Shown one piece after another: positions 1 to 64,000 of a stretch of 64,000 nucleotides of DNA (positions are counted from its first letter, which is position 1; each line of letters starts with the position of its first letter). The notes under the pieces are model-generated. The model ran no database searches and was not told the origin of the DNA. It saw only the letters and a list, made by a program, of their open reading frames with translations. This stretch comes from Psychrobacter sp. UBA3480 (lineage in GTDB: Bacteria; Pseudomonadota; Gammaproteobacteria; Pseudomonadales; Moraxellaceae), in assembly GCF_002377945.1 (NCBI RefSeq), contig NZ_DFQV01000033.1, positions 160,539-224,538 of the forward strand, given 5' to 3'. Made by a program: the position numbers and the translations under genes.

Positions 1-93
1 GGTCATGTATTCCCTGATGGTCCTACTGAGACAACAGGCATGCGCTATTGCATCAACTCAGTATCTATCGATTTAGATAAGTCTGAGAAGTAA
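1..93 (+). CDS. msrB: Peptide-methionine (R)-S-oxide reductase MsrB, 3' end only
   Basis: Frame 1 reads 30 codons from the window edge to a TAA at 91-93. The peptide begins [20 protein letters not shown], which matches the C-terminal signature of MsrB ([14 protein letters not shown]). The Cys of RYCIN is the catalytic nucleophile that reduces methionine-R-sulfoxide in proteins. The rest of the gene lies upstream of the window. A thiol peroxidase follows 134 bp downstream in the same direction, so the pair looks like an oxidative-damage repair group. The family call is firm despite the short length because the motif is highly specific. Confidence 0.85.
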
Positions 94-227
94 GTAGGCT
101 AAGTAGTATTAGAAACGTGAAAGGGAAGTACACGGTGCTTCCTTTTCAATAGTTTTATTATGTGTATGATAGGAAAATAAACACTGCACAAACACCCAAA
201 ACAATAAAAATCTCAATTTAAGGATAA

Positions 228-716
228 ATGATGAGTACAATTTATGATTTTACGGCTGAGCGCATGGATGGTAGCTCGCAAGCATTTTTAGATTACCAAG
301 ATAAAGTATTATTAATCGTCAATACCGCAAGCAAATGTGGATTTACGCCGCAGTTCGAAGGTTTAGAGTCGCTATATCAACAGTATAAAGACCAAGGACT
401 GGTGGTTATCGGTTTTCCTTGTAATCAATTTGGTAGCCAAGACCCAGGTAGCAATGACGAGATTGGTGCGTTTTGCCAAAAGAACTATGGTGTCAGCTTT
501 CCGATGATGGCAAAGACTGATGTCAATGGCGCAGATGCTCATCCTATCTATGAATGGCTCAAAGAACAAAAGGGTGGCGTGCTGACAGATGGTATTAAGT
601 GGAATTTCACCAAGTTCCTAGTCGATAGTAAAGGTCAGGTTATTGACCGCTATGCACCAACGACCAAGCCAGAAGCCATCAAAAACGATATAGAGCAAGC
701 ATTACCCAATAAATAA
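228..716 (+). CDS. Glutathione peroxidase family protein (thiol peroxidase)
   Basis: A 162-residue cytoplasmic protein of normal length for bacterial Gpx/BtuE/BsaA proteins. The peroxidatic Cys is C37 in NTASKCGFTPQ. The FPCNQFG motif follows at about 63-69, a candidate resolving Cys is C83, and the WNFTKF motif supplies the conserved Trp/Asn. It reduces hydrogen or lipid peroxides using thioredoxin or glutathione; a Cys-type bacterial enzyme usually prefers thioredoxin. The start is ATG 228 or the adjacent ATG 231. A purine-rich AAGGA lies at 220-224 and fits 231 slightly better. Its neighbour msrB suggests a shared antioxidant role. Confidence 0.93.
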   Translation: MMSTIYDFTAERMDGSSQAFLDYQDKVLLIVNTASKCGFTPQFEGLESLYQQYKDQGLVVIGFPCNQFGSQDPGSNDEIGAFCQKNYGVSFPMMAKTDVNGADAHPIYEWLKEQKGGVLTDGIKWNFTKFLVDSKGQVIDRYAPTTKPEAIKNDIEQALPNK

Positions 717-833
717 GCATCAAATCTAAAAAAACATTGGTTTTGTATGAAAATATAAAATCAATAAAAACAAATGCTTGCTGGATATCCTAATAAAAAT
801 CGAAAAAATATCTAAAAAAGTGGTAAATACTGT

Positions 834-861
834 TTGACACCCAACAGTAAATCTATATAAT
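834..861 (+). promoter_or_regulatory. Sigma-70 promoter of the tRNA-Val/tRNA-Asp unit
   Basis: A consensus -35 TTGACA at 834-839 is followed after 16 bp by a consensus -10 TATAAT at 856-861. It lies about 80 bp upstream of the first tRNA, which leaves a plausible 5' leader to be trimmed by RNase P. Both hexamers match consensus fully, as expected for a stable-RNA promoter. Confidence 0.85.
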
Positions 862-941
862 ACACACCCACAGCAACGGAGCTTAGTGACAAACTTAAGA
901 GCTCAGTTGATGTTGAATAAATTGCCTAGCAATTGTTCGAA

Positions 942-1017
942 GGGTGATTAGCTCAGTTGGTAGAGCGTCTGCCTTACACGCAGAATGTCGGCGGTTCGAA
1001 TCCGTCATCACCCACCA
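942..1017 (+). tRNA. tRNA-Val (anticodon TAC)
   Basis: A 76-nt cloverleaf with acceptor stem GGGTGAT/ATCACCC, D-loop AGCTCAGTTGGTAGAGC, anticodon stem TCTGC/GCAGA around loop CTTACAC (anticodon TAC), T-arm GCGGTTCGAATCCGTC and an encoded CCA at 1015-1017. It is the first gene of a two-tRNA transcript. Confidence 0.97.
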
Positions 1018-1054
1018 CTTCTTAGCAAGTGGCTAAACAAGCTAAGAGACCTAA

Positions 1055-1131
1055 GCAGCGGTAGTTCAGTTGGTTAGAATACCGGCCTGTCACGCCGGGG
1101 GTCGCGGGTTCGAGTCCCGTCCGCTGCGCCA
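1055..1131 (+). tRNA. tRNA-Asp (anticodon GTC)
   Basis: A 77-nt cloverleaf with acceptor stem GCAGCGG/CCGCTGC, discriminator G, encoded CCA at 1129-1131 and anticodon loop CTGTCAC (anticodon GTC). It lies 37 bp after tRNA-Val and shares its promoter; a hairpin terminator follows at 1174. Confidence 0.97.
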
Positions 1132-1173
1132 TATTTAAAACGAATTTAAACCTTTGGGTTTAAGCAAGTTTCG

Positions 1174-1204
1174 CCTCAAGCATTAGATTGTTTGAGGTTT
1201 TTTT
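1174..1204 (+). terminator. Rho-independent terminator of the tRNA-Val/tRNA-Asp unit
   Basis: Stem CCTCAA (1174-1179) pairs with TTGAGG (1192-1197) and is followed directly by seven T residues. It is placed about 45 bp after tRNA-Asp. Confidence 0.8.
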
Positions 1205-1437
1205 GTGTCTGAATTTTATGTATCTATGTTTTATGAGTGATAAGTCAGGTAAGGAAGTACAGTAAAAGTTAGAACCTAGTACCTAGTACTATGACTTATA
1301 TCCATTTAAGTCGTATCGATTAAAGGTCGTCGTATTTATCTTAGTTACAGCATTTTTTGGTGGCTTTACTTGGAACTCATTATATACAATTAAAGCCCCG
1401 TTTTAGCTTATTGTAGATTTTAGTTAAGGGTAAAGAG

Positions 1438-2793
1438 TTACTCATGCGTTGCTTGCCATGCACCCATTGACCCTAAATAGATATCAATGTGCTCAAAGCC
1501 TCGACTAGCAAGCCATCCTGCTGCTATTGTTGCTCGAGCTCCACTGGCACACATCAATGTGTAGTGGTGACTTTGGTCAAGCTCATGCCAACGCTCGTTC
1601 AGATGACCAACATAGATATGCTGTGAGCCTTCAATCGCACTAGTATTCCTCTCATCGATATCGCGCACATCGAGCAATGTCCAGTTCTGAGCATCATTAA
1701 GACGACTCTCTACCTCGGTTGTATCGATCATAGGGGTTTGCTGCATCTGTTCCCCTGTGGCAGCAGCAGGGACGACACCCACATAGCCACCTATAATATT
1801 ATCAAAAGCAATACGTATCAGATGCTCCATCGCAGTCGCAAGTTGCTTTTCATCAGAGGCAATCAGTGCCAAGCTTTGTCCTTCCTCGATAAACCATCCA
1901 GCAAACGCAGGTAGCATGTTGACAGGTAAGCTCATAGAACCGGGCAGGTGTCCTGACGCATACGCCATGGGTTCACGAATATCGATGAGATGATCAGCAT
2001 TGCAGTCATGCAGCTGTTTAAGTGAAAGGTTACGCGGACGCATAACGACTGGAGGCGCTTCACCACCTTCCATATTAAGGCGCTCCATCAATCTGAAGTA
2101 GGGCGGCTGATAATGGTTTTCGCTCGTCTTGAAATAAATAAATGCCTCACGATCGGTAATCTGTAAACGTGGATTGTTCATTCTTTCGTGACCAACGGTA
2201 GAAAACTCACGTTCCGCCATACCTGATCCGCAGACGGACCCAGCACCATGAGCCGGATAAATAATTGCCTGATCACCGAGCGCTAGAATGTCTTGTAACG
2301 AATCATAAAGTAAACCTGCAACTTCTCTACAACGCTCAGGATAGAAGTCAGTACGACCGACATCACCTACAAAGAGCGCATCCCCAGTAAAAACGCCAAC
2401 CGCCTTGTCTGGATACGCCGTATCAAACAGCGCATAAGCAAGATGATCATCGGTATGACCAGGCGTTTCTAGGACGTGGATTTCCAATTGGCCAATTGAA
2501 AAGCAATCACCATTACGTGCGGTCTGAGCGTAGACAACAGGTTGCTCTGGATTAGGGCCATGCAAAACTGTTGCTCCTGTCATTGCGGCCAAGATAGGTG
2601 CCCCAGAAACCAAATCCTCATTACGATGTGTCTCAAAAATATGAGTAATCTCAAGTCCTGCTGCACGCGCCTTTTCTACATATATCGCGCAGTCACGACG
2701 TGGATCAATTACCGCTGCTTGACCACCAGAGCCTACCAAGTAGGATAGGTGCGAAAGTCCAGGTGTCTTAATTTTCTCTAGTAGCATGGTCAT
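1438..2793 (-). CDS. Persulfide dioxygenase-like metallo-beta-lactamase fold protein fused to two rhodanese domains
   Basis: A 451-residue protein. An MBL-fold domain fills about 1-250 and two rhodanese domains about 255-340 and 355-445. The usual HxHxDH motif reads THRNEDLV, so H56 is kept but the second His (N58) and last His (L61) are lost. H113 (PGHTDDH) and D138 (FTGDAL) are present. H56, H113 and D138 correspond to the mononuclear iron ligands of ETHE1-type persulfide dioxygenases, which supports a sulfur-oxidising rather than hydrolytic role. The first rhodanese domain lacks a catalytic Cys; the second has C415 in MCASGARA. The second ATG (2787) has AAGGA at good spacing and is the likelier start. 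It is divergent from the arsR-type regulator across 350 bp, so co-regulation is possible but unproven. Confidence 0.88.
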   Translation of the reverse strand: MTMLLEKIKTPGLSHLSYLVGSGGQAAVIDPRRDCAIYVEKARAAGLEITHIFETHRNEDLVSGAPILAAMTGATVLHGPNPEQPVVYAQTARNGDCFSIGQLEIHVLETPGHTDDHLAYALFDTAYPDKAVGVFTGDALFVGDVGRTDFYPERCREVAGLLYDSLQDILALGDQAIIYPAHGAGSVCGSGMAEREFSTVGHERMNNPRLQITDREAFIYFKTSENHYQPPYFRLMERLNMEGGEAPPVVMRPRNLSLKQLHDCNADHLIDIREPMAYASGHLPGSMSLPVNMLPAFAGWFIEEGQSLALIASDEKQLATAMEHLIRIAFDNIIGGYVGVVPAAATGEQMQQTPMIDTTEVESRLNDAQNWTLLDVRDIDERNTSAIEGSQHIYVGHLNERWHELDQSHHYTLMCASGARATIAAGWLASRGFEHIDIYLGSMGAWQATHE

Positions 2794-3068
2794 TTCCTTA
2801 TTGTTGTTTTAATCATAATAGTTATTTTAATCAGGTTTACTGGCAGTACAGAGCGAGAGCTACCAGCCAAATTTAGTTTTACTATTGCATAAACTTGTAT
2901 TCAATCTAGCATGAACTTATAAGTATCATCAATATACAATAACATATATTAAACTTGTTATTTACATAAGGCCAAACGTAGAGGATTTTAGGTTTAAAAG
3001 GTTAAACAAGCATTATTTTCGCTATTTAGTTAATCGCTTTTACTTGTTGATATATATAGTTTAATTGC

Positions 3069-3102
3069 ACAGATATATTTCTTTTAGAATAAAAATATCT
3101 GT
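3069..3102. promoter_or_regulatory. Inverted repeat upstream of the ars operon
   Basis: ACAGATAT (3069-3076) and ATATCTGT (3095-3102) form a perfect 8-bp inverted repeat with an 18-bp spacer in the divergent intergenic region. The half sites resemble those of the repeat at 3122-3145, suggesting a second site for the same regulator or for control of the divergent gene. A regulatory role is inferred. Confidence 0.45.
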
Positions 3103-3121
3103 AAAACATTGAATTATTTTA

Positions 3122-3145
3122 ATATGTCTGTATTATTGGACATAT
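3122..3145. promoter_or_regulatory. Candidate ArsR operator overlapping the arsR start codon
   Basis: ATATGTC (3122-3128), 10 bp, GACATAT (3139-3145): a perfect 7-bp inverted repeat whose right arm includes the first bases of the arsR start codon. ArsR-family repressors bind AT-rich inverted repeats of this size at their own promoters, so it is a good autoregulatory operator candidate. Confidence 0.55.
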
Positions 3146-3506
3146 GGAAATAACTAATGCTATCGCAAGCTTTGCTGCGCTCTCTCAAGATACTCGTCTA
3201 AAGGCTTTTAAACTGCTAGTCAGCCACGAGCCTGAAGGCCTACCTGCGGGCGAAATAGCCCGTCAGCTCTCTGTCCCTCATAACACAATGTCAGCCCACT
3301 TATCGGTGCTAGCAAGGGCAGGATGGGTGGTCTCACAGCGTCATAGCCGACAGATTATCTATCGTGCTTCGCTATCACATATGGATAACGTCATTCAGTT
3401 CCTGTTGCAAGATTGCTGTGCGGGACATCCAGAATTGTGTGCGTCACTCATGGATAGTTTAAGCGGCTGCAGAGTAAAAGAGTCTGCTGAGCAAGGTAAT
3501 GATTAA
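3144..3506 (+). CDS. arsR: ArsR-family arsenic-responsive repressor with C-terminal cysteine sensor
   Basis: A 120-residue winged-helix protein. The recognition region is LPAGEIARQLSVPHNTMSAHLSVL (about 33-56). It lacks the classic ELCVCDL sensor in the DNA-binding helix. Instead it carries C91, C92 and C99 in DCCAGHPELC near the C-terminus, the As(III) site described for the Acidithiobacillus ferrooxidans ArsR type. It is first in an arsR-arsC-arsH-arsB operon and presumably releases the promoter when As(III) binds. No Shine-Dalgarno sequence is visible before ATG 3144, and the codon lies inside a 24-bp inverted repeat, so translation may be leaderless. Confidence 0.9.
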   Translation: MEITNAIASFAALSQDTRLKAFKLLVSHEPEGLPAGEIARQLSVPHNTMSAHLSVLARAGWVVSQRHSRQIIYRASLSHMDNVIQFLLQDCCAGHPELCASLMDSLSGCRVKESAEQGND

Positions 3507-3550
3507 ACCAATTATCATTTCAATAAATACATAAAATAGGTGTAAACACT

Positions 3551-3958
3551 ATGAAGCCATTAATCTTTCATAATCCTAAATGCGGAACCTCTCGTAACAC
3601 GCTTGCTATCATTAAAGCATCAGGTGAAGAGCCAGAAGTGGTGGAATACCTGAAAAATACACCAACGCGCGACCGTTTAGTTGAGCTATTGGCACAAATG
3701 CAGATTTCGCCTAGAGAGCTGTTAAGAAGTAAAGAAACTATCAATGATGAGCTTGGTCTAGATAATCCTGAGTTGTCTGACGACCAAATTATCGACGCCA
3801 TGATTGCGCATCCTATTTTAATCAACCGTCCTATCGTGGTGACTGATAAAGGCGCTGCTCTATGCCGTCCGTCAGAGCGTGTGTTTGAGTTGTTAGCCAA
3901 TCCAGTAAGTAGCTTCACAAAAGAAGACGGCGAGGTTATTACTCATGATAAACACTGA
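3551..3958 (+). CDS. arsC: Arsenate reductase, glutaredoxin-dependent type
   Basis: A 135-residue thioredoxin-fold protein of the Spx/ArsC family. The catalytic Cys is C11 in [13 protein letters not shown]. The oxyanion-binding arginines are visible in LINRPIV and LCRPSERV, as in plasmid R773 ArsC. It reduces As(V) to As(III) with glutathione and glutaredoxin, feeding the efflux pump or ArsM. An AGGTG ribosome-binding site precedes the ATG. Its end overlaps the arsH start by 14 bp, indicating translational coupling. Confidence 0.95.
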
Positions 3959-4718
3959 GGTTGACCAAGCATTGGAAGCCAAATCTACTGTTTTGCAAGA
4001 ATCTAGCCTCGACGATTTGCCCAATATTGATATAGATAATCTTCAGCCTATCGATATTGATTCTTTGGTTGCGCCAAATGACTCACGTCATCCGCCAAAA
4101 ATACTAGTGCTATACGGTTCTGTCCGTGCGCGCTCGTTTTCTAGATTGGCCGCTGAAGAGTCTAGCCGATTGCTACGTTGGTATGGTTGTGAAGTAAAAA
4201 TGTTTGATCCATCCGGCTTGCCGTTGCCTGACGATGTAGACTCAGACCATCCCAAAGTGCAAGAGTTACGGGAGCTGGCGCAGTGGTCAGAAGGCATGCT
4301 ATGGGTGAGTCCAGAGCGTCACGGCAGTATTACCAGTATCATGAAAGCGCAAATCGACTGGATACCGCTGTCACTAGGTGGCGTACGTCCAACTCAAGGT
4401 AAAACACTAGCACTGATGCAAGTCAGCGGCGGTAGTCAGAGCTTTAATACGGTTAATCAGATGCGTATTCTCGGGCGCTGGATGCGGATGATCACTATCC
4501 CCAATCAATCTTCGATACCCAAAGCGTTCTTAGAGTTCAACGACGACAATCGCATGGATATGTCTCCGTTATATCTGCGTCTTGTCGATGTCTGTGAAGA
4601 GCTAGTAAAGTTTACTTGGCTCACACGCGGACGTTCAGATTATCTTACTGATCGTTATTCAGAACGCGTTGAGAGTGCTGAAGAACTATCGAGCCGCGTC
4701 AATCAAAAATCGATCTAA
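3945..4718 (+). CDS. arsH: ArsH, NADPH-dependent FMN reductase / organoarsenical oxidase
   Basis: A 257-residue flavodoxin-like protein. The FMN phosphate loop is [12 protein letters not shown] at about 56-67, with the ArsH signature [20 protein letters not shown] around 118-137. ArsH oxidises trivalent methyl- and aromatic arsenicals to less toxic pentavalent forms using NADPH. The first 45 residues are an acidic, Asp/Ile-rich leader not needed for the fold. It overlaps arsC by 14 bp. Its presence beside a distant ArsM in the same window makes sense, because ArsM makes the methylated As(III) that ArsH detoxifies. Confidence 0.93.
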
Positions 4719-4785
4719 CCCCCTAATCGATCTAATTCTCTATATTAAATCGGCTGAATAAAGTCAGCTTAAGTAAGGTCGTACA

Positions 4786-6093
4786 ATGCTTGCATTTGCT
4801 ATTTTTGTGGTTACTTTAGTCTTAGTTATTTGGCAACCTAAAGGATTGGGTATCGGTTGGAGCGCCATGGGTGGTGCTTTAGTCGCGTTAGCGCTTGGCG
4901 TCGTGCAGTTATCAGATGTGGGTATCGTCTGGGATATTGTCTGGGATGCGACCTTTACTTTTGTAGCGTTGATTATTATCTCGCTTATCTTAGATCGGGC
5001 AGGGTTTTTTGGCTGGGCGGCATTGCACGTGGCACGCCTTGGCAATGGACAAGGGCGCTTATTGTTTCCGATGATTGTCGTGCTCGGCGCCTTTATTTCT
5101 GCCTTTTTTGCCAATGATGGTGCAGCGCTACTACTGACTCCGATCGTCATCGCTATCTTGCTACGTCTCAAATTTTCGCCACCATCAGCGCTGGCATTTA
5201 TCATAGCGACTGGTTTTATTGCTGATACGGCAAGTCTGCCATTGGTCACCTCAAATTTAGTCAATATCGTCAGTGCCAATTATTTTGATATTGGTTTCGG
5301 TCGTTATGCGGCGGTGATGGTGCCAGTCAATATCGTGTCTGTATTAGCGACGCTACTGGTATTGTGGGTTGTCTATGCACGTCATATTCCAAAAACCTAC
5401 TCGACTAGCGAGCTAAGCGCTCCAGAGTCTGCTATTACCGATCCATTGGTATTCCGAGCTGCTTTTCCACTATTAGGTTTGCTACTGGTCGCCTATTTTG
5501 CGACTGAGCCGTTGGGGCTACCTATTTCACTGGTCACGGGCATCGCTGCTGTCGCGTTAATGGCAATCGCTGGCCGCATATGGCAAGGTGGGCACGGTGC
5601 GGTAGTCTCTGTGAGCGATGTAGTACGTAAAGCGCCTTGGCAAATCGTACTATTTTCAATCGGTATGTATTTGGTGGTATATGGTCTGGGTAATGCAGGG
5701 CTTACTGCTTATGGTGCGCAAGTACTTAACTGGTTGGGTCAACAAGGCGCAGTCATTGCTACCGTTGGAACTGGATTCTTGTCCGCCATAGTTGCTTCTG
5801 TTATGAATAATATGCCAGCAACTTTAGTCGGCGCGCTTGCGATTGATCAAGCACAAGTGCCTGCTGCAACGCGAGAGCTAATGATTTATGCTAATGTCAT
5901 CGGTAATGATTTGGGCCCTAAGTTTACGCCGATTGGTAGTCTGGCTACTTTACTATGGCTACATGTATTAGCAGAGAAGGACTACAAAATCAGCTGGGGA
6001 CAGTATATGAAGATTGGTCTATTGATCACTCCGCCTGTGTTGTTAGTGACACTGTTGGCATTGGTATTCTGGTTGCCACTGTTGCCAAGCTAG
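4786..6093 (+). CDS. arsB: ArsB-type arsenite efflux permease
   Basis: A 435-residue hydrophobic inner-membrane protein with about 12 predicted spans. It belongs to the ArsB branch of the ion transporter superfamily: note the conserved [20 protein letters not shown] near 106-125, [18 protein letters not shown] and the late [20 protein letters not shown]. It exports As(III)/Sb(III) in exchange for protons, with or without an ArsA ATPase; no arsA is present here. AAGG lies 9 bp before the ATG. It is the last gene of the operon and is followed by a MITE-like element and a terminator. Confidence 0.94.
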
Positions 6094-6224
6094 CCAATAG
6101 AGAACTTGCTACAGTAATATCCTATCGTGACCATGATGTTTACTTTTGAATATCATTGTCATAATCAAGTATGAGACAAAGTAGTCATTAGCGTTTATCA
6201 AATTGGCAAAATAGATAAACAACA

Positions 6225-6494
6225 TTAGGGTCTGTTGAACATCCAAATATTAGGACTGCTGATCGCTAAAATCGCATCAAACTAGGCGTAAACCGACGAT
6301 AATGTCGAGACCTTAACTAGGCTTGCAACAACGTTTGAGGTGATTTTAGCATCAGCCTTTCAGGGCAGGGCTATTTTTTGCCAATACATGGCGAAATTGT
6401 CTAACCTAGAATGACTAGGCGTCAAAAATTTCACTGCGTATTGGCAAAAAATAGTCACTGCCAGTACCACATTTGAATGTTCAACAGACCCTAA
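6225..6494. mobile_element. MITE-like 270-bp element with long terminal and internal inverted repeats
   Basis: The ends are 24-bp inverted repeats differing at one base: TTAGGGTCTGTTGAACATCC at 6225 and its complement ending at 6494. Inside are two further inverted pairs. CTGATCGCTAAAATCGCATC (from 6258) matches the arm near 6333-6355. CTATTTTTTGCCAATAC (6371-6387) is perfectly complementary to 6438-6454. No open frame of useful size lies within. The structure is typical of a non-autonomous element mobilised by a transposase elsewhere; the family was not identified. Terminal TTA/TAA may include the target duplication. Confidence 0.72.
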
Positions 6495-6510
6495 ATGATA
6501 CGCATAAAAA

Positions 6511-6537
6511 AACCCTCATCAATTTGATGAGGGTTTT
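6511..6537. terminator. Bidirectional terminator between arsB and tRNA-Asn
   Basis: CCCTCATCAA (6513-6522) pairs with TTGATGAGGG (6524-6533), flanked by A-run and T-run, so it can end both the rightward ars operon and the leftward tRNA-Asn transcript. Confidence 0.8.
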
Positions 6538-6590
6538 GGCAAATGCCATAATTGAATCAAAGTTGACTCAAGAAATTTACTACTAAAATG

Positions 6591-6666
6591 TGGCTCTCCA
6601 ACCTGGGCTCGAACCAGGGACACACGGATTAACAGTCCGTTGCTCTACCAACTGAGCTATTGGAGA
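6591..6666 (-). tRNA. tRNA-Asn (anticodon GTT)
   Basis: Read on the minus strand: acceptor TCTCCAA/TTGGAGA, D-arm AGCTCAGTTGGTAGAGC, anticodon loop CTGTTAA (GTT), T-arm CCTGGTTCGAGCCCAGG, discriminator G and encoded CCA. It is 76 nt, a single-gene unit with its own promoter and terminator. Confidence 0.96.
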
Positions 6667-6738
6667 ATAGGCTGTAAGTGTTTAATCGCTTACAACGAGC
6701 CTTAGAAGTCTCTAACGAGTTCTTGCTAAGTGGGGCGT

Positions 6739-6766
6739 ATTCTAGCAAAGTTAAAAAATACGTCAA
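6739..6766 (-). promoter_or_regulatory. Promoter of tRNA-Asn
   Basis: On the minus strand TTGACG (6766-6761) is followed after 16 bp by TAGAAT (6744-6739), about 72 bp upstream of the tRNA. It has the same 16-bp spacing as the tRNA-Val promoter. Confidence 0.7.
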
Positions 6767-6850
6767 GCCTTTTTTTGCATAATTAGTAAAAATTGTCATT
6801 TTAATGATGAGATAGCGTGTTTTTCTTAGTTATGCCCAAGACTTTCGCAA

Positions 6851-6887
6851 AAAAAGACGCCCTATACACTCTATAGGGCGTCTTTTT
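6851..6887. terminator. Terminator of the aspartate aminotransferase gene
   Basis: A strong perfect hairpin, GACGCCCTATA (6856-6866) with TATAGGGCGTC (6872-6882), is flanked by A5 and T5. It lies 36 bp beyond the stop codon of the leftward gene. Confidence 0.85.
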
Positions 6888-6922
6888 AATGAACTGCGGT
6901 AAGACTCGTTGCTATTTACGAT

Positions 6923-8125
6923 TTATTCAGCAACGTCTAAATCAGCCACTGCTTTTTCGATACGTGATAGTGCATCTTTTAATGTTGCCTCATCAGTAGC
7001 GTACGAGATACGCATATAGCCGCCAAGACCGAACGCATCACCAGGTACGACTGCCACGCCTACTTTGTCCAATAACCATGCTGAGAATTCAGTACATGAT
7101 GATAGGCCAGCCGCTTTGATTAGCGGTACGATATTCGGATAGACATAGAATGCGCCATCAGGACGCAAGCAAGTAATGCCTTTAATGGCATTTAGACCAT
7201 CTACGACTAGGTCACAGCGCTTCTCAAAGGCGGCTACCATCGGCTCTAGTACGCTCTGATCACCACTGATAGCGACCTCGGCAGCCACTTGGCTTATTGA
7301 CGTCGGGCATGAAGTAGACTGTGACTGTACCTTTTTCATCGCGCCGATTAGCTTAGCAGGGCCACCCGCATAACCGATACGCCAGCCTGTCATCGCATAC
7401 GCTTTAGACACACCGTTCAAGATGATGGCGCGATCTTTTAGCTCAGGTGCCGCGTTTAAGATATTGTAGAACTTATCGCCTGTCCAGCGGATGTGCTCGT
7501 ACATATCGTCTGAAGCTACATAGACTTGTGGATGCTTTTTCAGTACTTCAGCGATGGCCTTTAGCTCATCTAATGTATAAATCATACCTGTTGGGTTAGA
7601 TGGGCTATTTAATACCAACAATTTAGTCTTGTCAGTGATGGCTTCTTCCAACTGCTCAGGGGTGATTTTGAAGTCTTGCTCAGCTGGGCATTTGACAATG
7701 ACTGGCACGCCTTCTGCGATGATAACCATGTCAGGATAGCTGACCCAGTATGGCGCTGGGATGATGACTTCATCGCCAGGATTGATAAACGCCTGGGCAA
7801 GGTTAAAGAATGACTGCTTCCCACCGACCGATACTAGGATTTCGTTTGGCTCATAGCTGATGTCGTTGTCGCGCTTGAATTTCTCGATGATGGCTGTTTT
7901 TAGCTCTGGCGTACCATCGACAGCCGTATATTTAGTGAAGCCATCATTGATTGCATCGATTGCTGCTTTTTTGATGTGTTCAGGGGTATCAAAATCAGGT
8001 TCACCAGCGCCCAAACCGATAATGTCTTTACCAGCTGCTTTTAGCTCTTTGGCTTTATTGGTAATCGCTAGCGTAGGTGATGGTTGGATGTTGTTGACGC
8101 GGTCAGACAGTTGCAACTCGCTCAT
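6923..8125 (-). CDS. aspC: Aspartate aminotransferase (class I, subgroup Ib)
   Basis: A 400-residue PLP enzyme. Features are GAGEPDFDTPEHI near 39-51, APYWVSYPDM, NSPSNPTGMIY (conserved Asn-Pro), SDDMYEHI (PLP Asp and Tyr) and the Schiff-base Lys in NGVSKAYAMTGWRIGYAGG near residue 240. The N-terminal region LSDRVNNIQPSPTLAITNKA is typical of the Thermus/Bacillus/Moraxellaceae type (subgroup Ib). It interconverts aspartate/2-oxoglutarate and oxaloacetate/glutamate; some members also accept prephenate. It is monocistronic, with a clear terminator. The symbol follows function; AatA would be an alternative. Confidence 0.93.
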   Translation of the reverse strand: MSELQLSDRVNNIQPSPTLAITNKAKELKAAGKDIIGLGAGEPDFDTPEHIKKAAIDAINDGFTKYTAVDGTPELKTAIIEKFKRDNDISYEPNEILVSVGGKQSFFNLAQAFINPGDEVIIPAPYWVSYPDMVIIAEGVPVIVKCPAEQDFKITPEQLEEAITDKTKLLVLNSPSNPTGMIYTLDELKAIAEVLKKHPQVYVASDDMYEHIRWTGDKFYNILNAAPELKDRAIILNGVSKAYAMTGWRIGYAGGPAKLIGAMKKVQSQSTSCPTSISQVAAEVAISGDQSVLEPMVAAFEKRCDLVVDGLNAIKGITCLRPDGAFYVYPNIVPLIKAAGLSSCTEFSAWLLDKVGVAVVPGDAFGLGGYMRISYATDEATLKDALSRIEKAVADLDVAE

Positions 8126-8676
8126 GAGAGATCCTTTTTTATATGAGGGTGGGGTTGGTGGAAATCTGATATTAATTATATAACGTTTTCATTGCTATCA
8201 GGACAAGATGTCAGATAGTTTAAGAAAAGATAGCATCATCTTACCGTGATACGGTGCTCATTCGATTATAGACGATGGTGATGATGCTTCGGCAAACGAC
8301 GCGATTGCTAATTTTTGCATTGTAGCATGCTGATATTGAGCTGTCTTATGACCCTAGTAACAGAATATTGTGTTGTCGCTTGTGATAGCAGTATCCTTGT
8401 GGAAATGACAAACAACACGCTGAGATTAAGCTTGAGCCCAGACGATTGCGAAGACACAACAATAAACCTGTAGCCGACCACTATAATTATTTAGATTTGT
8501 TAAATAAAATGGCTTATAGCTTAATGAAATGCGACCAATGATAGCTGCGAAGAATAACAATAATAGCTAGCTGTTATCAAAAATCTAAATTTTCATTAAG
8601 CAATCAGTTTAAGAGCATTAATTCCATATTATGAAAATACTTAAAAAGATAAGAATACTCAAAAAGGATATTTACG
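8126..8676. other. 551-bp intergenic region
   Basis: This space lies between the divergent aminotransferase and SDR genes. It is AT-rich with only short open frames. It must contain both promoters, but I see no consensus hexamer pair, strong inverted repeat or RNA-like structure that I can support. Confidence 0.5.
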
Positions 8677-9414
8677 ATGACAGATTCTACTGAAAAATTA
8701 CATATTCTCATTACTGGGGCGACGTCAGGCATTGGTAAGCAGTTGGCAAAAGACTATCTGCTAGCAGATCATCATGTATATGCAGTTGGCCGTGACGACG
8801 AAGCGTTGGCTGAACTTCAGGCTTTAGGCGCAGAAACGATTGATTTAGACCTCATGGATCGAGAAAAGGTCATCGAAGCTTTTGAAAAAATCGACAATGT
8901 CGATCTAGCGATTTGCGGTGCTGGCATGTGCGAGTACTTAGATATGCCGAACTTTGATAGCAGTGTCTTTATGAAAGTCATGTCGGTCAATATGGGTACG
9001 TTGTCTCATGCGATAGAGGGAGTGCTGCCAAAGCTAATCGCTTCAAAAGGTCGCTTGGTCGGTATCGGTTCAGCGTCTGCTTATGTGCCTTTTGCGCGAG
9101 CTGAGGCCTATGGTAGCTCAAAAGCTGCTATCCATTATCTAATGAAGACCCTACAGATTAGCCTTGCTCCGCATGATGTGTCAGTCAGCTTAGTTGTACC
9201 TGGTTTTGTTGAGACACCGATGACCAAACAGAATGACTTTCCGATGCCATTTATCCAGACGCCAGCGCAGGCCAGTCAGGCTATACGCGACGGTATCGAA
9301 AGCGGGCATGATGTGATTGAATTTCCAAAGAAATTGACTATGCCATTAAAGGCATTAGGTACGTTGCCTGATTTGATCTGGCAGCAAGTTAGCGAAAAAC
9401 TCAATAAAAAATAA
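8677..9414 (+). CDS. SDR-family NAD(P)-dependent oxidoreductase of a lipid-modification cluster
   Basis: A 245-residue classical short-chain dehydrogenase. The nucleotide-binding motif is TGATSGIGKQL (about 14-24), the NAG-equivalent is CGAGM, and the catalytic Ser-Tyr-Lys set is GIGSAS..AYGSSKAA (Tyr then Lys four residues later). AAAGGA precedes the ATG. It is the first of four genes in one direction (SDR, FAD oxidoreductase, DUF1365, CFA synthase), an arrangement conserved in many marine gamma- and alphaproteobacteria and linked to modified membrane fatty acids. The substrate is unknown. Confidence 0.87.
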   Translation: MTDSTEKLHILITGATSGIGKQLAKDYLLADHHVYAVGRDDEALAELQALGAETIDLDLMDREKVIEAFEKIDNVDLAICGAGMCEYLDMPNFDSSVFMKVMSVNMGTLSHAIEGVLPKLIASKGRLVGIGSASAYVPFARAEAYGSSKAAIHYLMKTLQISLAPHDVSVSLVVPGFVETPMTKQNDFPMPFIQTPAQASQAIRDGIESGHDVIEFPKKLTMPLKALGTLPDLIWQQVSEKLNKK

Positions 9415-9476
9415 TCTACTATTAATAGAACTCTCAGCCATCATATCGACAGAAAAATACAGAAGGGAATGCTTTT

Positions 9477-11195
9477 ATGCCGTTTACTCGTTTCAAGCGT
9501 GCAAGTAACCAAAAGAATGCTACCGATGCTACAACAGATTCTGACCATCAAACTACCCCAAAACGTATTGCTATCATCGGCTCAGGTGTATCAGGACTGA
9601 CATGTGCTCATTATCTAGGTACGCAACATGATGTGACGGTATTTGAAGCCAATGATTATATCGGCGGGCATGTAAATACGATTGACGTGGCACTACAAGA
9701 CGGTAAAAAAGCAAAGAGCAGCAATGTAGAGAGTAGTGCGATAGATACAGGATTTATTGTTTTTAATGAGCGCACATACCCGAACTTCTTTCGTTTGCTC
9801 CATGAGTTGCAGGTACCATTTCAGGCAACGGACATGAGCTTTTCTGTCAAAAATACTGCACGATATTTTGAATACAATGGTCATACGCTCAACACTTTAT
9901 TATCACAGCGCAAGAATGTACTTAATCCAAAATTCTGGCAATTCATTAAAGATATTCTGCAGTTTAATAAGCATATTAAACAGCTACGCCAAGATTACGA
10001 TAGCGCGCGCTCTCAAGGGCAAGATGTCAGTAGCTTTGCAGAACAAACGCTCGGTGGTTATCTGGCACAAAAGAAATACGGTCAGCTATTTACTGATAAC
10101 TATCTACTGCCAATGGTCTCGGCCATTTGGTCAACCAGTTTAGATGAAGTGCAAGAATTTCCTTTGGTGTTTTTTGCACAGTTCTTTGACAACCACGGTT
10201 TGCTCGATGTGGTCAATCGTCCGCAGTGGTTTACGATAAAAGGCGGCTCAAAGCAGTACGTCAATAAACTGATTCCACGTTTTATCAAAGCGGGTGGCAA
10301 GATACGAGTCAATAGCCCAGTACAGTCTGTGGTTCGTGATGGCGATCAAGTGACTTTGACGATACAGGATAAAGGTAACGCTAACAATCATAGCGAAAAC
10401 CTTGTATTCGACGAGGTTGTTTTTGCTTGTCATGCAGATACCGTATTAAAGATTTTAAAGGATGCGAGCACCGATGAATCTGAAGTATTAGGTCATTTTC
10501 GCTTTACCAAAAATACGGCTGTACTGCACACCGATACCAGTGTTTTACCTAAGAAACCACTGGCATGGGCAAGCTGGAATTACTTAATAGATGAAACAGT
10601 TTCAGGCAGTGTTAAGGATGAGCAAGCGTCTGGAAACGCACAGATACCTGCAAAGCCAGTGCTGACTTATCACATGAATATCCTGCAACGCTTGACCAAA
10701 AAACACAATTATTTGGTAACCCTAAATCCAGCTGTAGATAATAAAAGCGTCGATGATAAGCAGATAATTAAGAGCATTGATTACAGTCATCCAGTGTTCG
10801 ATCTTGCGATGATTGATGCGCAGACTAAATGGTCGAGTATCTCTGGTAACGGTTCGCACACACATTTCTGCGGGGCTTATTGGTTTAATGGCTTTCATGA
10901 AGATGGCGTGCGCAGTGGATTACGTGTCTGTCAGGCGCTCGGTCTTGATATTGATATAAAAGACGAGGTTGATCTAGCCCATTTACCTGACGCTGATAGC
11001 GCGCATACGCCGTTTCGTTATAAAGATTTACCTATAAAAGCGGATACCAAATTACGTAGGTTGAATAAGCGTGAAGTCACCATAGCGACAACCAACCAGG
11101 AGCTGGTTGAGTATGCTGATCGTTTGCAGAGTTCAACTGCTGATACGAGCCAATATAAGAAACGTGGCTTATTCGGTCGCCGTAAAACCAAATAA
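9477..11195 (+). CDS. FAD-dependent amine oxidase-like protein of the CFA cluster
   Basis: A 572-residue flavoprotein. The Rossmann FAD motif IAIIGSGVSGLTCAHYL lies at about 31-47, followed by VFEANDYIGGHVNT. The body matches the NAD(P)-binding/amine oxidase family that occurs next to DUF1365 and CFA synthase genes. Typical members are about 420-450 residues, so this copy is long. The extra length lies in polar stretches (for example around residues 295-305 and 375-395) and a basic C-terminal tail. It is likely to desaturate, isomerise or otherwise oxidise an acyl chain on a membrane phospholipid; this role is inferred from context. Confidence 0.85.
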   Translation: MPFTRFKRASNQKNATDATTDSDHQTTPKRIAIIGSGVSGLTCAHYLGTQHDVTVFEANDYIGGHVNTIDVALQDGKKAKSSNVESSAIDTGFIVFNERTYPNFFRLLHELQVPFQATDMSFSVKNTARYFEYNGHTLNTLLSQRKNVLNPKFWQFIKDILQFNKHIKQLRQDYDSARSQGQDVSSFAEQTLGGYLAQKKYGQLFTDNYLLPMVSAIWSTSLDEVQEFPLVFFAQFFDNHGLLDVVNRPQWFTIKGGSKQYVNKLIPRFIKAGGKIRVNSPVQSVVRDGDQVTLTIQDKGNANNHSENLVFDEVVFACHADTVLKILKDASTDESEVLGHFRFTKNTAVLHTDTSVLPKKPLAWASWNYLIDETVSGSVKDEQASGNAQIPAKPVLTYHMNILQRLTKKHNYLVTLNPAVDNKSVDDKQIIKSIDYSHPVFDLAMIDAQTKWSSISGNGSHTHFCGAYWFNGFHEDGVRSGLRVCQALGLDIDIKDEVDLAHLPDADSAHTPFRYKDLPIKADTKLRRLNKREVTIATTNQELVEYADRLQSSTADTSQYKKRGLFGRRKTK

Positions 11196-11279
11196 TATGA
11201 CAATTAATGCTGTTATGTATTCTAAGTGTTTTGAAATATTCGCCATATAAAAAGTACGCCGTTATACAAGAGACTATTT

Positions 11280-12290
11280 ATGACCACGTCCGCTCAAGAT
11301 AACAATGCTATGTCAAGTCATGAGTATTCTTATGATACCACTGCATTGCCACATCAGCTGTTTGAGGGTACGACATGGCACAGTCGGCTGCTACCTAGTG
11401 TGAATAAATTCGTTTACCCTTATCGCTATTGGGGCGTCAATATTAGCGCGCTTGCGAAAGGACAAGAACTTCCTGAAATTAGTACGGCAGCATTTGATGA
11501 GAGTAAGTTTTTAGAAAAATTACCATTACGTAAAGTATTGCCGAAAAAGCTACTAGCAAAAGGTCTGCCTCTATTTTCAGCAAAGAAAAAGGCGCTACAA
11601 CGATTCTGTGCTGATGATTATTTACAGCATACTGACCTACAGAGTGCCAATAGCCTAAGTAACGATGAAAAACATGATAGTAACGGACAGTCTATTGCAG
11701 CACTAGAAAAACGTCTAAGCCGAGCATTCGAGAAATATGCGGGGAGCGCACCTGAAGGCGATATGTTGGGATTGCTTGTCTGCCGTAATGCTGGCATGTA
11801 CTTTAGCCCAGTTAATTTTTACTTGGGGTTTGATGCGCAGCAAACGCCAACTCATCTATTGGCTGAAGTGTCTAATACGCCATGGGACAAGCGTCATTAC
11901 TATGGGTTTTTGTTAGAAGGAGAAGATACTGAGTTCTGTCATGATAAGGATTTTCACGTATCACCTTTTAACCCTATCGATCAGCTGTACCGCTGGCAGG
12001 TCACAGTAAAAGGTACTAAAACGGATGAGCTACCTAATACTGGCTTACAAGTGCGTATTGCTATCAATATCAGCGATGAGCGCGGTGAAGTGCTAAAAAC
12101 TGGTATAAAGATATCAGGGGTGCCGATGACAGAAGAGGCTGTTCGTCATAGCTTACGAAAAAACCCTCTGATGAATATGACGTCCTTAACCCGTATTTAT
12201 TGGCACGCGCTTAAGCTCTATGCGATTAAAAAGGTGCCGTATATCAACTACGATGAAAAATTGGCCGATAGTCAACAGAAAGGCGGCTAG
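11280..12290 (+). CDS. DUF1365 family protein
   Basis: A 336-residue protein of the DUF1365 family. Recognisable blocks are HSRLLPSVNKFVYPYRYWGV near the N-terminus, NPVNFYLG-type PVNFYLGFD, NTPWDKRHYYGF, KDFHVSPFNPID and the C-terminal NPLMNMTSLTRIYWHALKLY. No enzymatic activity has been firmly assigned to the family. It is nearly always found with an FAD amine oxidase-like protein and CFA synthase. A polar, Asn/Ser/Asp-rich insert sits at about residues 120-140. It follows the oxidoreductase by 85 bp. Confidence 0.87.
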   Translation: MTTSAQDNNAMSSHEYSYDTTALPHQLFEGTTWHSRLLPSVNKFVYPYRYWGVNISALAKGQELPEISTAAFDESKFLEKLPLRKVLPKKLLAKGLPLFSAKKKALQRFCADDYLQHTDLQSANSLSNDEKHDSNGQSIAALEKRLSRAFEKYAGSAPEGDMLGLLVCRNAGMYFSPVNFYLGFDAQQTPTHLLAEVSNTPWDKRHYYGFLLEGEDTEFCHDKDFHVSPFNPIDQLYRWQVTVKGTKTDELPNTGLQVRIAINISDERGEVLKTGIKISGVPMTEEAVRHSLRKNPLMNMTSLTRIYWHALKLYAIKKVPYINYDEKLADSQQKGG

Positions 12291-12410
12291 CAGTAAAGTA
12301 ATATTCAAAAAGATACCCTGTAGTTTTAGCAATTTTCAAATATCAACAATCCAAAAATCTCGTCAATGTAATACTAAAAAATAAAGCATTTAAACAAGGA
12401 TAAATACACG

Positions 12411-13862
12411 ATGCCAGCACGACCGACCGATCGAGCACCAGTCACAAAACTAGAAAAGTTAACTGCTCGTGTGAGCAAAGTAGTTAATGAAAGCGCTGTA
12501 CTACAGCCAGTCAGCAATAGTGTGAATCATTTAGCGAGAAAGCTTATCTTTCGTGCGTTACAACACGTTCAGTTTGGTAGCCTCACGCTGATTGAGACAT
12601 TCGATGAGCAGGAACCTAAGACAAGTAGCTTTGGCAAAGTAGCTACTAATGACGCTAGTAGCTCGGCGGTTGGTCGCCATTCGCTACATGTGACGTTAGA
12701 GATTCATGATCCTGCTGTTTATCGTCAGCTGCTTTTAGGAGGCTCTATCGCGCTAGCAGACAGTTATATCGATGGTGAATGGGATACGAATGATCTAACA
12801 GGTTTGATTCGTTTGGCAGCTCGTAACTTAGCAGTGCTCAATAAACTAGAAAATCGTTTTGCTGGTATTAGTAAAGCATTTGAAAAAGCGAAGCATCAGC
12901 TGCGTAGCAATGACAAATCTGGCTCCAAATCCAATATCCTAGCGCATTATGATTTGGGCAATGACATGTATCAGCGATTTTTGGACGATACGATGATGTA
13001 TTCATCGGCGGTCTATCCTACGCCTGACGTGACGCTCAGTGATGCTCAGCAGCACAAATTATCGCTTATATGTCAACGTTTACAGCTTAGTGCTGATGAT
13101 AATGTGATTGAAATCGGTACAGGATGGGGCGGTTTTGCTATCTTTGCAGCCAAGCATTACGGCTGCCATGTGACCACCACGACTATCTCTGATGCCCAGT
13201 ATGATGAAGCGAAGCGACGAGTCGAGGCGGCAGGTCTGTCTGACAAAATCACACTGCTCAAGCAAGATTACCGCGAGCTGACAGGTCAATATGACAAGCT
13301 AGTCAGCATCGAGATGATTGAAGCGGTGGGCCATGAATACTTACCGACTTTCTTTGCCAAGTGTAATAGCTTGCTCAAGCCGACAGGTCTTATGGTATTA
13401 CAGGCCATCACTTTTAATGACCAAAATTATCAAGACTATATCGATTCGGTTGATTTTATCCAAACGCACATTTTCCCAGGTGGTTGTCTGCTCTCAAACC
13501 AAGAGCTGACGACCCAATTCACTGAGCAAACCGATATGGTCGTCAAACAATTGCATGATTATGGTTTTGATTATGCGTACACGCTGCGTGACTGGCGTGC
13601 TGCGTTTATGGCGCAGCGTACAGAGATTCAAGCGCTTGGCTATGACGATGCCTTTATCCGCCTATGGGAGTTTTACTTTTGCTATTGCGAAGGTGGTTTT
13701 TTGGAGCGCACGATCGGTGTGGTACAAGTTACTGCGGTGAAGCCTAATAATATCGATACGCTACATTTTTCTGACTTACCATCTGCCGTCTTAAATCATA
13801 AAACGGTTTTGAACGATGAGACGTTTAGTGAAGAAGATAGGGCAGACACAGCATCAGTATAA
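12411..13862 (+). CDS. cfa: Cyclopropane-fatty-acyl-phospholipid synthase family methyltransferase
   Basis: A 483-residue SAM-dependent enzyme. The N-terminal lipid-binding region contains GGSIALADSYIDGEWDTNDL. The SAM motif is VIEIGTGWGGFAIFAA near 231-246, followed by ITLLKQDYRELTGQYDK and SIEMIEAVGHEY. The typical HYDLGNDMYQRFLDDTMMYS precedes it. It transfers a methylene group from SAM to a cis double bond of membrane phospholipid acyl chains. The E. coli active-site Cys position reads Ser (MMYSSAVY), as in many homologues of this cluster, so it may make a methylated rather than a cyclopropane product. AAGGA precedes the ATG. Confidence 0.9.
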   Translation: MPARPTDRAPVTKLEKLTARVSKVVNESAVLQPVSNSVNHLARKLIFRALQHVQFGSLTLIETFDEQEPKTSSFGKVATNDASSSAVGRHSLHVTLEIHDPAVYRQLLLGGSIALADSYIDGEWDTNDLTGLIRLAARNLAVLNKLENRFAGISKAFEKAKHQLRSNDKSGSKSNILAHYDLGNDMYQRFLDDTMMYSSAVYPTPDVTLSDAQQHKLSLICQRLQLSADDNVIEIGTGWGGFAIFAAKHYGCHVTTTTISDAQYDEAKRRVEAAGLSDKITLLKQDYRELTGQYDKLVSIEMIEAVGHEYLPTFFAKCNSLLKPTGLMVLQAITFNDQNYQDYIDSVDFIQTHIFPGGCLLSNQELTTQFTEQTDMVVKQLHDYGFDYAYTLRDWRAAFMAQRTEIQALGYDDAFIRLWEFYFCYCEGGFLERTIGVVQVTAVKPNNIDTLHFSDLPSAVLNHKTVLNDETFSEEDRADTASV

Positions 13863-13897
13863 GTCTGATGATACAGATATGGTTTGTTTACAACTTT

Positions 13898-13937
13898 CAT
13901 AGGGTCTCATACTGTATGAACAGTTTGAGACCTATGT
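13898..13937. terminator. Hairpin between convergent cfa and MFS genes
   Basis: CATAGGGTCTCA (13898-13909) is complementary, with one bulge, to TGAGACCTATG (13926-13936). It lies between two convergent stop codons but lacks a good T-run on either strand, so terminator function is tentative. Confidence 0.4.
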
Positions 13938-13948
13938 ATTGAAAAGTT

Positions 13949-15121
13949 CTACGATGCTTGCATGGCACGCTTATCACGCAGACCTGAATAGCGTGTTACC
14001 GCTAACGCCATTAGAGAAATAACAGCGCCGATCCAAGCTGTGTCTTGCAATGACATATTTTCAACCACGCTACCACCGATGATTGAGCCCAGTGCAATAC
14101 CGATATTGAATGCAGCAATGTTCAGTCCAGAAGCGACATCGACAGCGTTCGGTGTATATTTTTCAGCTTGCTTGACCACATAGATTTGTAGGCCTGGTAC
14201 ATTACCAAAGGCGAAAGCACCCCATACCAGAATAGTTAGCACAGCAGCAATCTTGGATTGCATAGTAAAGGTGAACAATAAAAGAATGACACTTAAGGCG
14301 CTAAATATAATGCTAAGCGCACTAATAGGGCCACGTTTATCTGCAAGTTTTCCGCCCCAAATATTGCCGATCGCAACGGACACGCCATATACGAGCATGA
14401 TAAGACCAATGGCTGATGGTGCAAATTTGGTCTGCTGCTCTAAGATAGGTGCTAGGTAGGTAAATGCCGTAAACGTACCGCCATAGCCAAGGATCGTCAT
14501 TAGATAAACCAGCAGTAATTGTGGTTTTACAATGACTTGTAGTTGCTCTTTGAACGTTGCAGGGATAGATTTTTTTAGGTTTTTCGGTACCAATATGGCG
14601 CTACCAATTAAAGCGATTAAACCCAGTACTGAGACGACTAGAAACGTAGCGCGCCAGCCAAAATGCTGTCCAATCCATGTGCCAAGGGGTACGCCAGTGA
14701 CGAGCGCTACAGTAAGTCCAGTAAACATAATGGCAATTGCGCTAGCTTCTTTTTCTTTACTGACAAGGCTAGTAGCAATCATGGAACCAATAGAGAAAAA
14801 CACACCATGCGCCAGACCGGTCAAGATACGGGCAAGTATTAAGGTTTCATAACTGGGTGCTTGCCAAGCCAATAAGTTGCCCATGACAAACAGACCCATT
14901 AGGCTCATCAGTACTATTTTACGATTCCAGCGGCCAGTGAGTGCGGTAAGTATAGGGGCACCGATGGCAACGCCGACAGCATATAGGCTGACGAGCAACC
15001 CTGCTGAAGGTAAGCTCACGCCTAGATCTGCGGCAATAGTTGGTACCAATCCAACGATGACAAATTCGGTTGTCCCAATTGCAAATGCGCTTAGAGTAAG
15101 CGCCCATAAAGCGAGTGGCAT
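13949..15121 (-). CDS. MFS transporter, DHA1 family (purine/drug efflux type)
   Basis: A 390-residue protein with about 12 hydrophobic spans. The N-terminus LSAFAIGTTEFVIVGLVPTI is the signature of the DHA1 subgroup containing PbuE, YdhP and AraJ. The loop-2/3 motif appears as GAPILTALTGRWNRK. Members export purine nucleosides, arabinose derivatives or drugs; the substrate here is unknown. It is divergent from a LysR regulator across 105 bp with a likely shared operator. Confidence 0.88.
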   Translation of the reverse strand: MPLALWALTLSAFAIGTTEFVIVGLVPTIAADLGVSLPSAGLLVSLYAVGVAIGAPILTALTGRWNRKIVLMSLMGLFVMGNLLAWQAPSYETLILARILTGLAHGVFFSIGSMIATSLVSKEKEASAIAIMFTGLTVALVTGVPLGTWIGQHFGWRATFLVVSVLGLIALIGSAILVPKNLKKSIPATFKEQLQVIVKPQLLLVYLMTILGYGGTFTAFTYLAPILEQQTKFAPSAIGLIMLVYGVSVAIGNIWGGKLADKRGPISALSIIFSALSVILLLFTFTMQSKIAAVLTILVWGAFAFGNVPGLQIYVVKQAEKYTPNAVDVASGLNIAAFNIGIALGSIIGGSVVENMSLQDTAWIGAVISLMALAVTRYSGLRDKRAMQAS

Positions 15122-15190
15122 AACGACATCCTAATAATTAAATGATGCGCGTAGTTTGACCGATTTATAGTTTGCAAAAAACAGCATAAA

Positions 15191-15222
15191 TGACAAAATA
15201 CCTTTGTCAATTTTGTAAAGGT
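15191..15222. promoter_or_regulatory. Candidate LysR operator in the MFS/LysR intergenic region
   Basis: Two overlapping inverted repeats are visible: TGACAAA (15191-15197) with TTTGTCA (15203-15209), and ACCTTT (15200-15205) with AAAGGT (15217-15222). The second has 11-bp spacing, as in LysR T-N11-A boxes. It covers the ribosome-binding site of the regulator, fitting autorepression together with control of the divergent transporter. Confidence 0.5.
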
Positions 15223-15226
15223 AATC

Positions 15227-16117
15227 ATGATGATGGGACATGCTAAAACAGAAGACATAGAGATATTTTTGACGGTAGTAGACACGGGCAGCTTTACTGG
15301 CGCTGCCAACTTACTGAATCAGCAGGTTGCCAAAGTATCTCGTGCGGTGTCCAGAATCGAAGATACGCTGCAATGCACGCTATTGAATAGAACGACACGG
15401 CGCTTGGAGCTGACGGAGGAAGGGCATGTCTTTATAAGATATGCGCGTGAGAGTTTAAATACGTTATATACCGGTGAAGAGGCGATTAAGCTGTTAAAAC
15501 AAGCGCCGAGTGGGCATCTACGAATTGACGCCGCGAGCCCGTTTGTCTTTCATCAATTGACGCCTTTGGTTGGTGATTTTGTGGCGCAATATCCACACAT
15601 TACTCTCGACCTTACCTCGCATGACAATATCATCGATTTGCTTGAGCACAAGACAGATCTGGCTATCAGAATTGGCGACTTAAAAGACTCAAATCTGCAT
15701 GCACGTTTATTAGGTAAAAGTAAGCTGCGGCTAGTAGCCAGTCCTGAATACTTATACCAGCATAATGAAGTAGCTCATATTGATGATTTAAGCACTCACA
15801 AATTGATTGGCTTTAATGATGCATCAAAACTAAATAGCTGGCCACTAAAAACTCCAGTTAAACTGAATTTCCACATGACAGCCAGTAGCGGCGAGACCTT
15901 ACGTCAGCTATGTTTAAATCACCAAGGGATCGCTTTATTGTCACATTTTATGATTGGTGAAGATTTGGAATCTGGCAGATTGGTTGAGGTGTTACCTGAG
16001 GCGATAGTCAGACCAAACAATCGTGAAGCCATACAGGCGGTATATTACAAAAACAGTGCCGTATCTTCGCGTATTCTGGCATTTTTAGACTTTATCCAAC
16101 CACGACTAACACTATAA
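15227..16117 (+). CDS. LysR-family transcriptional regulator
   Basis: A 296-residue regulator. The winged helix-turn-helix lies at about 6-65 (DIEIFLTVVDTGSFTGAANL, then QVAKVSRAVSRIEDTLQCTLLNRTTRRLELTEEG), followed by a periplasmic-binding-protein-like effector domain. Three consecutive ATG codons start the frame; AAAGG at 15217-15221 best fits the second (15230). Divergent placement next to the MFS exporter suggests that it controls that gene. The effector is unknown. Confidence 0.92.
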   Translation: MMMGHAKTEDIEIFLTVVDTGSFTGAANLLNQQVAKVSRAVSRIEDTLQCTLLNRTTRRLELTEEGHVFIRYARESLNTLYTGEEAIKLLKQAPSGHLRIDAASPFVFHQLTPLVGDFVAQYPHITLDLTSHDNIIDLLEHKTDLAIRIGDLKDSNLHARLLGKSKLRLVASPEYLYQHNEVAHIDDLSTHKLIGFNDASKLNSWPLKTPVKLNFHMTASSGETLRQLCLNHQGIALLSHFMIGEDLESGRLVEVLPEAIVRPNNREAIQAVYYKNSAVSSRILAFLDFIQPRLTL

Positions 16118-16156
16118 ATTTTATCCGTTTTTATTCATTTTATAAGAGGTAATATC

Positions 16157-16567
16157 ATGGGTTACGTTTTTATTTATCTCGCTGCTGTGGTTATCTTTTT
16201 GGGTGTCGATGCTGTATGGCTGACGACCATGAAAGGCGCTTTTTATGAGTCGCGTATCGGGCATCTATTGGCTGATGAGCCAAACATGATGGCCGCTGGC
16301 GTGTTTTATATGTTTTATATATTGGCACTTTGTATTTTGGTTCTATATCCGCAAATTAAAGCTGGCGCATCCGTTGGTCATATCTTCTTACTCGGCGGGC
16401 TGATTGGCTTGATGGCTTATGGCACATATGACTTTACCAATTTGGCACTGTATAAGGGCTTTACGTTAGATACGGCGTTGGTTGACTTTGTATGGGGTGG
16501 TATTTTGACCGGTTCGGTTAGCGCCATAGTGGCGTGGCTTGCGTATCGCTTTCACTGGTTGAGCTAG
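16157..16567 (+). CDS. DUF2177 family membrane protein
   Basis: A 136-residue inner-membrane protein with four hydrophobic segments. It starts IFLGVDAVWLTTMKGAFYES and contains GLMAYGTYDFTNLALYKGF, both typical of DUF2177. Function is unknown. AAGAGG precedes the ATG. It lies 39 bp after the LysR gene in the same direction and might be co-transcribed. Confidence 0.85.
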   Translation: MGYVFIYLAAVVIFLGVDAVWLTTMKGAFYESRIGHLLADEPNMMAAGVFYMFYILALCILVLYPQIKAGASVGHIFLLGGLIGLMAYGTYDFTNLALYKGFTLDTALVDFVWGGILTGSVSAIVAWLAYRFHWLS

Positions 16568-16718
16568 CGCCTATATCTTGGCTTATTTAATACTGTTTAA
16601 ATAGCCGCAATTTACATAATTTAGACTGTCTAATGACAGAGGGCCGTTTGTGCTATACGGCGACCTGCTGTATAAATGGTAGACATAATAAATAAGTGTC
16701 AAACCATTAAGGAATATT

Positions 16719-17279
16719 ATGCCGCAATACAATACCAGCTCCACTGCCAAAAAAGCCCCATTAAACCACGAGCTATATATGTCAGTACTTATGACGCCCG
16801 ATATGGCGAATTTCATTGGCAATGTGCATGGTGGGGATTTGCTCAAGATGCTTGATCAGGTCGCTTATGCCTGTGCCAGTCGCTATAGTGGTAATTATGT
16901 GGTGACACTGTCTGTCGATCAGGTGATGTTCCGTGAGCCGATATATGTGGGCGAGTTGGTTACTTTTGCAGCCAGTGTCAATTATGTTGGCAACACTTCA
17001 ATGGAAGTAGGTATTCGCGTCGAAGCAGAAGATGTGCGTGGTCGTACCGTACGTCATACCAACAGCTGTTACTTTACGATGGTGGCTATTGATGACAATG
17101 GTAAACCGACATCCGCACCACCACTCGATATCAAAAACAAGATGCAGCAGTGTCGAGCTGATGCAGCTAAAGAGCGAAAGAAGCTGCGTATGGAAAGCTC
17201 GCATCGTCCTAGTTGCGACTTCGAAGAGATTAACAAGCAGTTTGGCGAGAACGAAGAAAATGCTGAGGTAGAAAAATAG
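16719..17279 (+). CDS. Acyl-CoA thioesterase (hotdog fold, YciA/BACH type)
   Basis: A 186-residue protein. The hotdog domain spans about 18-145. NFIGNVHGGDLLKMLDQVAY carries the conserved Asn and the Asp of the GG-x-L-x-x-x-D active-site pattern. VTLSVDQVMFREPIYVGELVTF and VRHTNSCYFTMVA are also family features. It hydrolyses acyl-CoA to free acid and CoA. A charged C-terminal tail of about 40 residues follows. AAGGA lies 7 bp before the ATG. Confidence 0.9.
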   Translation: MPQYNTSSTAKKAPLNHELYMSVLMTPDMANFIGNVHGGDLLKMLDQVAYACASRYSGNYVVTLSVDQVMFREPIYVGELVTFAASVNYVGNTSMEVGIRVEAEDVRGRTVRHTNSCYFTMVAIDDNGKPTSAPPLDIKNKMQQCRADAAKERKKLRMESSHRPSCDFEEINKQFGENEENAEVEK

Positions 17280-17282
17280 CCT

Positions 17283-17332
17283 AAGTTATTCAAAGCTATC
17301 TAAAGTTATTTAAAGCTATCTAAAGTTATTTA
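17283..17332 (+). repeat. 20-bp direct tandem repeat, 2.5 copies
   Basis: Units AAGTTATTCAAAGCTATCTA (17283-17302) and AAGTTATTTAAAGCTATCTA (17303-17322) differ at one base and are followed by a partial third copy. It starts 3 bp after the thioesterase stop codon. No function is evident; copy number may vary between strains. Confidence 0.8.
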
Positions 17333-17476
17333 GTTTTATTGAATTAATAATTCATACAACGACTCACTAAAAAGACACTGAGATTGTAGAGCGCTTATTT
17401 TAAGCTGATGTATGTTTCAAGCCATTTATCTACGGCAAAAATTCTACTATCAATACGTTATTTCAGTGAGTCTAGC

Positions 17477-18565
17477 ATGAGTCTAAAGCCATCTATTGCT
17501 AATCCCCAGCGCCATTTACCAGCCTCTCCTAAAGCGCAAACACCTCGCGCGCGTGGGGCAGGTAATCCTAAAATTCTAAACGACCCTGAACTAAAACATA
17601 CCCTTAATCAAAGCCCCGAAACCAATGATGAGCATTCAGGATCACTGATCACTGTGTTAATTGCAGTTGGGGCCAATCTGGTTATTGCAATCGCAAAAAC
17701 TGTTGCCGCCTTTATGACAGGCTCAGCCTCTATGATTGCCGAGGCAGCTCACTCATGGGCAGATGCTGGCAATGGTACATTGCTCATCGTCGCAGAAAAA
17801 AAATCTATCAAACCTGCTGATAAAAGCCATCCACTAGGCTACGGCAAAGAGTCTTATGTTTGGTCGATGATTGCTGCTTTTGGTGTCTTTACAGCAGGTT
17901 CGATTGTCTCTATCTATACGGGTATTAAAGAATGGAACGCTACTGAGTCTGAGGCTAATTACACGATTGGCTTTATCGTATTGGCAGTGGCGTTTGTGCT
18001 CGAAGGGATCTCATTGGTTCAGGCATACAGACAAAGTAAAAAGCATGGTGAAGCGCTCGATATAAGTGCACTTGGCTATGTCGTAGATACGTCTAACCCA
18101 ACGTTGCGCGGTGTGTTCTTTGAAGACTTAGCAGCGGTTATCGGTTTGGTGATTGCCGCTGCTGCTATGGGTATGCACGCTTATACGGGCGAACCATATT
18201 GGGATGCATTAGGGTCTATCATCGTCGGTCTACTATTGGGCGTCGTCGCCATATTCTTAATCAGTCGAAACCGAGATTTCTTGGTCGGGCATAGAGTCAC
18301 TGACCGTATGCACGAATATGTTTTAAGCGAGCTGCTAAATCATCCAGATATCGATAGTGTGTCCTACCTGCACCTAGAGTGGGTCGGCCCAAAAAAGATA
18401 TTTATGGTGGCGGCAGTAGATATCGCCGGCAATCAAAAAGAAGAGCATATCGCTCGGAAATTTGAAGAGATTGAAAATCTATTCAGAGGTAACCCAGTCT
18501 TTCAAGAGGCTATCTTGACGCTGTCAGAACCTAATGCTGAGCTGCTAAGTTTAGAGAATATTTAA
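17477..18565 (+). CDS. Cation diffusion facilitator family transporter (SLC30A9-like)
   Basis: The frame is open from ATG 17408, but homology begins later. I place the start at ATG 17477 (MSLKPSIANPQ), giving 362 residues with a basic cytoplasmic leader. Six hydrophobic spans follow. The first metal motif is HSWAD in IAEAAHSWADAGNGTLL; the second reads FFEDLAAVIGLV, with Glu-Asp in place of the usual HxxxD, as in the SLC30A9 branch. HPLGYGKESYVWSM and a C-terminal cytoplasmic domain complete it. It exports or moves Zn2+ or related divalent ions by proton exchange. Confidence 0.87.
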   Translation: MSLKPSIANPQRHLPASPKAQTPRARGAGNPKILNDPELKHTLNQSPETNDEHSGSLITVLIAVGANLVIAIAKTVAAFMTGSASMIAEAAHSWADAGNGTLLIVAEKKSIKPADKSHPLGYGKESYVWSMIAAFGVFTAGSIVSIYTGIKEWNATESEANYTIGFIVLAVAFVLEGISLVQAYRQSKKHGEALDISALGYVVDTSNPTLRGVFFEDLAAVIGLVIAAAAMGMHAYTGEPYWDALGSIIVGLLLGVVAIFLISRNRDFLVGHRVTDRMHEYVLSELLNHPDIDSVSYLHLEWVGPKKIFMVAAVDIAGNQKEEHIARKFEEIENLFRGNPVFQEAILTLSEPNAELLSLENI

Positions 18566-18650
18566 TCTGGGGGTTTGATGGATTGAATGTGTAATATGTA
18601 GATCTTATCGAATGCTTTTAAGTACACTTTCTAAATTCAAAAATACAGAC

Positions 18651-18684
18651 ACAAAAAAGCCGTCAACTATGACGGCTCTTTTTA
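18651..18684. terminator. Bidirectional terminator between CDF gene and dps
   Basis: AGCCGTCA (18658-18665) and TGACGGCT (18670-18677) form a perfect stem with A-run on the left and T-run on the right, between two convergent genes. Confidence 0.82.
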
Positions 18685-18722
18685 TAACTCTAGTGCTTAG
18701 TGACTAGTCAAATTGAATGCTA

Positions 18723-19205
18723 TTATTTCTTCGGTGCGTTTGCGCCGATGAACCATGCATCTTTATCAACGATACGGCTAGCTTCTGTAAATAAGTCAGC
18801 GGTGTCTTCATCACCTGCGTCGCCAGCAGCAGCAATCGCTTCACGCAATGTCTCTGCGACTTTCTTATAGCGGCTGGTTAACTCACGAACATGCTGATCT
18901 ACTTCAGTGATGTCAGTTGGGTAGTCATCTAGGATAGACTCTTTTACTACGCGACTTGCCAAACCGTTTGGTTGGCCTCCTAGGATCACAATACGCTCTG
19001 CGATAGTATCTGATACTTCAAGGATGCGATCTGATGTTTCATCTAATAACTGATGCACACCGATGAAGCCAGTGCCTTGTAGATTCCAATGGCACTGTTT
19101 GCCATCTAAGGTTAAATCAATAACATTTGCTAGGTTAGCGTTTAGCAAATCAATCATTTTTTTCGCAGTTTCGTCTGAAATACCACTTGCGTAACGTTCT
19201 CTCAT
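18723..19205 (-). CDS. dps: Dps-family DNA-binding ferritin-like protein
   Basis: A 160-residue four-helix protein of standard Dps length. The intersubunit ferroxidase site is seen as QCHWNLQGTGFIGVHQLLDE (His, then His, with the Asp/Glu of LLDETSD). Dps forms a dodecamer that oxidises Fe2+ with peroxide, stores iron and protects DNA. ACGGAG lies about 7 bp before the ATG. A TATAAT (19238-19233, minus) precedes it with an inverted repeat just upstream, so peroxide- or iron-responsive control is plausible. Confidence 0.93.
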   Translation of the reverse strand: MRERYASGISDETAKKMIDLLNANLANVIDLTLDGKQCHWNLQGTGFIGVHQLLDETSDRILEVSDTIAERIVILGGQPNGLASRVVKESILDDYPTDITEVDQHVRELTSRYKKVAETLREAIAAAGDAGDEDTADLFTEASRIVDKDAWFIGANAPKK

Positions 19206-19237
19206 ATTTTACTCCGTCATTTATTTAAAATTATTAT

Positions 19238-19255
19238 ATTGAATGAAAGTTCAAT
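19238..19255. promoter_or_regulatory. Inverted repeat in the dps promoter
   Basis: ATTGAA (19238-19243) and TTCAAT (19250-19255) form a perfect 6-bp inverted repeat with a 6-bp spacer. It overlaps the upstream edge of the likely dps -10 box (TATAAT on minus, 19238-19233) and so sits between the -35 and -10 positions. The binding factor is not known. Confidence 0.4.
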
Positions 19256-19688
19256 GTATTTTTATTGGTCTTCTATTCGATGACAATCAAGTTAAAGCTA
19301 ATGATACGAATTGCTATAAAGCTATCCATTCATTAGTACTGATCACTAGTACTTGAAAGTCATCAACTTGTTAATTCAAGAACGATAATAGCAGCTTAAC
19401 TCAGTGTTGGAACCCTTGAGTGTTAGGCTTTGTTAGGTGGTCGTGTAACGAGTTTGTTAACCGTGAAAAGCTTTGTAAATTTATCGAATACTGTGTGCGT
19501 TTTTTATAACGATGTAAGTTTTATCCGCTAATATTAATCATTAACTTTTAATAAACCGTACATTTATGTACTCATTTTTTTAGGCAGCCAGACAGCGTTT
19601 TGACTATAGGATAAGACTCCTTATTCTCCTTTAAAAACCGCTGCTCAGACCCCATATTGTTATAAACCTTAAGAAGAAGAAAGCCATT
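19256..19688. other. Intergenic region between dps and uvrB
   Basis: This holds the uvrB promoter and leader. The only structure I see is AGTACT (19335-19340) repeated at 19348-19353 around a 7-bp spacer. There is no clear LexA-type box, in line with the absence of LexA from most Moraxellaceae. No gene is supported. Confidence 0.45.
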
Positions 19689-21800
19689 ATGCGAATGCCT
19701 GAACCGCGCTCATCGCGTCAGTTAAATCAATTGGCCACTCAGCTCCAAGGCGAAGCTGAAATTAGTGGTGTTAATGCGTCAGGGACGCAAATATCAAGTC
19801 GTGCCTTTGAGATGGTTACTGACTTTGAGCCAGCAGGCGACCAGCCGCAAGCCATCAAAAAGCTAGTTAACGGTATCAATTCGGACATGGACGAGCAGTT
19901 GCTATTGGGTGTGACTGGTTCTGGTAAGACCTATACCATGGCAAAGGTCATTGCTGAAACTCAGCGTCCGACCATTATCATGGCGCACAATAAAACGCTA
20001 GCCGCTCAGCTATATGGTGAGTTCAAATCGTTCTTCCCTAATAATGCGGTCGAATATTTCGTCAGCTATTATGATTATTATCAGCCAGAAGCGTATGTCG
20101 CAGCGAGTGATACCTTTATCGAAAAAGACAGCGCCATCAACGATCATATTGATCAGATGCGCCTGTCAGCCACGCGTGCCTTGTTAGAGCGTCGTGATGC
20201 GATTATTGTCGCTTCGGTATCCTGCATCTATGGTTTGGGTGATCCAGAAAGTTATCTTAAAATGCTATTACATGTCGTTGTGGGCGATAACATCGATCGT
20301 ACGGCGACTATCAAGCGTTTGGTTGAGATGCAGTACACACGTAACGAGTTGGATTTTGGCCGTGGTACGTATCGCTTACGTGGAGAGCTGTTAGATATCT
20401 ATCCTGCTGAGTCTGAGCAGCTAGCCGTACGTGTGCATTTATTTGATAACGAAGTCGAGAAGATTACGTGGTTTGATCCTTTAACGGGTAAGACGGTGCG
20501 CAGCGTGCCACGTATTACCATTTATCCAAAGTCGCACTATGTGACGCCGCGTAATAAGCTAGAAGCCGCCAGCCATACGATCCGTGCTGAGCTAGAGCCG
20601 CGTTTAGAGTATTTCCGTGATAACAACAAACTGATTGAAGCACAGCGTCTCAAAGAGCGTACTCAGTATGACTTGGAGATGATTCAGCAGCTAGGCTATT
20701 GTAACGGTATTGAAAACTACTCACAGCATCTCTCTGGTCGTCCATCAGGGGAAGCGCCGCCGACATTGTTTGATTATATTCCAGAAGATGCCTTGTTGTT
20801 CCTTGATGAGTCGCATGTTACGGTTTCGCAGATTGGTGCGATGTATAAAGGCGATAGATCGCGTAAAGAAAACTTGGTCAATTATGGTTTTAGATTGCCA
20901 AGTGCGATGAATAACCGCCCGATGAGGTTTGAAGAGTGGGAGCGTATCAAGCCCAAAACAATTTATGTCAGTGCCACGCCAGCATTGTATGAGCTTGAGC
21001 ACAGCGAGCAAGTCGTTGAGCAGGTCGTCCGTCCGACGGGTCTAATTGACCCTGAGATCGAGATACGTCCTGTCTTGACGCAAGTTGACGATGTGCTATC
21101 AGAGATTACCAAACGCCGTGAAAAGGACGAGCGTGTACTGATTACTACATTGACCAAGCGTATGTCAGAAGATTTGACCAGTTACCTCAAAGAGTATGAT
21201 GTAAAGGTCGCCTATCTACATTCGGACATCGATACTGTTGAGCGTATGCAGATTATTCATGAGCTGCGTACTGGCGTGCATGATGTGCTGGTCGGTATCA
21301 ACTTATTACGTGAAGGCTTGGATATGCCTGAAGTATCACTGGTAGCGATATTTGATGCTGATAAAGAAGGTTTCTTGCGTTCAGAGCGTTCGCTTATCCA
21401 GACCATTGGTCGTGCAGCACGTCACTTGAATGGTAAAGCTATTCTCTATGCCGATCGTATTACGCCAAGTATGCAAAAGGCAATAGATGAGACGGATCGC
21501 CGCCGTGATAAGCAGATTGCCTTTAACCTTGAGCATAACATCACGCCAAAAGGTGCTCGCCGTAGTATCACGGACAAGATTGATACGGGCGAAAGCTTGG
21601 ATGCCAATGACAATCAAGCTATCCCAGTTAAGAGTAACTTACCAGATGTGGATATCAATATCTTGCGTAGCCCTGATCTACTTGCCAAAGAAATCAAACG
21701 ATTAGAGAAGCAAATGCAGCAAATGTCGCGTGATTTGAAGTTTGAAGAAGCAGCAAAAACGCGTGACAAAGTACTAGAGTTAAAAGCACATTTAATCTGA
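19689..21800 (+). CDS. uvrB: Excinuclease ABC subunit B
   Basis: A 703-residue nucleotide-excision-repair helicase. It contains Walker [13 protein letters not shown] (about 74-85), the beta-hairpin region [24 protein letters not shown]-like FLDESHVTV, helicase motifs [27 protein letters not shown] and [10 protein letters not shown], and the C-terminal UVR motif [17 protein letters not shown] that binds UvrC. It takes damaged DNA from UvrA and recruits UvrC. The N-terminus is about 35 residues longer than E. coli UvrB (whose start aligns with [14 protein letters not shown]). AAGAAGAAGAAAG precedes ATG 19689. Confidence 0.97.
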
Positions 21801-21849
21801 TCGCTTGGGTTAAATATTGAGGCTAAAAAGAGGCTAAACAATAGCTAAG

Positions 21850-21880
21850 GTGGGGTGCTTTTTAAGTACCTCACTTTTTT
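21850..21880 (+). terminator. Terminator of uvrB
   Basis: GTGGGGTGCTT (21850-21860) pairs, with one G-T pair, with AAGTACCTCAC (21863-21873) and is followed by six T residues, 50 bp after the stop codon. Confidence 0.75.
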
Positions 21881-22111
21881 ATGGTTTATACAATATCGGA
21901 ACGTACAGAATACTTGTAATACCGCGCATTGCCACTTACCATATCCGCATAAATCTCACCATCCATATAATATTTCAAAAATTTAAGTCGCAAGCAAACA
22001 AGCCGAGCGTGAGTAATGTTCTTGTTAAGCTAAGCTTGTTGTTCTCATAGATCAAATTATCAACACAGACTAAATTTTTGGAATGGACATAATCTAGGCG
22101 TATTATTCACT

Positions 22112-23164
22112 GTGCTTACCAACAACTTAATAGAATTAAACTCTAACGAAAATTCACTCGGTATGTCAGATGCTGCTAAACAAGCCGTTATTAACTCTTT
22201 AGACATCGGCTTTCGTTATCCTGATGACCAACGTGCAGCGCTGATTACCAAAGTCGCTGAGATAAACGGTGTGACAGAGAGTCAAATCTCACTGGGCAGT
22301 GGTTCTAGTGAAAATATTCGTACTGTCGTCCAAATGCTACAAAATCAAGCATTAGTAGCAGGCAAAAAATTCCAAGTTATCGTGCCGCATCCAACCTTTG
22401 CCTATGCTGAATTATATGCGACATCCATTGATGTGCCTGTGGTAAAAGTGCCGCTGACCACTGAAAATTACGCTTTTGACTTGCAAAGCATGCAAAAAGT
22501 GGCTGATGACTTTGACGGTATTAGCTTGTTTTATCTGTGCAATCCAAACAACCCAACGTCGACTATTACTGACACAGTAAAGCTAAAAGAATGGGTAGGG
22601 CATGCACCAAGTAACCATTACTTTTTACTCGATGAAGCTTATTCGGAGTATGTGACTGATCCAAGTTTTGAGAGTGGTGTTGCATGGATACGAGAGGAGT
22701 ACTCAGAAAATATCGTTGTGGTGCGTACCTTTTCAAAACTATGTGCACTCGCTGGCATGCGTGTTGGCTATGCAGTTGCTAGCCCGCAAATGATAGCTAG
22801 ATTAGAAGCATTTATCTCGATTGATAATACCAACTTGGCAGGTGCGGTAGCTGCATTAGCGACTCTCGATGATGAAGATTTTTTGGCATTGAGCTTACGT
22901 ACAGCCAATCAATCAGGTCAGCTGGTTGAGCAAACATTAGATGAGCTTGGCTTACGCTATTTGCCGTCACAAGCGAGCTTTATATTCCATGAGATAAAAG
23001 GCGATGTGCAAACCTATATCGATAGAATGCGAGAACATGGCATTGCGGTCGGGCGTGAGTTTGCGCCAATTACTGGCTTTAACCGCTTAACACTTGGCAG
23101 ACCTGATGAGATGGCGGTATTTGTAGAGGTGCTCAAATCATTTCGTGAAAAGGGCTGGGTCTAA
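22112..23164 (+). CDS. HisC-like class I/II aminotransferase
   Basis: A 350-residue PLP enzyme the length of histidinol-phosphate aminotransferase. Landmarks are ELNSNENSLGMSDAA at the N-terminus, LGSGSSENIRTVV, YLCNPNNPTSTIT, LLDEAYSEYV and the Schiff-base Lys in VVRTFSKLCALAGMRVGYAV. It sits alone rather than in a his operon, so the substrate could be an aromatic or other amino acid instead of histidinol phosphate. The start is a GTG without a clear ribosome-binding site, so the exact 5' end is uncertain. Confidence 0.85.
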   Translation: MLTNNLIELNSNENSLGMSDAAKQAVINSLDIGFRYPDDQRAALITKVAEINGVTESQISLGSGSSENIRTVVQMLQNQALVAGKKFQVIVPHPTFAYAELYATSIDVPVVKVPLTTENYAFDLQSMQKVADDFDGISLFYLCNPNNPTSTITDTVKLKEWVGHAPSNHYFLLDEAYSEYVTDPSFESGVAWIREEYSENIVVVRTFSKLCALAGMRVGYAVASPQMIARLEAFISIDNTNLAGAVAALATLDDEDFLALSLRTANQSGQLVEQTLDELGLRYLPSQASFIFHEIKGDVQTYIDRMREHGIAVGREFAPITGFNRLTLGRPDEMAVFVEVLKSFREKGWV

Positions 23165-23191
23165 TTAGGTCAGTTAATGCAGTTCGATAAT

Positions 23192-23229
23192 AAAAAAGGG
23201 AAGTTGCTTATTGGTCGCTTCCTTTTTTG
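23192..23229. terminator. Terminator after the HisC-like gene
   Basis: An A-rich arm ending in AAAAAAGGGAAG pairs with CTTCCTTTTTT across a loop of about 14 bases, 28 bp beyond the stop codon. Confidence 0.7.
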
Positions 23230-23464
23230 TTGAGTCTATTTTTCTGGTTCTATTTTATTGGGTCTATGTCACATCCAAAATCAATCGCACATTTTTACCA
23301 ACATCAAACGCAGTTTTACATATCGCACCTTAAATAATCTAACACTATCTTATAGGATAACTGAGTAAAGCATGACCCGTTAATCACACAGATGAATACT
23401 GGATAACAATCACAGTGCTCGGCATGCTCACGTATCTTATAATTATAAAGTTAGGGATGTACCT

Positions 23465-23842
23465 ATGTTCGATATCAAATCATTTTTTAAACGAGAAGTA
23501 GAAAAAAAGCTTATCAATGTAGATGACTATATTTTTATGCCAGAACGCGTAGAGATGGAGATTGAAGGTGGTCTATTAAATTGTGTGTTGAATAGCGATG
23601 GTCGCGTAGATATTTTTTATAGTAAAGACGGTGTCACTGAGGTGGGTTCAGCGTCGCGTAAGCACCCATTTACAGCATTTGAAAAAGAGCTATATCATGG
23701 TATTTATGATGACGTGATTAATGATTTAATTAAGGAAGTAGATAAAATTATTGATAGTACTTCGAAGTATTTTCGTCGTAGCCAATCATTGCCTTTTACG
23801 GCTTCTATAACGTCTCAACCAGCTGACACAAATAAGTTTTAG
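23465..23842 (+). CDS. Hypothetical protein, 125 residues
   Basis: I do not recognise a family. The frame is supported by TTAGGGATGTACCT before the ATG, normal codon use and a strong terminator 30 bp after the stop. The protein is soluble and mixed in charge. It begins with a Lys-rich helix (FDIKSFFKREVEKKL), has a beta-rich middle (VEMEIEGGLLNCVLNSDGRVDIFYSK) and an amphipathic helix DDVINDLIKEVDKIIDS, with no signal peptide or membrane span. It is monocistronic and its neighbours give no hint of role. Confidence 0.65.
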   Translation: MFDIKSFFKREVEKKLINVDDYIFMPERVEMEIEGGLLNCVLNSDGRVDIFYSKDGVTEVGSASRKHPFTAFEKELYHGIYDDVINDLIKEVDKIIDSTSKYFRRSQSLPFTASITSQPADTNKF

Positions 23843-23870
23843 GCTAATTGATTGAACTAATCTGTTAGCA

Positions 23871-23908
23871 ATAAAAAGGGTGCGTTATGTATAACGCACC
23901 CTTTTTAT
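23871..23908. terminator. Bidirectional terminator
   Basis: A long perfect stem, AAAAAGGGTGCGTTAT (23873-23888) with ATAACGCACCCTTTTT (23891-23906), lies between the convergent hypothetical gene and the lipoprotein gene. Confidence 0.85.
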
Positions 23909-23940
23909 TATTTTTTATTCTAACGAATCATTTGATTGTT

Positions 23941-24330
23941 CTATTGAACAAAGCTTGTATAGCAGCTCTGTAAAGATTTGGCGACGACTTGTGCAACTAA
24001 CTGAGTACGGTACTGAGAGTCAATCGCGGCATTGCCCAGCTCAACAATCGTTACTTGCTGCGGTGCTTGCTCACTGACGCAGCCACAAACATTGGTTTTA
24101 ACAGATTCTTGCTGTGCTTCTGTCATGGCGACGCTTGCAACACGCCACGCGTTTTGTTTTTCAATTTGGCTACGGCATTGGTTGTCGATCGCAGCTCTAA
24201 AAACATTCATGCCAATCTCATTTGCGGTACCGATTGCTGTACCTGTACCGTTGTTTGTAGCACCTGTTGTGGTACATCCCGCCAAGGCAAAAGTCGCTAG
24301 CATCATCGTTGAAGCCAAGATTTTTTTCAT
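23941..24330 (-). CDS. Small predicted lipoprotein
   Basis: A 129-residue protein with a clear lipoprotein signal: basic MKKI, a hydrophobic stretch, and lipobox LAGC with Cys at residue 19, followed by a Thr/Gly/Asn-rich linker. Asp is not at +2, so outer-membrane sorting is likely. The mature part has four further Cys (in NQCRS, NVCGCV and QSCYTS), probably forming disulfides in the periplasm. No known domain is recognised. AAGGAC precedes the ATG. Confidence 0.75.
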   Translation of the reverse strand: MKKILASTMMLATFALAGCTTTGATNNGTGTAIGTANEIGMNVFRAAIDNQCRSQIEKQNAWRVASVAMTEAQQESVKTNVCGCVSEQAPQQVTIVELGNAAIDSQYRTQLVAQVVAKSLQSCYTSFVQ

Positions 24331-24455
24331 AAGTTAGTCCTTTAAGGTGTCTGTCATAAATAAAGCTGTATATTATCAGTAAAACCTAGCAATGACATCA
24401 TTAACCACAAGCGCATTTTATTTTAGAACTCTATAACCTATTTGTATAAACCACA

Positions 24456-24490
24456 AAAAAGCCAGCTAAGTAATCACTTAACTGGCTTGA
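24456..24490 (-). terminator. Terminator of the DUF697-like gene
   Basis: GCCAGCTAAG (24461-24470) and CTTAACTGGC (24477-24486) form a 10-bp stem with one G-T pair. The A6 at 24455-24460 is a T-run on the minus strand. Confidence 0.75.
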
Positions 24491-24514
24491 TATAGGCTAA
24501 GCTATTTGGCTTAT

Positions 24515-25030
24515 TTATACGTTTTTGCCGTGTTCTTTTTGCTGAATATCTTTTGCCAATTTATAGCATTCATTGATATGGTCATTGGCAATTTTCTTAA
24601 AAATCGTATAACCCATCGTTGCAGCAACTAGTTGACCACCAAGTGGAATAAACTTGGTCACTTGTTTGGCAGCGATACGACCACCGAAACCTTGAATGGT
24701 TTTTTTGACGATACCACGTGTTGCCATGAGACCAGCGAAATCTACAGTACGATCTTTTACTGCGCTCCAATGCACTTCGCGTGATTCCAAATTAATGGCT
24801 GATTGACGGTCTTCAATGAGACCAAAACGCTCACTAATCTCTGGAATCAACTGCGTCAACATCCCCGCATCAACTGCCACATCAAAAAATGGTACTGGCA
24901 CAACTGCTACACCAGCAGAAACTCTAGCGCGTCTTTTTACCATTCCCTGACATTCTTTCTTAACCTTATCAAGGTCTAGGTTAGGGTCGATAGTATTTGG
25001 AAGTTTTTCAGCAAGTGGCGTGGTTTTCAT
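24515..25030 (-). CDS. Conserved hypothetical protein, DUF697-like
   Basis: A 171-residue protein. Two segments recall the DUF697/YcjF family: VVPVPFFDVAVDAGMLTQLI (about 43-62), with the Pro-x-Pro and Asp-Ala-Gly pattern, and FIPLGGQLVAATMGYTIFKK near 130-149. These are the two glycine-rich hydrophobic hairpins of that family, which usually associate with membranes. No GTPase domain is attached. Function is unknown; AAGGAC precedes the ATG. The family assignment is by eye and moderate. Confidence 0.65.
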   Translation of the reverse strand: MKTTPLAEKLPNTIDPNLDLDKVKKECQGMVKRRARVSAGVAVVPVPFFDVAVDAGMLTQLIPEISERFGLIEDRQSAINLESREVHWSAVKDRTVDFAGLMATRGIVKKTIQGFGGRIAAKQVTKFIPLGGQLVAATMGYTIFKKIANDHINECYKLAKDIQQKEHGKNV

Positions 25031-25347
25031 AAAGTGTCCTTATAAATAATTAAAATATAAATGATAAAAAGTTCAATAGGTAACAAATCCTTCAGTTGCT
25101 TACTATTTTATGGATTTATGCGTGGCTTACAATCATTGCTTTGTAGCAAAATGAATGAAATTACTCACACTGTGCACCTTTTTTGTAAGTGATTAAACGA
25201 AGGTGATCTACATGAGCTATAAAAATGGCGGTATCAATTATTGCTAATTTACAGGCATTATTCATCAGGTTGCACAATGCCTAATGATATACAGAGGTAG
25301 TATAAATTGTCATTGTGACCCTCTACTAAAGCCAGTAGAATACCCTC
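25031..25347. other. Intergenic region upstream of recJ
   Basis: 317 bp between divergent genes. No clear promoter pair, repeat or RNA gene is seen. There is no recognisable ribosome-binding site immediately before the recJ ATG. Confidence 0.4.
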
Positions 25348-27186
25348 ATGCTAAATTTAACCCCCCGTTATACCAGCACTCGCATCGACGAGTTGCCCGA
25401 CGCGCTGCAACCATTTGCCGCTCAATCATTCACGCTTGCCCGCCTGTATGCAGGGCGAGGTATCACTGCGCCTGATGAGCTGGAAACTAGCCTATCAGGT
25501 CTATTGCCTGCTGAGGCATTGCACGGTGTCACTGAAGCCGTGCGCTTATTAGATGTAGCCATTGATGAGCGTCAGCGTATTTTGATCGTTGGTGACTTTG
25601 ACTGTGATGGTGCCACCAGTACAGCCTTAATGATGCGTGCGCTTACAAAGATGGGTGCGGTCGTTGATTTCCTAGTGCCAGATCGTTTTAAGTACGGTTA
25701 CGGTCTGACGCCAGAGATTGTCGAGTTAGGTATTGAGACTTTTCAGCCAGATATGATAGTGACGGTTGATAATGGCATCTCAAGTCATGAAGGGGTAGTA
25801 CGCGCCCAAGCTGATGGTATCACGGTGATTATCACCGACCATCATCTCACCACCAAAGAGACGCCACCTGCGGAAGCGGTAGTCAATCCCAATCAGCTAG
25901 GTTGTGACTTTGCTAGTAAAGCACTGGTCGGAGTTGGAGTCGCATTTTATGTGCTCGGACGATTGGCAAAGCTACGCCGCGAAGCTGGCAAGTCTACGGT
26001 ACAGGTGAGTCAATATTTGGATTTGGTCGCACTTGGGACGATTGCAGACGTTGGGGTACTGGATAAAAACAACCGCATCTTGGTACATCATGGATTATCA
26101 GCTATTCGTCAAGGCCGCTGCTGTATGGGAATACTGGCATTGCTTGAGCAAGCGGGCCGTGATCCTAAGCAGCTTCATGCCCAAGATTTCGGTTTTGTAT
26201 TAGGCCCCCGTATCAATGCTGCTGGGCGTATGGATAATATGCGCATCGGTATCGAATGCTTATTAACGGAAGATTGGAGCACCGCACAGCGATTGGCACA
26301 AGAACTTGAGCAGTTGAATCGCACGCGTCGTCATGTAGAAGGCGAGATGCGCGCACAAGCCGACAGTATCGTACAAGCACTGGCTAATGAAGATAATAAC
26401 GACAATAGTACGAATGGTGATAGCGACAACAATGCGAGTAACGATGACACAATTATTCAAGCTGTCTCTACTGCGAAGGCTAGCAATTCAGGTACGCGTA
26501 GTATTATTCTATACCAAGATGACTGGCATCAAGGAGTCATTGGCATTGTCGCTGGTCGCCTAAAAGAAAGCCATTATTTGCCCAGTATCGTTTTTGCACC
26601 AGCAGACACTGAACAAACAGATGAAGATAGTGCTATTAAAGGTTCTGCACGTTCTATCGCTGGCGTACATATTCGTGATGCGATTGAACAAGTTGCTGAG
26701 CGTTATCCAGACTTAATCAGTCACTTCGGTGGGCACGCGATGGCGGCAGGTTTAACCCTCAAGCGCCGCAACTTTGAGGCATTTGTCACAGCTTTTAACG
26801 AAGTGATGGCTCAGATGGATGATGAGATATTTGCAGAACAAAAATTCACTGATGGACCTTTGCAAGCGAGCGACTTTAGCTTATGGTTTGCCGAGCATTT
26901 AGCCGATGCCAGTATCTGGGGTCATGGATTTGCGCCACCAATATTTGACGGTGTGTTTGAGGTACTGAGCTTCAAGATTTTAAAAGACAAACATCTTAAG
27001 TTATCGCTGCGCTATCCAGACGTTCAATATCCGATAGAGGCCATTTGCTTTAACTTTGATAATGAGGCTTGGGATTACCGTGCTAAGCAAGTCCATTTGT
27101 TATTTCAGCTAGACATTAATGAATGGAATGGCAAACAAAGCTTACAGCTGATGGTCAAAGACTTGGCTGTGCTAGAGCAAGGCTAA
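25348..27186 (+). CDS. recJ: Single-stranded-DNA-specific 5'-3' exonuclease RecJ
   Basis: A 612-residue DHH-superfamily nuclease. Metal-binding motifs are ILIVGDFDCDGATSTAL (about 73-89), VTVDNGISSHEGV (about 138), IITDHHLTT (DHH, about 165) and VALGTIADVGVL (about 230). The DHHA1 part contains SHFGGHAMAAGLTLKRRN, and an OB-like domain closes the protein. RecJ degrades 5' ssDNA in recombination and mismatch or base-excision repair. An Asn/Asp-rich insert of about 30 residues occurs at about 346-375, between the DHH and DHHA1 domains. Confidence 0.95.
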   Translation: MLNLTPRYTSTRIDELPDALQPFAAQSFTLARLYAGRGITAPDELETSLSGLLPAEALHGVTEAVRLLDVAIDERQRILIVGDFDCDGATSTALMMRALTKMGAVVDFLVPDRFKYGYGLTPEIVELGIETFQPDMIVTVDNGISSHEGVVRAQADGITVIITDHHLTTKETPPAEAVVNPNQLGCDFASKALVGVGVAFYVLGRLAKLRREAGKSTVQVSQYLDLVALGTIADVGVLDKNNRILVHHGLSAIRQGRCCMGILALLEQAGRDPKQLHAQDFGFVLGPRINAAGRMDNMRIGIECLLTEDWSTAQRLAQELEQLNRTRRHVEGEMRAQADSIVQALANEDNNDNSTNGDSDNNASNDDTIIQAVSTAKASNSGTRSIILYQDDWHQGVIGIVAGRLKESHYLPSIVFAPADTEQTDEDSAIKGSARSIAGVHIRDAIEQVAERYPDLISHFGGHAMAAGLTLKRRNFEAFVTAFNEVMAQMDDEIFAEQKFTDGPLQASDFSLWFAEHLADASIWGHGFAPPIFDGVFEVLSFKILKDKHLKLSLRYPDVQYPIEAICFNFDNEAWDYRAKQVHLLFQLDINEWNGKQSLQLMVKDLAVLEQG

Positions 27187-27208
27187 AACGGCAATGCCAA
27201 ATCGATAA

Positions 27209-27245
27209 TACCAACGCGCTCAAAGATGGGCGCGTTGGTATTTTT
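27209..27245. terminator. Terminator of recJ
   Basis: TACCAACGCGC (27209-27219) and GCGCGTTGGTA (27230-27240) form a perfect 11-bp stem followed by T5, 23 bp after the stop codon. Confidence 0.85.
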
Positions 27246-27267
27246 GAAATGAAGACACGCCCTAGTA

Positions 27268-27933
27268 TCAGTATTTCCACTCTAGTGTGGGGAACTGCCA
27301 ATCGTAACGAATAGCCAGCATACGCAAAGTAAAAATCGTACTCATCGTAGAGATGTCAGCTACCCAATCTGTCACGCCTAAGTTCTTTAGAGCAAAGTAC
27401 AGCACACCACCCGTCAACGCTGCCGTAATATAAATCTCTTGCTGTAGTACCAATGGAATCTCATTGCAAATCATATCGCGAATGATGCCGCCAACCACGA
27501 TGGTAATCACACCTAACAATAGTGCTACAGGCACATTGGCACCCATACTATCAGCGACTTTGATACCTATCAGCGTAAATGCTGACAGACCAATAGTGTC
27601 GGAAAGTTTGAGGAACTTATCTACTCGTCTAGAGTTTGGATGAAAAAATATCTGCATCGCTAGCGATGAAATTGTAATGAGGGTCAGATAGCTCATATCT
27701 ACCATCCAAAATAACGGATGGCGATCCAGAATGACATCACGTACCGTACCGCCGCCGATAGCAGTGACAATAGACACGAGCAGACAGCCGAAGACGTCGA
27801 AGTTTTTGTGCTTTGCAAGTATCGTGCCTGAGACGCTACAGGCGATGATGCCAATCATATCAAAGAAATATATCAAAGAGCGCGGGTCAAAAGTAGTGAT
27901 CAGTACGGTAGGATCCAATACGATAGCCAACAT
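27268..27933 (-). CDS. TRIC/UPF0126 family cation channel protein, copy 1
   Basis: A 221-residue membrane protein with seven hydrophobic spans and the internal repeat of the UPF0126 (YicG/TRIC) family. Each half carries a GGG motif: AIGGGTVRDVILDRHPLFWM, then VVGGIIRDMICNEIPLVLQ. Bacterial TRIC homologues are trimeric K+-permeable channels. It is adjacent to and in the same direction as a second paralogue 71 bp upstream, a likely two-gene operon arising by duplication. Confidence 0.87.
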   Translation of the reverse strand: MLAIVLDPTVLITTFDPRSLIYFFDMIGIIACSVSGTILAKHKNFDVFGCLLVSIVTAIGGGTVRDVILDRHPLFWMVDMSYLTLITISSLAMQIFFHPNSRRVDKFLKLSDTIGLSAFTLIGIKVADSMGANVPVALLLGVITIVVGGIIRDMICNEIPLVLQQEIYITAALTGGVLYFALKNLGVTDWVADISTMSTIFTLRMLAIRYDWQFPTLEWKY

Positions 27934-28004
27934 GGGCAGTTCTCACTATTTTCAATTATTGTCAGTCAAACAAAGGCTATCTAAGTAGAGTCTTGCTCAA
28001 TCAA

Positions 28005-28640
28005 TCAGTCTACGAGTCGAATAGAAGGCAGATGCCAGTCGAATCTGAGCGCGAGCATACGTACTGCAAAGATGACAAACAGCATAATAAATTCGTTGAG
28101 ACTGGCACCCACCCCAAAATACTGTAAGCATAAATAGGTTACAGACCCTGCGATACTGGCAGTAATATAAATCTCACGCTGTAGTACCAGCGGAATCTCA
28201 TTACAGATGATATCACGTAGCAAACCACCGATAATGGCAGTCCAGACACCCATCATAATAGCAATAAGGGGAGATATGTCTAGGGTTAAGGCCACCTTAA
28301 AACCAATGACACTAAAAGCGGCCAGCCCAATGGCATCAAAGAGCTTTAACGCATTGTCAATCTTATGATAAAGGTGAAAGAATATTTGTAAGATAAGAGA
28401 GGTCACCGTGATAACGATCACGTAATTAAGATCAGTCATCCAAAATAGAGGGTGACGGTCGAGAGCCATATCACGTAATGTACCACCGCCGATGGCATTG
28501 ACCATCGCCACTAGAATACACCCAGCAATATCAAAGCCTTTATGCTGCGCAAGCAAAGTCCCTGCAATCGCGCAGGCAACAATGCCAACCATGTCCAATA
28601 AATATAATAGAATATCAGGAAAAATCAAAGCATTACCCAT
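28005..28640 (-). CDS. TRIC/UPF0126 family cation channel protein, copy 2
   Basis: A 211-residue paralogue of the next gene. The same blocks occur: AIGGGTLRDMALDRHPLFWM and IIGGLLRDIICNEIPLVLQREIYITAS-like region. The copies differ in much of their sequence outside these motifs, so the duplication is not recent. A heteromeric channel of the two products is conceivable. Seven membrane segments are predicted by eye. Confidence 0.87.
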   Translation of the reverse strand: MGNALIFPDILLYLLDMVGIVACAIAGTLLAQHKGFDIAGCILVAMVNAIGGGTLRDMALDRHPLFWMTDLNYVIVITVTSLILQIFFHLYHKIDNALKLFDAIGLAAFSVIGFKVALTLDISPLIAIMMGVWTAIIGGLLRDIICNEIPLVLQREIYITASIAGSVTYLCLQYFGVGASLNEFIMLFVIFAVRMLALRFDWHLPSIRLVD

Positions 28641-28740
28641 GGTTATAGTGTCAAATCGTGATCATCAAAGTGATAGGTGTTTTTTAGGCGGTTATTCAAT
28701 GCATAACTTTGACGAAATATGCGTAGTGTTATAGTGCCAT

Positions 28741-29892
28741 TTAGCCATCTTTTGCAAAGAATATCAGCCCTACAATAATTAGCCCTATACCGACCAGTCC
28801 CATCGCCGAAGGTATGGCGTTATCTAACAATAATATACCCCCAATCAAAGCAAAGATAACTTCACTGGCTTGGGTTGAGTCAACGCCTGCAACCTCGCTT
28901 GAAGTAACAGCTTGCTCGCGCGCATACAGAAATATAGTGGTTGCTGCCACGCCTGCTAATAGAGCAACGAGCAACGTATTGATTATTTGTGAGGGGTGGG
29001 GCTGGTCAGGGCGCACTATAATGCCCAAAAACAGCCAAAATGGCAAACACCCAAGAGTCATTAGCCACACTTTGTTAAAGGCATTTTGCAGTAGCGTGGT
29101 TTCGATAGAAGGAATATGAGCAATTAGATTTTGTAGGGATGAGGTTGCCGCAGTGTTGTTACTTTGAAGTACGCTATCAATATCGGTAGCATCATATGTC
29201 GTAGCTGGCAAATCATAAGCTTCGGATATGAGTGGTTCACTCTGCTCACTGATATCAATACCAATACTGGCTTTTTGAGCGTTCAACTCTGCGGCCTTCT
29301 GTAGTTCAGTATTGCGCTTGCGGGCATTGTGAGAAGCCTGCCAAACCAGCTGGTTACCAATTGGGTAGCTAAAAGCGGCGATAAGAGCGGGTAGTGCACC
29401 GTAGAGCAGCATGTCAGACATGGGGACGGTGTCGGTTATAGAAGCAGCATGCAGACCTTCACTGATATTGACGAGCGCCACACCGATAAAGACAATGACA
29501 GCATATACGATGAATTTCTTATCAAAACGTTGACCAAATGCCGATAGCACAAGCAAACTGGCGACGACGGTAAACATAAAGGTAGCCGCTACCACCCATC
29601 CCGCAACATGATCTGCGGCATAACAAATACCGGTGTAAAACAGTCCAAACCCAATACTGCCAGTAATGCACCAAAAACCCCAATACTGTAGAAAAATTCT
29701 CATTAGTGCTTTAATACGACCAAAGCCATGTTGCATCGTAATAACGGCGGTGATAATCAATAGCATAAAGATATAGCGTAGACTCGCTGACCAAAACCAA
29801 TGTCCACCTGCGCTACTCATAAGCTCATTTAAGATAAATGTCGAGCTAAAAAACGCACCTGCTAGCAAGCCCAATAAAATGAGTTTGATCAT
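28741..29892 (-). CDS. EmrE-like/DMT family multidrug resistance efflux transporter
   Basis: A 383-residue protein with about ten hydrophobic spans, matching the 'multidrug resistance efflux transporter' branch of the drug/metabolite transporter superfamily (AGAFFSSTFILNELMSSAGG at the N-terminus; FGLFYTGICYAADHVAGWVVA). Usual members are about 300-320 residues. The extra length is a polar, predicted cytoplasmic loop at about 190-265 between the two halves. The C-terminal half ends GIGLIIVGLIFFAKDG. The substrate is unknown. Confidence 0.82.
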   Translation of the reverse strand: MIKLILLGLLAGAFFSSTFILNELMSSAGGHWFWSASLRYIFMLLIITAVITMQHGFGRIKALMRIFLQYWGFWCITGSIGFGLFYTGICYAADHVAGWVVAATFMFTVVASLLVLSAFGQRFDKKFIVYAVIVFIGVALVNISEGLHAASITDTVPMSDMLLYGALPALIAAFSYPIGNQLVWQASHNARKRNTELQKAAELNAQKASIGIDISEQSEPLISEAYDLPATTYDATDIDSVLQSNNTAATSSLQNLIAHIPSIETTLLQNAFNKVWLMTLGCLPFWLFLGIIVRPDQPHPSQIINTLLVALLAGVAATTIFLYAREQAVTSSEVAGVDSTQASEVIFALIGGILLLDNAIPSAMGLVGIGLIIVGLIFFAKDG

Positions 29893-29953
29893 ACCGCTAC
29901 CTTATCCATGGCACTCTACGTATTCACACTTTCTGTTTGTTACTTGCTGATAG

Positions 29954-30685
29954 TTACTTGCCTTTGGCATCTGCCCAAATGATCTTATGCAATTGTAGCT
30001 GAAAACGAACTGGCAAGGCATCAGCCAACATCCATTCTGCTAGCTCGCGCGCCAATACAGGTACTTCAGGGCTGAGCTGTTCATCGATATCATCTGCGAC
30101 ATTAAACATCGGAGAGAACCATACCGTACCGACCAATTCGTTTAGCTTATACTCGGTCAATTTAGCTTTTGCCCAGTCGTAATCTGTACGATTCATAATG
30201 ACAAACTTGATTTGGTCATGCTGAGTGAGATAGTCGAGATTTGACCATAGATTTTTATCGACTTCGCCTGAGCTTGGCGTTTTGAGATCCATTACCTTAC
30301 TGACTGCTGCTGGCACGTTTTCTACCGTGAGTGCGCCTGCGGTCTCAAGGGATATCTCATACCCATCGCTCAGCAAACGTTTCATCAATTCAATGGCATT
30401 TGGCTGTGCTAATGGTTCACCACCAGTCAGACAGATGCGCTTGCACGGATAACCTTTGATGGTTTCTATGATGGTTTCTAATGATTGACGTTCGCCGCCA
30501 GTAAAAGCATATTCGGTATCACAATAGACGCAGCGCAGCGGACAGCCTGTTAGACGCACAAATATCGTCGGCAAGCCTGAGGTGATTGCCTCACCTTGTA
30601 AGGAATAAAAAATCTCAGTCAGACGCAACCCTGCTTCAGGGTCAGTGACAGGGATAGCGGCGGTGCGTAATGATGATTCACTCAT
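29954..30685 (-). CDS. queE: 7-carboxy-7-deazaguanine synthase
   Basis: A 243-residue radical SAM enzyme. The cluster motif is CPLRCVYCDTEY (CxxxCxxC), preceded by IFYSLQGEAITSGLPTIFVRLTG, which is diagnostic of QueE. CLTGGEPLAQ is the SAM-binding GGE motif. It converts 6-carboxy-tetrahydropterin to 7-carboxy-7-deazaguanine in the pathway to queuosine. No other que gene is next to it. The ATG at 30685 gives the usual QueE length. Confidence 0.94.
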   Translation of the reverse strand: MSESSLRTAAIPVTDPEAGLRLTEIFYSLQGEAITSGLPTIFVRLTGCPLRCVYCDTEYAFTGGERQSLETIIETIKGYPCKRICLTGGEPLAQPNAIELMKRLLSDGYEISLETAGALTVENVPAAVSKVMDLKTPSSGEVDKNLWSNLDYLTQHDQIKFVIMNRTDYDWAKAKLTEYKLNELVGTVWFSPMFNVADDIDEQLSPEVPVLARELAEWMLADALPVRFQLQLHKIIWADAKGK

Positions 30686-30830
30686 AATATTTCAAATACA
30701 GTTAAAGGTCGATAAGACGATGAAGCGCTTATCAATCGTAATAAAAAGGCAGGGGATGGTACGAATGATTTTGTGTTTGTATAAAGACAAACTAAAAGAG
30801 GATTATAACGTAACGCGTTATATTAAGCTG

Positions 30831-30863
30831 CAAAAAAGATGCTGGAGTCATCCTCCAGCATCT
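30831..30863 (-). terminator. Terminator of dapD
   Basis: AAGATGCTGGA (30837-30847) pairs with TCCAGCATCTT (30854-30864 region). The A6 run at its left is a T-run on the minus strand, 48 bp after the dapD stop. Confidence 0.8.
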
Positions 30864-30910
30864 TCATATAAAACAATATTATGTACCAAATAATGGTACG
30901 TGCCAAATAT

Positions 30911-31732
30911 TTAGGCTAGGCGTAATAGCTCGTTTACTGATGTTTTTGCACGAGTTTGCGCGTCAACTTTTTTCACGATGATAGCAGCGTACAGGCTGTG
31001 CGTGCCGTCTTCTGACGGTAAGCTACCTGGTACGACAACAGAACCTGCTGGCACACGGCCACGATGAATCTCGCCAGTTTCACGATCATAGATGCGCGTC
31101 GATTGACCGATGTAGACACCCATAGAGATGACAGCGCCTTCTTCAACGATAACACCTTCAACGATTTCAGAGCGCGCACCGATGAAGCAGTTGTCTTCAA
31201 TGATAGTAGGGTTTGCTTGCAATGGCTCTAATACACCGCCGATGCCAACGCCGCCTGACAGATGCACGTTTTTACCGATTTGAGCACATGAACCAACAGT
31301 CGCCCATGTATCAACCATTGCGCCTTGATCGACATATGCACCGATGTTGACGTATGACGGCATCAATACTGCGCCTGCTGCGATGAATGAACCTCTACGA
31401 GCGACAGCTGGTGGTACAACGCGTACGCCTGCTTCTTTAAACTGTGCTTCGGTCCAGTTAGCAAACTTAGTCGGTACTTTGTCATAGAACTGTACATGTT
31501 CGCCAGCAGCTTGGACGTAGTTGTCGTTTAGACGGAAAGACAATAGTACGGCTTTTTTGGCCCACTGATTGACAACCCATTCGCCATCTTTCTTTTCTGC
31601 TACGCGCAGGCTGCCGTTATCTAGTTGCTCAAGTACTTGATTGATAGCATCACGCACGTCTTGTGGCATATTGGCTGGGCTGTATTCGTTGCGATTTTCA
31701 AATGCTTGTTCGATGGTTTGTTGTAATGACAT
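30911..31732 (-). CDS. dapD: 2,3,4,5-tetrahydropyridine-2,6-dicarboxylate N-succinyltransferase
   Basis: A 273-residue left-handed beta-helix acyltransferase of standard length. Features are [40 protein letters not shown] (catalytic region), [20 protein letters not shown] and a C-terminal cap [20 protein letters not shown]. It succinylates tetrahydrodipicolinate in lysine/diaminopimelate synthesis. It is monocistronic and terminated before queE. Confidence 0.97.
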
Positions 31733-31907
31733 AAAGGTTCCTAAAATGAATGAAAGGGAGGGTGATCTTAAAATTATGGTTAAAGACTTATATGACCCAG
31801 CCTAAAGAAAATTCAAGGTATGGCTTGGTCCAAAAACTTGCTTGCCGTATTGTCGCTAATTTGACCACTTTTAGCAAACACGTTGAGGATCTTATTATGA
31901 CAATATT

Positions 31908-31948
31908 AAATGAGTTGTTCTCAGGTATCCTCTCAAAACAACTCATTT
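31908..31948. terminator. Inverted repeat downstream of the alpha/beta hydrolase gene
   Basis: AAATGAGTTGTT (31908-31919) and AACAACTCATTT (31937-31948) form a perfect 12-bp inverted repeat 9 bp from the stop codon of the leftward gene. There is no strong T-run, so it is at best a weak terminator or an mRNA 3' hairpin. Confidence 0.5.
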
Positions 31949-31956
31949 ATCATGAT

Positions 31957-32901
31957 TTAATTGTCTGTCGTGTTGGTCTCTATCCACTCTAAAATGTCTT
32001 GATAAACAGTCTGTTTATCCTTTTCGTGCAGCACTTCATGACGCATATTGGGATACAGCTGAATATCGACATGACTGAAATGACGCTTGTCCAGACGCGT
32101 GACAACCCTACGTATACCGCGACCCATCTCACCAATCGGATCATCTTCACCGCTGATAAACAGCATCGGGAAATTTTTGGCGATAGTGGTAGCCCAGTTT
32201 TTATTCAGTCCAGTATCCATAAGCGTAAACAATGTCATAAAGCCATTATTGGTAAAGTCAAAACCAGTCTTAGGATCGGCTTCATAGGCTTCAATGTTTG
32301 CGGTGTTTTCACTCAGCCAGGCAAACTGTGAGGATGAATTACGTTCAGGTAGTTGGCTGTTAAGGACTTTATTCATCACCTTGGCAAAAACTGTATTCGG
32401 TTGTCGTGGGGCGACTCTGGCCAGTAGCTTGTTAATAGGTAATAACACCTTGGCCAGTGGGTTGGCGTCTGCGGAACCCATTAGGATGGCACCTGTGAAA
32501 TTATGCGCATGATGTTTAAGTACGTTGCGCACGATAAATGAGCCCATCGAGTGACCCATCACAAAATGCGGGACGTCTGGATGACGCTCTTTTAGGCTAT
32601 CGGCCATCACAATCACGTCTTTCAAAAGTGACTGTACCGGATGCTCTTCACCGAAAAACCCAAGATCGGCCTCAGTCTTGATAGTCTGTCCATGACCCAA
32701 ATGATCGTAAGTCGCTACAGCGATACCATTGTCTGCTAAAAACTGTGCAAAATCGCTATAGCGACCGCTGTGCTCTGCCATGCCATGCACAATTAGTAAA
32801 GTCGCGCTAATCTCGACGTCTTTGCTACTTGGCTCAAAAAAGTCATGGTGCAAGTAGTGAATATTGTCAGAAGACAAGATGTGATCGTTACTGGTACTCA
32901 T
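31957..32901 (-). CDS. Alpha/beta hydrolase, monoacylglycerol lipase/lysophospholipase type
   Basis: A 314-residue serine hydrolase of the Hydrolase_4 (serine aminopeptidase S33-like) family. It contains LLIVHGMAEHSGRY with the oxyanion HGMAE, YDHLGHGQT, nucleophile elbow GHSMGS, the acid in FISGEDDPIGEMG and the His in YPNMRHEVLHE. There is no signal peptide, so it is cytoplasmic and probably handles monoacylglycerols or lysophospholipids. AAGGA precedes the ATG. Confidence 0.9.
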   Translation of the reverse strand: MSTSNDHILSSDNIHYLHHDFFEPSSKDVEISATLLIVHGMAEHSGRYSDFAQFLADNGIAVATYDHLGHGQTIKTEADLGFFGEEHPVQSLLKDVIVMADSLKERHPDVPHFVMGHSMGSFIVRNVLKHHAHNFTGAILMGSADANPLAKVLLPINKLLARVAPRQPNTVFAKVMNKVLNSQLPERNSSSQFAWLSENTANIEAYEADPKTGFDFTNNGFMTLFTLMDTGLNKNWATTIAKNFPMLFISGEDDPIGEMGRGIRRVVTRLDKRHFSHVDIQLYPNMRHEVLHEKDKQTVYQDILEWIETNTTDN

Positions 32902-33278
32902 GTAATGTTCCTTGATTACTTATAATTTTCATTAATGGTTTTGACGATGTTTCTCAAATAATGAGTCAAGTAGCGCAATTTATCCTGCGGCTCTTATAAT
33001 GTCCTATTGTACTGGGCGATGATAAATAATTTCACCTTATTTTATGATTTTAATTCAGTTATACAAAATATCATTCTACTAATAACGGTTGACGCAGTGA
33101 CTATGGTTGAATATGTATAAGTCACATGAATCGAATGAGCCATTTACGCTCTTACTGTTTGCCCGCAACAGACTGGTCTTATTTATATGATACTTTTAAA
33201 TGAGTTTTTAAAGTCATTTATATCAATCAACATTCGATCAAACACTAACAGCAACCAACCGCCTTGATAAAATCATCT
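32902..33278. other. Intergenic region between the hydrolase and the arsenosugar cluster
   Basis: About 377 bp between divergent genes. This should contain the promoter of the arsenosugar cluster. I see no inverted repeat like the arsR operator at 3122-3145 and no confident hexamer pair. Confidence 0.4.
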
Positions 33279-34475
33279 ATGACGAAATTTTTACCGAAAA
33301 AGACACTACTATTGGCAGGCGCAGGTCATGCTCACATTGGCATGTTACGCCGACTTAGCGCAGCGCGTTTAAAGGATGCCGATATGATAGAGGCAGACAT
33401 TCACTTAATTAGTGAGCAACCGCAAACCATCTATTCTGGCATGTTACCAGGTTGGATGGCAGGGCATTATCAGCTGCATGATATCAGTATCGATATCAAA
33501 TCGCTTTGTGTGCGAGCAGGCGTGCGCTTTATTCAGCAGTCGCTTGTAAAAGTAAATGCAGCGTCAAACAAGGTGGTTACGACTGGCGATGAACAAACGG
33601 ATTTTGACTACGATGTCTTGTCTTTAAATACTGGCGCAGATACAGATATGCGTTGGCTACCTGACCAAAATAGCTACAACGAGCACAGAAGCGACAGTAA
33701 CGATAACAATACTGGCGCTACCGATAATGATACTGACGTGATTGCCATACGACCGTTATCAGCATTTATCATTCAATGGCAGCGGATTCTAAAGGCCGCT
33801 CAGCAGTCTGAAAAGTATCAATTGGCTATTATCGGGGCAGGTGCTGCGGCAATAGAATTGGTGATGGCAGCCAAAGTCGCGCTAAGGAATATCAATCGTA
33901 ATCATCAAGTGACATTAGTATGTGGTGAGAATCTATTGTCAGGGTTTAATTCGGGCTTTCGACAGCGGGTTATCAAGCAGCTAGATCGACATGACATTAC
34001 GATAGTTCGAGAACGAGCGACCGATTATCGTGACGGTAAATTATCAACTACGCATAAATCATTGCCCATAAATGCGGTCATCGCTGCGACTGGCGTTATA
34101 GGGTCGGCATGGACGGCTTCTACAGATTTAGAAATAGAAGGTGATGGGTTTGTCGCGGTAAACGATAAGCAACAGAGCGTTTCTCATTCCAATGTATTTG
34201 CCGTTGGTGATGTGGCGACACGAATCGATAAATACGTGGCGCACTCGGGGGTTCACTCCGTACATGGTGGTGCTGTCGAAGCCGATAATCTATTGGCCTA
34301 TCTACAAGAGAGCGTAATGAAGAGCTATCAGCCAAAGTCACGCACGCTATACCTGCTATCGTGCGGCGATAAATATGCCATTGGTAGTTGGGGCAACATA
34401 AATCTACAAGGTCGCTGGGTATGGCATCTCAAAAAGTATATTGATAAGCGCTTCATAGAGGCGGATAAGGGTTAA
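33279..34475 (+). CDS. FAD-dependent pyridine nucleotide-disulfide oxidoreductase, SelD-N-terminal-like
   Basis: About 398 residues from ATG 33279 (a TTG at 33264 is also in frame). It begins LLLAGAGHAHIGMLRRLSAA, the modified FAD-binding motif of the NDH-2-like family found fused to SelD (TIGR03169 type); the SelD kinase domain is absent. QPQTIYSGMLPGWMAGHY, the second Rossmann motif AIIGAGAAAIELVMAA and FAVGDVATR are also seen. A polar Asn/Asp-rich insert lies near 137-160. It heads the arsenosugar genes and may reduce or oxidise an arsenical or supply electrons to the pathway. That role is inferred from context only. Confidence 0.8.
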   Translation: MTKFLPKKTLLLAGAGHAHIGMLRRLSAARLKDADMIEADIHLISEQPQTIYSGMLPGWMAGHYQLHDISIDIKSLCVRAGVRFIQQSLVKVNAASNKVVTTGDEQTDFDYDVLSLNTGADTDMRWLPDQNSYNEHRSDSNDNNTGATDNDTDVIAIRPLSAFIIQWQRILKAAQQSEKYQLAIIGAGAAAIELVMAAKVALRNINRNHQVTLVCGENLLSGFNSGFRQRVIKQLDRHDITIVRERATDYRDGKLSTTHKSLPINAVIAATGVIGSAWTASTDLEIEGDGFVAVNDKQQSVSHSNVFAVGDVATRIDKYVAHSGVHSVHGGAVEADNLLAYLQESVMKSYQPKSRTLYLLSCGDKYAIGSWGNINLQGRWVWHLKKYIDKRFIEADKG

Positions 34476-34696
34476 TGCTCATTTGGAATAAACCATAAAA
34501 TCCATCTGATTAGTCATCAATGCGTATTCATAATCAGGTATGATTGATTAGATAAACCGTAAAGTAAGCAATCAGGTTTTACGTTGTAAATATTAAAAAT
34601 AAACAGTAAAAGCAATGCGCTATCTGTGTTTTCTAATCTTTAATTTTACGTTGCTATCCTTTTTTAGTTGTACTGCTAACAGGATTTTAGACCACC

Positions 34697-35689
34697 ATGA
34701 AATCAACAATTGAGTTACTTGAGCATACGGATTTTCCAGCGATAAAACGTCGTCAACTGACCATATTGCAAGTGAATATGGGCTATTTATGCAATATGTC
34801 TTGCGTACATTGTCATGTGGCTGCCAGCCCTTATCGTACCGAGATGATGTCGCGTGAATTGGTCGAGTTGATACCAGAAGTATTGCAAGCACAAAATATC
34901 GATACGCTTGATTTGACGGGCGGTGCGCCTGAGATGCACGAGGATTTTAAGTATTTGGTCAAGGCCGCTCGGGCATTAGGCGTCAAAGTGATAGACCGCT
35001 GTAACCTGACCATTCTTATGGAAGAGGGTTATGAGGATATGGCGCAGTTTTTAGCAGAAAACCAAGTGGAAGTGGTGGCTTCTTTGCCTTGTTATTCCCT
35101 AGAAAATGTAGATAAACAGCGCGGTAAAGGTGCGTTTGATGACAGTATATTAGGATTGCAGAAGCTCAATCAGTTGGGGTACGGCAAGCCTGATTCAAAT
35201 TTAACATTAAACTTGGTCTACAACCCACAAGGTGCGACGCTGCCGCCCAATCAACAGCAGCTTGAAGCAGATTACAAGCGTGAGTTAAAAGCGCACTTTA
35301 ATATTGAGTTTAATCATTTATTTGCCCTAACAAATATGCCGATTCAGCGTTTTGGGGCGGTGCTATTGGCAAAAAACCAGTTCCACCCGTATATGGATTT
35401 GCTCAAAGCTAATTATATGGCTGCTAATTTAGCCGAGGTCATGTGCCGTTCGACCATTAGTGTCAATTGGTTGGGTGAGCTATTTGATTGTGATTTCAAT
35501 CAGCAGTTAGAGATACCTGTCCCCAACAAGTCACGGCAATACCTAAGTGATTTGTTAACGCAAAACCCGTCTGGTGATGATATTGCCATTGCTGACCACT
35601 GCTATGGTTGTACAGCAGGACAGGGCAGTAGCTGTGGCGGCGCGTTAGAAGAAGAGGCAGTAGAGCCAGCGCTAGTAGACACGCCTTAG
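34697..35689 (+). CDS. arsS: Arsenosugar biosynthesis radical SAM protein ArsS
   Basis: A 330-residue radical SAM enzyme. C32, C36 and C39 in CNMSCVHCH bind the 4Fe-4S cluster, and LTGGAPEM is the SAM motif. The C-terminal region carries further Cys: FDCDF, then C302, C305 and C313 in HCYGCTAGQGSSCGG, characteristic of the ArsS family (some members have selenocysteine here; this one has Cys). ArsS joins a 5'-deoxyadenosyl group to dimethylated arsenic to give 5'-deoxy-5'-dimethylarsinoyl-adenosine. It is followed by DUF547 and two glycosyltransferase genes, then arsM. Confidence 0.93.
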   Translation: MKSTIELLEHTDFPAIKRRQLTILQVNMGYLCNMSCVHCHVAASPYRTEMMSRELVELIPEVLQAQNIDTLDLTGGAPEMHEDFKYLVKAARALGVKVIDRCNLTILMEEGYEDMAQFLAENQVEVVASLPCYSLENVDKQRGKGAFDDSILGLQKLNQLGYGKPDSNLTLNLVYNPQGATLPPNQQQLEADYKRELKAHFNIEFNHLFALTNMPIQRFGAVLLAKNQFHPYMDLLKANYMAANLAEVMCRSTISVNWLGELFDCDFNQQLEIPVPNKSRQYLSDLLTQNPSGDDIAIADHCYGCTAGQGSSCGGALEEEAVEPALVDTP

Positions 35690-35781
35690 TAGTTCTAATA
35701 TAAGTACGTTCAATATAAGTACTTTTGGCATAGATAAAAAAACATAAATAAAAAACAATCAGTGTAAACGGAGTAAGCCTT

Positions 35782-36603
35782 ATGTCAGTATTTAACTTTT
35801 CAGCGAAGACATTTTTCGCCCAGCCAGTGATTGCCACGACTATTTTATTAGCAAGTGTGGCCGCTCATGCTGACTTTAACCATCAGAGCTGGGATAGCCT
35901 ATTAAATAAGCATGTGACCATGACCAACGGTGGCAAAGCTTCAGTGGTCAATTATGCTGGCATGAAAGCAGATCAAAGTAAGCTGACAAGCTATCTAGAA
36001 GCGACGAGCAAGGTATCTCAATCAGAGTTCAATCGTTGGAGTAAAAACGAGCAGTTGGCATTTTTAATCAACGTTTATAACGCTGGTACGGTTGATTTGG
36101 TATTGACGAAATATCCAAACGTCAAATCTATCAAAGATATCGGCGGACTGTTTGGGTCACCATGGAAGCAAGAGTTTGTTTCGCTACTTGGTAAGACGCG
36201 CTCACTTGATGATATCGAGCACAATCTGATTCGTGGTTCTAAACGCTACAACGATCCGCGTATTCACTTTGCGGTCAATTGTGCCAGTATCGGTTGCCCT
36301 GCATTGCAAGATGATGCCTTTACTGGCAAGCGTTTAGACAGTCAATTAGAGCAGGCAACGTCTAAATTTTTAGCAGACAGTAGCCGTAACAGTCTCAAAG
36401 GCGATACGTTAAGAGTGTCACCGATTTTTAAATGGTATAAAGAAGACTTTGCAACCAACTGGCGCGGCACAAAAGATTTGGCAGGGTTTTTGGGTCGTTA
36501 TAGCTCGTCATTAGGATTGAGTAAAGCTCAGACAGCGGATCTCAAACAAGGCAAGATAAAAATAAGCTATACCGATTATAACTGGAATTTGAATAAGAAA
36601 TAA
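35782..36603 (+). CDS. DUF547 domain protein, secreted
   Basis: A 273-residue protein with a Sec signal peptide (hydrophobic core VIATTILLASVA, cleavage likely after AHA near residue 29). DUF547 spans about 60-200; it includes FLINVYNAGTVDLVL and HFAVNCASIGCPALQDDAF with two Cys. DUF547 genes are recurrent partners of arsS, yet no activity has been assigned; a periplasmic location is inferred. It lies 92 bp after arsS and 30 bp before the first glycosyltransferase, so is probably in one operon with them. Confidence 0.88.
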   Translation: MSVFNFSAKTFFAQPVIATTILLASVAAHADFNHQSWDSLLNKHVTMTNGGKASVVNYAGMKADQSKLTSYLEATSKVSQSEFNRWSKNEQLAFLINVYNAGTVDLVLTKYPNVKSIKDIGGLFGSPWKQEFVSLLGKTRSLDDIEHNLIRGSKRYNDPRIHFAVNCASIGCPALQDDAFTGKRLDSQLEQATSKFLADSSRNSLKGDTLRVSPIFKWYKEDFATNWRGTKDLAGFLGRYSSSLGLSKAQTADLKQGKIKISYTDYNWNLNKK

Positions 36604-36633
36604 GCCAGTTTTTAATCTTAATCGCTGATTCAT

Positions 36634-37356
36634 GTGACGGTATATCCATTGAACCTATCAATTATTGTTCCATTATTAAATGAAGCGGACAACTTGCCTG
36701 AGCTTATGGCTCATATTGTCCGTCTCGATCCAGCACCGCAGCAAGTGATATTGGTCGATGGTGGTTCAGTGGATGGTTCGGTTGCTATCGCCAAAAGTGT
36801 GCTCGAAAGTATAGAGATTGCTCAATCAATCATTGATTGGCATATTATCGAATCTACCGTAGGACGCGCTCAGCAAATGAATGCGGGCGCTATATTAGCA
36901 ACAGGTGACGTGCTGCTATTTTTACATGCTGATACCGAGCTGCCTGCTGACGCGATAAATAACGTTCAACAAGCAATAGTTCAGTATGACTGGGGACGAT
37001 TCGATGTGCGCTTAGACAGCTGTGAGCCATTGTTAAAAATCGTCGGGTTCATGATAAATCAGCGCTCACGCTTAATGAGTATCGCCACTGGCGATCAAGC
37101 AATTTTTATCAAAAAATCCATATTCGAGCAGATTGGTGGCTATCCTGATCAGCCATTGATGGAAGATATCGAACTGTGTAAGCGGCTCAAGCGAATTGCT
37201 CGACCAGCTTGTCTAAAAAGTAAAGTCACGACTTCAGCGCGGCGTTGGCAGCAGCATGGCACGTGGCGGACGATTTTTTTGATGTGGCATTTGCGCTTTG
37301 ATTATTGGCGCAGAGTATCGCCTGACGTTTTAAATCAACGCTACTATAAGCAGTGA
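36634..37356 (+). CDS. Arsenosugar biosynthesis glycosyltransferase, TIGR04283 type
   Basis: A 240-residue GT-A fold family 2 glycosyltransferase. The N-terminus is LSIIVPLLNEADNLPELM. ILVDGGSVDGS binds the nucleotide sugar, LFLHADTELP supplies the metal-binding Asp, and QPLMEDIELCKRLKR is the base region. C-terminal SARRWQQHGTWRTIFLMWHL is typical of the TIGR04283 type, which clusters with arsS. It should act on the arsenoribose intermediate. The start is GTG 36634 (or TTG 36649); the gap to DUF547 is 30 bp. Confidence 0.87.
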   Translation: MTVYPLNLSIIVPLLNEADNLPELMAHIVRLDPAPQQVILVDGGSVDGSVAIAKSVLESIEIAQSIIDWHIIESTVGRAQQMNAGAILATGDVLLFLHADTELPADAINNVQQAIVQYDWGRFDVRLDSCEPLLKIVGFMINQRSRLMSIATGDQAIFIKKSIFEQIGGYPDQPLMEDIELCKRLKRIARPACLKSKVTTSARRWQQHGTWRTIFLMWHLRFDYWRRVSPDVLNQRYYKQ

Positions 37357-37438
37357 GATTGTTTATTTTATAAACATGGTAGGTAAGAGCGAAAACAAAC
37401 TCGTACTGATGCATTTGACCAATTGAGAGACAGTTATA

Positions 37439-38101
37439 GTGACAGATGATTCATCTGCAAGACAGCAAGATACCTGTATCCTTCTTTTTGCAAAATATCC
37501 AGCGCGCAATAAGGCAAAAACCCGCTTACAGCCAGCACTGGGTATAGATGGCGCTGCACGTATGGCAAGGCAACTATTACTGCATAGTATTGATCAGGCC
37601 GTTGATACGGGGTTTTCCGTTGAGTTATGTGTGAGTCCAGCACCAACAGATCCATGCTGGCAGGCGCTTGATTTGCCCAACTCGTTGCGCTGGTCTGCTC
37701 AGGCCGATGGTGATTTGGGTTTGCGTATGTTGATAGCCAGTCAGCAAGCATTGCAACGTTTTAAAAAGGTTGTGTTAATTGGTACGGACTGTCCTAGTCT
37801 TACGTCAGGATGTATTCAGACAGCGGTACAGCAGCTAAATCAACAGGATGTGGTCATGATTCCAGCGACTGATGGTGGTTATGTACTGTTAGGATTTAGA
37901 GAGGTTGATGCAAGCTTGTTTTCGGACATTGTTTGGAGTACGGCTAGTGTGGCCACTGTGACCAAGCAGCATGTGGCGGATTTGGGTTGGACATTGGCAT
38001 TGTTAACACCGTTACATGACATTGATGAGCCTGAAGATCTAGTACATTTGCCGTCAGGCTGGTTAGATTCTCACGTCAATATTAAGGTCGATAATAGCTG
38101 A
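37439..38101 (+). CDS. Arsenosugar biosynthesis glycosyltransferase, TIGR04282/DUF2064 type
   Basis: A 220-residue nucleotidyl/glycosyltransferase-like protein. LLFAKYPARNKAKTRLQPAL is the phosphate-binding N-terminus, VLIGTDCPSLTS holds the metal-binding Asp, and VMIPATDGGYVLLGFRE is the third family motif. With the preceding gene it forms the usual GT pair of arsS clusters; one partner may activate a glyceryl or sugar group that is joined to the arsenoribose. The start is a GTG at 37439. Confidence 0.87.
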   Translation: MTDDSSARQQDTCILLFAKYPARNKAKTRLQPALGIDGAARMARQLLLHSIDQAVDTGFSVELCVSPAPTDPCWQALDLPNSLRWSAQADGDLGLRMLIASQQALQRFKKVVLIGTDCPSLTSGCIQTAVQQLNQQDVVMIPATDGGYVLLGFREVDASLFSDIVWSTASVATVTKQHVADLGWTLALLTPLHDIDEPEDLVHLPSGWLDSHVNIKVDNS

Positions 38102-38167
38102 TAACGCTTCATTGAAAAATGGATTAATAAACTCACCAACGTAGTTGTATATTCTAAGATGATTTAC

Positions 38168-38341
38168 TAGGGCGTGTCCTCAATTCAATCGATAGTTATC
38201 TAAATGGGTTAAAAATGGCTAAATCTTGCCAAACGGCGTCAAATAGCTGACTAATATCTCGATATTATCTGCGCCATTTTCCTTGTTTGACTGCAATTTA
38301 TCTCATTTTTATCACCATTTTTAAAATGAGGACACGCCCTA
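38168..38341. mobile_element. MITE-like 174-bp element inside the arsenosugar cluster
   Basis: TAGGGCGTGTCCTCA at 38168 and its exact complement ending at 38341 form 15-bp terminal inverted repeats; A/T-rich complementarity continues inward. It contains no coding frame. It lies between the second glycosyltransferase gene and arsM. The ends differ from those of the 6225-6494 element apart from the AGGG start, so it is a different family. The mobilising transposase is not in the window. Confidence 0.68.
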
Positions 38342-38381
38342 ATACTTTCAACTGGATGGTACATTCAATAAGGATATTGTT

Positions 38382-39425
38382 ATGCATGACGTCGTACAAA
38401 ATTACTATGGCAAAGAGTTACAGAGTACCGATGATTTAAAGACTTCGGCTTGTTGTGATATCAGCAATATGCCTGAGTGGCTCAAGCCCTTACTCGCAAA
38501 TATTCACGATGAGGTATTGAATCGTTATTACGGCTGTGGTCTGGTATGTCCAGCACTGCTTGAGGGCTGCCGAATTTTAGACTTGGGCAGTGGTTCAGGC
38601 CGAGATGTTTACGCATTGGCGCAACTGGTTGGTGAGAGTGGGCACGTAGTCGGTGTTGATATGACCGATGAGCAGCTAGCCGTTGCCAAACAGCATCAAG
38701 CCTATCATGTCGATAAGTTTGGCTATGATAATGTGACATTTTTACATGGCTATATCGAGAAACTAGATGAACTAGACCTTGAGGCTAATAGCTTTGATAT
38801 TATCGTCTCAAACTGCGTTATCAATTTATCACCAGATAAAGCTGCAGTTATGGCCAGTGTGCAGCGTTTGCTGAAACCTGGTGGGGAGTTTTATTTTTCT
38901 GACGTCTATGCTGATCGCCGTATCCCGCAACACTTAATCGATGATCCCGTTTTATATGGCGAATGTTTGAGCGGTGCATTGTATTGGAAGGATTTTAACC
39001 GTTTGTCACGAGATGCAGGTTTCTTAGACATACGTCTGGTTGAAGATCGCCCACTTGAGATTACAGATCCTGCTTTAGCAGCCAAAATTGGTGATATTCA
39101 GTTTTTCTCTGCGACTTACCGCTTATTTAAAATCGACTCGCTTGAGGATGCTTGCGAAGATCACGGACAAGCGGTGATATATAAAGGAACTATCGAGCAG
39201 TCACCGCATCGGTTTGATTTAGATAAACATCATGCTATCGAAGCTGGTCGGGTATTCCCAGTATGTGGCAATACGTTTAGAATGCTGCAAGAATCGCGCT
39301 TCGCGACGCATTTTGAGTTTATCGGTGATGACAGTCGCCATTACGGTATTTTTGCGGGTTGCGGTGAGCTACTGCCATTTAATCAACCTATGATGCTGGC
39401 ATCTGGTGCAGGTGGTTGTTGTTGA
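38382..39425 (+). CDS. arsM: Arsenite S-adenosylmethionine methyltransferase
   Basis: A 347-residue methyltransferase. The N-terminal DLKTSACCDISNMP gives C24/C25. HDEVLNRYYGCGLVCP and the SAM motif RILDLGSGSGRDVY (about 64-77) follow. C145 (SNCVINLSPDK) and C195 (LYGECLSGALYW) complete the conserved three-Cys As(III) site. It methylates As(III) to mono-, di- and trimethyl arsenic and supplies the dimethyl substrate for ArsS. The protein ends in GAGGCC, an extra Cys pair. AAGGA lies upstream of the ATG, and a MITE-like element separates it from the glycosyltransferase genes. Confidence 0.94.
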   Translation: MHDVVQNYYGKELQSTDDLKTSACCDISNMPEWLKPLLANIHDEVLNRYYGCGLVCPALLEGCRILDLGSGSGRDVYALAQLVGESGHVVGVDMTDEQLAVAKQHQAYHVDKFGYDNVTFLHGYIEKLDELDLEANSFDIIVSNCVINLSPDKAAVMASVQRLLKPGGEFYFSDVYADRRIPQHLIDDPVLYGECLSGALYWKDFNRLSRDAGFLDIRLVEDRPLEITDPALAAKIGDIQFFSATYRLFKIDSLEDACEDHGQAVIYKGTIEQSPHRFDLDKHHAIEAGRVFPVCGNTFRMLQESRFATHFEFIGDDSRHYGIFAGCGELLPFNQPMMLASGAGGCC

Positions 39426-39476
39426 TACTAAAGAGAGATAGTTAGCATACGTTCTAAATATACAGATTAAAACCAC

Positions 39477-39513
39477 AAAAAGGGCCGTTAATTCATATAA
39501 CGGCCCTTTTTTT
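39477..39513. terminator. Bidirectional terminator between arsM and the phosphorylase gene
   Basis: GGGCCGTTA (39482-39490) and TAACGGCCC (39498-39506) pair perfectly with A5 and T7 flanks, between convergent genes. Confidence 0.85.
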
Positions 39514-39587
39514 ATATGCATAGTATTATAACGTTTCTCTTGCTATCTTTATTTCAGATAAACGTCTATTCAACCACTTTTTATTGT

Positions 39588-40481
39588 CTAAGGTAGCAAG
39601 GCGGCCAGTCTAATCTTGGTATGCTCGTCCATCGCATCTATAGGCGTGATCAATGCTTGGGCGAGGGCATTGTGAGCGATTGACTCAGGTAGTTCAGCGG
39701 CAATCAAAGCAACAGCTTCTCGTATCACTTTTTGAGCATTGTCCGCATTTTTCATTAGGTTCTGTATAGCATAGTCGGCACTAACGGCTTCTTCCGTCGG
39801 ATGCCAGCAGTCGAAGTCTGTCACCAGAGCTAACGTGGCATAAGCAATACTGGCTTCACGTGCCAATTTGGCTTCTGGCATATTGGTCATGCCAATAATA
39901 TCTGCCTGCATCTGACGATACCATTCTGACTCTGCTCGAGTTGAGAATTGAGGCCCTTCGATGCAGACATAAGTTGCCTTAGAATGACTGCTACCTTCTA
40001 TAATATCTGCTTGTTCATAAGCACGCGTCAAGAGTTCTGCTAGAGCAGGACAAAGCGGGTCAGCCATAGATACATGGGCGACGGCACCCTCACCAAAGAA
40101 GGTACTCACTCTCTGCTTGGTCATATCGATCATTTGATCAGGCACGACCATATCTAATGGCTTAAGATGCGCTTGCAATGAACCAACTGCTGATACGGAT
40201 ACGATATAGCGTACCCCAAGCGTTTTTAGCGCATAGATATTGGCTCGATACGGCACTTCGGACGGGGTCAGTCTATGACCCTGACCATGCCTCGTCAAAA
40301 AAGCAACGGTCACTCCCTCAAGTTCACCTAAGACAATATCATCAGATGGACTGCCATAAGGCGTCTGTATCGTTACACTGCGTTTGTTGGTCAGTGATGA
40401 CATTTGGTAGAGACCGCTGCCACCGATGATAGCAAGATCAGCAGATAACGTTGCCAGTACTTCCGTGTGAGGTATTGTCAT
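39588..40481 (-). CDS. mtnP: S-methyl-5'-thioadenosine phosphorylase-like enzyme (PNP/MTAP family)
   Basis: A 297-residue type I nucleoside phosphorylase. LAIIGGSGLYQM, FLTRHGQGHRLTPSEVPYRANIYAL split by the phosphate-binding RHGQGH, SVSAVGSLQ, CIEGPQFSTRAE and GMTNMPEAKLAREASIAYAT are all present. LVTDFDCWHPTEEAV is the MTAP form (Asp for 6-amino recognition), favouring methylthioadenosine over methylthioinosine. It recycles MTA from polyamine synthesis. The ArsS product is also a 5'-substituted 5'-deoxyadenosine, so its convergent position beside arsM may mean it removes adenine from that intermediate; this is inferred. Confidence 0.88.
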   Translation of the reverse strand: MTIPHTEVLATLSADLAIIGGSGLYQMSSLTNKRSVTIQTPYGSPSDDIVLGELEGVTVAFLTRHGQGHRLTPSEVPYRANIYALKTLGVRYIVSVSAVGSLQAHLKPLDMVVPDQMIDMTKQRVSTFFGEGAVAHVSMADPLCPALAELLTRAYEQADIIEGSSHSKATYVCIEGPQFSTRAESEWYRQMQADIIGMTNMPEAKLAREASIAYATLALVTDFDCWHPTEEAVSADYAIQNLMKNADNAQKVIREAVALIAAELPESIAHNALAQALITPIDAMDEHTKIRLAALLP

Positions 40482-40948
40482 AAGGACTATCCGAGTAGAT
40501 TAATAAAAGAGAGATACAGACTAGCGCCATGTAATATTCTGAACCAAAAAATAGCTCAGATAAAATATAGCAGAACTTTTGTCCTTATAGTTATAAATCG
40601 AGAATTCTTATTAATTTGCTATATCTAAAAATTCCTAAGAAATAATGCGATATGACAATATTTTTTACATATCGATAAAGGTTTACAATAGCAACAAATT
40701 TTGTTTTAATATTTATTAAATGAAACTTTGTTTCGCATAGCAAAACATACGTATATATTAGCTCAATTAATGAATGACATATATTTTCTCTAATAGCTTT
40801 AAATATAAGGTATTGAAAGAAAAAGAGAAAGTAAGCTAAGGTTTATTTGTTGGCGGAATTACTATATTATTACTCGTCTGTAACGTATTTATGTATAAAT
40901 ACGGATATTGTTAAACGTACAAAATCGACCACTTCAAGGATGAATTCA
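40482..40948. other. Intergenic region upstream of the TAXI-TRAP operon
   Basis: 467 bp, strongly AT-rich, between divergent genes. It holds a small palindrome GAAACTTTGTTTC near 40721. An open frame extends upstream of the binding-protein gene, but the signal peptide and ribosome-binding site place the real start at 40949. No RNA gene is seen. Confidence 0.45.
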
Positions 40949-41968
40949 ATGCTTAATTCTTTAAAATCCCCATTACTTTTGTCAGCTATGTTGAGTGCTG
41001 CGCTAGGTCTAACCGCATGCTCATCTCCAAGCTCAGAGGGCAGTGATACTGCATCTGCAGATAGCGCGGCAACAGATACTGCAGCAGATAAGCTTGATAC
41101 TAAGTTTTTGACCATCGCTACTGGCGGTGCGTCTGGCCCTTACAACATCATTGGTACTTCATTGTCTGAAGTCTATGTCAAAACCTTTGGCGTAAACTCA
41201 AAAACTCAAACCACTGGCGCATCAGTCGAAAACGTCAATCTATTGACCCAAGGCAAGGTCGACATGGTCTTGGCACTAAGTGACGTAGTGACAGATGCTG
41301 TCGAAGGTGAAAACAACTTTGAGCAGCCAATCACTAACATTCAACAGATTGCTGTTTTGTACCCTAATGTCGTGCAAATCGTGACCTCGAAAAAATCTGG
41401 TATCAAAAACATTGAAGATTTACGAGGCAAGCGTATTGCGGTAGGTGATCAAGGTTCTGGTACAGAAGTCAATGCTCGTACTTTACTTGAAGGGTTTGGT
41501 ATCACATATGATGATGTCACCGTTGATTATCTAGGCTTTGCTGAAGCTGCTGATGGTATGAAAGCAGGTAAGATCGAAGCGGCATTCTTTAGTAGTGGCC
41601 TACCAAATTCATCTTTGATGGAGTTAGAGCAAGGCTTAGATTTACAGATTGTCACTATCAACCAAGACAAGCTAAAAGAAATCATCGCGACCAAGCCTTA
41701 CTTCAAAACCTTTGAGATTCCTGCTGGCACTTATGGCAACGAAACAGCCGTACCAACTGCTGCAATCATGAATGCATTATTGGTTAGCTCTGATCTATCT
41801 GAAGCGGATGGTTATAAACTAACCAAAGCATTGTTCGATAATTTAGATGGTCTAAAAACAGCTCACCAAGCGGCCAATGATATCAGTCTAGAAACTGCTC
41901 GTGATGGCATGGTAGCCCCAATCCATCCTGGAGCTAAAAAGTACTATGACGAACAAGCAGCCAAGTAA
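40949..41968 (+). CDS. TAXI-family TRAP transporter substrate-binding lipoprotein
   Basis: I start it at ATG 40949 because AAGGA lies 8 bp before and the protein then begins with a proper lipoprotein signal (MLNSLKSPLLLSAM... LTAC, lipid Cys near residue 24). The mature part has the TAXI signature FLTIATGGASGPYNIIGTSL followed by TTGASVENVNLL, and QIVTSKKSGIKNIEDLRGKRI. It captures a substrate in the periplasm for the fused permease downstream. The substrate is unknown; known or suggested ligands for TAXI proteins include glutamate and 2-oxoglutarate. It overlaps the next gene by 23 bp. Confidence 0.9.
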   Translation: MLNSLKSPLLLSAMLSAALGLTACSSPSSEGSDTASADSAATDTAADKLDTKFLTIATGGASGPYNIIGTSLSEVYVKTFGVNSKTQTTGASVENVNLLTQGKVDMVLALSDVVTDAVEGENNFEQPITNIQQIAVLYPNVVQIVTSKKSGIKNIEDLRGKRIAVGDQGSGTEVNARTLLEGFGITYDDVTVDYLGFAEAADGMKAGKIEAAFFSSGLPNSSLMELEQGLDLQIVTINQDKLKEIIATKPYFKTFEIPAGTYGNETAVPTAAIMNALLVSSDLSEADGYKLTKALFDNLDGLKTAHQAANDISLETARDGMVAPIHPGAKKYYDEQAAK

Positions 41969-42509
41969 TTCATTATGGTTATCAACTGGCGCGGCATTTA
42001 TTGCAGCGCTGGTTTTTTTTACGCTATGGTTAGGCTCTACGCTTCAGTCTGTCGTTGAAGTGCGAGTCGCAGGCGTAGACGGTGCTGATGATAAGGTTTG
42101 TTACTTCACTGAGCCTGATTTTCAGCTACGTTGGATACATTCTGTAGAAAAACAGTGGTGGGAAGAGCAGTATCAACGCATAGACGGCAGCAGTACAGCA
42201 GGTGCGGAGCTGTTACTGACCACGACCTATTTTGAAGCGTTCGGTGCAGGGACACCCTCCACCGAAATGCTCGCTCCTATACAAAAGCCTGGCTATCTGG
42301 GTTATCAAATCAACGAAAAACTGCCTCGCCTTAATTGGGTCGTATCTAGACTGACCAAAGGTGAAATGGATTATGGTGGTCATCGTTTCTTGATTCACCA
42401 GTGGGTGCCAGACTATTCTGAAGTGGTGATCATGCCTAAGACGTATGATTTAATTGATAGATTTAAAAAGGACTTTTGTCATGAACTCCCAAGTGACGGA
42501 TCAAGGTAG
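41946..42509 (+). CDS. DUF1850 family protein of the TAXI-TRAP operon
   Basis: A 187-residue protein with one N-terminal membrane span (LSTGAAFIAALVFFTLWLGS). The DUF1850 core follows with FQLRWIHSVEKQWWEEQYQR, TYFEAFGAGTPST and FLIHQWVP, all typical. DUF1850 genes are frequently inserted between TAXI binding proteins and their permeases; the biochemical role is unknown. It overlaps the gene before by 23 bp and the permease after by 29 bp, indicating tight translational coupling. Confidence 0.85.
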   Translation: MTNKQPSNSLWLSTGAAFIAALVFFTLWLGSTLQSVVEVRVAGVDGADDKVCYFTEPDFQLRWIHSVEKQWWEEQYQRIDGSSTAGAELLLTTTYFEAFGAGTPSTEMLAPIQKPGYLGYQINEKLPRLNWVVSRLTKGEMDYGGHRFLIHQWVPDYSEVVIMPKTYDLIDRFKKDFCHELPSDGSR

Positions 42510-44523
42510 TGTGACTACCATGCCAGATGTTCAAGTTGATAACGATGCTGAGGCGGATGCGGTCAATCGAGCAGTATTGGAAAAATATGACCGAGAGTCA
42601 ATCACGCGTCATATCACTCAAGGACCAGTAAAATATTTTATTGCTGGCATTTGTATACTCTATTCACTGTTTCATTTATATATTACTTTTAATCCAATGC
42701 CAGCACTGTTACAGCGCTCTGTACACGTGGGTGTTGGTTTTGCATTGATATTCCTAATTTTTCCAGCCAGCAAAAAAAGCAGTCGCAAGCGAGTGGCATG
42801 GTATGACTGGATTTGGTTTGCCCTGTCTCTATCCGGTATGGGCTATCTCATTTATGAATATCAAGATATCGTGACCTCGCGTGGCGGTATGGCTAATCAG
42901 GTCGATGTGATATTTTCCTTGATTACGGTAGTCTGCGTACTAGAAGGCAGTCGCCGTATCACTGGTTGGATTTTGCCAATCTTGGCCGGCATATTTTTGG
43001 CCTATCCATTTGTCAGTCATTTAGACTTTATGCCTGACAGGCTTTTGACTCGCCCTTATGATATGGGTGATATCTTTGGTCAATTATTCTTAAAAACAGA
43101 AGGTTTGTACTCTGTTGCGATTGGTGCCTCGGTCACGTTTATTTTCCTATTCATTCTCTTTGGCGCGTTCTTAGCACGCTCGGGAATGGGGCAGCTGTTC
43201 AATGATTTGGCACTAGCCATCGCCGGTCATAAAAAAGGCGGCCCTGCAAAAGTAGCGGTTATCTCTAGTGGCTTTATGGGCAGTATCAACGGCTCAGCTT
43301 TATCAAATGTGGTTAGTACAGGTGCCTTTACCATTCCATTGATGAAAAAGGTCGGCTATCACAAAGATTTCGCGGGTGCAGTTGAGGCCAGTGCTTCGGT
43401 TGGCGGACAGATTTTGCCTCCGATTATGGGTGCCAGTGCCTTTATTATGGCTGAAACAACAGGCTTGCCGTATAGTACGATTGCCTTAGCAGCATTATTG
43501 CCAGCAATACTATACTATTTAGGCGTCATTGCGCAGGTGCATTTCCGCGCTGGACGTCGCGATCTAAAAGGTATTGCTAAAGAAAATTTACCAGCGGTCA
43601 AAGAGGTATTGAAAGCCCGCGGTCATATGCTATTGCCGATTGTCTTCTTGATTTTCTTATTAATCAGAAACGTACCTGTGGGATATGCAGCAGCTTATAC
43701 CATTGGCTTTACCGTTGTGATCAGTATGCTACGTGCCGAAACGCGCATGAGCTTTTCTGATATTTTGGGTGCATTAGAAGATGGTGCGCGCCAGTCATTA
43801 GCGGTCATGGCTGCTTGTGCGGTCGTTGGTATTATCATTGGGGTTGTGAGTCTGACCAGTTTTGGTACGGTGATGACATCCTCTATCGTTACATTAGGCG
43901 CAGGATCGCTATTCTTTACCCTTATCTTAACGATGTTGGCATCAATGGTTTTGGGCATGGGGCTACCATCTATTCCTGCCTATATCATTACGGCGACGAT
44001 GGCTGCACCAGCATTGGCCGGTTTTGATATTCCAATCTTGTCAGCGCACATGTTTGTTTTCTATTTTGGTATCTTTGCCAATATTACACCGCCTGTGTGT
44101 CTTGCAGCCTTTGCGGGTGCAGGTATATCCGGTGGAGATCCGATGAAAACAGGGTTCTTGTCCCTCAAGCTTGCCCTCGCAGGATTCATCGTGCCGTTTA
44201 TGTTTATCTATAATCCAACGATGTTGATGATAGATCCAACCGGTTTAGCAGTTACGGCAAAAGATTTCCCGCTGCCACCTATTGTAGATATCATTACAGT
44301 GGTAGTGACTTCGGTGACGGGTGTCATTGCGCTGAGCTCAGCACTTGAAGGCTACTTCAGAGGCGGTATGAATACGGTAACTCGTGTCATCTTAGCTATT
44401 GGTGCTTTACTATTGATTTATCCTGAGATTACGACTGGTATTGCAGGTGGTATTATTGTCCTTGGTATTGCTGCATTCAATATAAAAACAGCTGGAAAGC
44501 CAACGCCAACTTTAACCGTGTAA
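42481..44523 (+). CDS. TRAP transporter permease, fused 4TM/12TM type
   Basis: About 680 residues from ATG 42481, which has AAAAGGA upstream; an in-frame TTG at 42454 is less likely. It fuses the small and large TRAP membrane subunits, giving about 16-18 spans. FLARSGMGQLFNDLALAIAG, ISSGFMGSINGSALSNVVST, GGQILPPIMGASAFIMAE and LGMGLPSIPAYIITATMAAP are family motifs. It drives Na+- or H+-coupled uptake of the substrate captured by the TAXI lipoprotein. A terminator follows at 44562. Confidence 0.94.
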   Translation: MNSQVTDQGSVTTMPDVQVDNDAEADAVNRAVLEKYDRESITRHITQGPVKYFIAGICILYSLFHLYITFNPMPALLQRSVHVGVGFALIFLIFPASKKSSRKRVAWYDWIWFALSLSGMGYLIYEYQDIVTSRGGMANQVDVIFSLITVVCVLEGSRRITGWILPILAGIFLAYPFVSHLDFMPDRLLTRPYDMGDIFGQLFLKTEGLYSVAIGASVTFIFLFILFGAFLARSGMGQLFNDLALAIAGHKKGGPAKVAVISSGFMGSINGSALSNVVSTGAFTIPLMKKVGYHKDFAGAVEASASVGGQILPPIMGASAFIMAETTGLPYSTIALAALLPAILYYLGVIAQVHFRAGRRDLKGIAKENLPAVKEVLKARGHMLLPIVFLIFLLIRNVPVGYAAAYTIGFTVVISMLRAETRMSFSDILGALEDGARQSLAVMAACAVVGIIIGVVSLTSFGTVMTSSIVTLGAGSLFFTLILTMLASMVLGMGLPSIPAYIITATMAAPALAGFDIPILSAHMFVFYFGIFANITPPVCLAAFAGAGISGGDPMKTGFLSLKLALAGFIVPFMFIYNPTMLMIDPTGLAVTAKDFPLPPIVDIITVVVTSVTGVIALSSALEGYFRGGMNTVTRVILAIGALLLIYPEITTGIAGGIIVLGIAAFNIKTAGKPTPTLTV

Positions 44524-44561
44524 AGCGTTGGATTTGAATCCTTCGTAAGTCTAATAAAGCT

Positions 44562-44602
44562 AAAAAAAGGGTGAATAACAAATCTGTTATTCACCCTTTT
44601 TA
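44562..44602. terminator. Bidirectional terminator after the TRAP operon
   Basis: A perfect 16-bp stem, AAAAGGGTGAATAACA (44565-44580) with TGTTATTCACCCTTTT (44585-44600), sits between convergent genes. Confidence 0.88.
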
Positions 44603-44690
44603 ATATTCTCGAGATGTCGTAATAACTGTCTTAGCTACTGTTCTTAGCGGCTGTTCTTCACAATTACTTTCATCTCACTTGATTGCTAAA

Positions 44691-45734
44691 TTAGCAGCCA
44701 AGTTTACCTTCAGCTTCTAGCGCTTTTTTACTACGGATAGGTGCTGGGCAATCTTCGCCATAGTACTGACGATCTGCAAAGTAGCTTGAGCGTACCATTG
44801 GACCTGCCCAAATACTAAAGAAGCCAATCTTTTTACCGTAGTCCATATAGCGTTGGAACTCGTCTGGATGGACATAACGATCGACAGGCGCGTGGTTTTT
44901 ACTAGGCTGTAGATACTGACCGATAGTGATCATATCTACATCATGAGCTTTTAGATCATCGAGTAGGGCATAGATCTCTTCTTCGGTCTCACCAAGGCCA
45001 ACCATAAAGCCGCACTTGGTGGCGATATCAGGACGACGCTCTTTATAAATCTTAAGCAAATCTAGCGAATGCTGATAGTCAGAACCTGGACGGAAAGCTT
45101 TGTATAAACGTGGCACCGTTTCGATGTTGTGGTTAAACACATCTGGTGCAGTCTCTGTCAATAAATCCAATGCAATATCCATACGGCCACGGAAATCTGG
45201 TACTAGGATTTCAATCAAGCAGTTTGGGCTAAGGGCTCTTGACTCGTTTAGGACTTCCACAAAGTGTCCAGCACCGCCGTCTTTTAGATCGTCACGATCG
45301 ACAGAGGTGATTACGGCATACTTAAGCTGTAGGCCTTGAATCGTCTCAGCGGTATGACGCGGCTCATCTTTGTCTAGCTCATTAGGGCGACCATGGCCTA
45401 CATCACAGAATGGGCAGCGACGCGTACAGATATCACCCATAATCATAAAGGTGGCTGTACCATCAGCGAAGCACTGTGGCAGGTTAGGGCAGGCTGCTTC
45501 TTCACAGACGGTATAAAGCTTTTGCTCACGCAAGGTTGCTTTGATACGAGCGACTTCAGCAGGCGAGGACATTTTTACCCGAATCCAATCAGGCTTTTTC
45601 TTTGCCTCGACAGTCGGGATCACCTTAATTGGGATACGGGCAACTTTGTCATAGCCACGCAGCTTTTCGCCTTGGATGGCTTTTTTTGGTTTGGCCTTAG
45701 CAGCAGGTACATGTGTTTGTACGGCAGTTGTCAT
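44691..45734 (-). CDS. lipA: Lipoyl synthase
   Basis: A 347-residue radical SAM enzyme. The auxiliary cluster motif is [12 protein letters not shown] and the SAM cluster motif [21 protein letters not shown] [16 protein letters not shown] and the C-terminal [11 protein letters not shown] are diagnostic of LipA. It inserts two sulfur atoms into octanoyl chains on lipoyl domains. No lipB lies next to it. A carboxymuconolactone decarboxylase-like gene is 148 bp upstream in the same direction. Confidence 0.97.
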
Positions 45735-45882
45735 AATGGAGTTATCTCTTAACCCTTTATATTATAAGGGTTTATGGAATTATCAGAATGTTTTATGAGT
45801 GCAGATATTATAGCAGAAATTTGGTCGTCAATTTTTAAACAATATTGTTAAGATTACTATGATTGCTCGGACGACCATAGTT

Positions 45883-46293
45883 TTAAATATCTATATTAAT
45901 TTCTAACTCATTCAGTATATCTATGGCGGCGCGAAACGCTTCTTGAGTAGCAGGTGCACCGCAGTACGGCAAGCTATGCATGAGCACTTCTCTAATCTCG
46001 GCGACACTAGCCCCGTTGTTAATGGCACCGCGTATATGACCTTTCAACTCGTTTGGGCTTTTTTGGGCAATTAAAAAGGCAATAGTGATTAATGAGCGAT
46101 ACTTGCGTGGTAATACTGAGTCATCTTGCCAAGTGCTGCCCCAAGCATGCTCAATAATCCAGTCTTGCAGTGGCTGGGTAAATCCTGTAGCCGCATCAAG
46201 CGAGCGTTTGACATGCTGCTCACCCATGACCTCAGTGCGTACCTTGAGACCATTGTCATAGTTAGTATTGTTGTCCGTATTGCTATCAGTCAT
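45883..46293 (-). CDS. Carboxymuconolactone decarboxylase family protein
   Basis: A 136-residue AhpD/CMD-like all-helical protein. It contains GLKVRTEVMGEQHVKRSLD at the N-terminus and LPRKYRSLITIAFLIAQKSP. The region LKGHIRGAINNGASVAEIRE and SLPYCGAPATQEAFRAA covers the active-site His and C-terminal helix of 4-carboxymuconolactone decarboxylases (PcaC). It lacks the CxxC of AhpD-type peroxidases. There is no pca gene nearby, so a decarboxylase role in aromatic catabolism is possible but unproven. Confidence 0.83.
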   Translation of the reverse strand: MTDSNTDNNTNYDNGLKVRTEVMGEQHVKRSLDAATGFTQPLQDWIIEHAWGSTWQDDSVLPRKYRSLITIAFLIAQKSPNELKGHIRGAINNGASVAEIREVLMHSLPYCGAPATQEAFRAAIDILNELEINIDI

Positions 46294-46712
46294 ATTATCG
46301 TCCTTAATGTTTTACCAAGATGTTTTTACCAAATCGACTGCTAATCAATCGACTGTTAATAAATCGAAGTTGCTACATTTTTTTAAGCGAGATTTTATCG
46401 AAGTTGTTTCTTACAAAATCGTATATCAGTCATATGGTGTCTGCTCAGTCATAAAGCAAGTACTTATTGATAAGCGTAATCAGGCAAATGCCAGTTATAA
46501 TGAGCGCTACAATCATATTATTGATGGCACTATTTTTATAATAAATGTTCAATATGGCCTTACTATGCGCCTTTTCAGGGCTGAGCCATTAACATTTAAA
46601 GCGTTTTAAGCTATGATTGCACGGATAATTATTTCATATAGTATATAGACGCAGGCAGTCATGCTGACTACCCACGTAATGTGCTACACCCCAACTGACG
46701 AGGACGACTATT
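46294..46712. other. Intergenic region upstream of acnB, with a 15-bp tandem repeat
   Basis: 419 bp. AATCGACTGCTAATC (46332-46346) is followed by AATCGACTGTTAATA (46347-46361) and a partial third copy. A 113-codon open frame here has no ribosome-binding site or recognisable domain and I do not call it. The acnB promoter must lie in the right part. Confidence 0.5.
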
Positions 46713-49316
46713 GTGTTAGAAGCTTATCGTAAACATGTCGAAGAACGTGCTGAGCTAGGAACTGTACCCCTACCACTAAATGAGAAACAAGTAGTAGAGT
46801 TGGTTGAATTATTAAAGAACCCGCCTGCAGGCGAAGATGCGTTCTTGATGAACCTATTAGAAAACCGTATCCCTGCTGGTGTTGACCAAGCAGCATACGT
46901 TAAAGCGGCATTTTTGGCTGCTATCTTAAAGGGTGAAACATCATCACCACTTATCAGCAAGCAAAAAGCTGTTGAAATTCTAGGCACTATGCAAGGTGGC
47001 TACAACGTTCAGCCACTAGTTGCTGCACTAGATGATAGCGAAGTTGCACAAGACGCTGCTGAAGCATTAAAGAAAACTTTGCTAGTATTTGACGCGTTCA
47101 ATGACGTGACTGAAAAAGCAGAAGCTGGCAACACTATTGCTAAAGAAGTGATTCAGTCTTGGGCTGACGCAGAATGGTTCTTGAACCGTGCTGAAGTACC
47201 AAAGAAAACCACTTACACGACGTTTAAAGTCACTGGCGAGACCAACACGGATGACTTATCACCTGCGCAAGACGCATGGAGCCGTCCTGATATCCCATTA
47301 CATTCACTAGCCATGCACAAAAACTCTCGCGACGGCATCAATGCTGACGAAGAGGGCGTTGTTGGCCCAATGAAGCAAATCGAAGCGCTTAAAGAAAAAG
47401 GCCATCCGCTAGCCTATGTTGGTGATGTTGTTGGTACTGGTTCTAGCCGTAAGTCTGCAACCAACTCAGTATTGTGGTTGATGGGTGAAGATATCCCTAA
47501 CGTGCCAAACAAACGTGGCGGCGGTCTAGTACTTGGTAACAATATCGCTCCTATCTTCTTCAACACGATGGAAGATTCTGGCGCATTGCCAATCGAAAAA
47601 GTTGCAGTTGATAACCTAAACATGGGCGATGTATTTGACATCTATCCGTACGAAGGCAAAATCACTAAGCATGACTCTGATGAAGTTCTATCAACGTTCT
47701 CACTAAATTCACCAACATTGCTTGATGAAGTTCGTGCTGGCGGCCGTATTCCATTAATCGTTGGTCGTGGTTTGACTAACCGTGCTCGTGAATACATGGG
47801 CCTTGGTCATTCAGACATCTTTGCTAAGCCAGAAGAGCCAGCTGATACTGGTAAAGGCTTTACGCTTGCACAGAAAATGGTTGGTAAGGCTTGTGGCCTG
47901 ACAGGCGTACGTCCAGGTATGTACTGTGAGCCTAAGATGACGACTGTCGGCTCTCAGGATACCACTGGTCCAATGACACGTGATGAGCTAAAAGACTTGG
48001 CATGTTTGGGTTTCCAAGCAGACCTAGTGATGCAGTCATTCTGTCATACTGCTGCTTATCCAAAGCCAGTTGACGTTGAGACTCAGCACACACTACCTGA
48101 CTTTATCATGAACCGTGGCGGCGTAAGCTTACGTCCAGGTGATGGTATCATTCACTCGTGGCTTAACCGTATGCTACTTCCAGATACCGTTGGTACTGGT
48201 GGTGACTCGCACACTCGTTTCCCAATGGGTATCTCGTTCCCAGCGGGTTCTGGCCTAGTTGCTTTCGCAGCTGCAACTGGTGTAATGCCACTTGATATGC
48301 CTGAATCTGTTCGTGTTCGTTTTGTTGGTGAGCGTCAAGCTGGTATCACTCTACGTGACCTAGTACATGCTATCCCTTATCAAGCGATCAAAGAAGGTTA
48401 CTTGACGGTTGATAAGAAAGGTAAAATCAACGAGTTCAACGGCCGTATTCTTGAAATCGAAGGCCTAGAAGATTTGACCGCTGAGCAAGCATTTGAATTA
48501 TCTGATGCCTCAGCTGAGCGTAGTGCTGCTGGTTGTACCATCACTTTGTCTGAAGCGTCAGTGACTGAGTACCTAAACTCAAACATCACGCTGCTTAAGT
48601 GGATGATTTCAGAAGGCTATGGTGATGCACGTACGATCAGCCGCCGTGTTGAGCAAATGCAAGAGTGGTTGGCTAACCCAAGCCTCATGCGTGCTGACGA
48701 TGATGCTGAATACGCGATCGACATCACTATCGATATGAGCGAAATCAAAGAGCCGATCCTTTGCTGCCCGAACGATCCAGATGATGCAAAAACGCTAGCA
48801 GACGTGGCTGGTGATACGATTGATGAAGTATTCATTGGTTCATGTATGACTAACATCGGTCACTTCCGTGCCGCTGGTAAATTGCTACAAGACGTACCAG
48901 CAGGTAGCTTGAAGACTCGTCTATGGATTGCACCACCTACTAAGATGGATGCACGCCAGTTGATGGAAGAGGGTTACTACAACATCTATGCACAAGCTGG
49001 CGCTCGTACTGAAATGCCAGGTTGTTCACTATGTATGGGTAACCAAGCACGTATCGCACCGAAATCTACTGCCGTATCGACCTCAACTCGTAACTTCCCG
49101 AACCGTCTAGGTCAAGGCGCTAACGTATACCTCGCTTCTGCAGAGCTTGCAGCAGTCGCAGCGGTACTTGGTAAATTGCCGACTAACGATGAGTATCAGC
49201 AGTATGCTGGTATGCTAAACAGTATGGGTGATGAAGTCTATCAATACATGAACTTCGACCGTATGGAAGACTATACTGAAGAAGCAGATAAGATTAACGT
49301 TGCTCAGTTGACCTAA
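46713..49316 (+). CDS. acnB: Bifunctional aconitate hydratase 2 / 2-methylisocitrate dehydratase
   Basis: An 867-residue protein, normal length for AcnB. An N-terminal HEAT-like domain (about 1-160) is followed by the swivelling domain and the catalytic domains. Cluster Cys are seen in [32 protein letters not shown] and [14 protein letters not shown]. It interconverts citrate and isocitrate and also dehydrates 2-methylisocitrate in propionate use. The start is GTG 46713. A strong terminator follows at 49377. It is monocistronic. Confidence 0.97.
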
Positions 49317-49376
49317 TCTTGAGTATACAAGCTTTTAAAATTAGAAGCTTTATACTAAAAACTTTATACGTAAGAC

Positions 49377-49412
49377 AAAAAACCCCCGTATCGTCATGAT
49401 GCGGGGTTTTTT
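49377..49412 (+). terminator. Terminator of acnB
   Basis: AACCCCCGTATC pairs with GATGCGGGGTT (one mismatch) around 49381-49407, followed by T6, 65 bp after the stop. Confidence 0.82.
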
Positions 49413-49535
49413 GCTAATGGCTTCAAGACAAGTAGTATTCATTTACAAACTTTTATTGAGTATTTATAATCAAAGCCAATTATTAATAATGTTAACTGAC
49501 GATTTCTACTTTTTACGACTGAGATAAAAAGCCCT

Positions 49536-49979
49536 ATGGAAAATAATATCAAGCTCAATAAAGCGACACCGCCACCATTGCCCGGATCTACGATGGCTAA
49601 CAATCATAATGCTGAAGCAAATTACGGCATCATTGACTGGTTTAAAAAGGGTATGAGAAATTACACGAATTTTTCTGGCCGTGCTCGCCGTAAAGAGTAT
49701 TGGTATTTTTTTCTAGTGCAAATGGGGGTGATGATCGTTGCAATGCTGCTAGACGCAATAATATTCAGCTCAGAGACAGGTTTATTTTACATAGTAGCAG
49801 TACTTGGTTTATTTCTGCCTGGTCTTGCCGTGACTATCCGCCGCTTGCATGATACTAGCCGCTCAGGATGGTGGTTTTTGATAGGGATAGTGCCACTGAT
49901 AGGCTCTATTATATTGCTGGTATTTTTAGCGAGTGATACCAAGCCTGAAACCAATAAATGGGGTCTACCAGCAAAATAG
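49536..49979 (+). CDS. DUF805 family membrane protein
   Basis: A 147-residue protein. The cytoplasmic leader has a Pro-rich segment (KATPPPLPGS), followed by WFKKGMRNYTNFSGRARRKEYW, the DUF805 signature, then three to four membrane spans with LAVTIRRLHDTSRSGWWFLI. The C-terminus ends SDTKPETNKWG. The family (YhaH/YhaI) is of unknown function. It is alone, with the acnB terminator upstream. Confidence 0.88.
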   Translation: MENNIKLNKATPPPLPGSTMANNHNAEANYGIIDWFKKGMRNYTNFSGRARRKEYWYFFLVQMGVMIVAMLLDAIIFSSETGLFYIVAVLGLFLPGLAVTIRRLHDTSRSGWWFLIGIVPLIGSIILLVFLASDTKPETNKWGLPAK

Positions 49980-50185
49980 TCCGGCTAAAACAGGCGATAA
50001 TCGTTAATAAAACGGCTTACGTCTGTATAAATGTACAGGCTGATTTTTTATGCCATCTTATGTATAATATAAATGCAGGCGGAAACCGTGGCTCTGCACT
50101 TCCTTTATCTTTTCTAACTCGGGACGGACCGATACTTTGATATGCACCTTGCTGTTTAAATACAGGTGCTTTGGAGTCTTGGTTG

Positions 50186-50626
50186 ATGACCTTATCACCG
50201 CTCAAACGTCGCTTAATTTATGTGACCGCTTTCGAAATTATCGCGATTATCTTATCTACTCTTATATTGATGAAACTCAGTCACAGTGATGCATCAGAAT
50301 CCTTACCAATCGCCGTAATGATGTCGGTAGCAGCCGTCGTTTGGAACTTCATATATAATACCGCTTTTGAAGCGTGGGAACGTCGCAGGCGCATTGTACG
50401 TCGCACATTATGGATACGCAGTGTTCATGCTTTTGGTTTTGAAGGTGGGCTGGTGTTGATCTGCTTGCCACTATATATGATTTGGTACGATGTTGGTCTA
50501 GTAAAAGCCTTTATGATGGAAGTAGCGCTACTGCTATTTTTCTTAGTTTATACGTTTACGTTTACTCTGATTTTTGACAAGATATTTACTTTACCTCACC
50601 ATTCTAAACCCGCGACCGCTTCTTAA
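50186..50626 (+). CDS. PACE-family proton-coupled biocide/polyamine exporter (AceI-like)
   Basis: 146 residues from ATG 50186, chosen because GGAG sits at 50173-50176. Four membrane spans form two tandem bacterial transmembrane pair domains. RRLIYVTAFEIIAIILST carries the conserved Glu of span 1, and VWNFIYNTAFEAWERRRR is the second family motif. The second half has HAFGFEGGLVLICLPL and FTFTLIFDKIF. PACE proteins export chlorhexidine, acriflavine and short diamines using protons. A terminator follows at 50640. Confidence 0.88.
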   Translation: MTLSPLKRRLIYVTAFEIIAIILSTLILMKLSHSDASESLPIAVMMSVAAVVWNFIYNTAFEAWERRRRIVRRTLWIRSVHAFGFEGGLVLICLPLYMIWYDVGLVKAFMMEVALLLFFLVYTFTFTLIFDKIFTLPHHSKPATAS

Positions 50627-50639
50627 TTAAAGGTATTGA

Positions 50640-50677
50640 CAAAAAAAGGGCTACCATATTGGCAGCCCTTTTTTGAT
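50640..50677. terminator. Bidirectional terminator between the PACE gene and the enoyl-CoA hydratase gene
   Basis: AAAAAAAGGGCTACC with GGCAGCCCTTTTTT forms a GC-rich stem with A- and T-runs at 50640-50677, between convergent genes. Confidence 0.8.
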
Positions 50678-50696
50678 AGCATCATTGTTTATCTTC

Positions 50697-51494
50697 TTAC
50701 TTACCTTGATATACAGGCTTACGCTTTTCGATAAAGGCGCTAACCCCTTCGATAAAGTCATCGGTTTTTGCCATTACGGTCTGCTGTTCTACTTCCGTAT
50801 CTAACGCCGCGCTCAAACCAGCGAAGGCGTGTACGTTGAAGCTCTCTTTCATAGCTGCCAACGCTTTGCCTGGTAGTTGGCTCAATCGTAGCGCCAATGC
50901 TTGTACGGTGGCGTCTAGCTCGTCAATACTTACCACGTTGTTCACTAGGTTTAAGCGCGCCATGTCTTCGGCTTTTAATTTATCACCTAGCATTACAAGC
51001 TCAGTCGCTTTTGCTGCACCAACCAATTGGTTTAATAAGTAAATACCACCTGCATCTGGAACTAGGCCAATATTAACGAACGCTTGTACAAACTTTGCAT
51101 TGTCTGCGGCAATTCGGAAGTCACAAGTAAGCGCCAAGTTCATGCCAGCACCTGCCACGGCACCTTCTAATTTAGCAATAATCGGCTTATGTATATGACG
51201 TAATTTTAAGCTGACTTCGCCTGCACCTTCTACCATACCTCTTAATTTGTTTGAAACAATATCCTTGTCTAATCCTTCAGACAACATCTCTTTAATATCG
51301 CCGCCGCTTGAGAAGTTACCACCAGCCCCTTGTAAAATAATCACCCGTACTTGATCATCTGCGGCCGCTTTATCTAGCGCTATCAAGACTTGGTTTTTTA
51401 AGGGTGTGCCAAAAGCGTTTAAGCTTTTTGGATCGTTAAAGGTAATGGTAGCAATGTGCTCTGCAACTTGATAATCGACGAGAGACTGTGACAT
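50697..51494 (-). CDS. Enoyl-CoA hydratase/isomerase family protein
   Basis: A 265-residue crotonase-fold enzyme. The oxyanion-hole segment LQGAGGNFSSGGDIKEML (about 54-71) and the second segment LEGAVAGAGMNLALTCDFRI with FVNIGLVPDAGG are present. The Asp in VPDAGG in place of the catalytic Glu pattern resembles isomerase-type members such as PaaG. It may act in fatty-acid or aromatic-acid beta-oxidation; no partner genes are nearby. AAGGA precedes the ATG. Confidence 0.87.
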   Translation of the reverse strand: MSQSLVDYQVAEHIATITFNDPKSLNAFGTPLKNQVLIALDKAAADDQVRVIILQGAGGNFSSGGDIKEMLSEGLDKDIVSNKLRGMVEGAGEVSLKLRHIHKPIIAKLEGAVAGAGMNLALTCDFRIAADNAKFVQAFVNIGLVPDAGGIYLLNQLVGAAKATELVMLGDKLKAEDMARLNLVNNVVSIDELDATVQALALRLSQLPGKALAAMKESFNVHAFAGLSAALDTEVEQQTVMAKTDDFIEGVSAFIEKRKPVYQGK

Positions 51495-51832
51495 TTGAGA
51501 TTTCCTTATTTTAAATGACTGTTTTAATATTCTGTATCAATGACAATACTTTGAGATAAAGGTAAAAATGGTTCAATGCTGATTACTATAGCAGCTTGCT
51601 ATGATTATAAAAGCGTGTTTTGTGGGCGCTTAAGACACATCTATATACTGGTAAACTTTACTATTCTATCGTAAAAGCTGATGCTAGCTAATGAGACAAA
51701 ACGACTGGCTCGTAAAAAGGCTATGACCTAAGAGGCTAATGGATTATGCTAATATGCCAGGTTGAGCGTAAAAGAGTCGTAAAAGACACAAGGGTACGCT
51801 CGAACTTTCATTGATCAAACAAGGATGTGGTT
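51495..51832. other. Intergenic region between the enoyl-CoA hydratase and alpha/beta hydrolase genes
   Basis: 338 bp between divergent genes. I see no convincing repeat, RNA or promoter consensus apart from the ribosome-binding site AAGGA at 51821-51825 of the downstream gene. Confidence 0.4.
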
Positions 51833-52645
51833 ATGCCAACTATCACTGTAAATAACGCTGATATTTATTACGAAGACAGTGCACCGAATGACACACAAAA
51901 GCCCGTTATCGTATTTGCTCATGGTCTACTGTGGAGCTCACAGATGTATGATAAGCAAGTGGCACACTTTCAAACAGATTATCGTTGTATTGCTTTTGAT
52001 TTTCGCGGGCAAGGTCAGTCGCAAGTTACCAAATCTGGCTATGATATGGAGACGCTGACTGACGATACGCTTGGTTTACTTGCAGCGCTTGGTATTGATA
52101 AATGTCACTTTGTTGGGCTATCTATGGGTGGGTTCGTGGCTCAACGTATCGCGCTCAAACGCCCTGAGTTGCTGTTGTCATTAACGCTGTTAGAAACCTC
52201 TGCTGACCCTGAAGATCCAAAAAATATACCTCAGTATCGCAAGCTGGTTAAAGCGATTCGCTGGTTAGGTATGAAGCGTGTGAGTAATAAGGTAATGCCA
52301 ATTATGTTTGGCAGTACGTTCTTGGCAGATAAGCTGCGTAAATCTGACCGTAAGCAGTGGCTAACAATGCTACAAAGCAATCGCAAGGGCGGTGTGGTCA
52401 AAGCAACAATGGGTGTGATTGAGCGTACAGGTACTTATGAGCAGTTGGGTGAAATTAAAACGCCGACACTGATTGTGGTTGGGGATGAAGATGCCGCCAC
52501 GCCTTATGCCAAATCTGAACGCATGCATTTTGCTATCGCTGGGTCTAAGCTTGCTATTATCAAAGGCGCCGGTCATACATCGACAGTAGAAGAGCCTGAT
52601 CAAGTGAACCAAGTACTTCGTCAGTTTTTGGAAAGTTGTACTTAA
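51833..52645 (+). CDS. Alpha/beta fold hydrolase
   Basis: 270 residues from ATG 51833, with AAGGA 7 bp before. IVFAHGLLWSSQMYDKQV holds the oxyanion segment. The nucleophile elbow is GLSMGGFVAQ, the acid lies in VVGDEDAATP and the base in GAGHTSTVEEPDQV. It resembles 3-oxoadipate enol-lactonase and haloperoxidase-like esterases. There is no signal peptide. The substrate is unknown. Confidence 0.88.
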   Translation: MPTITVNNADIYYEDSAPNDTQKPVIVFAHGLLWSSQMYDKQVAHFQTDYRCIAFDFRGQGQSQVTKSGYDMETLTDDTLGLLAALGIDKCHFVGLSMGGFVAQRIALKRPELLLSLTLLETSADPEDPKNIPQYRKLVKAIRWLGMKRVSNKVMPIMFGSTFLADKLRKSDRKQWLTMLQSNRKGGVVKATMGVIERTGTYEQLGEIKTPTLIVVGDEDAATPYAKSERMHFAIAGSKLAIIKGAGHTSTVEEPDQVNQVLRQFLESCT

Positions 52646-52710
52646 TATAGATACTGTTCGAAAGCTTTGAAGCCTCATATCTATACAGAACCCTAAGCAA
52701 ATATCTATAT

Positions 52711-52747
52711 AAAAAAGCCGCTACCTGTTATTTGATAGCGGCTTTTT
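52711..52747. terminator. Bidirectional terminator before the Ter-associated operon
   Basis: AAAAAGCCGCTA with TAGCGGCTTTTT forms a near-perfect stem between the convergent hydrolase and CitE-like genes. Confidence 0.85.
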
Positions 52748-52799
52748 GCATGGTGCAAGTTGTTAAACGGCAGACAGCTAGCTATATCAGCGACGACAG

Positions 52800-53876
52800 C
52801 TACATTCGTGAGCTGTACTGGCTATGTCCGTCATCGATAGTTCCAAAGGCTTCTGCGCGATTAACAATTTCAGTCGCCCAAGCACGGTGCGTCGCAGGCT
52901 CTAGCATCGTATTATTGTACTTAAACACCGCTTTGGCTTCTGAGTGAAGGATAGCTTGTGCTTCATCCAGTGTACTCAATGGCACACAGTAAGCTTGCTG
53001 TACTAGGGCGATTTGGCTTGGATGAATGACAGTTTTGCCTACCATCCCTAAGCTGACGTCTCGGTTCAGCTCTTGCATAAACAGCGTCGGCTGATCCAAG
53101 TACTCAAATACTGGCGCGGTAAGATAAAAACCATGCGGCACAAAACAGCCAAGCATTTGATAAGCCAACGTACCGATAGGCGAGTCATAGACAATACTGT
53201 TTTTTGGGCGACGTAAGCGCAATGCTGCAAATAAGTCATTACCGCCGATACGCAATGCAAAAACTGGTTGGCTAAATGCTTCTTTAAAAGCGATGGCAAG
53301 CTCCTGATTGTGATGCGGATTAAACAGCGCTGCGGTTTCGAGCGTCGGCATAAGTAGTTGATCTACTTTTAGGTTCTGACACGCCATGCGCCAGTTAGAT
53401 AAGCTATACATATCGACTTTTGGCATGACGAAACCATCGATCAGATCGATATGGGTATAGTCAGCCAGTTGCTGTAGCATCATCGGGCTACGTGGGCGTA
53501 TAAAGACCAGTGGACGCGTCGGATGCTGGGCATGAATCGTCGCTGATTTAGATGGCGCATTGATGCTATTCACATGTTCTGCCCAAGTATCCAAAAGGGT
53601 TCGCAAACGCTCAAGCGCCAACTCTACATCCTGCTGACTGACCGCATCCTCTAGACAGATAATAATACTATTAATCGTCGGTAATTTATCTCGCTTGATG
53701 ACTTGCCAAATATCTTGGCGAGTCGCAGGCATGTATAAGCTAGCACCGAGCTGATATGGATGGTGCGTGTGCGGTTTGACCATCGCATGACGCTCAGTGA
53801 TCAGATGCGCATAAGATTGGGTATCATTGTAAAGGTCTGACTCGGTTTTTAGCATATCTGACATAATTGGCATCAT
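52800..53876 (-). CDS. HpcH/HpaI aldolase/citrate lyase (CitE-like) protein of a Ter-associated operon
   Basis: A 358-residue TIM-barrel protein. GASLYMPATRQDIWQVI, SIIICLEDAVSQQDVELAL (metal-binding Glu-Asp), LVFIRPRSP, GFVMPKVD and LRIGGNDLFAALRLRRPKN fit the CitE-like lyase found in tellurium-resistance gene neighbourhoods. It probably cleaves or forms a C-C bond in an unidentified small molecule made by this operon. It is the last gene of a five-gene leftward set; 53 bp separate it from the StiP-like gene. Confidence 0.85.
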   Translation of the reverse strand: MMPIMSDMLKTESDLYNDTQSYAHLITERHAMVKPHTHHPYQLGASLYMPATRQDIWQVIKRDKLPTINSIIICLEDAVSQQDVELALERLRTLLDTWAEHVNSINAPSKSATIHAQHPTRPLVFIRPRSPMMLQQLADYTHIDLIDGFVMPKVDMYSLSNWRMACQNLKVDQLLMPTLETAALFNPHHNQELAIAFKEAFSQPVFALRIGGNDLFAALRLRRPKNSIVYDSPIGTLAYQMLGCFVPHGFYLTAPVFEYLDQPTLFMQELNRDVSLGMVGKTVIHPSQIALVQQAYCVPLSTLDEAQAILHSEAKAVFKYNNTMLEPATHRAWATEIVNRAEAFGTIDDGHSQYSSRM

Positions 53877-53929
53877 AAGTAGAGAGTATAAGAGAGCGAA
53901 AAAGAAAGTATTTAATACTGGTAAATGTA

Positions 53930-55111
53930 TTAAGTGTCTTGGGAGCGCTGCTTGATAAGCGTGATGGCTTGATAAGGCAGTATTTTATCACCTAATACAC
54001 TGATAGTGATGTTTCGTTGCGCACATAAATGGCGTAGCAATATGGTATCAGGGTGCTCAGCAGTGGCGAGCAATATACGCTCTGGATCACGGCGTAATAT
54101 GGCACGTGTTGCCTCGGCAATAGTCGGCTTAATACGGTTGCGATTGACGATATGATAATCTGCGGCCAACGTCTCTATCAACGCTGCAGTCTGGTAGCGT
54201 GGCTGCTTATAAGTCGGTAGACGCGCTGGAGTAGTAGCCAATGATCGTCTCGTTGCATCTATATGCTCGATAAATGCCAAGCTGTGATCTACCTCAATTA
54301 AACCATCATAAAAAACACTGCGATGCAGGCCTGATGACGGCTCTGTATACAAGCTGCGTGAAATTAATCCCGATACGGTGCTGTTTAACAAACCCGACGG
54401 GATTAACCAATCTTCTTCACTTGCCGCCAGCCAAGCAACGCCAGCCGGATCAGCAAGGGTCAGTAGCGGAATGACGTCAGCGCCTTGATGAAAAATGTTG
54501 GCAAAATTAACATGAGTTGAGTCACTAAACGTCTCTAGACTGCGAGCCAACTCTTGATAAATAGCGCCTTTACCTGTCCAACCATCGACGAATACAATCG
54601 GACTGTTTGGATAAGCATCCAGTAGTATTTGCAGGGCCACTGGATCAAGACCACGATCCCGAATGATACTGATGCCATAATGTACACTTGGCAGGTGATA
54701 GCTATTGTCTGTATCCGACAGCGCACGCTGCAATAACACACCAATCGGTAGACCAGCTCGCACCAAACTGACCAAAACCAGTGGGTGCTCATCACTCACA
54801 TTCTGCTGAAAAACATGATGTAGCGTATGAGACAAATGAGCGATATCGGTCGCGGTCCTTGTTGACCCTTGCTCTAACGCCTGTATGTATAGCTGCTCAT
54901 GCATTGCAGTAGGTGCTTGCTCTAAAGTCAGCATGTCAGAGTAATGGCGTTGTCCGCTTTGGATAAGCGCTTCTTTTTGACTGACTGGCACATCGGCAAC
55001 CGCGTCCTTATCTACCATGTCGAGTAGGACAGTGACATCGCTTGCAAGATAGCTACCTGAGCCATAGTTTTTTAAATCGGCTCTTTTTATCTGTATATTA
55101 GGTAAAGTCAT
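53930..55111 (-). CDS. StiP/PRTase_1-family protein of a Ter-associated operon
   Basis: A 393-residue protein of the family often labelled cysteine protease StiP but analysed as a phosphoribosyltransferase-like fold. VLVSLVRAGLPIGVLLQRAL, HYGISIIRDRGLD and PIVFVDGWTGKGAIYQEL (the PRPP-loop equivalent) are visible, with LLTLADPAGVAWLAASEEDW and SGLISRSLY later. It is expected to act in the nucleoside-like metabolite pathway of Ter operons. Its position between CitE-like and HAD genes is conserved in such operons. Confidence 0.85.
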   Translation of the reverse strand: MTLPNIQIKRADLKNYGSGSYLASDVTVLLDMVDKDAVADVPVSQKEALIQSGQRHYSDMLTLEQAPTAMHEQLYIQALEQGSTRTATDIAHLSHTLHHVFQQNVSDEHPLVLVSLVRAGLPIGVLLQRALSDTDNSYHLPSVHYGISIIRDRGLDPVALQILLDAYPNSPIVFVDGWTGKGAIYQELARSLETFSDSTHVNFANIFHQGADVIPLLTLADPAGVAWLAASEEDWLIPSGLLNSTVSGLISRSLYTEPSSGLHRSVFYDGLIEVDHSLAFIEHIDATRRSLATTPARLPTYKQPRYQTAALIETLAADYHIVNRNRIKPTIAEATRAILRRDPERILLATAEHPDTILLRHLCAQRNITISVLGDKILPYQAITLIKQRSQDT

Positions 55112-55176
55112 AGTATGAATAATAGCACTCTTAATGATAACAGTGGATTTGCGTGGCTGCTGTTTAAACTAATGGT

Positions 55177-56007
55177 TTAGCCTGACAATTTAGACTGGTA
55201 TTGCTCATGCAATTGGCCGTGGTTGGGCATACCGTACCAGTCCAATAACTGTAAGAAAGGCAGATCAGCTAAGCTATCACCAAAGCCAAAACTGGGACGC
55301 TGATGGTCTAAATGATGCTCTAATAAAAACTGTACCGCATGACGCTTGTGAACCGCATGGGGCAATATCGCTAGGTTATTAGCATTCACATGTACATAGA
55401 AATCTTGATCAAAATCACGTATCAGAGTGGGTAGTTTCTCAGCTAAATCTACGAGCGCTTGATGATCTTTCTGCGCATGTTTGATAGCCAGATAAATGGT
55501 TAGATTTTCATCAACAGAACCATTGTTAAAGTTATCGATATGCGGTGTAAATACTAAATGACTTTGCTCGCTTTGACTATGACTGGCAAACAATTCGCTT
55601 AATTTATTAAGCTTATCTTGCAATGGCGCGAGCTTACTATACATATGCTGCTGCCAACTGCTTAAAAGTGCTCCGTCAGACGTTAAAATAATCGCTCCAT
55701 GGGTCAATACTTGCCAGCTATCAAAGGGCAGCTTCACACGTTTTATTTCACTACGATCCCGCGCCGTTACTACAACTAATTCGGTGCTGGCAAGTAGCCA
55801 ATTAAAAAAGGTTGCTTGGCGCTGACTCATAAAACTCAGTGGTTCGTCTTGTTTATTGACCGTCGCACAAACCAAAGTCTCAGGCTCAGTAGTGGGCAAA
55901 TCCCATGCGTCAATTTTACGCTGGGTTTGGAATAGCGTGTCGTCCAAATCCATCAAGGCATAAGGCTTAATAATGTCTGGGTTGGCTTTAAAAAATGAGG
56001 TAGTCAT
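55177..56007 (-). CDS. HAD-superfamily phosphatase of a Ter-associated operon
   Basis: A 276-residue HAD hydrolase. Motif I is LMDLDDTLFQTQRK (nucleophile and acid Asp), motif II VVTARDRSEIK, and motif IV FGFGDSLADLPFLQ. A cap domain of the Cof/sucrose-phosphatase type lies between. It probably dephosphorylates a sugar- or nucleoside-phosphate intermediate. It is 42 bp from the upstream PRTase gene and 65 bp from the StiP-like gene. Confidence 0.86.
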   Translation of the reverse strand: MTTSFFKANPDIIKPYALMDLDDTLFQTQRKIDAWDLPTTEPETLVCATVNKQDEPLSFMSQRQATFFNWLLASTELVVVTARDRSEIKRVKLPFDSWQVLTHGAIILTSDGALLSSWQQHMYSKLAPLQDKLNKLSELFASHSQSEQSHLVFTPHIDNFNNGSVDENLTIYLAIKHAQKDHQALVDLAEKLPTLIRDFDQDFYVHVNANNLAILPHAVHKRHAVQFLLEHHLDHQRPSFGFGDSLADLPFLQLLDWYGMPNHGQLHEQYQSKLSG

Positions 56008-56049
56008 GGTGTAGTCCGTAAATAATAGGTTTGAAAGTTAGAGAGCAAT

Positions 56050-57366
56050 TTAAAGACTAGGGCTCACCACCAGCACGTTATCCAAACCTCGCCACATAGC
56101 ATCCACACTATCAGCTGATGTTTCTATACACAACACAATCAAATCCCAATCACTAGGCTCAACGTTATAAGCAAAATTGGTCATACCAAGCCCATAATTG
56201 TCGCTAAAGCTCAGCATCGTGGTAATCGCTCCACCAAGCGCAATCGGTGAACGTGTTAATGCGCTAAAATTAACCATGGTAGCTGTATCTCCGCTCAGTC
56301 TTTTAGACTCTATTTCAAGCCATTCAGCCAATAGAAATGGCAACCAAACAAACTCATTGCTACCCAATACTAGGATTCTTTTTGGCAACTGAATGAGATC
56401 AAAGCTTTCTTGATCATTGAAGCGGGTAAAGGCCGCCTGAAAACTCGAAAGATAGTCATCAAAACCATCAGTACTGTCTAGTGTTGGAAAACGCCCCCAA
56501 TTACCAGTATCACCGAGCACCTGACTACCAGCGGCAGTAGTATCAACCGATGGCATCGTAATAGGTTCAGGATGGGGTGCATCTGTCCATTGCCATGCAC
56601 CAGACAGTAAATGATGGCGATGAAACTCAATACCAGCGAGACGATCCGCCATACGTGCAGGTTTAGCATCTGACTGTGGGTGAGGTTTTTCTTGATCTAA
56701 TGACCAGTCCACCAATGTTGTTAGATGCACTTGCTCTAACTGGCTCAGTCCTGCTTCACGTAGGGCCGTGACGACATTAACGCAGGTATTGCCCGTTGAG
56801 GCTTCATCATCGACCATAATCAGTGTTTTACTAGCCAGTAGCTGCGCTTGAGTGATGTTCTCTTTGCTCTGATAAATCAAATGCTGGCTAGCATGACTGT
56901 GGTCTTCACAAAATGTCGTCAGCAAGGAGTCAGTACCATTTGCATCACTACTGTCATCGTGCTGTGCATGACGCGTAGAGTTTAATAGCAGAGCTTGAGG
57001 ATAGCGCGTTTGCAATGCTTGATGGACGCCAGCAGATAGACCAACAGCGGTCTCTGCCATACCAATGACTAGTACTGGCTCGGCCAAGTCACTAGGCACT
57101 AAATCAGCCAAATCAGTAAATGCGTTTCGCATAGTGCTCGGCGCAACGGGAATATGACGACCTAGCACTTTTGAGACAAACAAAAACGCACGCTTTGGAT
57201 TAATACGCTGGGCAAATCCTAGCAAATCTTCTAATTGATAATGCTCGTGTTGTTCTGCGCCATTTTTATTGGTGGCTGATTTATTAATGGCTGAGTTGGT
57301 TTGATAAGTCAGATCTAGCGTACCACGGGGTAGGGTAATGGTCGTACTGTGTTGCTCATTTAACAT
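56050..57366 (-). CDS. Phosphoribosyltransferase-TRSP domain protein of a Ter-associated operon
   Basis: A 438-residue protein. The N-terminal PRTase domain (about 30-250) contains RAFLFVSKVLGRHIPVAPS, VLVIGMAETAVGLSAGVHQAL and the PRPP-binding loop TLIMVDDEASTGNTCVNVV. The C-terminal TRSP domain (about 320-438) contains RILVLGSNEFVWLPFLLAEW and DWDLIVLCIETSADSVD. This two-domain form is specific to Ter-linked operons. It likely joins a base to a phosphoribosyl unit. It lies 42 bp after the TerD-protease gene. Confidence 0.87.
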   Translation of the reverse strand: MLNEQHSTTITLPRGTLDLTYQTNSAINKSATNKNGAEQHEHYQLEDLLGFAQRINPKRAFLFVSKVLGRHIPVAPSTMRNAFTDLADLVPSDLAEPVLVIGMAETAVGLSAGVHQALQTRYPQALLLNSTRHAQHDDSSDANGTDSLLTTFCEDHSHASQHLIYQSKENITQAQLLASKTLIMVDDEASTGNTCVNVVTALREAGLSQLEQVHLTTLVDWSLDQEKPHPQSDAKPARMADRLAGIEFHRHHLLSGAWQWTDAPHPEPITMPSVDTTAAGSQVLGDTGNWGRFPTLDSTDGFDDYLSSFQAAFTRFNDQESFDLIQLPKRILVLGSNEFVWLPFLLAEWLEIESKRLSGDTATMVNFSALTRSPIALGGAITTMLSFSDNYGLGMTNFAYNVEPSDWDLIVLCIETSADSVDAMWRGLDNVLVVSPSL

Positions 57367-57408
57367 TCATATTCCTTGGTGCTTTTAATTATATGTTGTC
57401 GTAGATTT

Positions 57409-58638
57409 TTAACCCTGACAGCCAACCAGCCATAAGGCACTGCGACTTTGCTTGCTTAACTGAGGTGTTGTAAGAGGCGTAGCACTGATCAAATCAGTCG
57501 TGTGCTCCAAACTGATGCCAGCGCTCGCTAGTAGGGCAGATAATAACTGAAATTTCACTGCATAGTTCATATTTTGTGCATGTTCATGAACCAGACTGGA
57601 TGTGACCATACCGACCACCTCTCCAGTCGGCAATAATAAAGGACTACCACTAGATCCAGGCTGAATGGGTGCGGTGAATTGCATATGACGGATATCGTTA
57701 TTTAAACCTGTCAATCCTGATATACAGCCTTGAGTGACTTGCAGTTGGCTACTCAGTCCTGACAACGGAAACCCCAGTGTGGTGATGGTCTCACCCAATA
57801 TATCAACACACTGCTGCGCTAATGAAAGGTAGCTAGGCAAAGGATCACTAACTCTAATAATAGCTGAGTCGCTTCCGATATCGCTGAGTACGACTTGTGC
57901 CTCGCGATCAGGCTGACCTTGCTGACGTACGCCAACCATCGCTGCTGACTCAATCACATGATAGCAGGTGAGCAAATGATAGGGATCAATAGCAAACGCT
58001 GTTCCTGTCCAAGTCTCGCCTGCTTGTACTTGACGAGGAGGGCGAGCTTCATTGTTTGGTTGAGTACGCTGCTGCTGTTGAGCTTCTTGAATAAGCCTAT
58101 GTGTGCTAGGTAGACGAACATCCAGACCAACCTGTACATGATGCTCAAGGCTCGCCAAGCCTTGCGTTGATGCCTCACCAAGCGCCCGACATTTGAAATG
58201 CCCATTACGCTGATATATTTCTAATATAATCGCTGCTTTGACATGCCGCTCGTTTGTTGTGAAGTTATAGTGAATATCCCCGTTGTTGAGCGTGAGACTT
58301 ACGTCATTTAACTCTACCGCTGGCAAGTTTAGGCTTGGATCATGATAAACATAAGCAATCAGTTGTAAGAAACTAACATTATTTTTATCAAATAACTGGG
58401 GTAAATCTAACTGCCATGTACTTGGATTATCCTTGTTATCGAGCTGAGCCCAGTCTTTAGACTCATGTAAATAAGCAGGACTACAAACTGCTTTACGATT
58501 GGCATCTAATGGCAACCACAATAGTCCAAGCTGCTGTCCAAACTCTAATGGTTTAGTAGTAGAAAATGCGATCGAACATTTGGTGTTTTCGATAACCGTA
58601 TTGGCCCCTAGCATTAACTCAACTTGCTTCGACATCAC
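57409..58638 (-). CDS. TerD-like domain fused to a trypsin-like serine protease
   Basis: A 409-residue protein and the first gene of the leftward operon. Residues about 1-175 resemble a TerD domain (HVKAAIILEIYQRNGHFKCR, ALGEASTQGLASLEHHVQV), though the usual N-terminal Asp-rich Ca2+ loop is not obvious. A Gln-rich linker (183-205) leads to a chymotrypsin-fold domain with H227 (LLTCYHVIE), D257 (GSDSAII) and S330 (QPGSSGSPLLL), a complete catalytic triad. There is no signal peptide, so it should act in the cytoplasm. It may be a Ter-linked stress or self-non-self protease. AAGGA precedes the ATG. Confidence 0.82.
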   Translation of the reverse strand: MMSKQVELMLGANTVIENTKCSIAFSTTKPLEFGQQLGLLWLPLDANRKAVCSPAYLHESKDWAQLDNKDNPSTWQLDLPQLFDKNNVSFLQLIAYVYHDPSLNLPAVELNDVSLTLNNGDIHYNFTTNERHVKAAIILEIYQRNGHFKCRALGEASTQGLASLEHHVQVGLDVRLPSTHRLIQEAQQQQRTQPNNEARPPRQVQAGETWTGTAFAIDPYHLLTCYHVIESAAMVGVRQQGQPDREAQVVLSDIGSDSAIIRVSDPLPSYLSLAQQCVDILGETITTLGFPLSGLSSQLQVTQGCISGLTGLNNDIRHMQFTAPIQPGSSGSPLLLPTGEVVGMVTSSLVHEHAQNMNYAVKFQLLSALLASAGISLEHTTDLISATPLTTPQLSKQSRSALWLVGCQG

Positions 58639-59364
58639 ATTTCCTTAGTTTATTTGCGCGATTATAATTATTTTTATTGTTTAATGATTTTATCCTTGAG
58701 ACTAAAGTCTGGCCACATAAAGGGTTTTGATTTTATTTTGCATCTATCATTCTACCAAGAGAAAACAGTAATAGATGTTTTAATAAACAGTTAAGGTTAA
58801 TTGCATAATAGAAATATCAAAATAGATAGATATAAATAGTTGTCAAGATTTTTTAAATAATACATTATTTTTATAGAACAACGATGTGGCTCTATAGTCT
58901 AGCCATTTGTCGGCTAATGTAGCCATTTATCGGACAATACCTTATAGTGTATTGCTACAAAACAAAATTCCAGTAATAATACAATCAAAATCTATTGCTA
59001 TTTAGTAACTTCACTGTGAGTAAGTGTTATCATAAGAATTTAAGAATAGTAGTTTATTTAAACATATTTATCTCAATCTTGTTTTCAAGCTCATTACTGC
59101 TTTAAGATTAATGAATTTCTAGTTGTTAAATCGTTTATATGCTTAATAACTATAAAATTGAAGTTTCATCTACTGAATATATTTCATTTCTTATAATATA
59201 AAAGATATACAAAAACTATTGTGTGGTTGATGTCTGAATATTTTTTATATTGTGAGAAAGTCAGTTGGCCGGATCTTTAAAACGTTATTCATATTTGTTA
59301 ATTACTTTATGTAGAGAGCTTGATAGAAGAAAGCGTAGCAGTATTTTAAGAAAAGGAGTGCTCT
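58639..59364. other. 726-bp AT-rich intergenic region between the Ter operon and the V4R gene
   Basis: The region lies between two divergent transcription units and is very AT-rich, with no open frame that I trust. It contains the tandem repeat at 58901-58940 and the strong AAAAGGAG ribosome-binding site just before 59365. Its length suggests extended regulation or an undetected small RNA; no RNA family is recognised. Confidence 0.5.
58901..58940. repeat. Two 20-bp imperfect tandem repeats, possible operator
   Basis: AGCCATTTGTCGGCTAATGT (58901-58920) is followed directly by AGCCATTTATCGGACAATAC (58921-58940), identical at 15 of 20 positions. The 20-bp period places both on one face of the DNA helix, as for cooperative regulator binding. 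Function is inferred. Confidence 0.5.
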
Positions 59365-60072
59365 ATGAAATTCTCTTGTGCATTAGAAACGTCTTCTGAA
59401 CGTATTCGTTTGGTCAATGTTATTTCGCCGCTTATCAAAGCAGGTTATCAGCTAGTCTCCCAAAGACAGGAGGCTTCAGAGAATGGTGGTAACATCATTC
59501 ACGTGATTGCAAGAAGTCTGGGGTCTAAAACGCAGGAAGATTTAATCGATGACTTATCTTCGATCGAAGGATGTACGCTTTTTAATCTAGAAATAGATGA
59601 CGAGGGTGGCTCGTCAGCTGCCCCTGCAAAAAAGACATTGGATGAGAAGAGCGTTCTATCAGCCATCGGCGCGTACTACCCTAAAATAGCAGATATTGTC
59701 GGTCAGTATGAAGATAGTTTGCCCAGTGATCAACGCATGACTGCATTGCACGAGTTGGGCCGTAAGGTTGGTGGCGGAATTTACCAACGTGATTATTCAC
59801 TTGGTAGTCCGTTAAAGATGCCTACTACGATTACTCGCGAACTTGTGCCAGCACTAAAGGGGCTTTCTAAAGTTAAAGCAAAGAACAATGTAATTTATTT
59901 AATCAAATGTCCGTTTTGTAAATCGTCAGACCATAATCACTCAGGATGCCATTTTATTGTAGGTTATATAGAAGGCTTTTTAGCAAGCAATCCTGCTGTC
60001 GATATGGTTCAGGTTAAAGAAACTAATTGTGGTGCGGGCAGTACCAACATTTGCGAATTTACCATTGGGTAA
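59365..60072 (+). CDS. V4R-domain protein with N-terminal ACT-like region
   Basis: A 235-residue soluble protein. Residues about 1-75 look like an alpha/beta ACT-like fold, and about 95-235 like a V4R (4-vinyl reductase) domain. The V4R signature is in the Cys pattern C182, C185, C195, C222, C230 (IKCPFCKSSDH, GCHFIVGYIEGFL, KETNCGAGSTNICEF), and HELGRKVGGGIYQ precedes it. V4R domains bind small hydrophobic or metal-linked ligands and act as sensors or chaperones. AAAAGGAG precedes the ATG. The next gene, 124 bp away, is an MHYT sensor. Confidence 0.75.
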   Translation: MKFSCALETSSERIRLVNVISPLIKAGYQLVSQRQEASENGGNIIHVIARSLGSKTQEDLIDDLSSIEGCTLFNLEIDDEGGSSAAPAKKTLDEKSVLSAIGAYYPKIADIVGQYEDSLPSDQRMTALHELGRKVGGGIYQRDYSLGSPLKMPTTITRELVPALKGLSKVKAKNNVIYLIKCPFCKSSDHNHSGCHFIVGYIEGFLASNPAVDMVQVKETNCGAGSTNICEFTIG

Positions 60073-60196
60073 AAATATTATGCATAGATAATCTAATGTC
60101 TGTGTAAAACAAATACTAATGAGCGAATGACGCACTGTGTTGTGATTGAAGTAACGTTATTTGGCTCAGTTTTTATGATAGATAAAAGGCAAAAAA

Positions 60197-60937
60197 ATGA
60201 TTGAAGTTGAATATAACTTACTTTTGGTGTTGGTCTCATACGCCATTGCAGTGTTTGGTTCTTATGTCGGCCTAAACCTAGCCATTCGAGTTCCTTCTGC
60301 CAAGCCAGGAACAGATTTATATTTTTGGGTTGCGCTATCTTCGATTGCAATCGGGGGTGCGATTTGGTCTATGCACTATATCGGTATGATGGCAGTAGAT
60401 ATGAAAATGCCTGTTACCTATGATTTAGGGTTAACGATTGTCTCAATGCTACTTGCGATTTGTTTCGTTGCTGTCGGTGTCCTTATCGTAGGTCGCGGTG
60501 ATTCAAGCATTGGTAAACTGATCGGTGGTGGTGTGCTTACTGGACTTGGTGTCGCAGCTATGCATTATACGGGTATGGCCTCTATGCAAATGGAAGCTAC
60601 CATGTCATACAATATACCGTTATTAATGGTATCAATTGTGATTGCTATTGCAGCCGCTATCGCTGCACTATGGTTGGCATTTAATTTGCGTGGTTCATTA
60701 CAGCGTTTTGGTAGTGCGTTTATCATGGGTCTTGCCGTTTGTGGTATGCATTACACTGGTATAGCCGCGATGGAAATGACAATGACTGACCATGTGATGC
60801 CGATGGACTATACACAGGCAGGTGCAATTTCTTCATCTATTATGATTTTCATCGGTTCAGCCGTTGTATTGAGCTTGTTATGGTTCATTGCTTCTAAAAA
60901 CGCACCTAAGCAAACAACACTAGCGTTTGGTGAATAA
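60197..60937 (+). CDS. Stand-alone MHYT-domain membrane sensor
   Basis: A 246-residue protein with seven predicted membrane spans. It carries the three diagnostic motifs: MHYIGM (59-64), MHYTGM (122-127) and MHYTGI (184-189), whose Met/His residues are proposed to bind copper and so sense O2, CO or NO. Unlike most MHYT proteins it has no GGDEF, EAL, kinase or LytTR output domain; only a short polar tail follows. It may signal through a partner such as the adjacent V4R protein. AAAAGGC precedes the ATG. Confidence 0.9.
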   Translation: MIEVEYNLLLVLVSYAIAVFGSYVGLNLAIRVPSAKPGTDLYFWVALSSIAIGGAIWSMHYIGMMAVDMKMPVTYDLGLTIVSMLLAICFVAVGVLIVGRGDSSIGKLIGGGVLTGLGVAAMHYTGMASMQMEATMSYNIPLLMVSIVIAIAAAIAALWLAFNLRGSLQRFGSAFIMGLAVCGMHYTGIAAMEMTMTDHVMPMDYTQAGAISSSIMIFIGSAVVLSLLWFIASKNAPKQTTLAFGE

Positions 60938-60977
60938 TTCAAAGCGTTCGTTTTTAATACACCTTAGAAACGAAGCC

Positions 60978-61016
60978 AAAAAAAGGTTTTTAGATTAATA
61001 TCTAAAAACCTTTTTT
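60978..61016. terminator. Bidirectional terminator between MHYT and ATP-grasp genes
   Basis: AAAAAGGTTTTTAGA and TCTAAAAACCTTTTT (about 60980-61015) pair perfectly around TTAATA, between convergent genes. Confidence 0.85.
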
Positions 61017-61065
61017 CGTGTTTGTTCAAATCATTTACTAATCATATGCATGCTTAGCGGACTAT

Positions 61066-62217
61066 TTATTCGTCATCCTTTTCAATTTTGACACTCATCA
61101 TAATAGAGCGTACTTGGCATGGTTCAATATGCTGAATATTGGTCTCTAAGTTAGGTCTCTCTGATAACCCCAACCAATAAGAAAAGCCGACTTGCGTCAG
61201 GTCAGTTCCACTATGAGAAGTATAACCAATACCACCTGATGGACGACTATTGATCTCAAGAACACGGTGCTGACCGCTATCATCAGCTTTGGTCTGTACA
61301 CTGACGATACCATCACAGCCAAAAGCCTTAATCAATGGGATTACGACATCCATGACAGACTGCTCATAACCAACATGTTGTATTTTTCCGGTTTTATGAC
61401 GAGTGACAGCAGCTAGGACTTCACCATATTCACAAACTACATCGATAGAGTACTCTTGCCCTGACAGATAAGGCATAAGCAACATTGGAATAGGGCGATC
61501 GTGTACCATTTCGCTGTTAGCATAGGCATTCACAAATTGGGCTGTATTTATTTTTTTCTCTTCAGTGAAATATAAGTGCTCAAAGCTATCGTACGCAGTA
61601 CTATCTGCTTTACCCGTGTCTAGTCGCCAAAACCCTTGGGCGAAAATACCGACGACAGGTTTGACACATAGAGGCTGGTCACCATGCTCGGCTAATAAAA
61701 CCTCAAGCTCCGCCGTATTATCAAAACGCCATGCGTCTGCCACTGGAATGTTATGAGTGTGACAATGCTGCATAAAAGCAAATTTATCATCGATTGATTC
61801 TAGTGCCGCTACGCTGGTTGCTCCCGTCAATAAGCGAATACCCGCAGCGACAAATTTATCACGATGCACTTCATAATCAATACCATTGCGCCCAGTCAGT
61901 AGTACTTTTACGTTATGCTTTTGAGCTTGTTCCAATACGAACTGCCAGCGTGGTATAGCAGGTTCGCTAGTCATTTGGGTGTCAGTATCTACAATCGAGT
62001 CAGTTGGCTCACGATAAGCCATATCAGCGAATTCGAAAATCTCAGGTCTATCATGACGGTGTGAGGCAATAACTTGAAAAGGGTTGTTTGAAGGACTGCT
62101 TGATTTGCTCTTTAGACTTTGTAAACTCTCCAACATATCACGCTGGCTAGATTGACCTTCAGCTAACCACGCTGCTACTGGTATTGAAGGGTTACTATTG
62201 TCAGCAAGATTATTCAT
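61066..62217 (-). CDS. ATP-grasp enzyme of the Ter-associated region
   Basis: A 383-residue ATP-grasp ligase. FPGR-like KVLLTGRNGIDYEVH, ATSVAALESIDDKFAFMQHC, PLCVKPVVGIFAQGFWRLD (ATP-binding Lys), LLMPYLSGQEYSIDVVCEYG and the metal site HRVLEINSRPSGGIGYTSHS are visible. It would couple ATP hydrolysis to amide or ester bond formation, probably in the same small-molecule pathway as the PRTase/HAD/CitE genes. It is convergent with the MHYT gene and divergent from the TerA-like gene. Confidence 0.86.
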   Translation of the reverse strand: MNNLADNSNPSIPVAAWLAEGQSSQRDMLESLQSLKSKSSSPSNNPFQVIASHRHDRPEIFEFADMAYREPTDSIVDTDTQMTSEPAIPRWQFVLEQAQKHNVKVLLTGRNGIDYEVHRDKFVAAGIRLLTGATSVAALESIDDKFAFMQHCHTHNIPVADAWRFDNTAELEVLLAEHGDQPLCVKPVVGIFAQGFWRLDTGKADSTAYDSFEHLYFTEEKKINTAQFVNAYANSEMVHDRPIPMLLMPYLSGQEYSIDVVCEYGEVLAAVTRHKTGKIQHVGYEQSVMDVVIPLIKAFGCDGIVSVQTKADDSGQHRVLEINSRPSGGIGYTSHSGTDLTQVGFSYWLGLSERPNLETNIQHIEPCQVRSIMMSVKIEKDDE

Positions 62218-62508
62218 AATTCTCTCAGCGTTATCGTTAGGTGTAGGGGAATGGGAATGGGTAAGTCAATATTGCTACTGCAAATCTAGTAGTAATATTA
62301 GCAAAGGTATACGGTTTAATAGGACGTATTATATACAAATGATATGCGTTATAAACGCCTCTAATAAAATAGTCATAGGGATTTGTAAGGATGACTTTAT
62401 CGCTTATATCACGATTGCCTGATTCAAAACTTTCATAATATCCATGCTACTATATGATGATAGTCGGCATGACAATGACAACAGCATAATAAATAATCTA
62501 AAGGACGT

Positions 62509-63786
62509 ATGATGAGTCAAAACCAACCTCAAAAACTAATTGCAGGTGCCAATGCGCCATTACCAACTGACAATATTAGTATTCGTATTTTAAGCCAAAA
62601 TGCCATCGATTGTGCCGCTTATCGCCTGACTAATGACGGAAAAGTACGCGGTGATGGAGACATGATATTTTATGGTCAGACACGTAGCGATGATGGTAGC
62701 GTTAGCTTCCGTGGTCATGACAGTGATGGGTTTTTTGATGTTAATTTGTCTGCACAGCCTGCAACTATTGAGAAAATTGCCCTAGCGTTCTCTAGTGCGC
62801 AAACACTGTCGCAAGTTGGCGATGTGGACATTCAAGTTTTGCAGGGCAGTCAAGTACTGATGACCTGTCAGCTGAGTAGCGCAGGCCGTAATGAAAAAGC
62901 CATTATATTGGCTGAATGCTATCGCAGACAAGGAAGCTGGAAATTTCGTTTTATCGCCCAAGGATTTGAGGGAGGGTTAAAACCTTTATCTGAGCATTTC
63001 GGTGTGGAAATCGCTGATGACGTACCTGCCCAAAATCAGAACCCTGAACAAAGCCAACCTCAACCTATCAACACGCAGCGATCAATCAATACGCAAAAAG
63101 CAGGCAACACCTCTCAAGCTAACAAGCCGCCACCGATTCCTGCTAACCCTTCGATTAACTTAAGTAAAATAACCTTAACAAAAAACCAATCTAGCATTAA
63201 TCTTAAAAAACGTGATGATTTTGGCAAAATATCAGTCAATTTAGACTGGAACCAACGCCCGCCAAGTGATAAAGCAGCGCCCAAGAAAGGGATACTGGGA
63301 GATCTGTTTAAGCAGCATCAATCAAGCGGTATCGATCTAGATGTCGGCGCTATGATTCATCTAAAAAATGGTGAAAAAACCCTGATTCAAGCGCTGGGCA
63401 ATCGTTTTGGTAGCTTGCAATCAGCGCCTTACGTCTGCCTACGTGCGGATGATAGAACGGGGCAGGTAAGCGGCGGTGAATGGCTAGATATTAACGGTCA
63501 ACAATGGTCGCAGATTGAAGAGGTATTTATCTTTGCATTTATTTACGAAGGCGCACCTAACTGGGAAAAAACTGATGGGGTTGTGACTATCCATGTGCCA
63601 GAGCAATCACCGATTGAGACACGTTTGACCGAAGGTGCGGGTAATCTACCAATGTGTGCCATTGCCCGTTTGGTCAATCAGCAAGGCAGTATCAATGTTG
63701 AGCGTATCAACCAATACTTTAAAGGTCACCAAGAAATGGACAAAGCATTTAACTGGGGCTTTAGCTGGAAGCGTGGACGTAAATAG
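62509..63786 (+). CDS. TerA-like protein with two TerD-type domains
   Basis: A 425-residue protein. The first TerD domain (about 1-175) has DCAAYRLTNDGKVRGDGDMI with FYGQTRSDDGSV, the Ca2+-binding type region, and EKAIILAECYRRQGSWKFR followed by IAQGFEGGLKPL. A Pro/Asn/Gln-rich linker (about 178-235) joins a second TerD/TerA domain (about 235-425) with SGIDLDVGAMIHLKNGEKTL and GWL-like GGEWLDINGQQWS. TerA binds Ca2+ and is part of the membrane-associated Ter stress complex. AAAGGACG precedes the ATGATG start. Confidence 0.87.
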   Translation: MMSQNQPQKLIAGANAPLPTDNISIRILSQNAIDCAAYRLTNDGKVRGDGDMIFYGQTRSDDGSVSFRGHDSDGFFDVNLSAQPATIEKIALAFSSAQTLSQVGDVDIQVLQGSQVLMTCQLSSAGRNEKAIILAECYRRQGSWKFRFIAQGFEGGLKPLSEHFGVEIADDVPAQNQNPEQSQPQPINTQRSINTQKAGNTSQANKPPPIPANPSINLSKITLTKNQSSINLKKRDDFGKISVNLDWNQRPPSDKAAPKKGILGDLFKQHQSSGIDLDVGAMIHLKNGEKTLIQALGNRFGSLQSAPYVCLRADDRTGQVSGGEWLDINGQQWSQIEEVFIFAFIYEGAPNWEKTDGVVTIHVPEQSPIETRLTEGAGNLPMCAIARLVNQQGSINVERINQYFKGHQEMDKAFNWGFSWKRGRK

Positions 63787-63811
63787 TATTCTTAATTATA
63801 AGTAATAAACA

Positions 63812-63854
63812 TAAAAGAGCGGCCCATCTATTGATAGATGGGCCGCTCTTTTTT
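63812..63854. terminator. Bidirectional terminator between TerA-like and TerD-like genes
   Basis: AGAGCGGCCCATCTA (63816-63830) and TAGATGGGCCGCTCT (63835-63849) form a perfect 15-bp stem with A- and T-runs. Confidence 0.9.
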
Positions 63855-63907
63855 GAAATAGACTATTTAACTAGATTGTTAATAATCCAGTTAAAGTCTA
63901 AAGTCAA

Positions 63908-64000
63908 TTACGCATGCGGTGTGATAGCAGGCATTAAGTCGTGGAAGGTGCGGCCAGAAGCTGTCTCGCCAATCGCATGCATTTTCCATTCATTGTTATG
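63908..64000 (-). CDS. TerD-family stress protein, 3' end only
   Basis: On the minus strand from the window edge, 30 codons read HNNEWKMHAIGETASGRTFH and continue to ATPHA-like TPHA and a TAA at 63910-63908. This is the C-terminal block of TerD/TerZ/TerX proteins (NEWK..AIGE...G..F.DL.P). The rest lies beyond the window, so a fuller ter cluster probably continues to the right. Confidence 0.8.
   Translation of the reverse strand, partial: HNNEWKMHAIGETASGRTFHDLMPAITPHA

Follow-up and report, generated by a model that had tools for sequence, protein, structure and literature searches.

An arsS gene cluster of Psychrobacter with a linked MTA phosphorylase family gene that may take part in arsenosugar biosynthesis

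We analyzed a stretch of 64,000 nucleotides (the window) from a 3.49-Mb genome whose nearest named relatives, judging from an ArsS identity of 98%, are Psychrobacter, and found a gene cluster that belongs among the arsS clusters. The gene content and protein motifs make an arsenosugar cluster based on ArsM and ArsS well supported here. New features are a neighboring phosphorylase gene (PNP) and the inferred sugar-nucleotide route to which it points. Arsenosugars are major arsenic forms in marine food chains, and to our knowledge the steps after ArsS have no assigned enzymes. The features of the locus are as follows.

33279..34475, plus strand: Pyr_redox_2 flavoprotein resembling the part that precedes SelD in fusion proteins, from profile searches
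34697..35689, plus strand: arsS, radical SAM DDMAA synthase (TIGR04167; C32, C36, and C39)
35782..36603, plus strand: DUF547 protein (PF04784), probably exported
36634..37356, plus strand: GT2, glycosyltransferase of family 2 (TIGR04283), candidate for attachment of the arsenoribosyl unit
37439..38101, plus strand: TIGR04282/DUF2064 protein, proposed CofC/FbiD-type nucleotidyltransferase, from profile and fold
38170..38339, no strand: MITE-like inverted-repeat element of 170 bases, TA-flanked, between DUF2064 and arsM
38382..39425, plus strand: arsM, arsenite methyltransferase (match to 5EVJ, three Cys aligned)
39477..39513, no strand: terminator-like hairpin with an A-run and a T-run, identified by eye, between the converging arsM and PNP
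39588..40481, minus strand: PNP, MTA phosphorylase family (TIGR01694, co-occurrence with arsS, Asp222/Asp224)

The open reading frames agreed with a preliminary description of six co-directional genes in this order, and the intergenic gaps were 221, 92, 30, 82, and 280 bases. The comparison of gene order across arsS loci that had been proposed there was run, and the order arsS, GT2, DUF2064 was constant in all 42 Psychrobacter loci compared, so the cluster is not a chance pattern. The MITE-like element has perfect 13-base ends, with 16 matches to one end genome-wide, its own copy counted; at the same site it was found in loci L009 and L061 and was not found in L003 and seven others. PNP converges on arsM beyond the hairpin and, being on the opposite strand with this terminator-like structure in between, probably lies outside the operon.

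The identity of ArsS held: the protein scored 468.2 bits with TIGR04167 (cut-off, 300), and both the CX3CX2C motif (C32, C36, and C39) and the C-terminal block CYGCTAGQGSSCGG were present in the translation. ArsM, described earlier as having three conserved cysteines, matched 5EVJ, a solved arsenite methyltransferase, with 348.7 bits, and its C52, C145, and C195 aligned with cysteines there. It scored below the NCBIfam ArsM cut-offs and is not filed under the arsenosugar ArsM model NF038099, since it reached 103.3 bits against a cut-off of 400. The arsenosugar pathway of Synechocystis PCC 6803 also has an ArsM and ArsS pair (PMC8552651), and the adenosylation of arsenic is treated in PMC12159101. 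The likeness to the Synechocystis pathway lies in ArsM and the radical SAM protein ArsS as the opening steps; the Psychrobacter locus would differ in that arsS is linked with PNP, the CofC-like DUF2064 protein, GT2, and DUF547.

PNP is a protein of 297 residues that scored 326.7 bits with TIGR01694 (cut-off, 274.85). Its residues 221 to 226 read TDFDCW and include Asp222 and Asp224, a pair that we take to be the adenine-side residues of the MTA phosphorylase family. The Asp form of this motif marks adenine substrates and the Asn form hypoxanthine. The ArsS product, DDMAA, carries adenine. The pattern TD[FYW]D[CS]W was found in all 25 PNP rows taken from arsS loci; among the 29 best-scoring gammaproteobacterial homologues, the exact pattern occurred in 3 and the Asp pair in 4, and Asn replaced the first Asp in the remaining 25. 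A close relative with solved structures is RSFP (4GLF/4GLJ), which is MTAP-like and came from a library of Antarctic soil; it has likewise 297 residues, Asp222, and Asp224 and gave a 546-bit match to PNP. Its structures place rhodamine B in a pocket corresponding to the MTAP active site (PMC3561333); RSFP was there studied for rhodamine B binding, with enzymatic work deferred to a later study. The cluster had been called complete, with every candidate gene, and this is not supported, since the probable adenine-removing PNP next door was missed and a TVP38/flavin-reductase fusion is absent from the genes of this cluster.

We surveyed 100 Psychrobacter genomes, in which arsS was strong in 55 and absent from 45. 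PNP was found in 55/55 arsS-bearing genomes versus 4/45 arsS-less ones (G002, G080, G094, and G037, the last with a fragment of 72 residues), and in 54 of the 55 the two genes shared one contig, where 2.4 to 7.8 kb separated their start coordinates. Fisher's test gave 7e-24 for this co-occurrence, a value inflated by the relatedness of the genomes and not a true probability. PNP might instead be a salvage enzyme that only disposes of methylthioadenosine or 5'-deoxyadenosine, a by-product of abortive radical SAM turnover, and hence travel with arsS; the arsenoribose would then be released by a different enzyme or by slow hydrolysis. Its score over the MTAP cut-off, its probable separate transcription unit, and its retention in three arsS-less genomes fit this idea; however, the search returned no PNP in 41/45 arsS-less Psychrobacter genomes, so the genus seems not to need PNP for general salvage, and the adjacent GT2 and CofC-like protein would suit a pathway that uses a sugar phosphate. 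We consider salvage unlikely, though the strongest of the alternatives.

Across the 42 Psychrobacter arsS loci, GT2 and DUF2064 were present in all, PNP in 41 (in the other one, the contig ends before the PNP position), and arsM in 26; thus, the first three accompany arsS constantly, unlike arsM. Protein and NF008823 profile searches recovered no recognizable ArsM copy in 22 of the 55 arsS-bearing genomes, and hence the earlier inference of arsenite conversion by the set does not hold generally. Outside the genus, we used 38 loci among the best 80 of 268 arsS loci, 12 of the 38 being under 15 kb. These 38 had GT2 (23 loci), DUF2064 (23), the TVP38/flavin-reductase fusion (23), PNP (19, within about 10 kb of arsS), the flavoprotein (17), DUF547 (14), a metallophosphatase (12), and arsM (7). 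Of the 26 loci that measure 15 kb or more, 17 had PNP, versus about 0.12 expected at random if PNP-type genes (82/115 genomes) are scattered over 3 Mb. Relative to arsS, PNP was downstream and convergent, upstream and divergent, or in the same orientation before or after it, and in 9 of the 12 loci with the metallophosphatase this gene stood immediately before PNP on the same strand. In a PNP tree (bootstrap not fully settled), the arsS-linked members split into a gammaproteobacterial clade and a mainly betaproteobacterial clade, between which other homologues fell; this arrangement points to repeated recruitment of PNP to arsS.

A wider draw of 397 Pseudomonadota genomes contained 84 with ArsS over the cut-off, and 83 arsS neighborhoods were read, the window's own excluded and some shortened by contig ends. 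These contained arsM (25), the TVP38 fusion (14), DUF2064 (13), GT2 (11), DUF547 (3), and the flavoprotein (2), and PNP in only 3, one of which (L167) is from the organism of L049, already among the 38. The PNP linkage is thus confined to some gamma- and betaproteobacteria; in other lineages, the step must be handled in a different way or by genes located elsewhere.

The preliminary description had named TIGR04283-type and TIGR04282-type glycosyltransferases. Both profiles were over their cut-offs (265.4 bits against 182 for GT2 and 196 against 134 for DUF2064), but the TIGR04282 fold is guanylyltransferase-like: in a structural model of DUF2064, the nearest solved folds of known function were nucleotidyltransferases, namely CofC/FbiD-type guanylyltransferases (7P97, 2I5E, and 6BWG/6BWH). 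The likeness to these enzymes is in the modeled fold; the difference is that DUF2064 reached 45.1 bits against a cut-off of 105 with the F420 CofC profile TIGR03552, which makes it a relative, not a member. Judging from this model, nucleotidyltransferase is a better assignment for the gene than glycosyltransferase. The NCBIfam arsenosugar set TIGR04167, TIGR04282, and TIGR04283 is represented here in full over cut-offs, whereas the matched "arsenosugar"-named models include no phosphorylase, and TIGR04282 carries the name of a glycosyltransferase. One could accordingly hold, with NCBIfam, that TIGR04283 and TIGR04282 are both glycosyltransferases, that six genes suffice, and that PNP, on the other strand, is an unrelated neighbor; set against the co-occurrence of PNP with arsS, their repeated and variously arranged linkage, and the DUF2064 fold, this seems very improbable.

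TIGR04283 was found in 82 of the 84 arsS genomes (78 over the cut-off) and, over the cut-off, in 44 sampled genomes without over-cut-off ArsS. In 20 of these 44 that were read, DUF2064 stood beside GT2 in 18, while 5 had the flavoprotein, 4 the TVP38 fusion, and 1 PNP, which indicates a wider use of the GT2/DUF2064 pair. An alphaproteobacterial locus (L259) has PNP-DUF2064-GT2 alongside a different radical SAM protein. Besides, three Psychrobacter genomes (G080, G094, and G002) lack arsS but still carry GT2, DUF2064, PNP, DUF547, and the TVP38 fusion where the cluster normally lies; both flanks of this position were seen for G080 and G094 and one for G002. G080 and G094 also kept arsM and the flavoprotein; G002 has no arsM, and its flavoprotein position is beyond the stretch read. 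The remaining genes were open, the lone stop of each flavoprotein match being its end. Omega values of 0.05 to 0.13 (L228 versus L229) and 0.09 to 0.26 (L229 versus L230) show purifying selection on these genes, as estimated over the pairs compared, the timing relative to arsS loss not being datable from omega.

These data could mean that GT2, DUF2064, PNP, and DUF547 form a module for another glycoconjugate to which arsM and arsS were added in some lineages, the arsenic product being a branch and not the main purpose. The 44 genomes, the L259 arrangement, and the constrained arsS-less clusters (omega, 0.05 to 0.26) speak for it. We nevertheless hold it to be rather improbable, because GT2 accompanies nearly every ArsS in the sample and because G080 retains a piece resembling the ArsS C terminus, ADHCYGGTARYKSSCGD, so that the loss of arsS there is a derived state.

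The flavoprotein and DUF547 may be helpers. The first protein had been described as a SelD-like flavoprotein: it is of the flavoprotein kind fused ahead of SelD, with 282.3 bits to TIGR03169 (cut-off, 310) over the part that precedes SelD, but the domain search gave Pyr_redox_2 only and no SelD domain. It was present in 24 of the 42 Psychrobacter loci, and, as a guess, it might keep arsenic or ArsS reduced. The assignment of the third protein to DUF547 was borne out (PF04784, 96 bits against 27). By eye its N terminus resembles a signal peptide, and the protein is probably exported; E146, H162, C167, and C172 were among the invariant positions across 24 relatives, and the gene was present in 38 of the 42 loci. 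A homologue of the TVP38/flavin-reductase fusion (61%) lies about 200 kb off in the same genome (G000:C23:397064-399208), and of the 26 loci from outside Psychrobacter that span 15 kb or more, 20 contain the fusion.

The best reading of the pathway is the order ArsM, ArsS, PNP, nucleotidyl activation, and glycosyl transfer. ArsM would methylate arsenite to dimethylarsenite, and ArsS would join this to the 5'-deoxyadenosyl group of SAM to give DDMAA, as published for other organisms for both steps. PNP may then convert DDMAA and phosphate to adenine and 5-deoxy-5-dimethylarsinoyl-ribose-1-phosphate, DUF2064 may couple this arsenoribose-1-phosphate to a nucleotide, and GT2 may transfer the arsenoribosyl unit to an acceptor, e.g., glycerol or a glycerolipid. 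We give even chances to arsS, PNP, DUF2064, and GT2 being the working unit in Psychrobacter and to arsM, DUF547, and the flavoprotein having auxiliary roles, and regard the sugar-nucleotide route from PNP through NDP-arsenoribose to GT2 as tentative, at somewhat less than even. A literature search returned no metabolite with arsenic on a nucleotide-activated sugar. Observations that run against the proposed pathway are the 3/83 Pseudomonadota loci with PNP near arsS, the opposite strand of PNP behind a hairpin, and the inflated co-occurrence value, together with the three constrained arsS-less clusters, the 44 genomes with GT2 lacking over-cut-off ArsS, and the 22 arsS genomes without a recognizable ArsM.

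The reaction logic of ArsS and PNP resembles that of hopanoid side chain synthesis, in which, according to PMC12583986, deoxyadenosyl is added by the radical SAM protein HpnH before a putative phosphorylase, HpnG, takes off the adenine; the bond formed is carbon-carbon to a lipid in hopanoids versus carbon-arsenic for ArsS. The NCBIfam label "arsenosugar biosynthesis glycosyltransferase" calls for caution, as 44 of the 122 sampled genomes on which it falls were without over-cut-off ArsS. The cluster gives a candidate enzyme for each step after ArsS, a solved structure close to one of these candidates exists, and the question is thereby reduced to ordinary enzyme assays and single-gene deletions. 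If the sugar-nucleotide route is true, arsenic would be carried on a nucleotide-activated sugar.

The arsM gene of the window is set apart from the upstream cluster genes by a MITE-like element, whose inverted ends are perfect over 13 bases (GGGCGTGTCCTCA) and which has TA on its flanks. One end of this element gave 16 matches in the genome when up to 2 mismatches were allowed, the window copy included. Beyond the cluster, transporter genes come after the MTA-phosphorylase-family gene (PNP), and a TVP38/flavin-reductase fusion gene lies about 200 kb away from arsS in the same genome (G000).

38170-38339 (window), MITE-like element of 170 bases with inverted ends and flanking TA
40847-44523 (window), TAXI-TRAP transporter genes, named by eye
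G000:C23:397064-399208, TVP38/flavin-reductase fusion, 61% identical to the fusion inside an Acinetobacter arsS cluster

The TAXI-TRAP genes of two loci, L013 and L014, are on the opposite side of the cluster compared with the window. Recognizable ArsM was not found genome-wide in 22 Psychrobacter genomes with arsS and PNP (G008, G011, G019, and 19 others). Besides, we observed arsS-less Psychrobacter clusters in loci L228 (genome G080; 4860-5235), L229, and L230, and a vestige of the C-terminal motif of ArsS survives in L228.

Outside Psychrobacter, 38 loci were among the best 80 of the 268 arsS loci found, and PhnD- and PhnE-like transport genes occurred in 14 and 13 of them, respectively. 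A metallophosphatase gene was present in 12 of the 38, directly ahead of PNP in 9; the loci that carry these PhnD/PhnE-like and metallophosphatase genes (L051, L052, L055, L058, L059, L070, and others) are for the most part betaproteobacterial. We also noted that a plasmid of Acinetobacter portensis, with NDM-1 in the name of its record, carries an arsS cluster. Locus L079 is filed as Akkermansia muciniphila, probably through a binning error, because its PNP is very near that of Limnohabitans in the tree (end branches of 0.022 each).

L043, 10001-18400, A. portensis plasmid: arsS, TVP38 fusion, DUF547, GT2, DUF2064, ArsM, PNP
L259, 3217 to past 8506, alphaproteobacterial: PNP, DUF2064, GT2, flavoprotein, TVP38 fusion, radical SAM protein

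The radical SAM protein of L259 was rejected as ArsS, since it scored 55 bits to TIGR04167, under the cut-off of 300 bits; its score to the Rv1681 family, 89 bits, was also under cut-off. Perhaps the L259 cluster makes a different adenosylated product.
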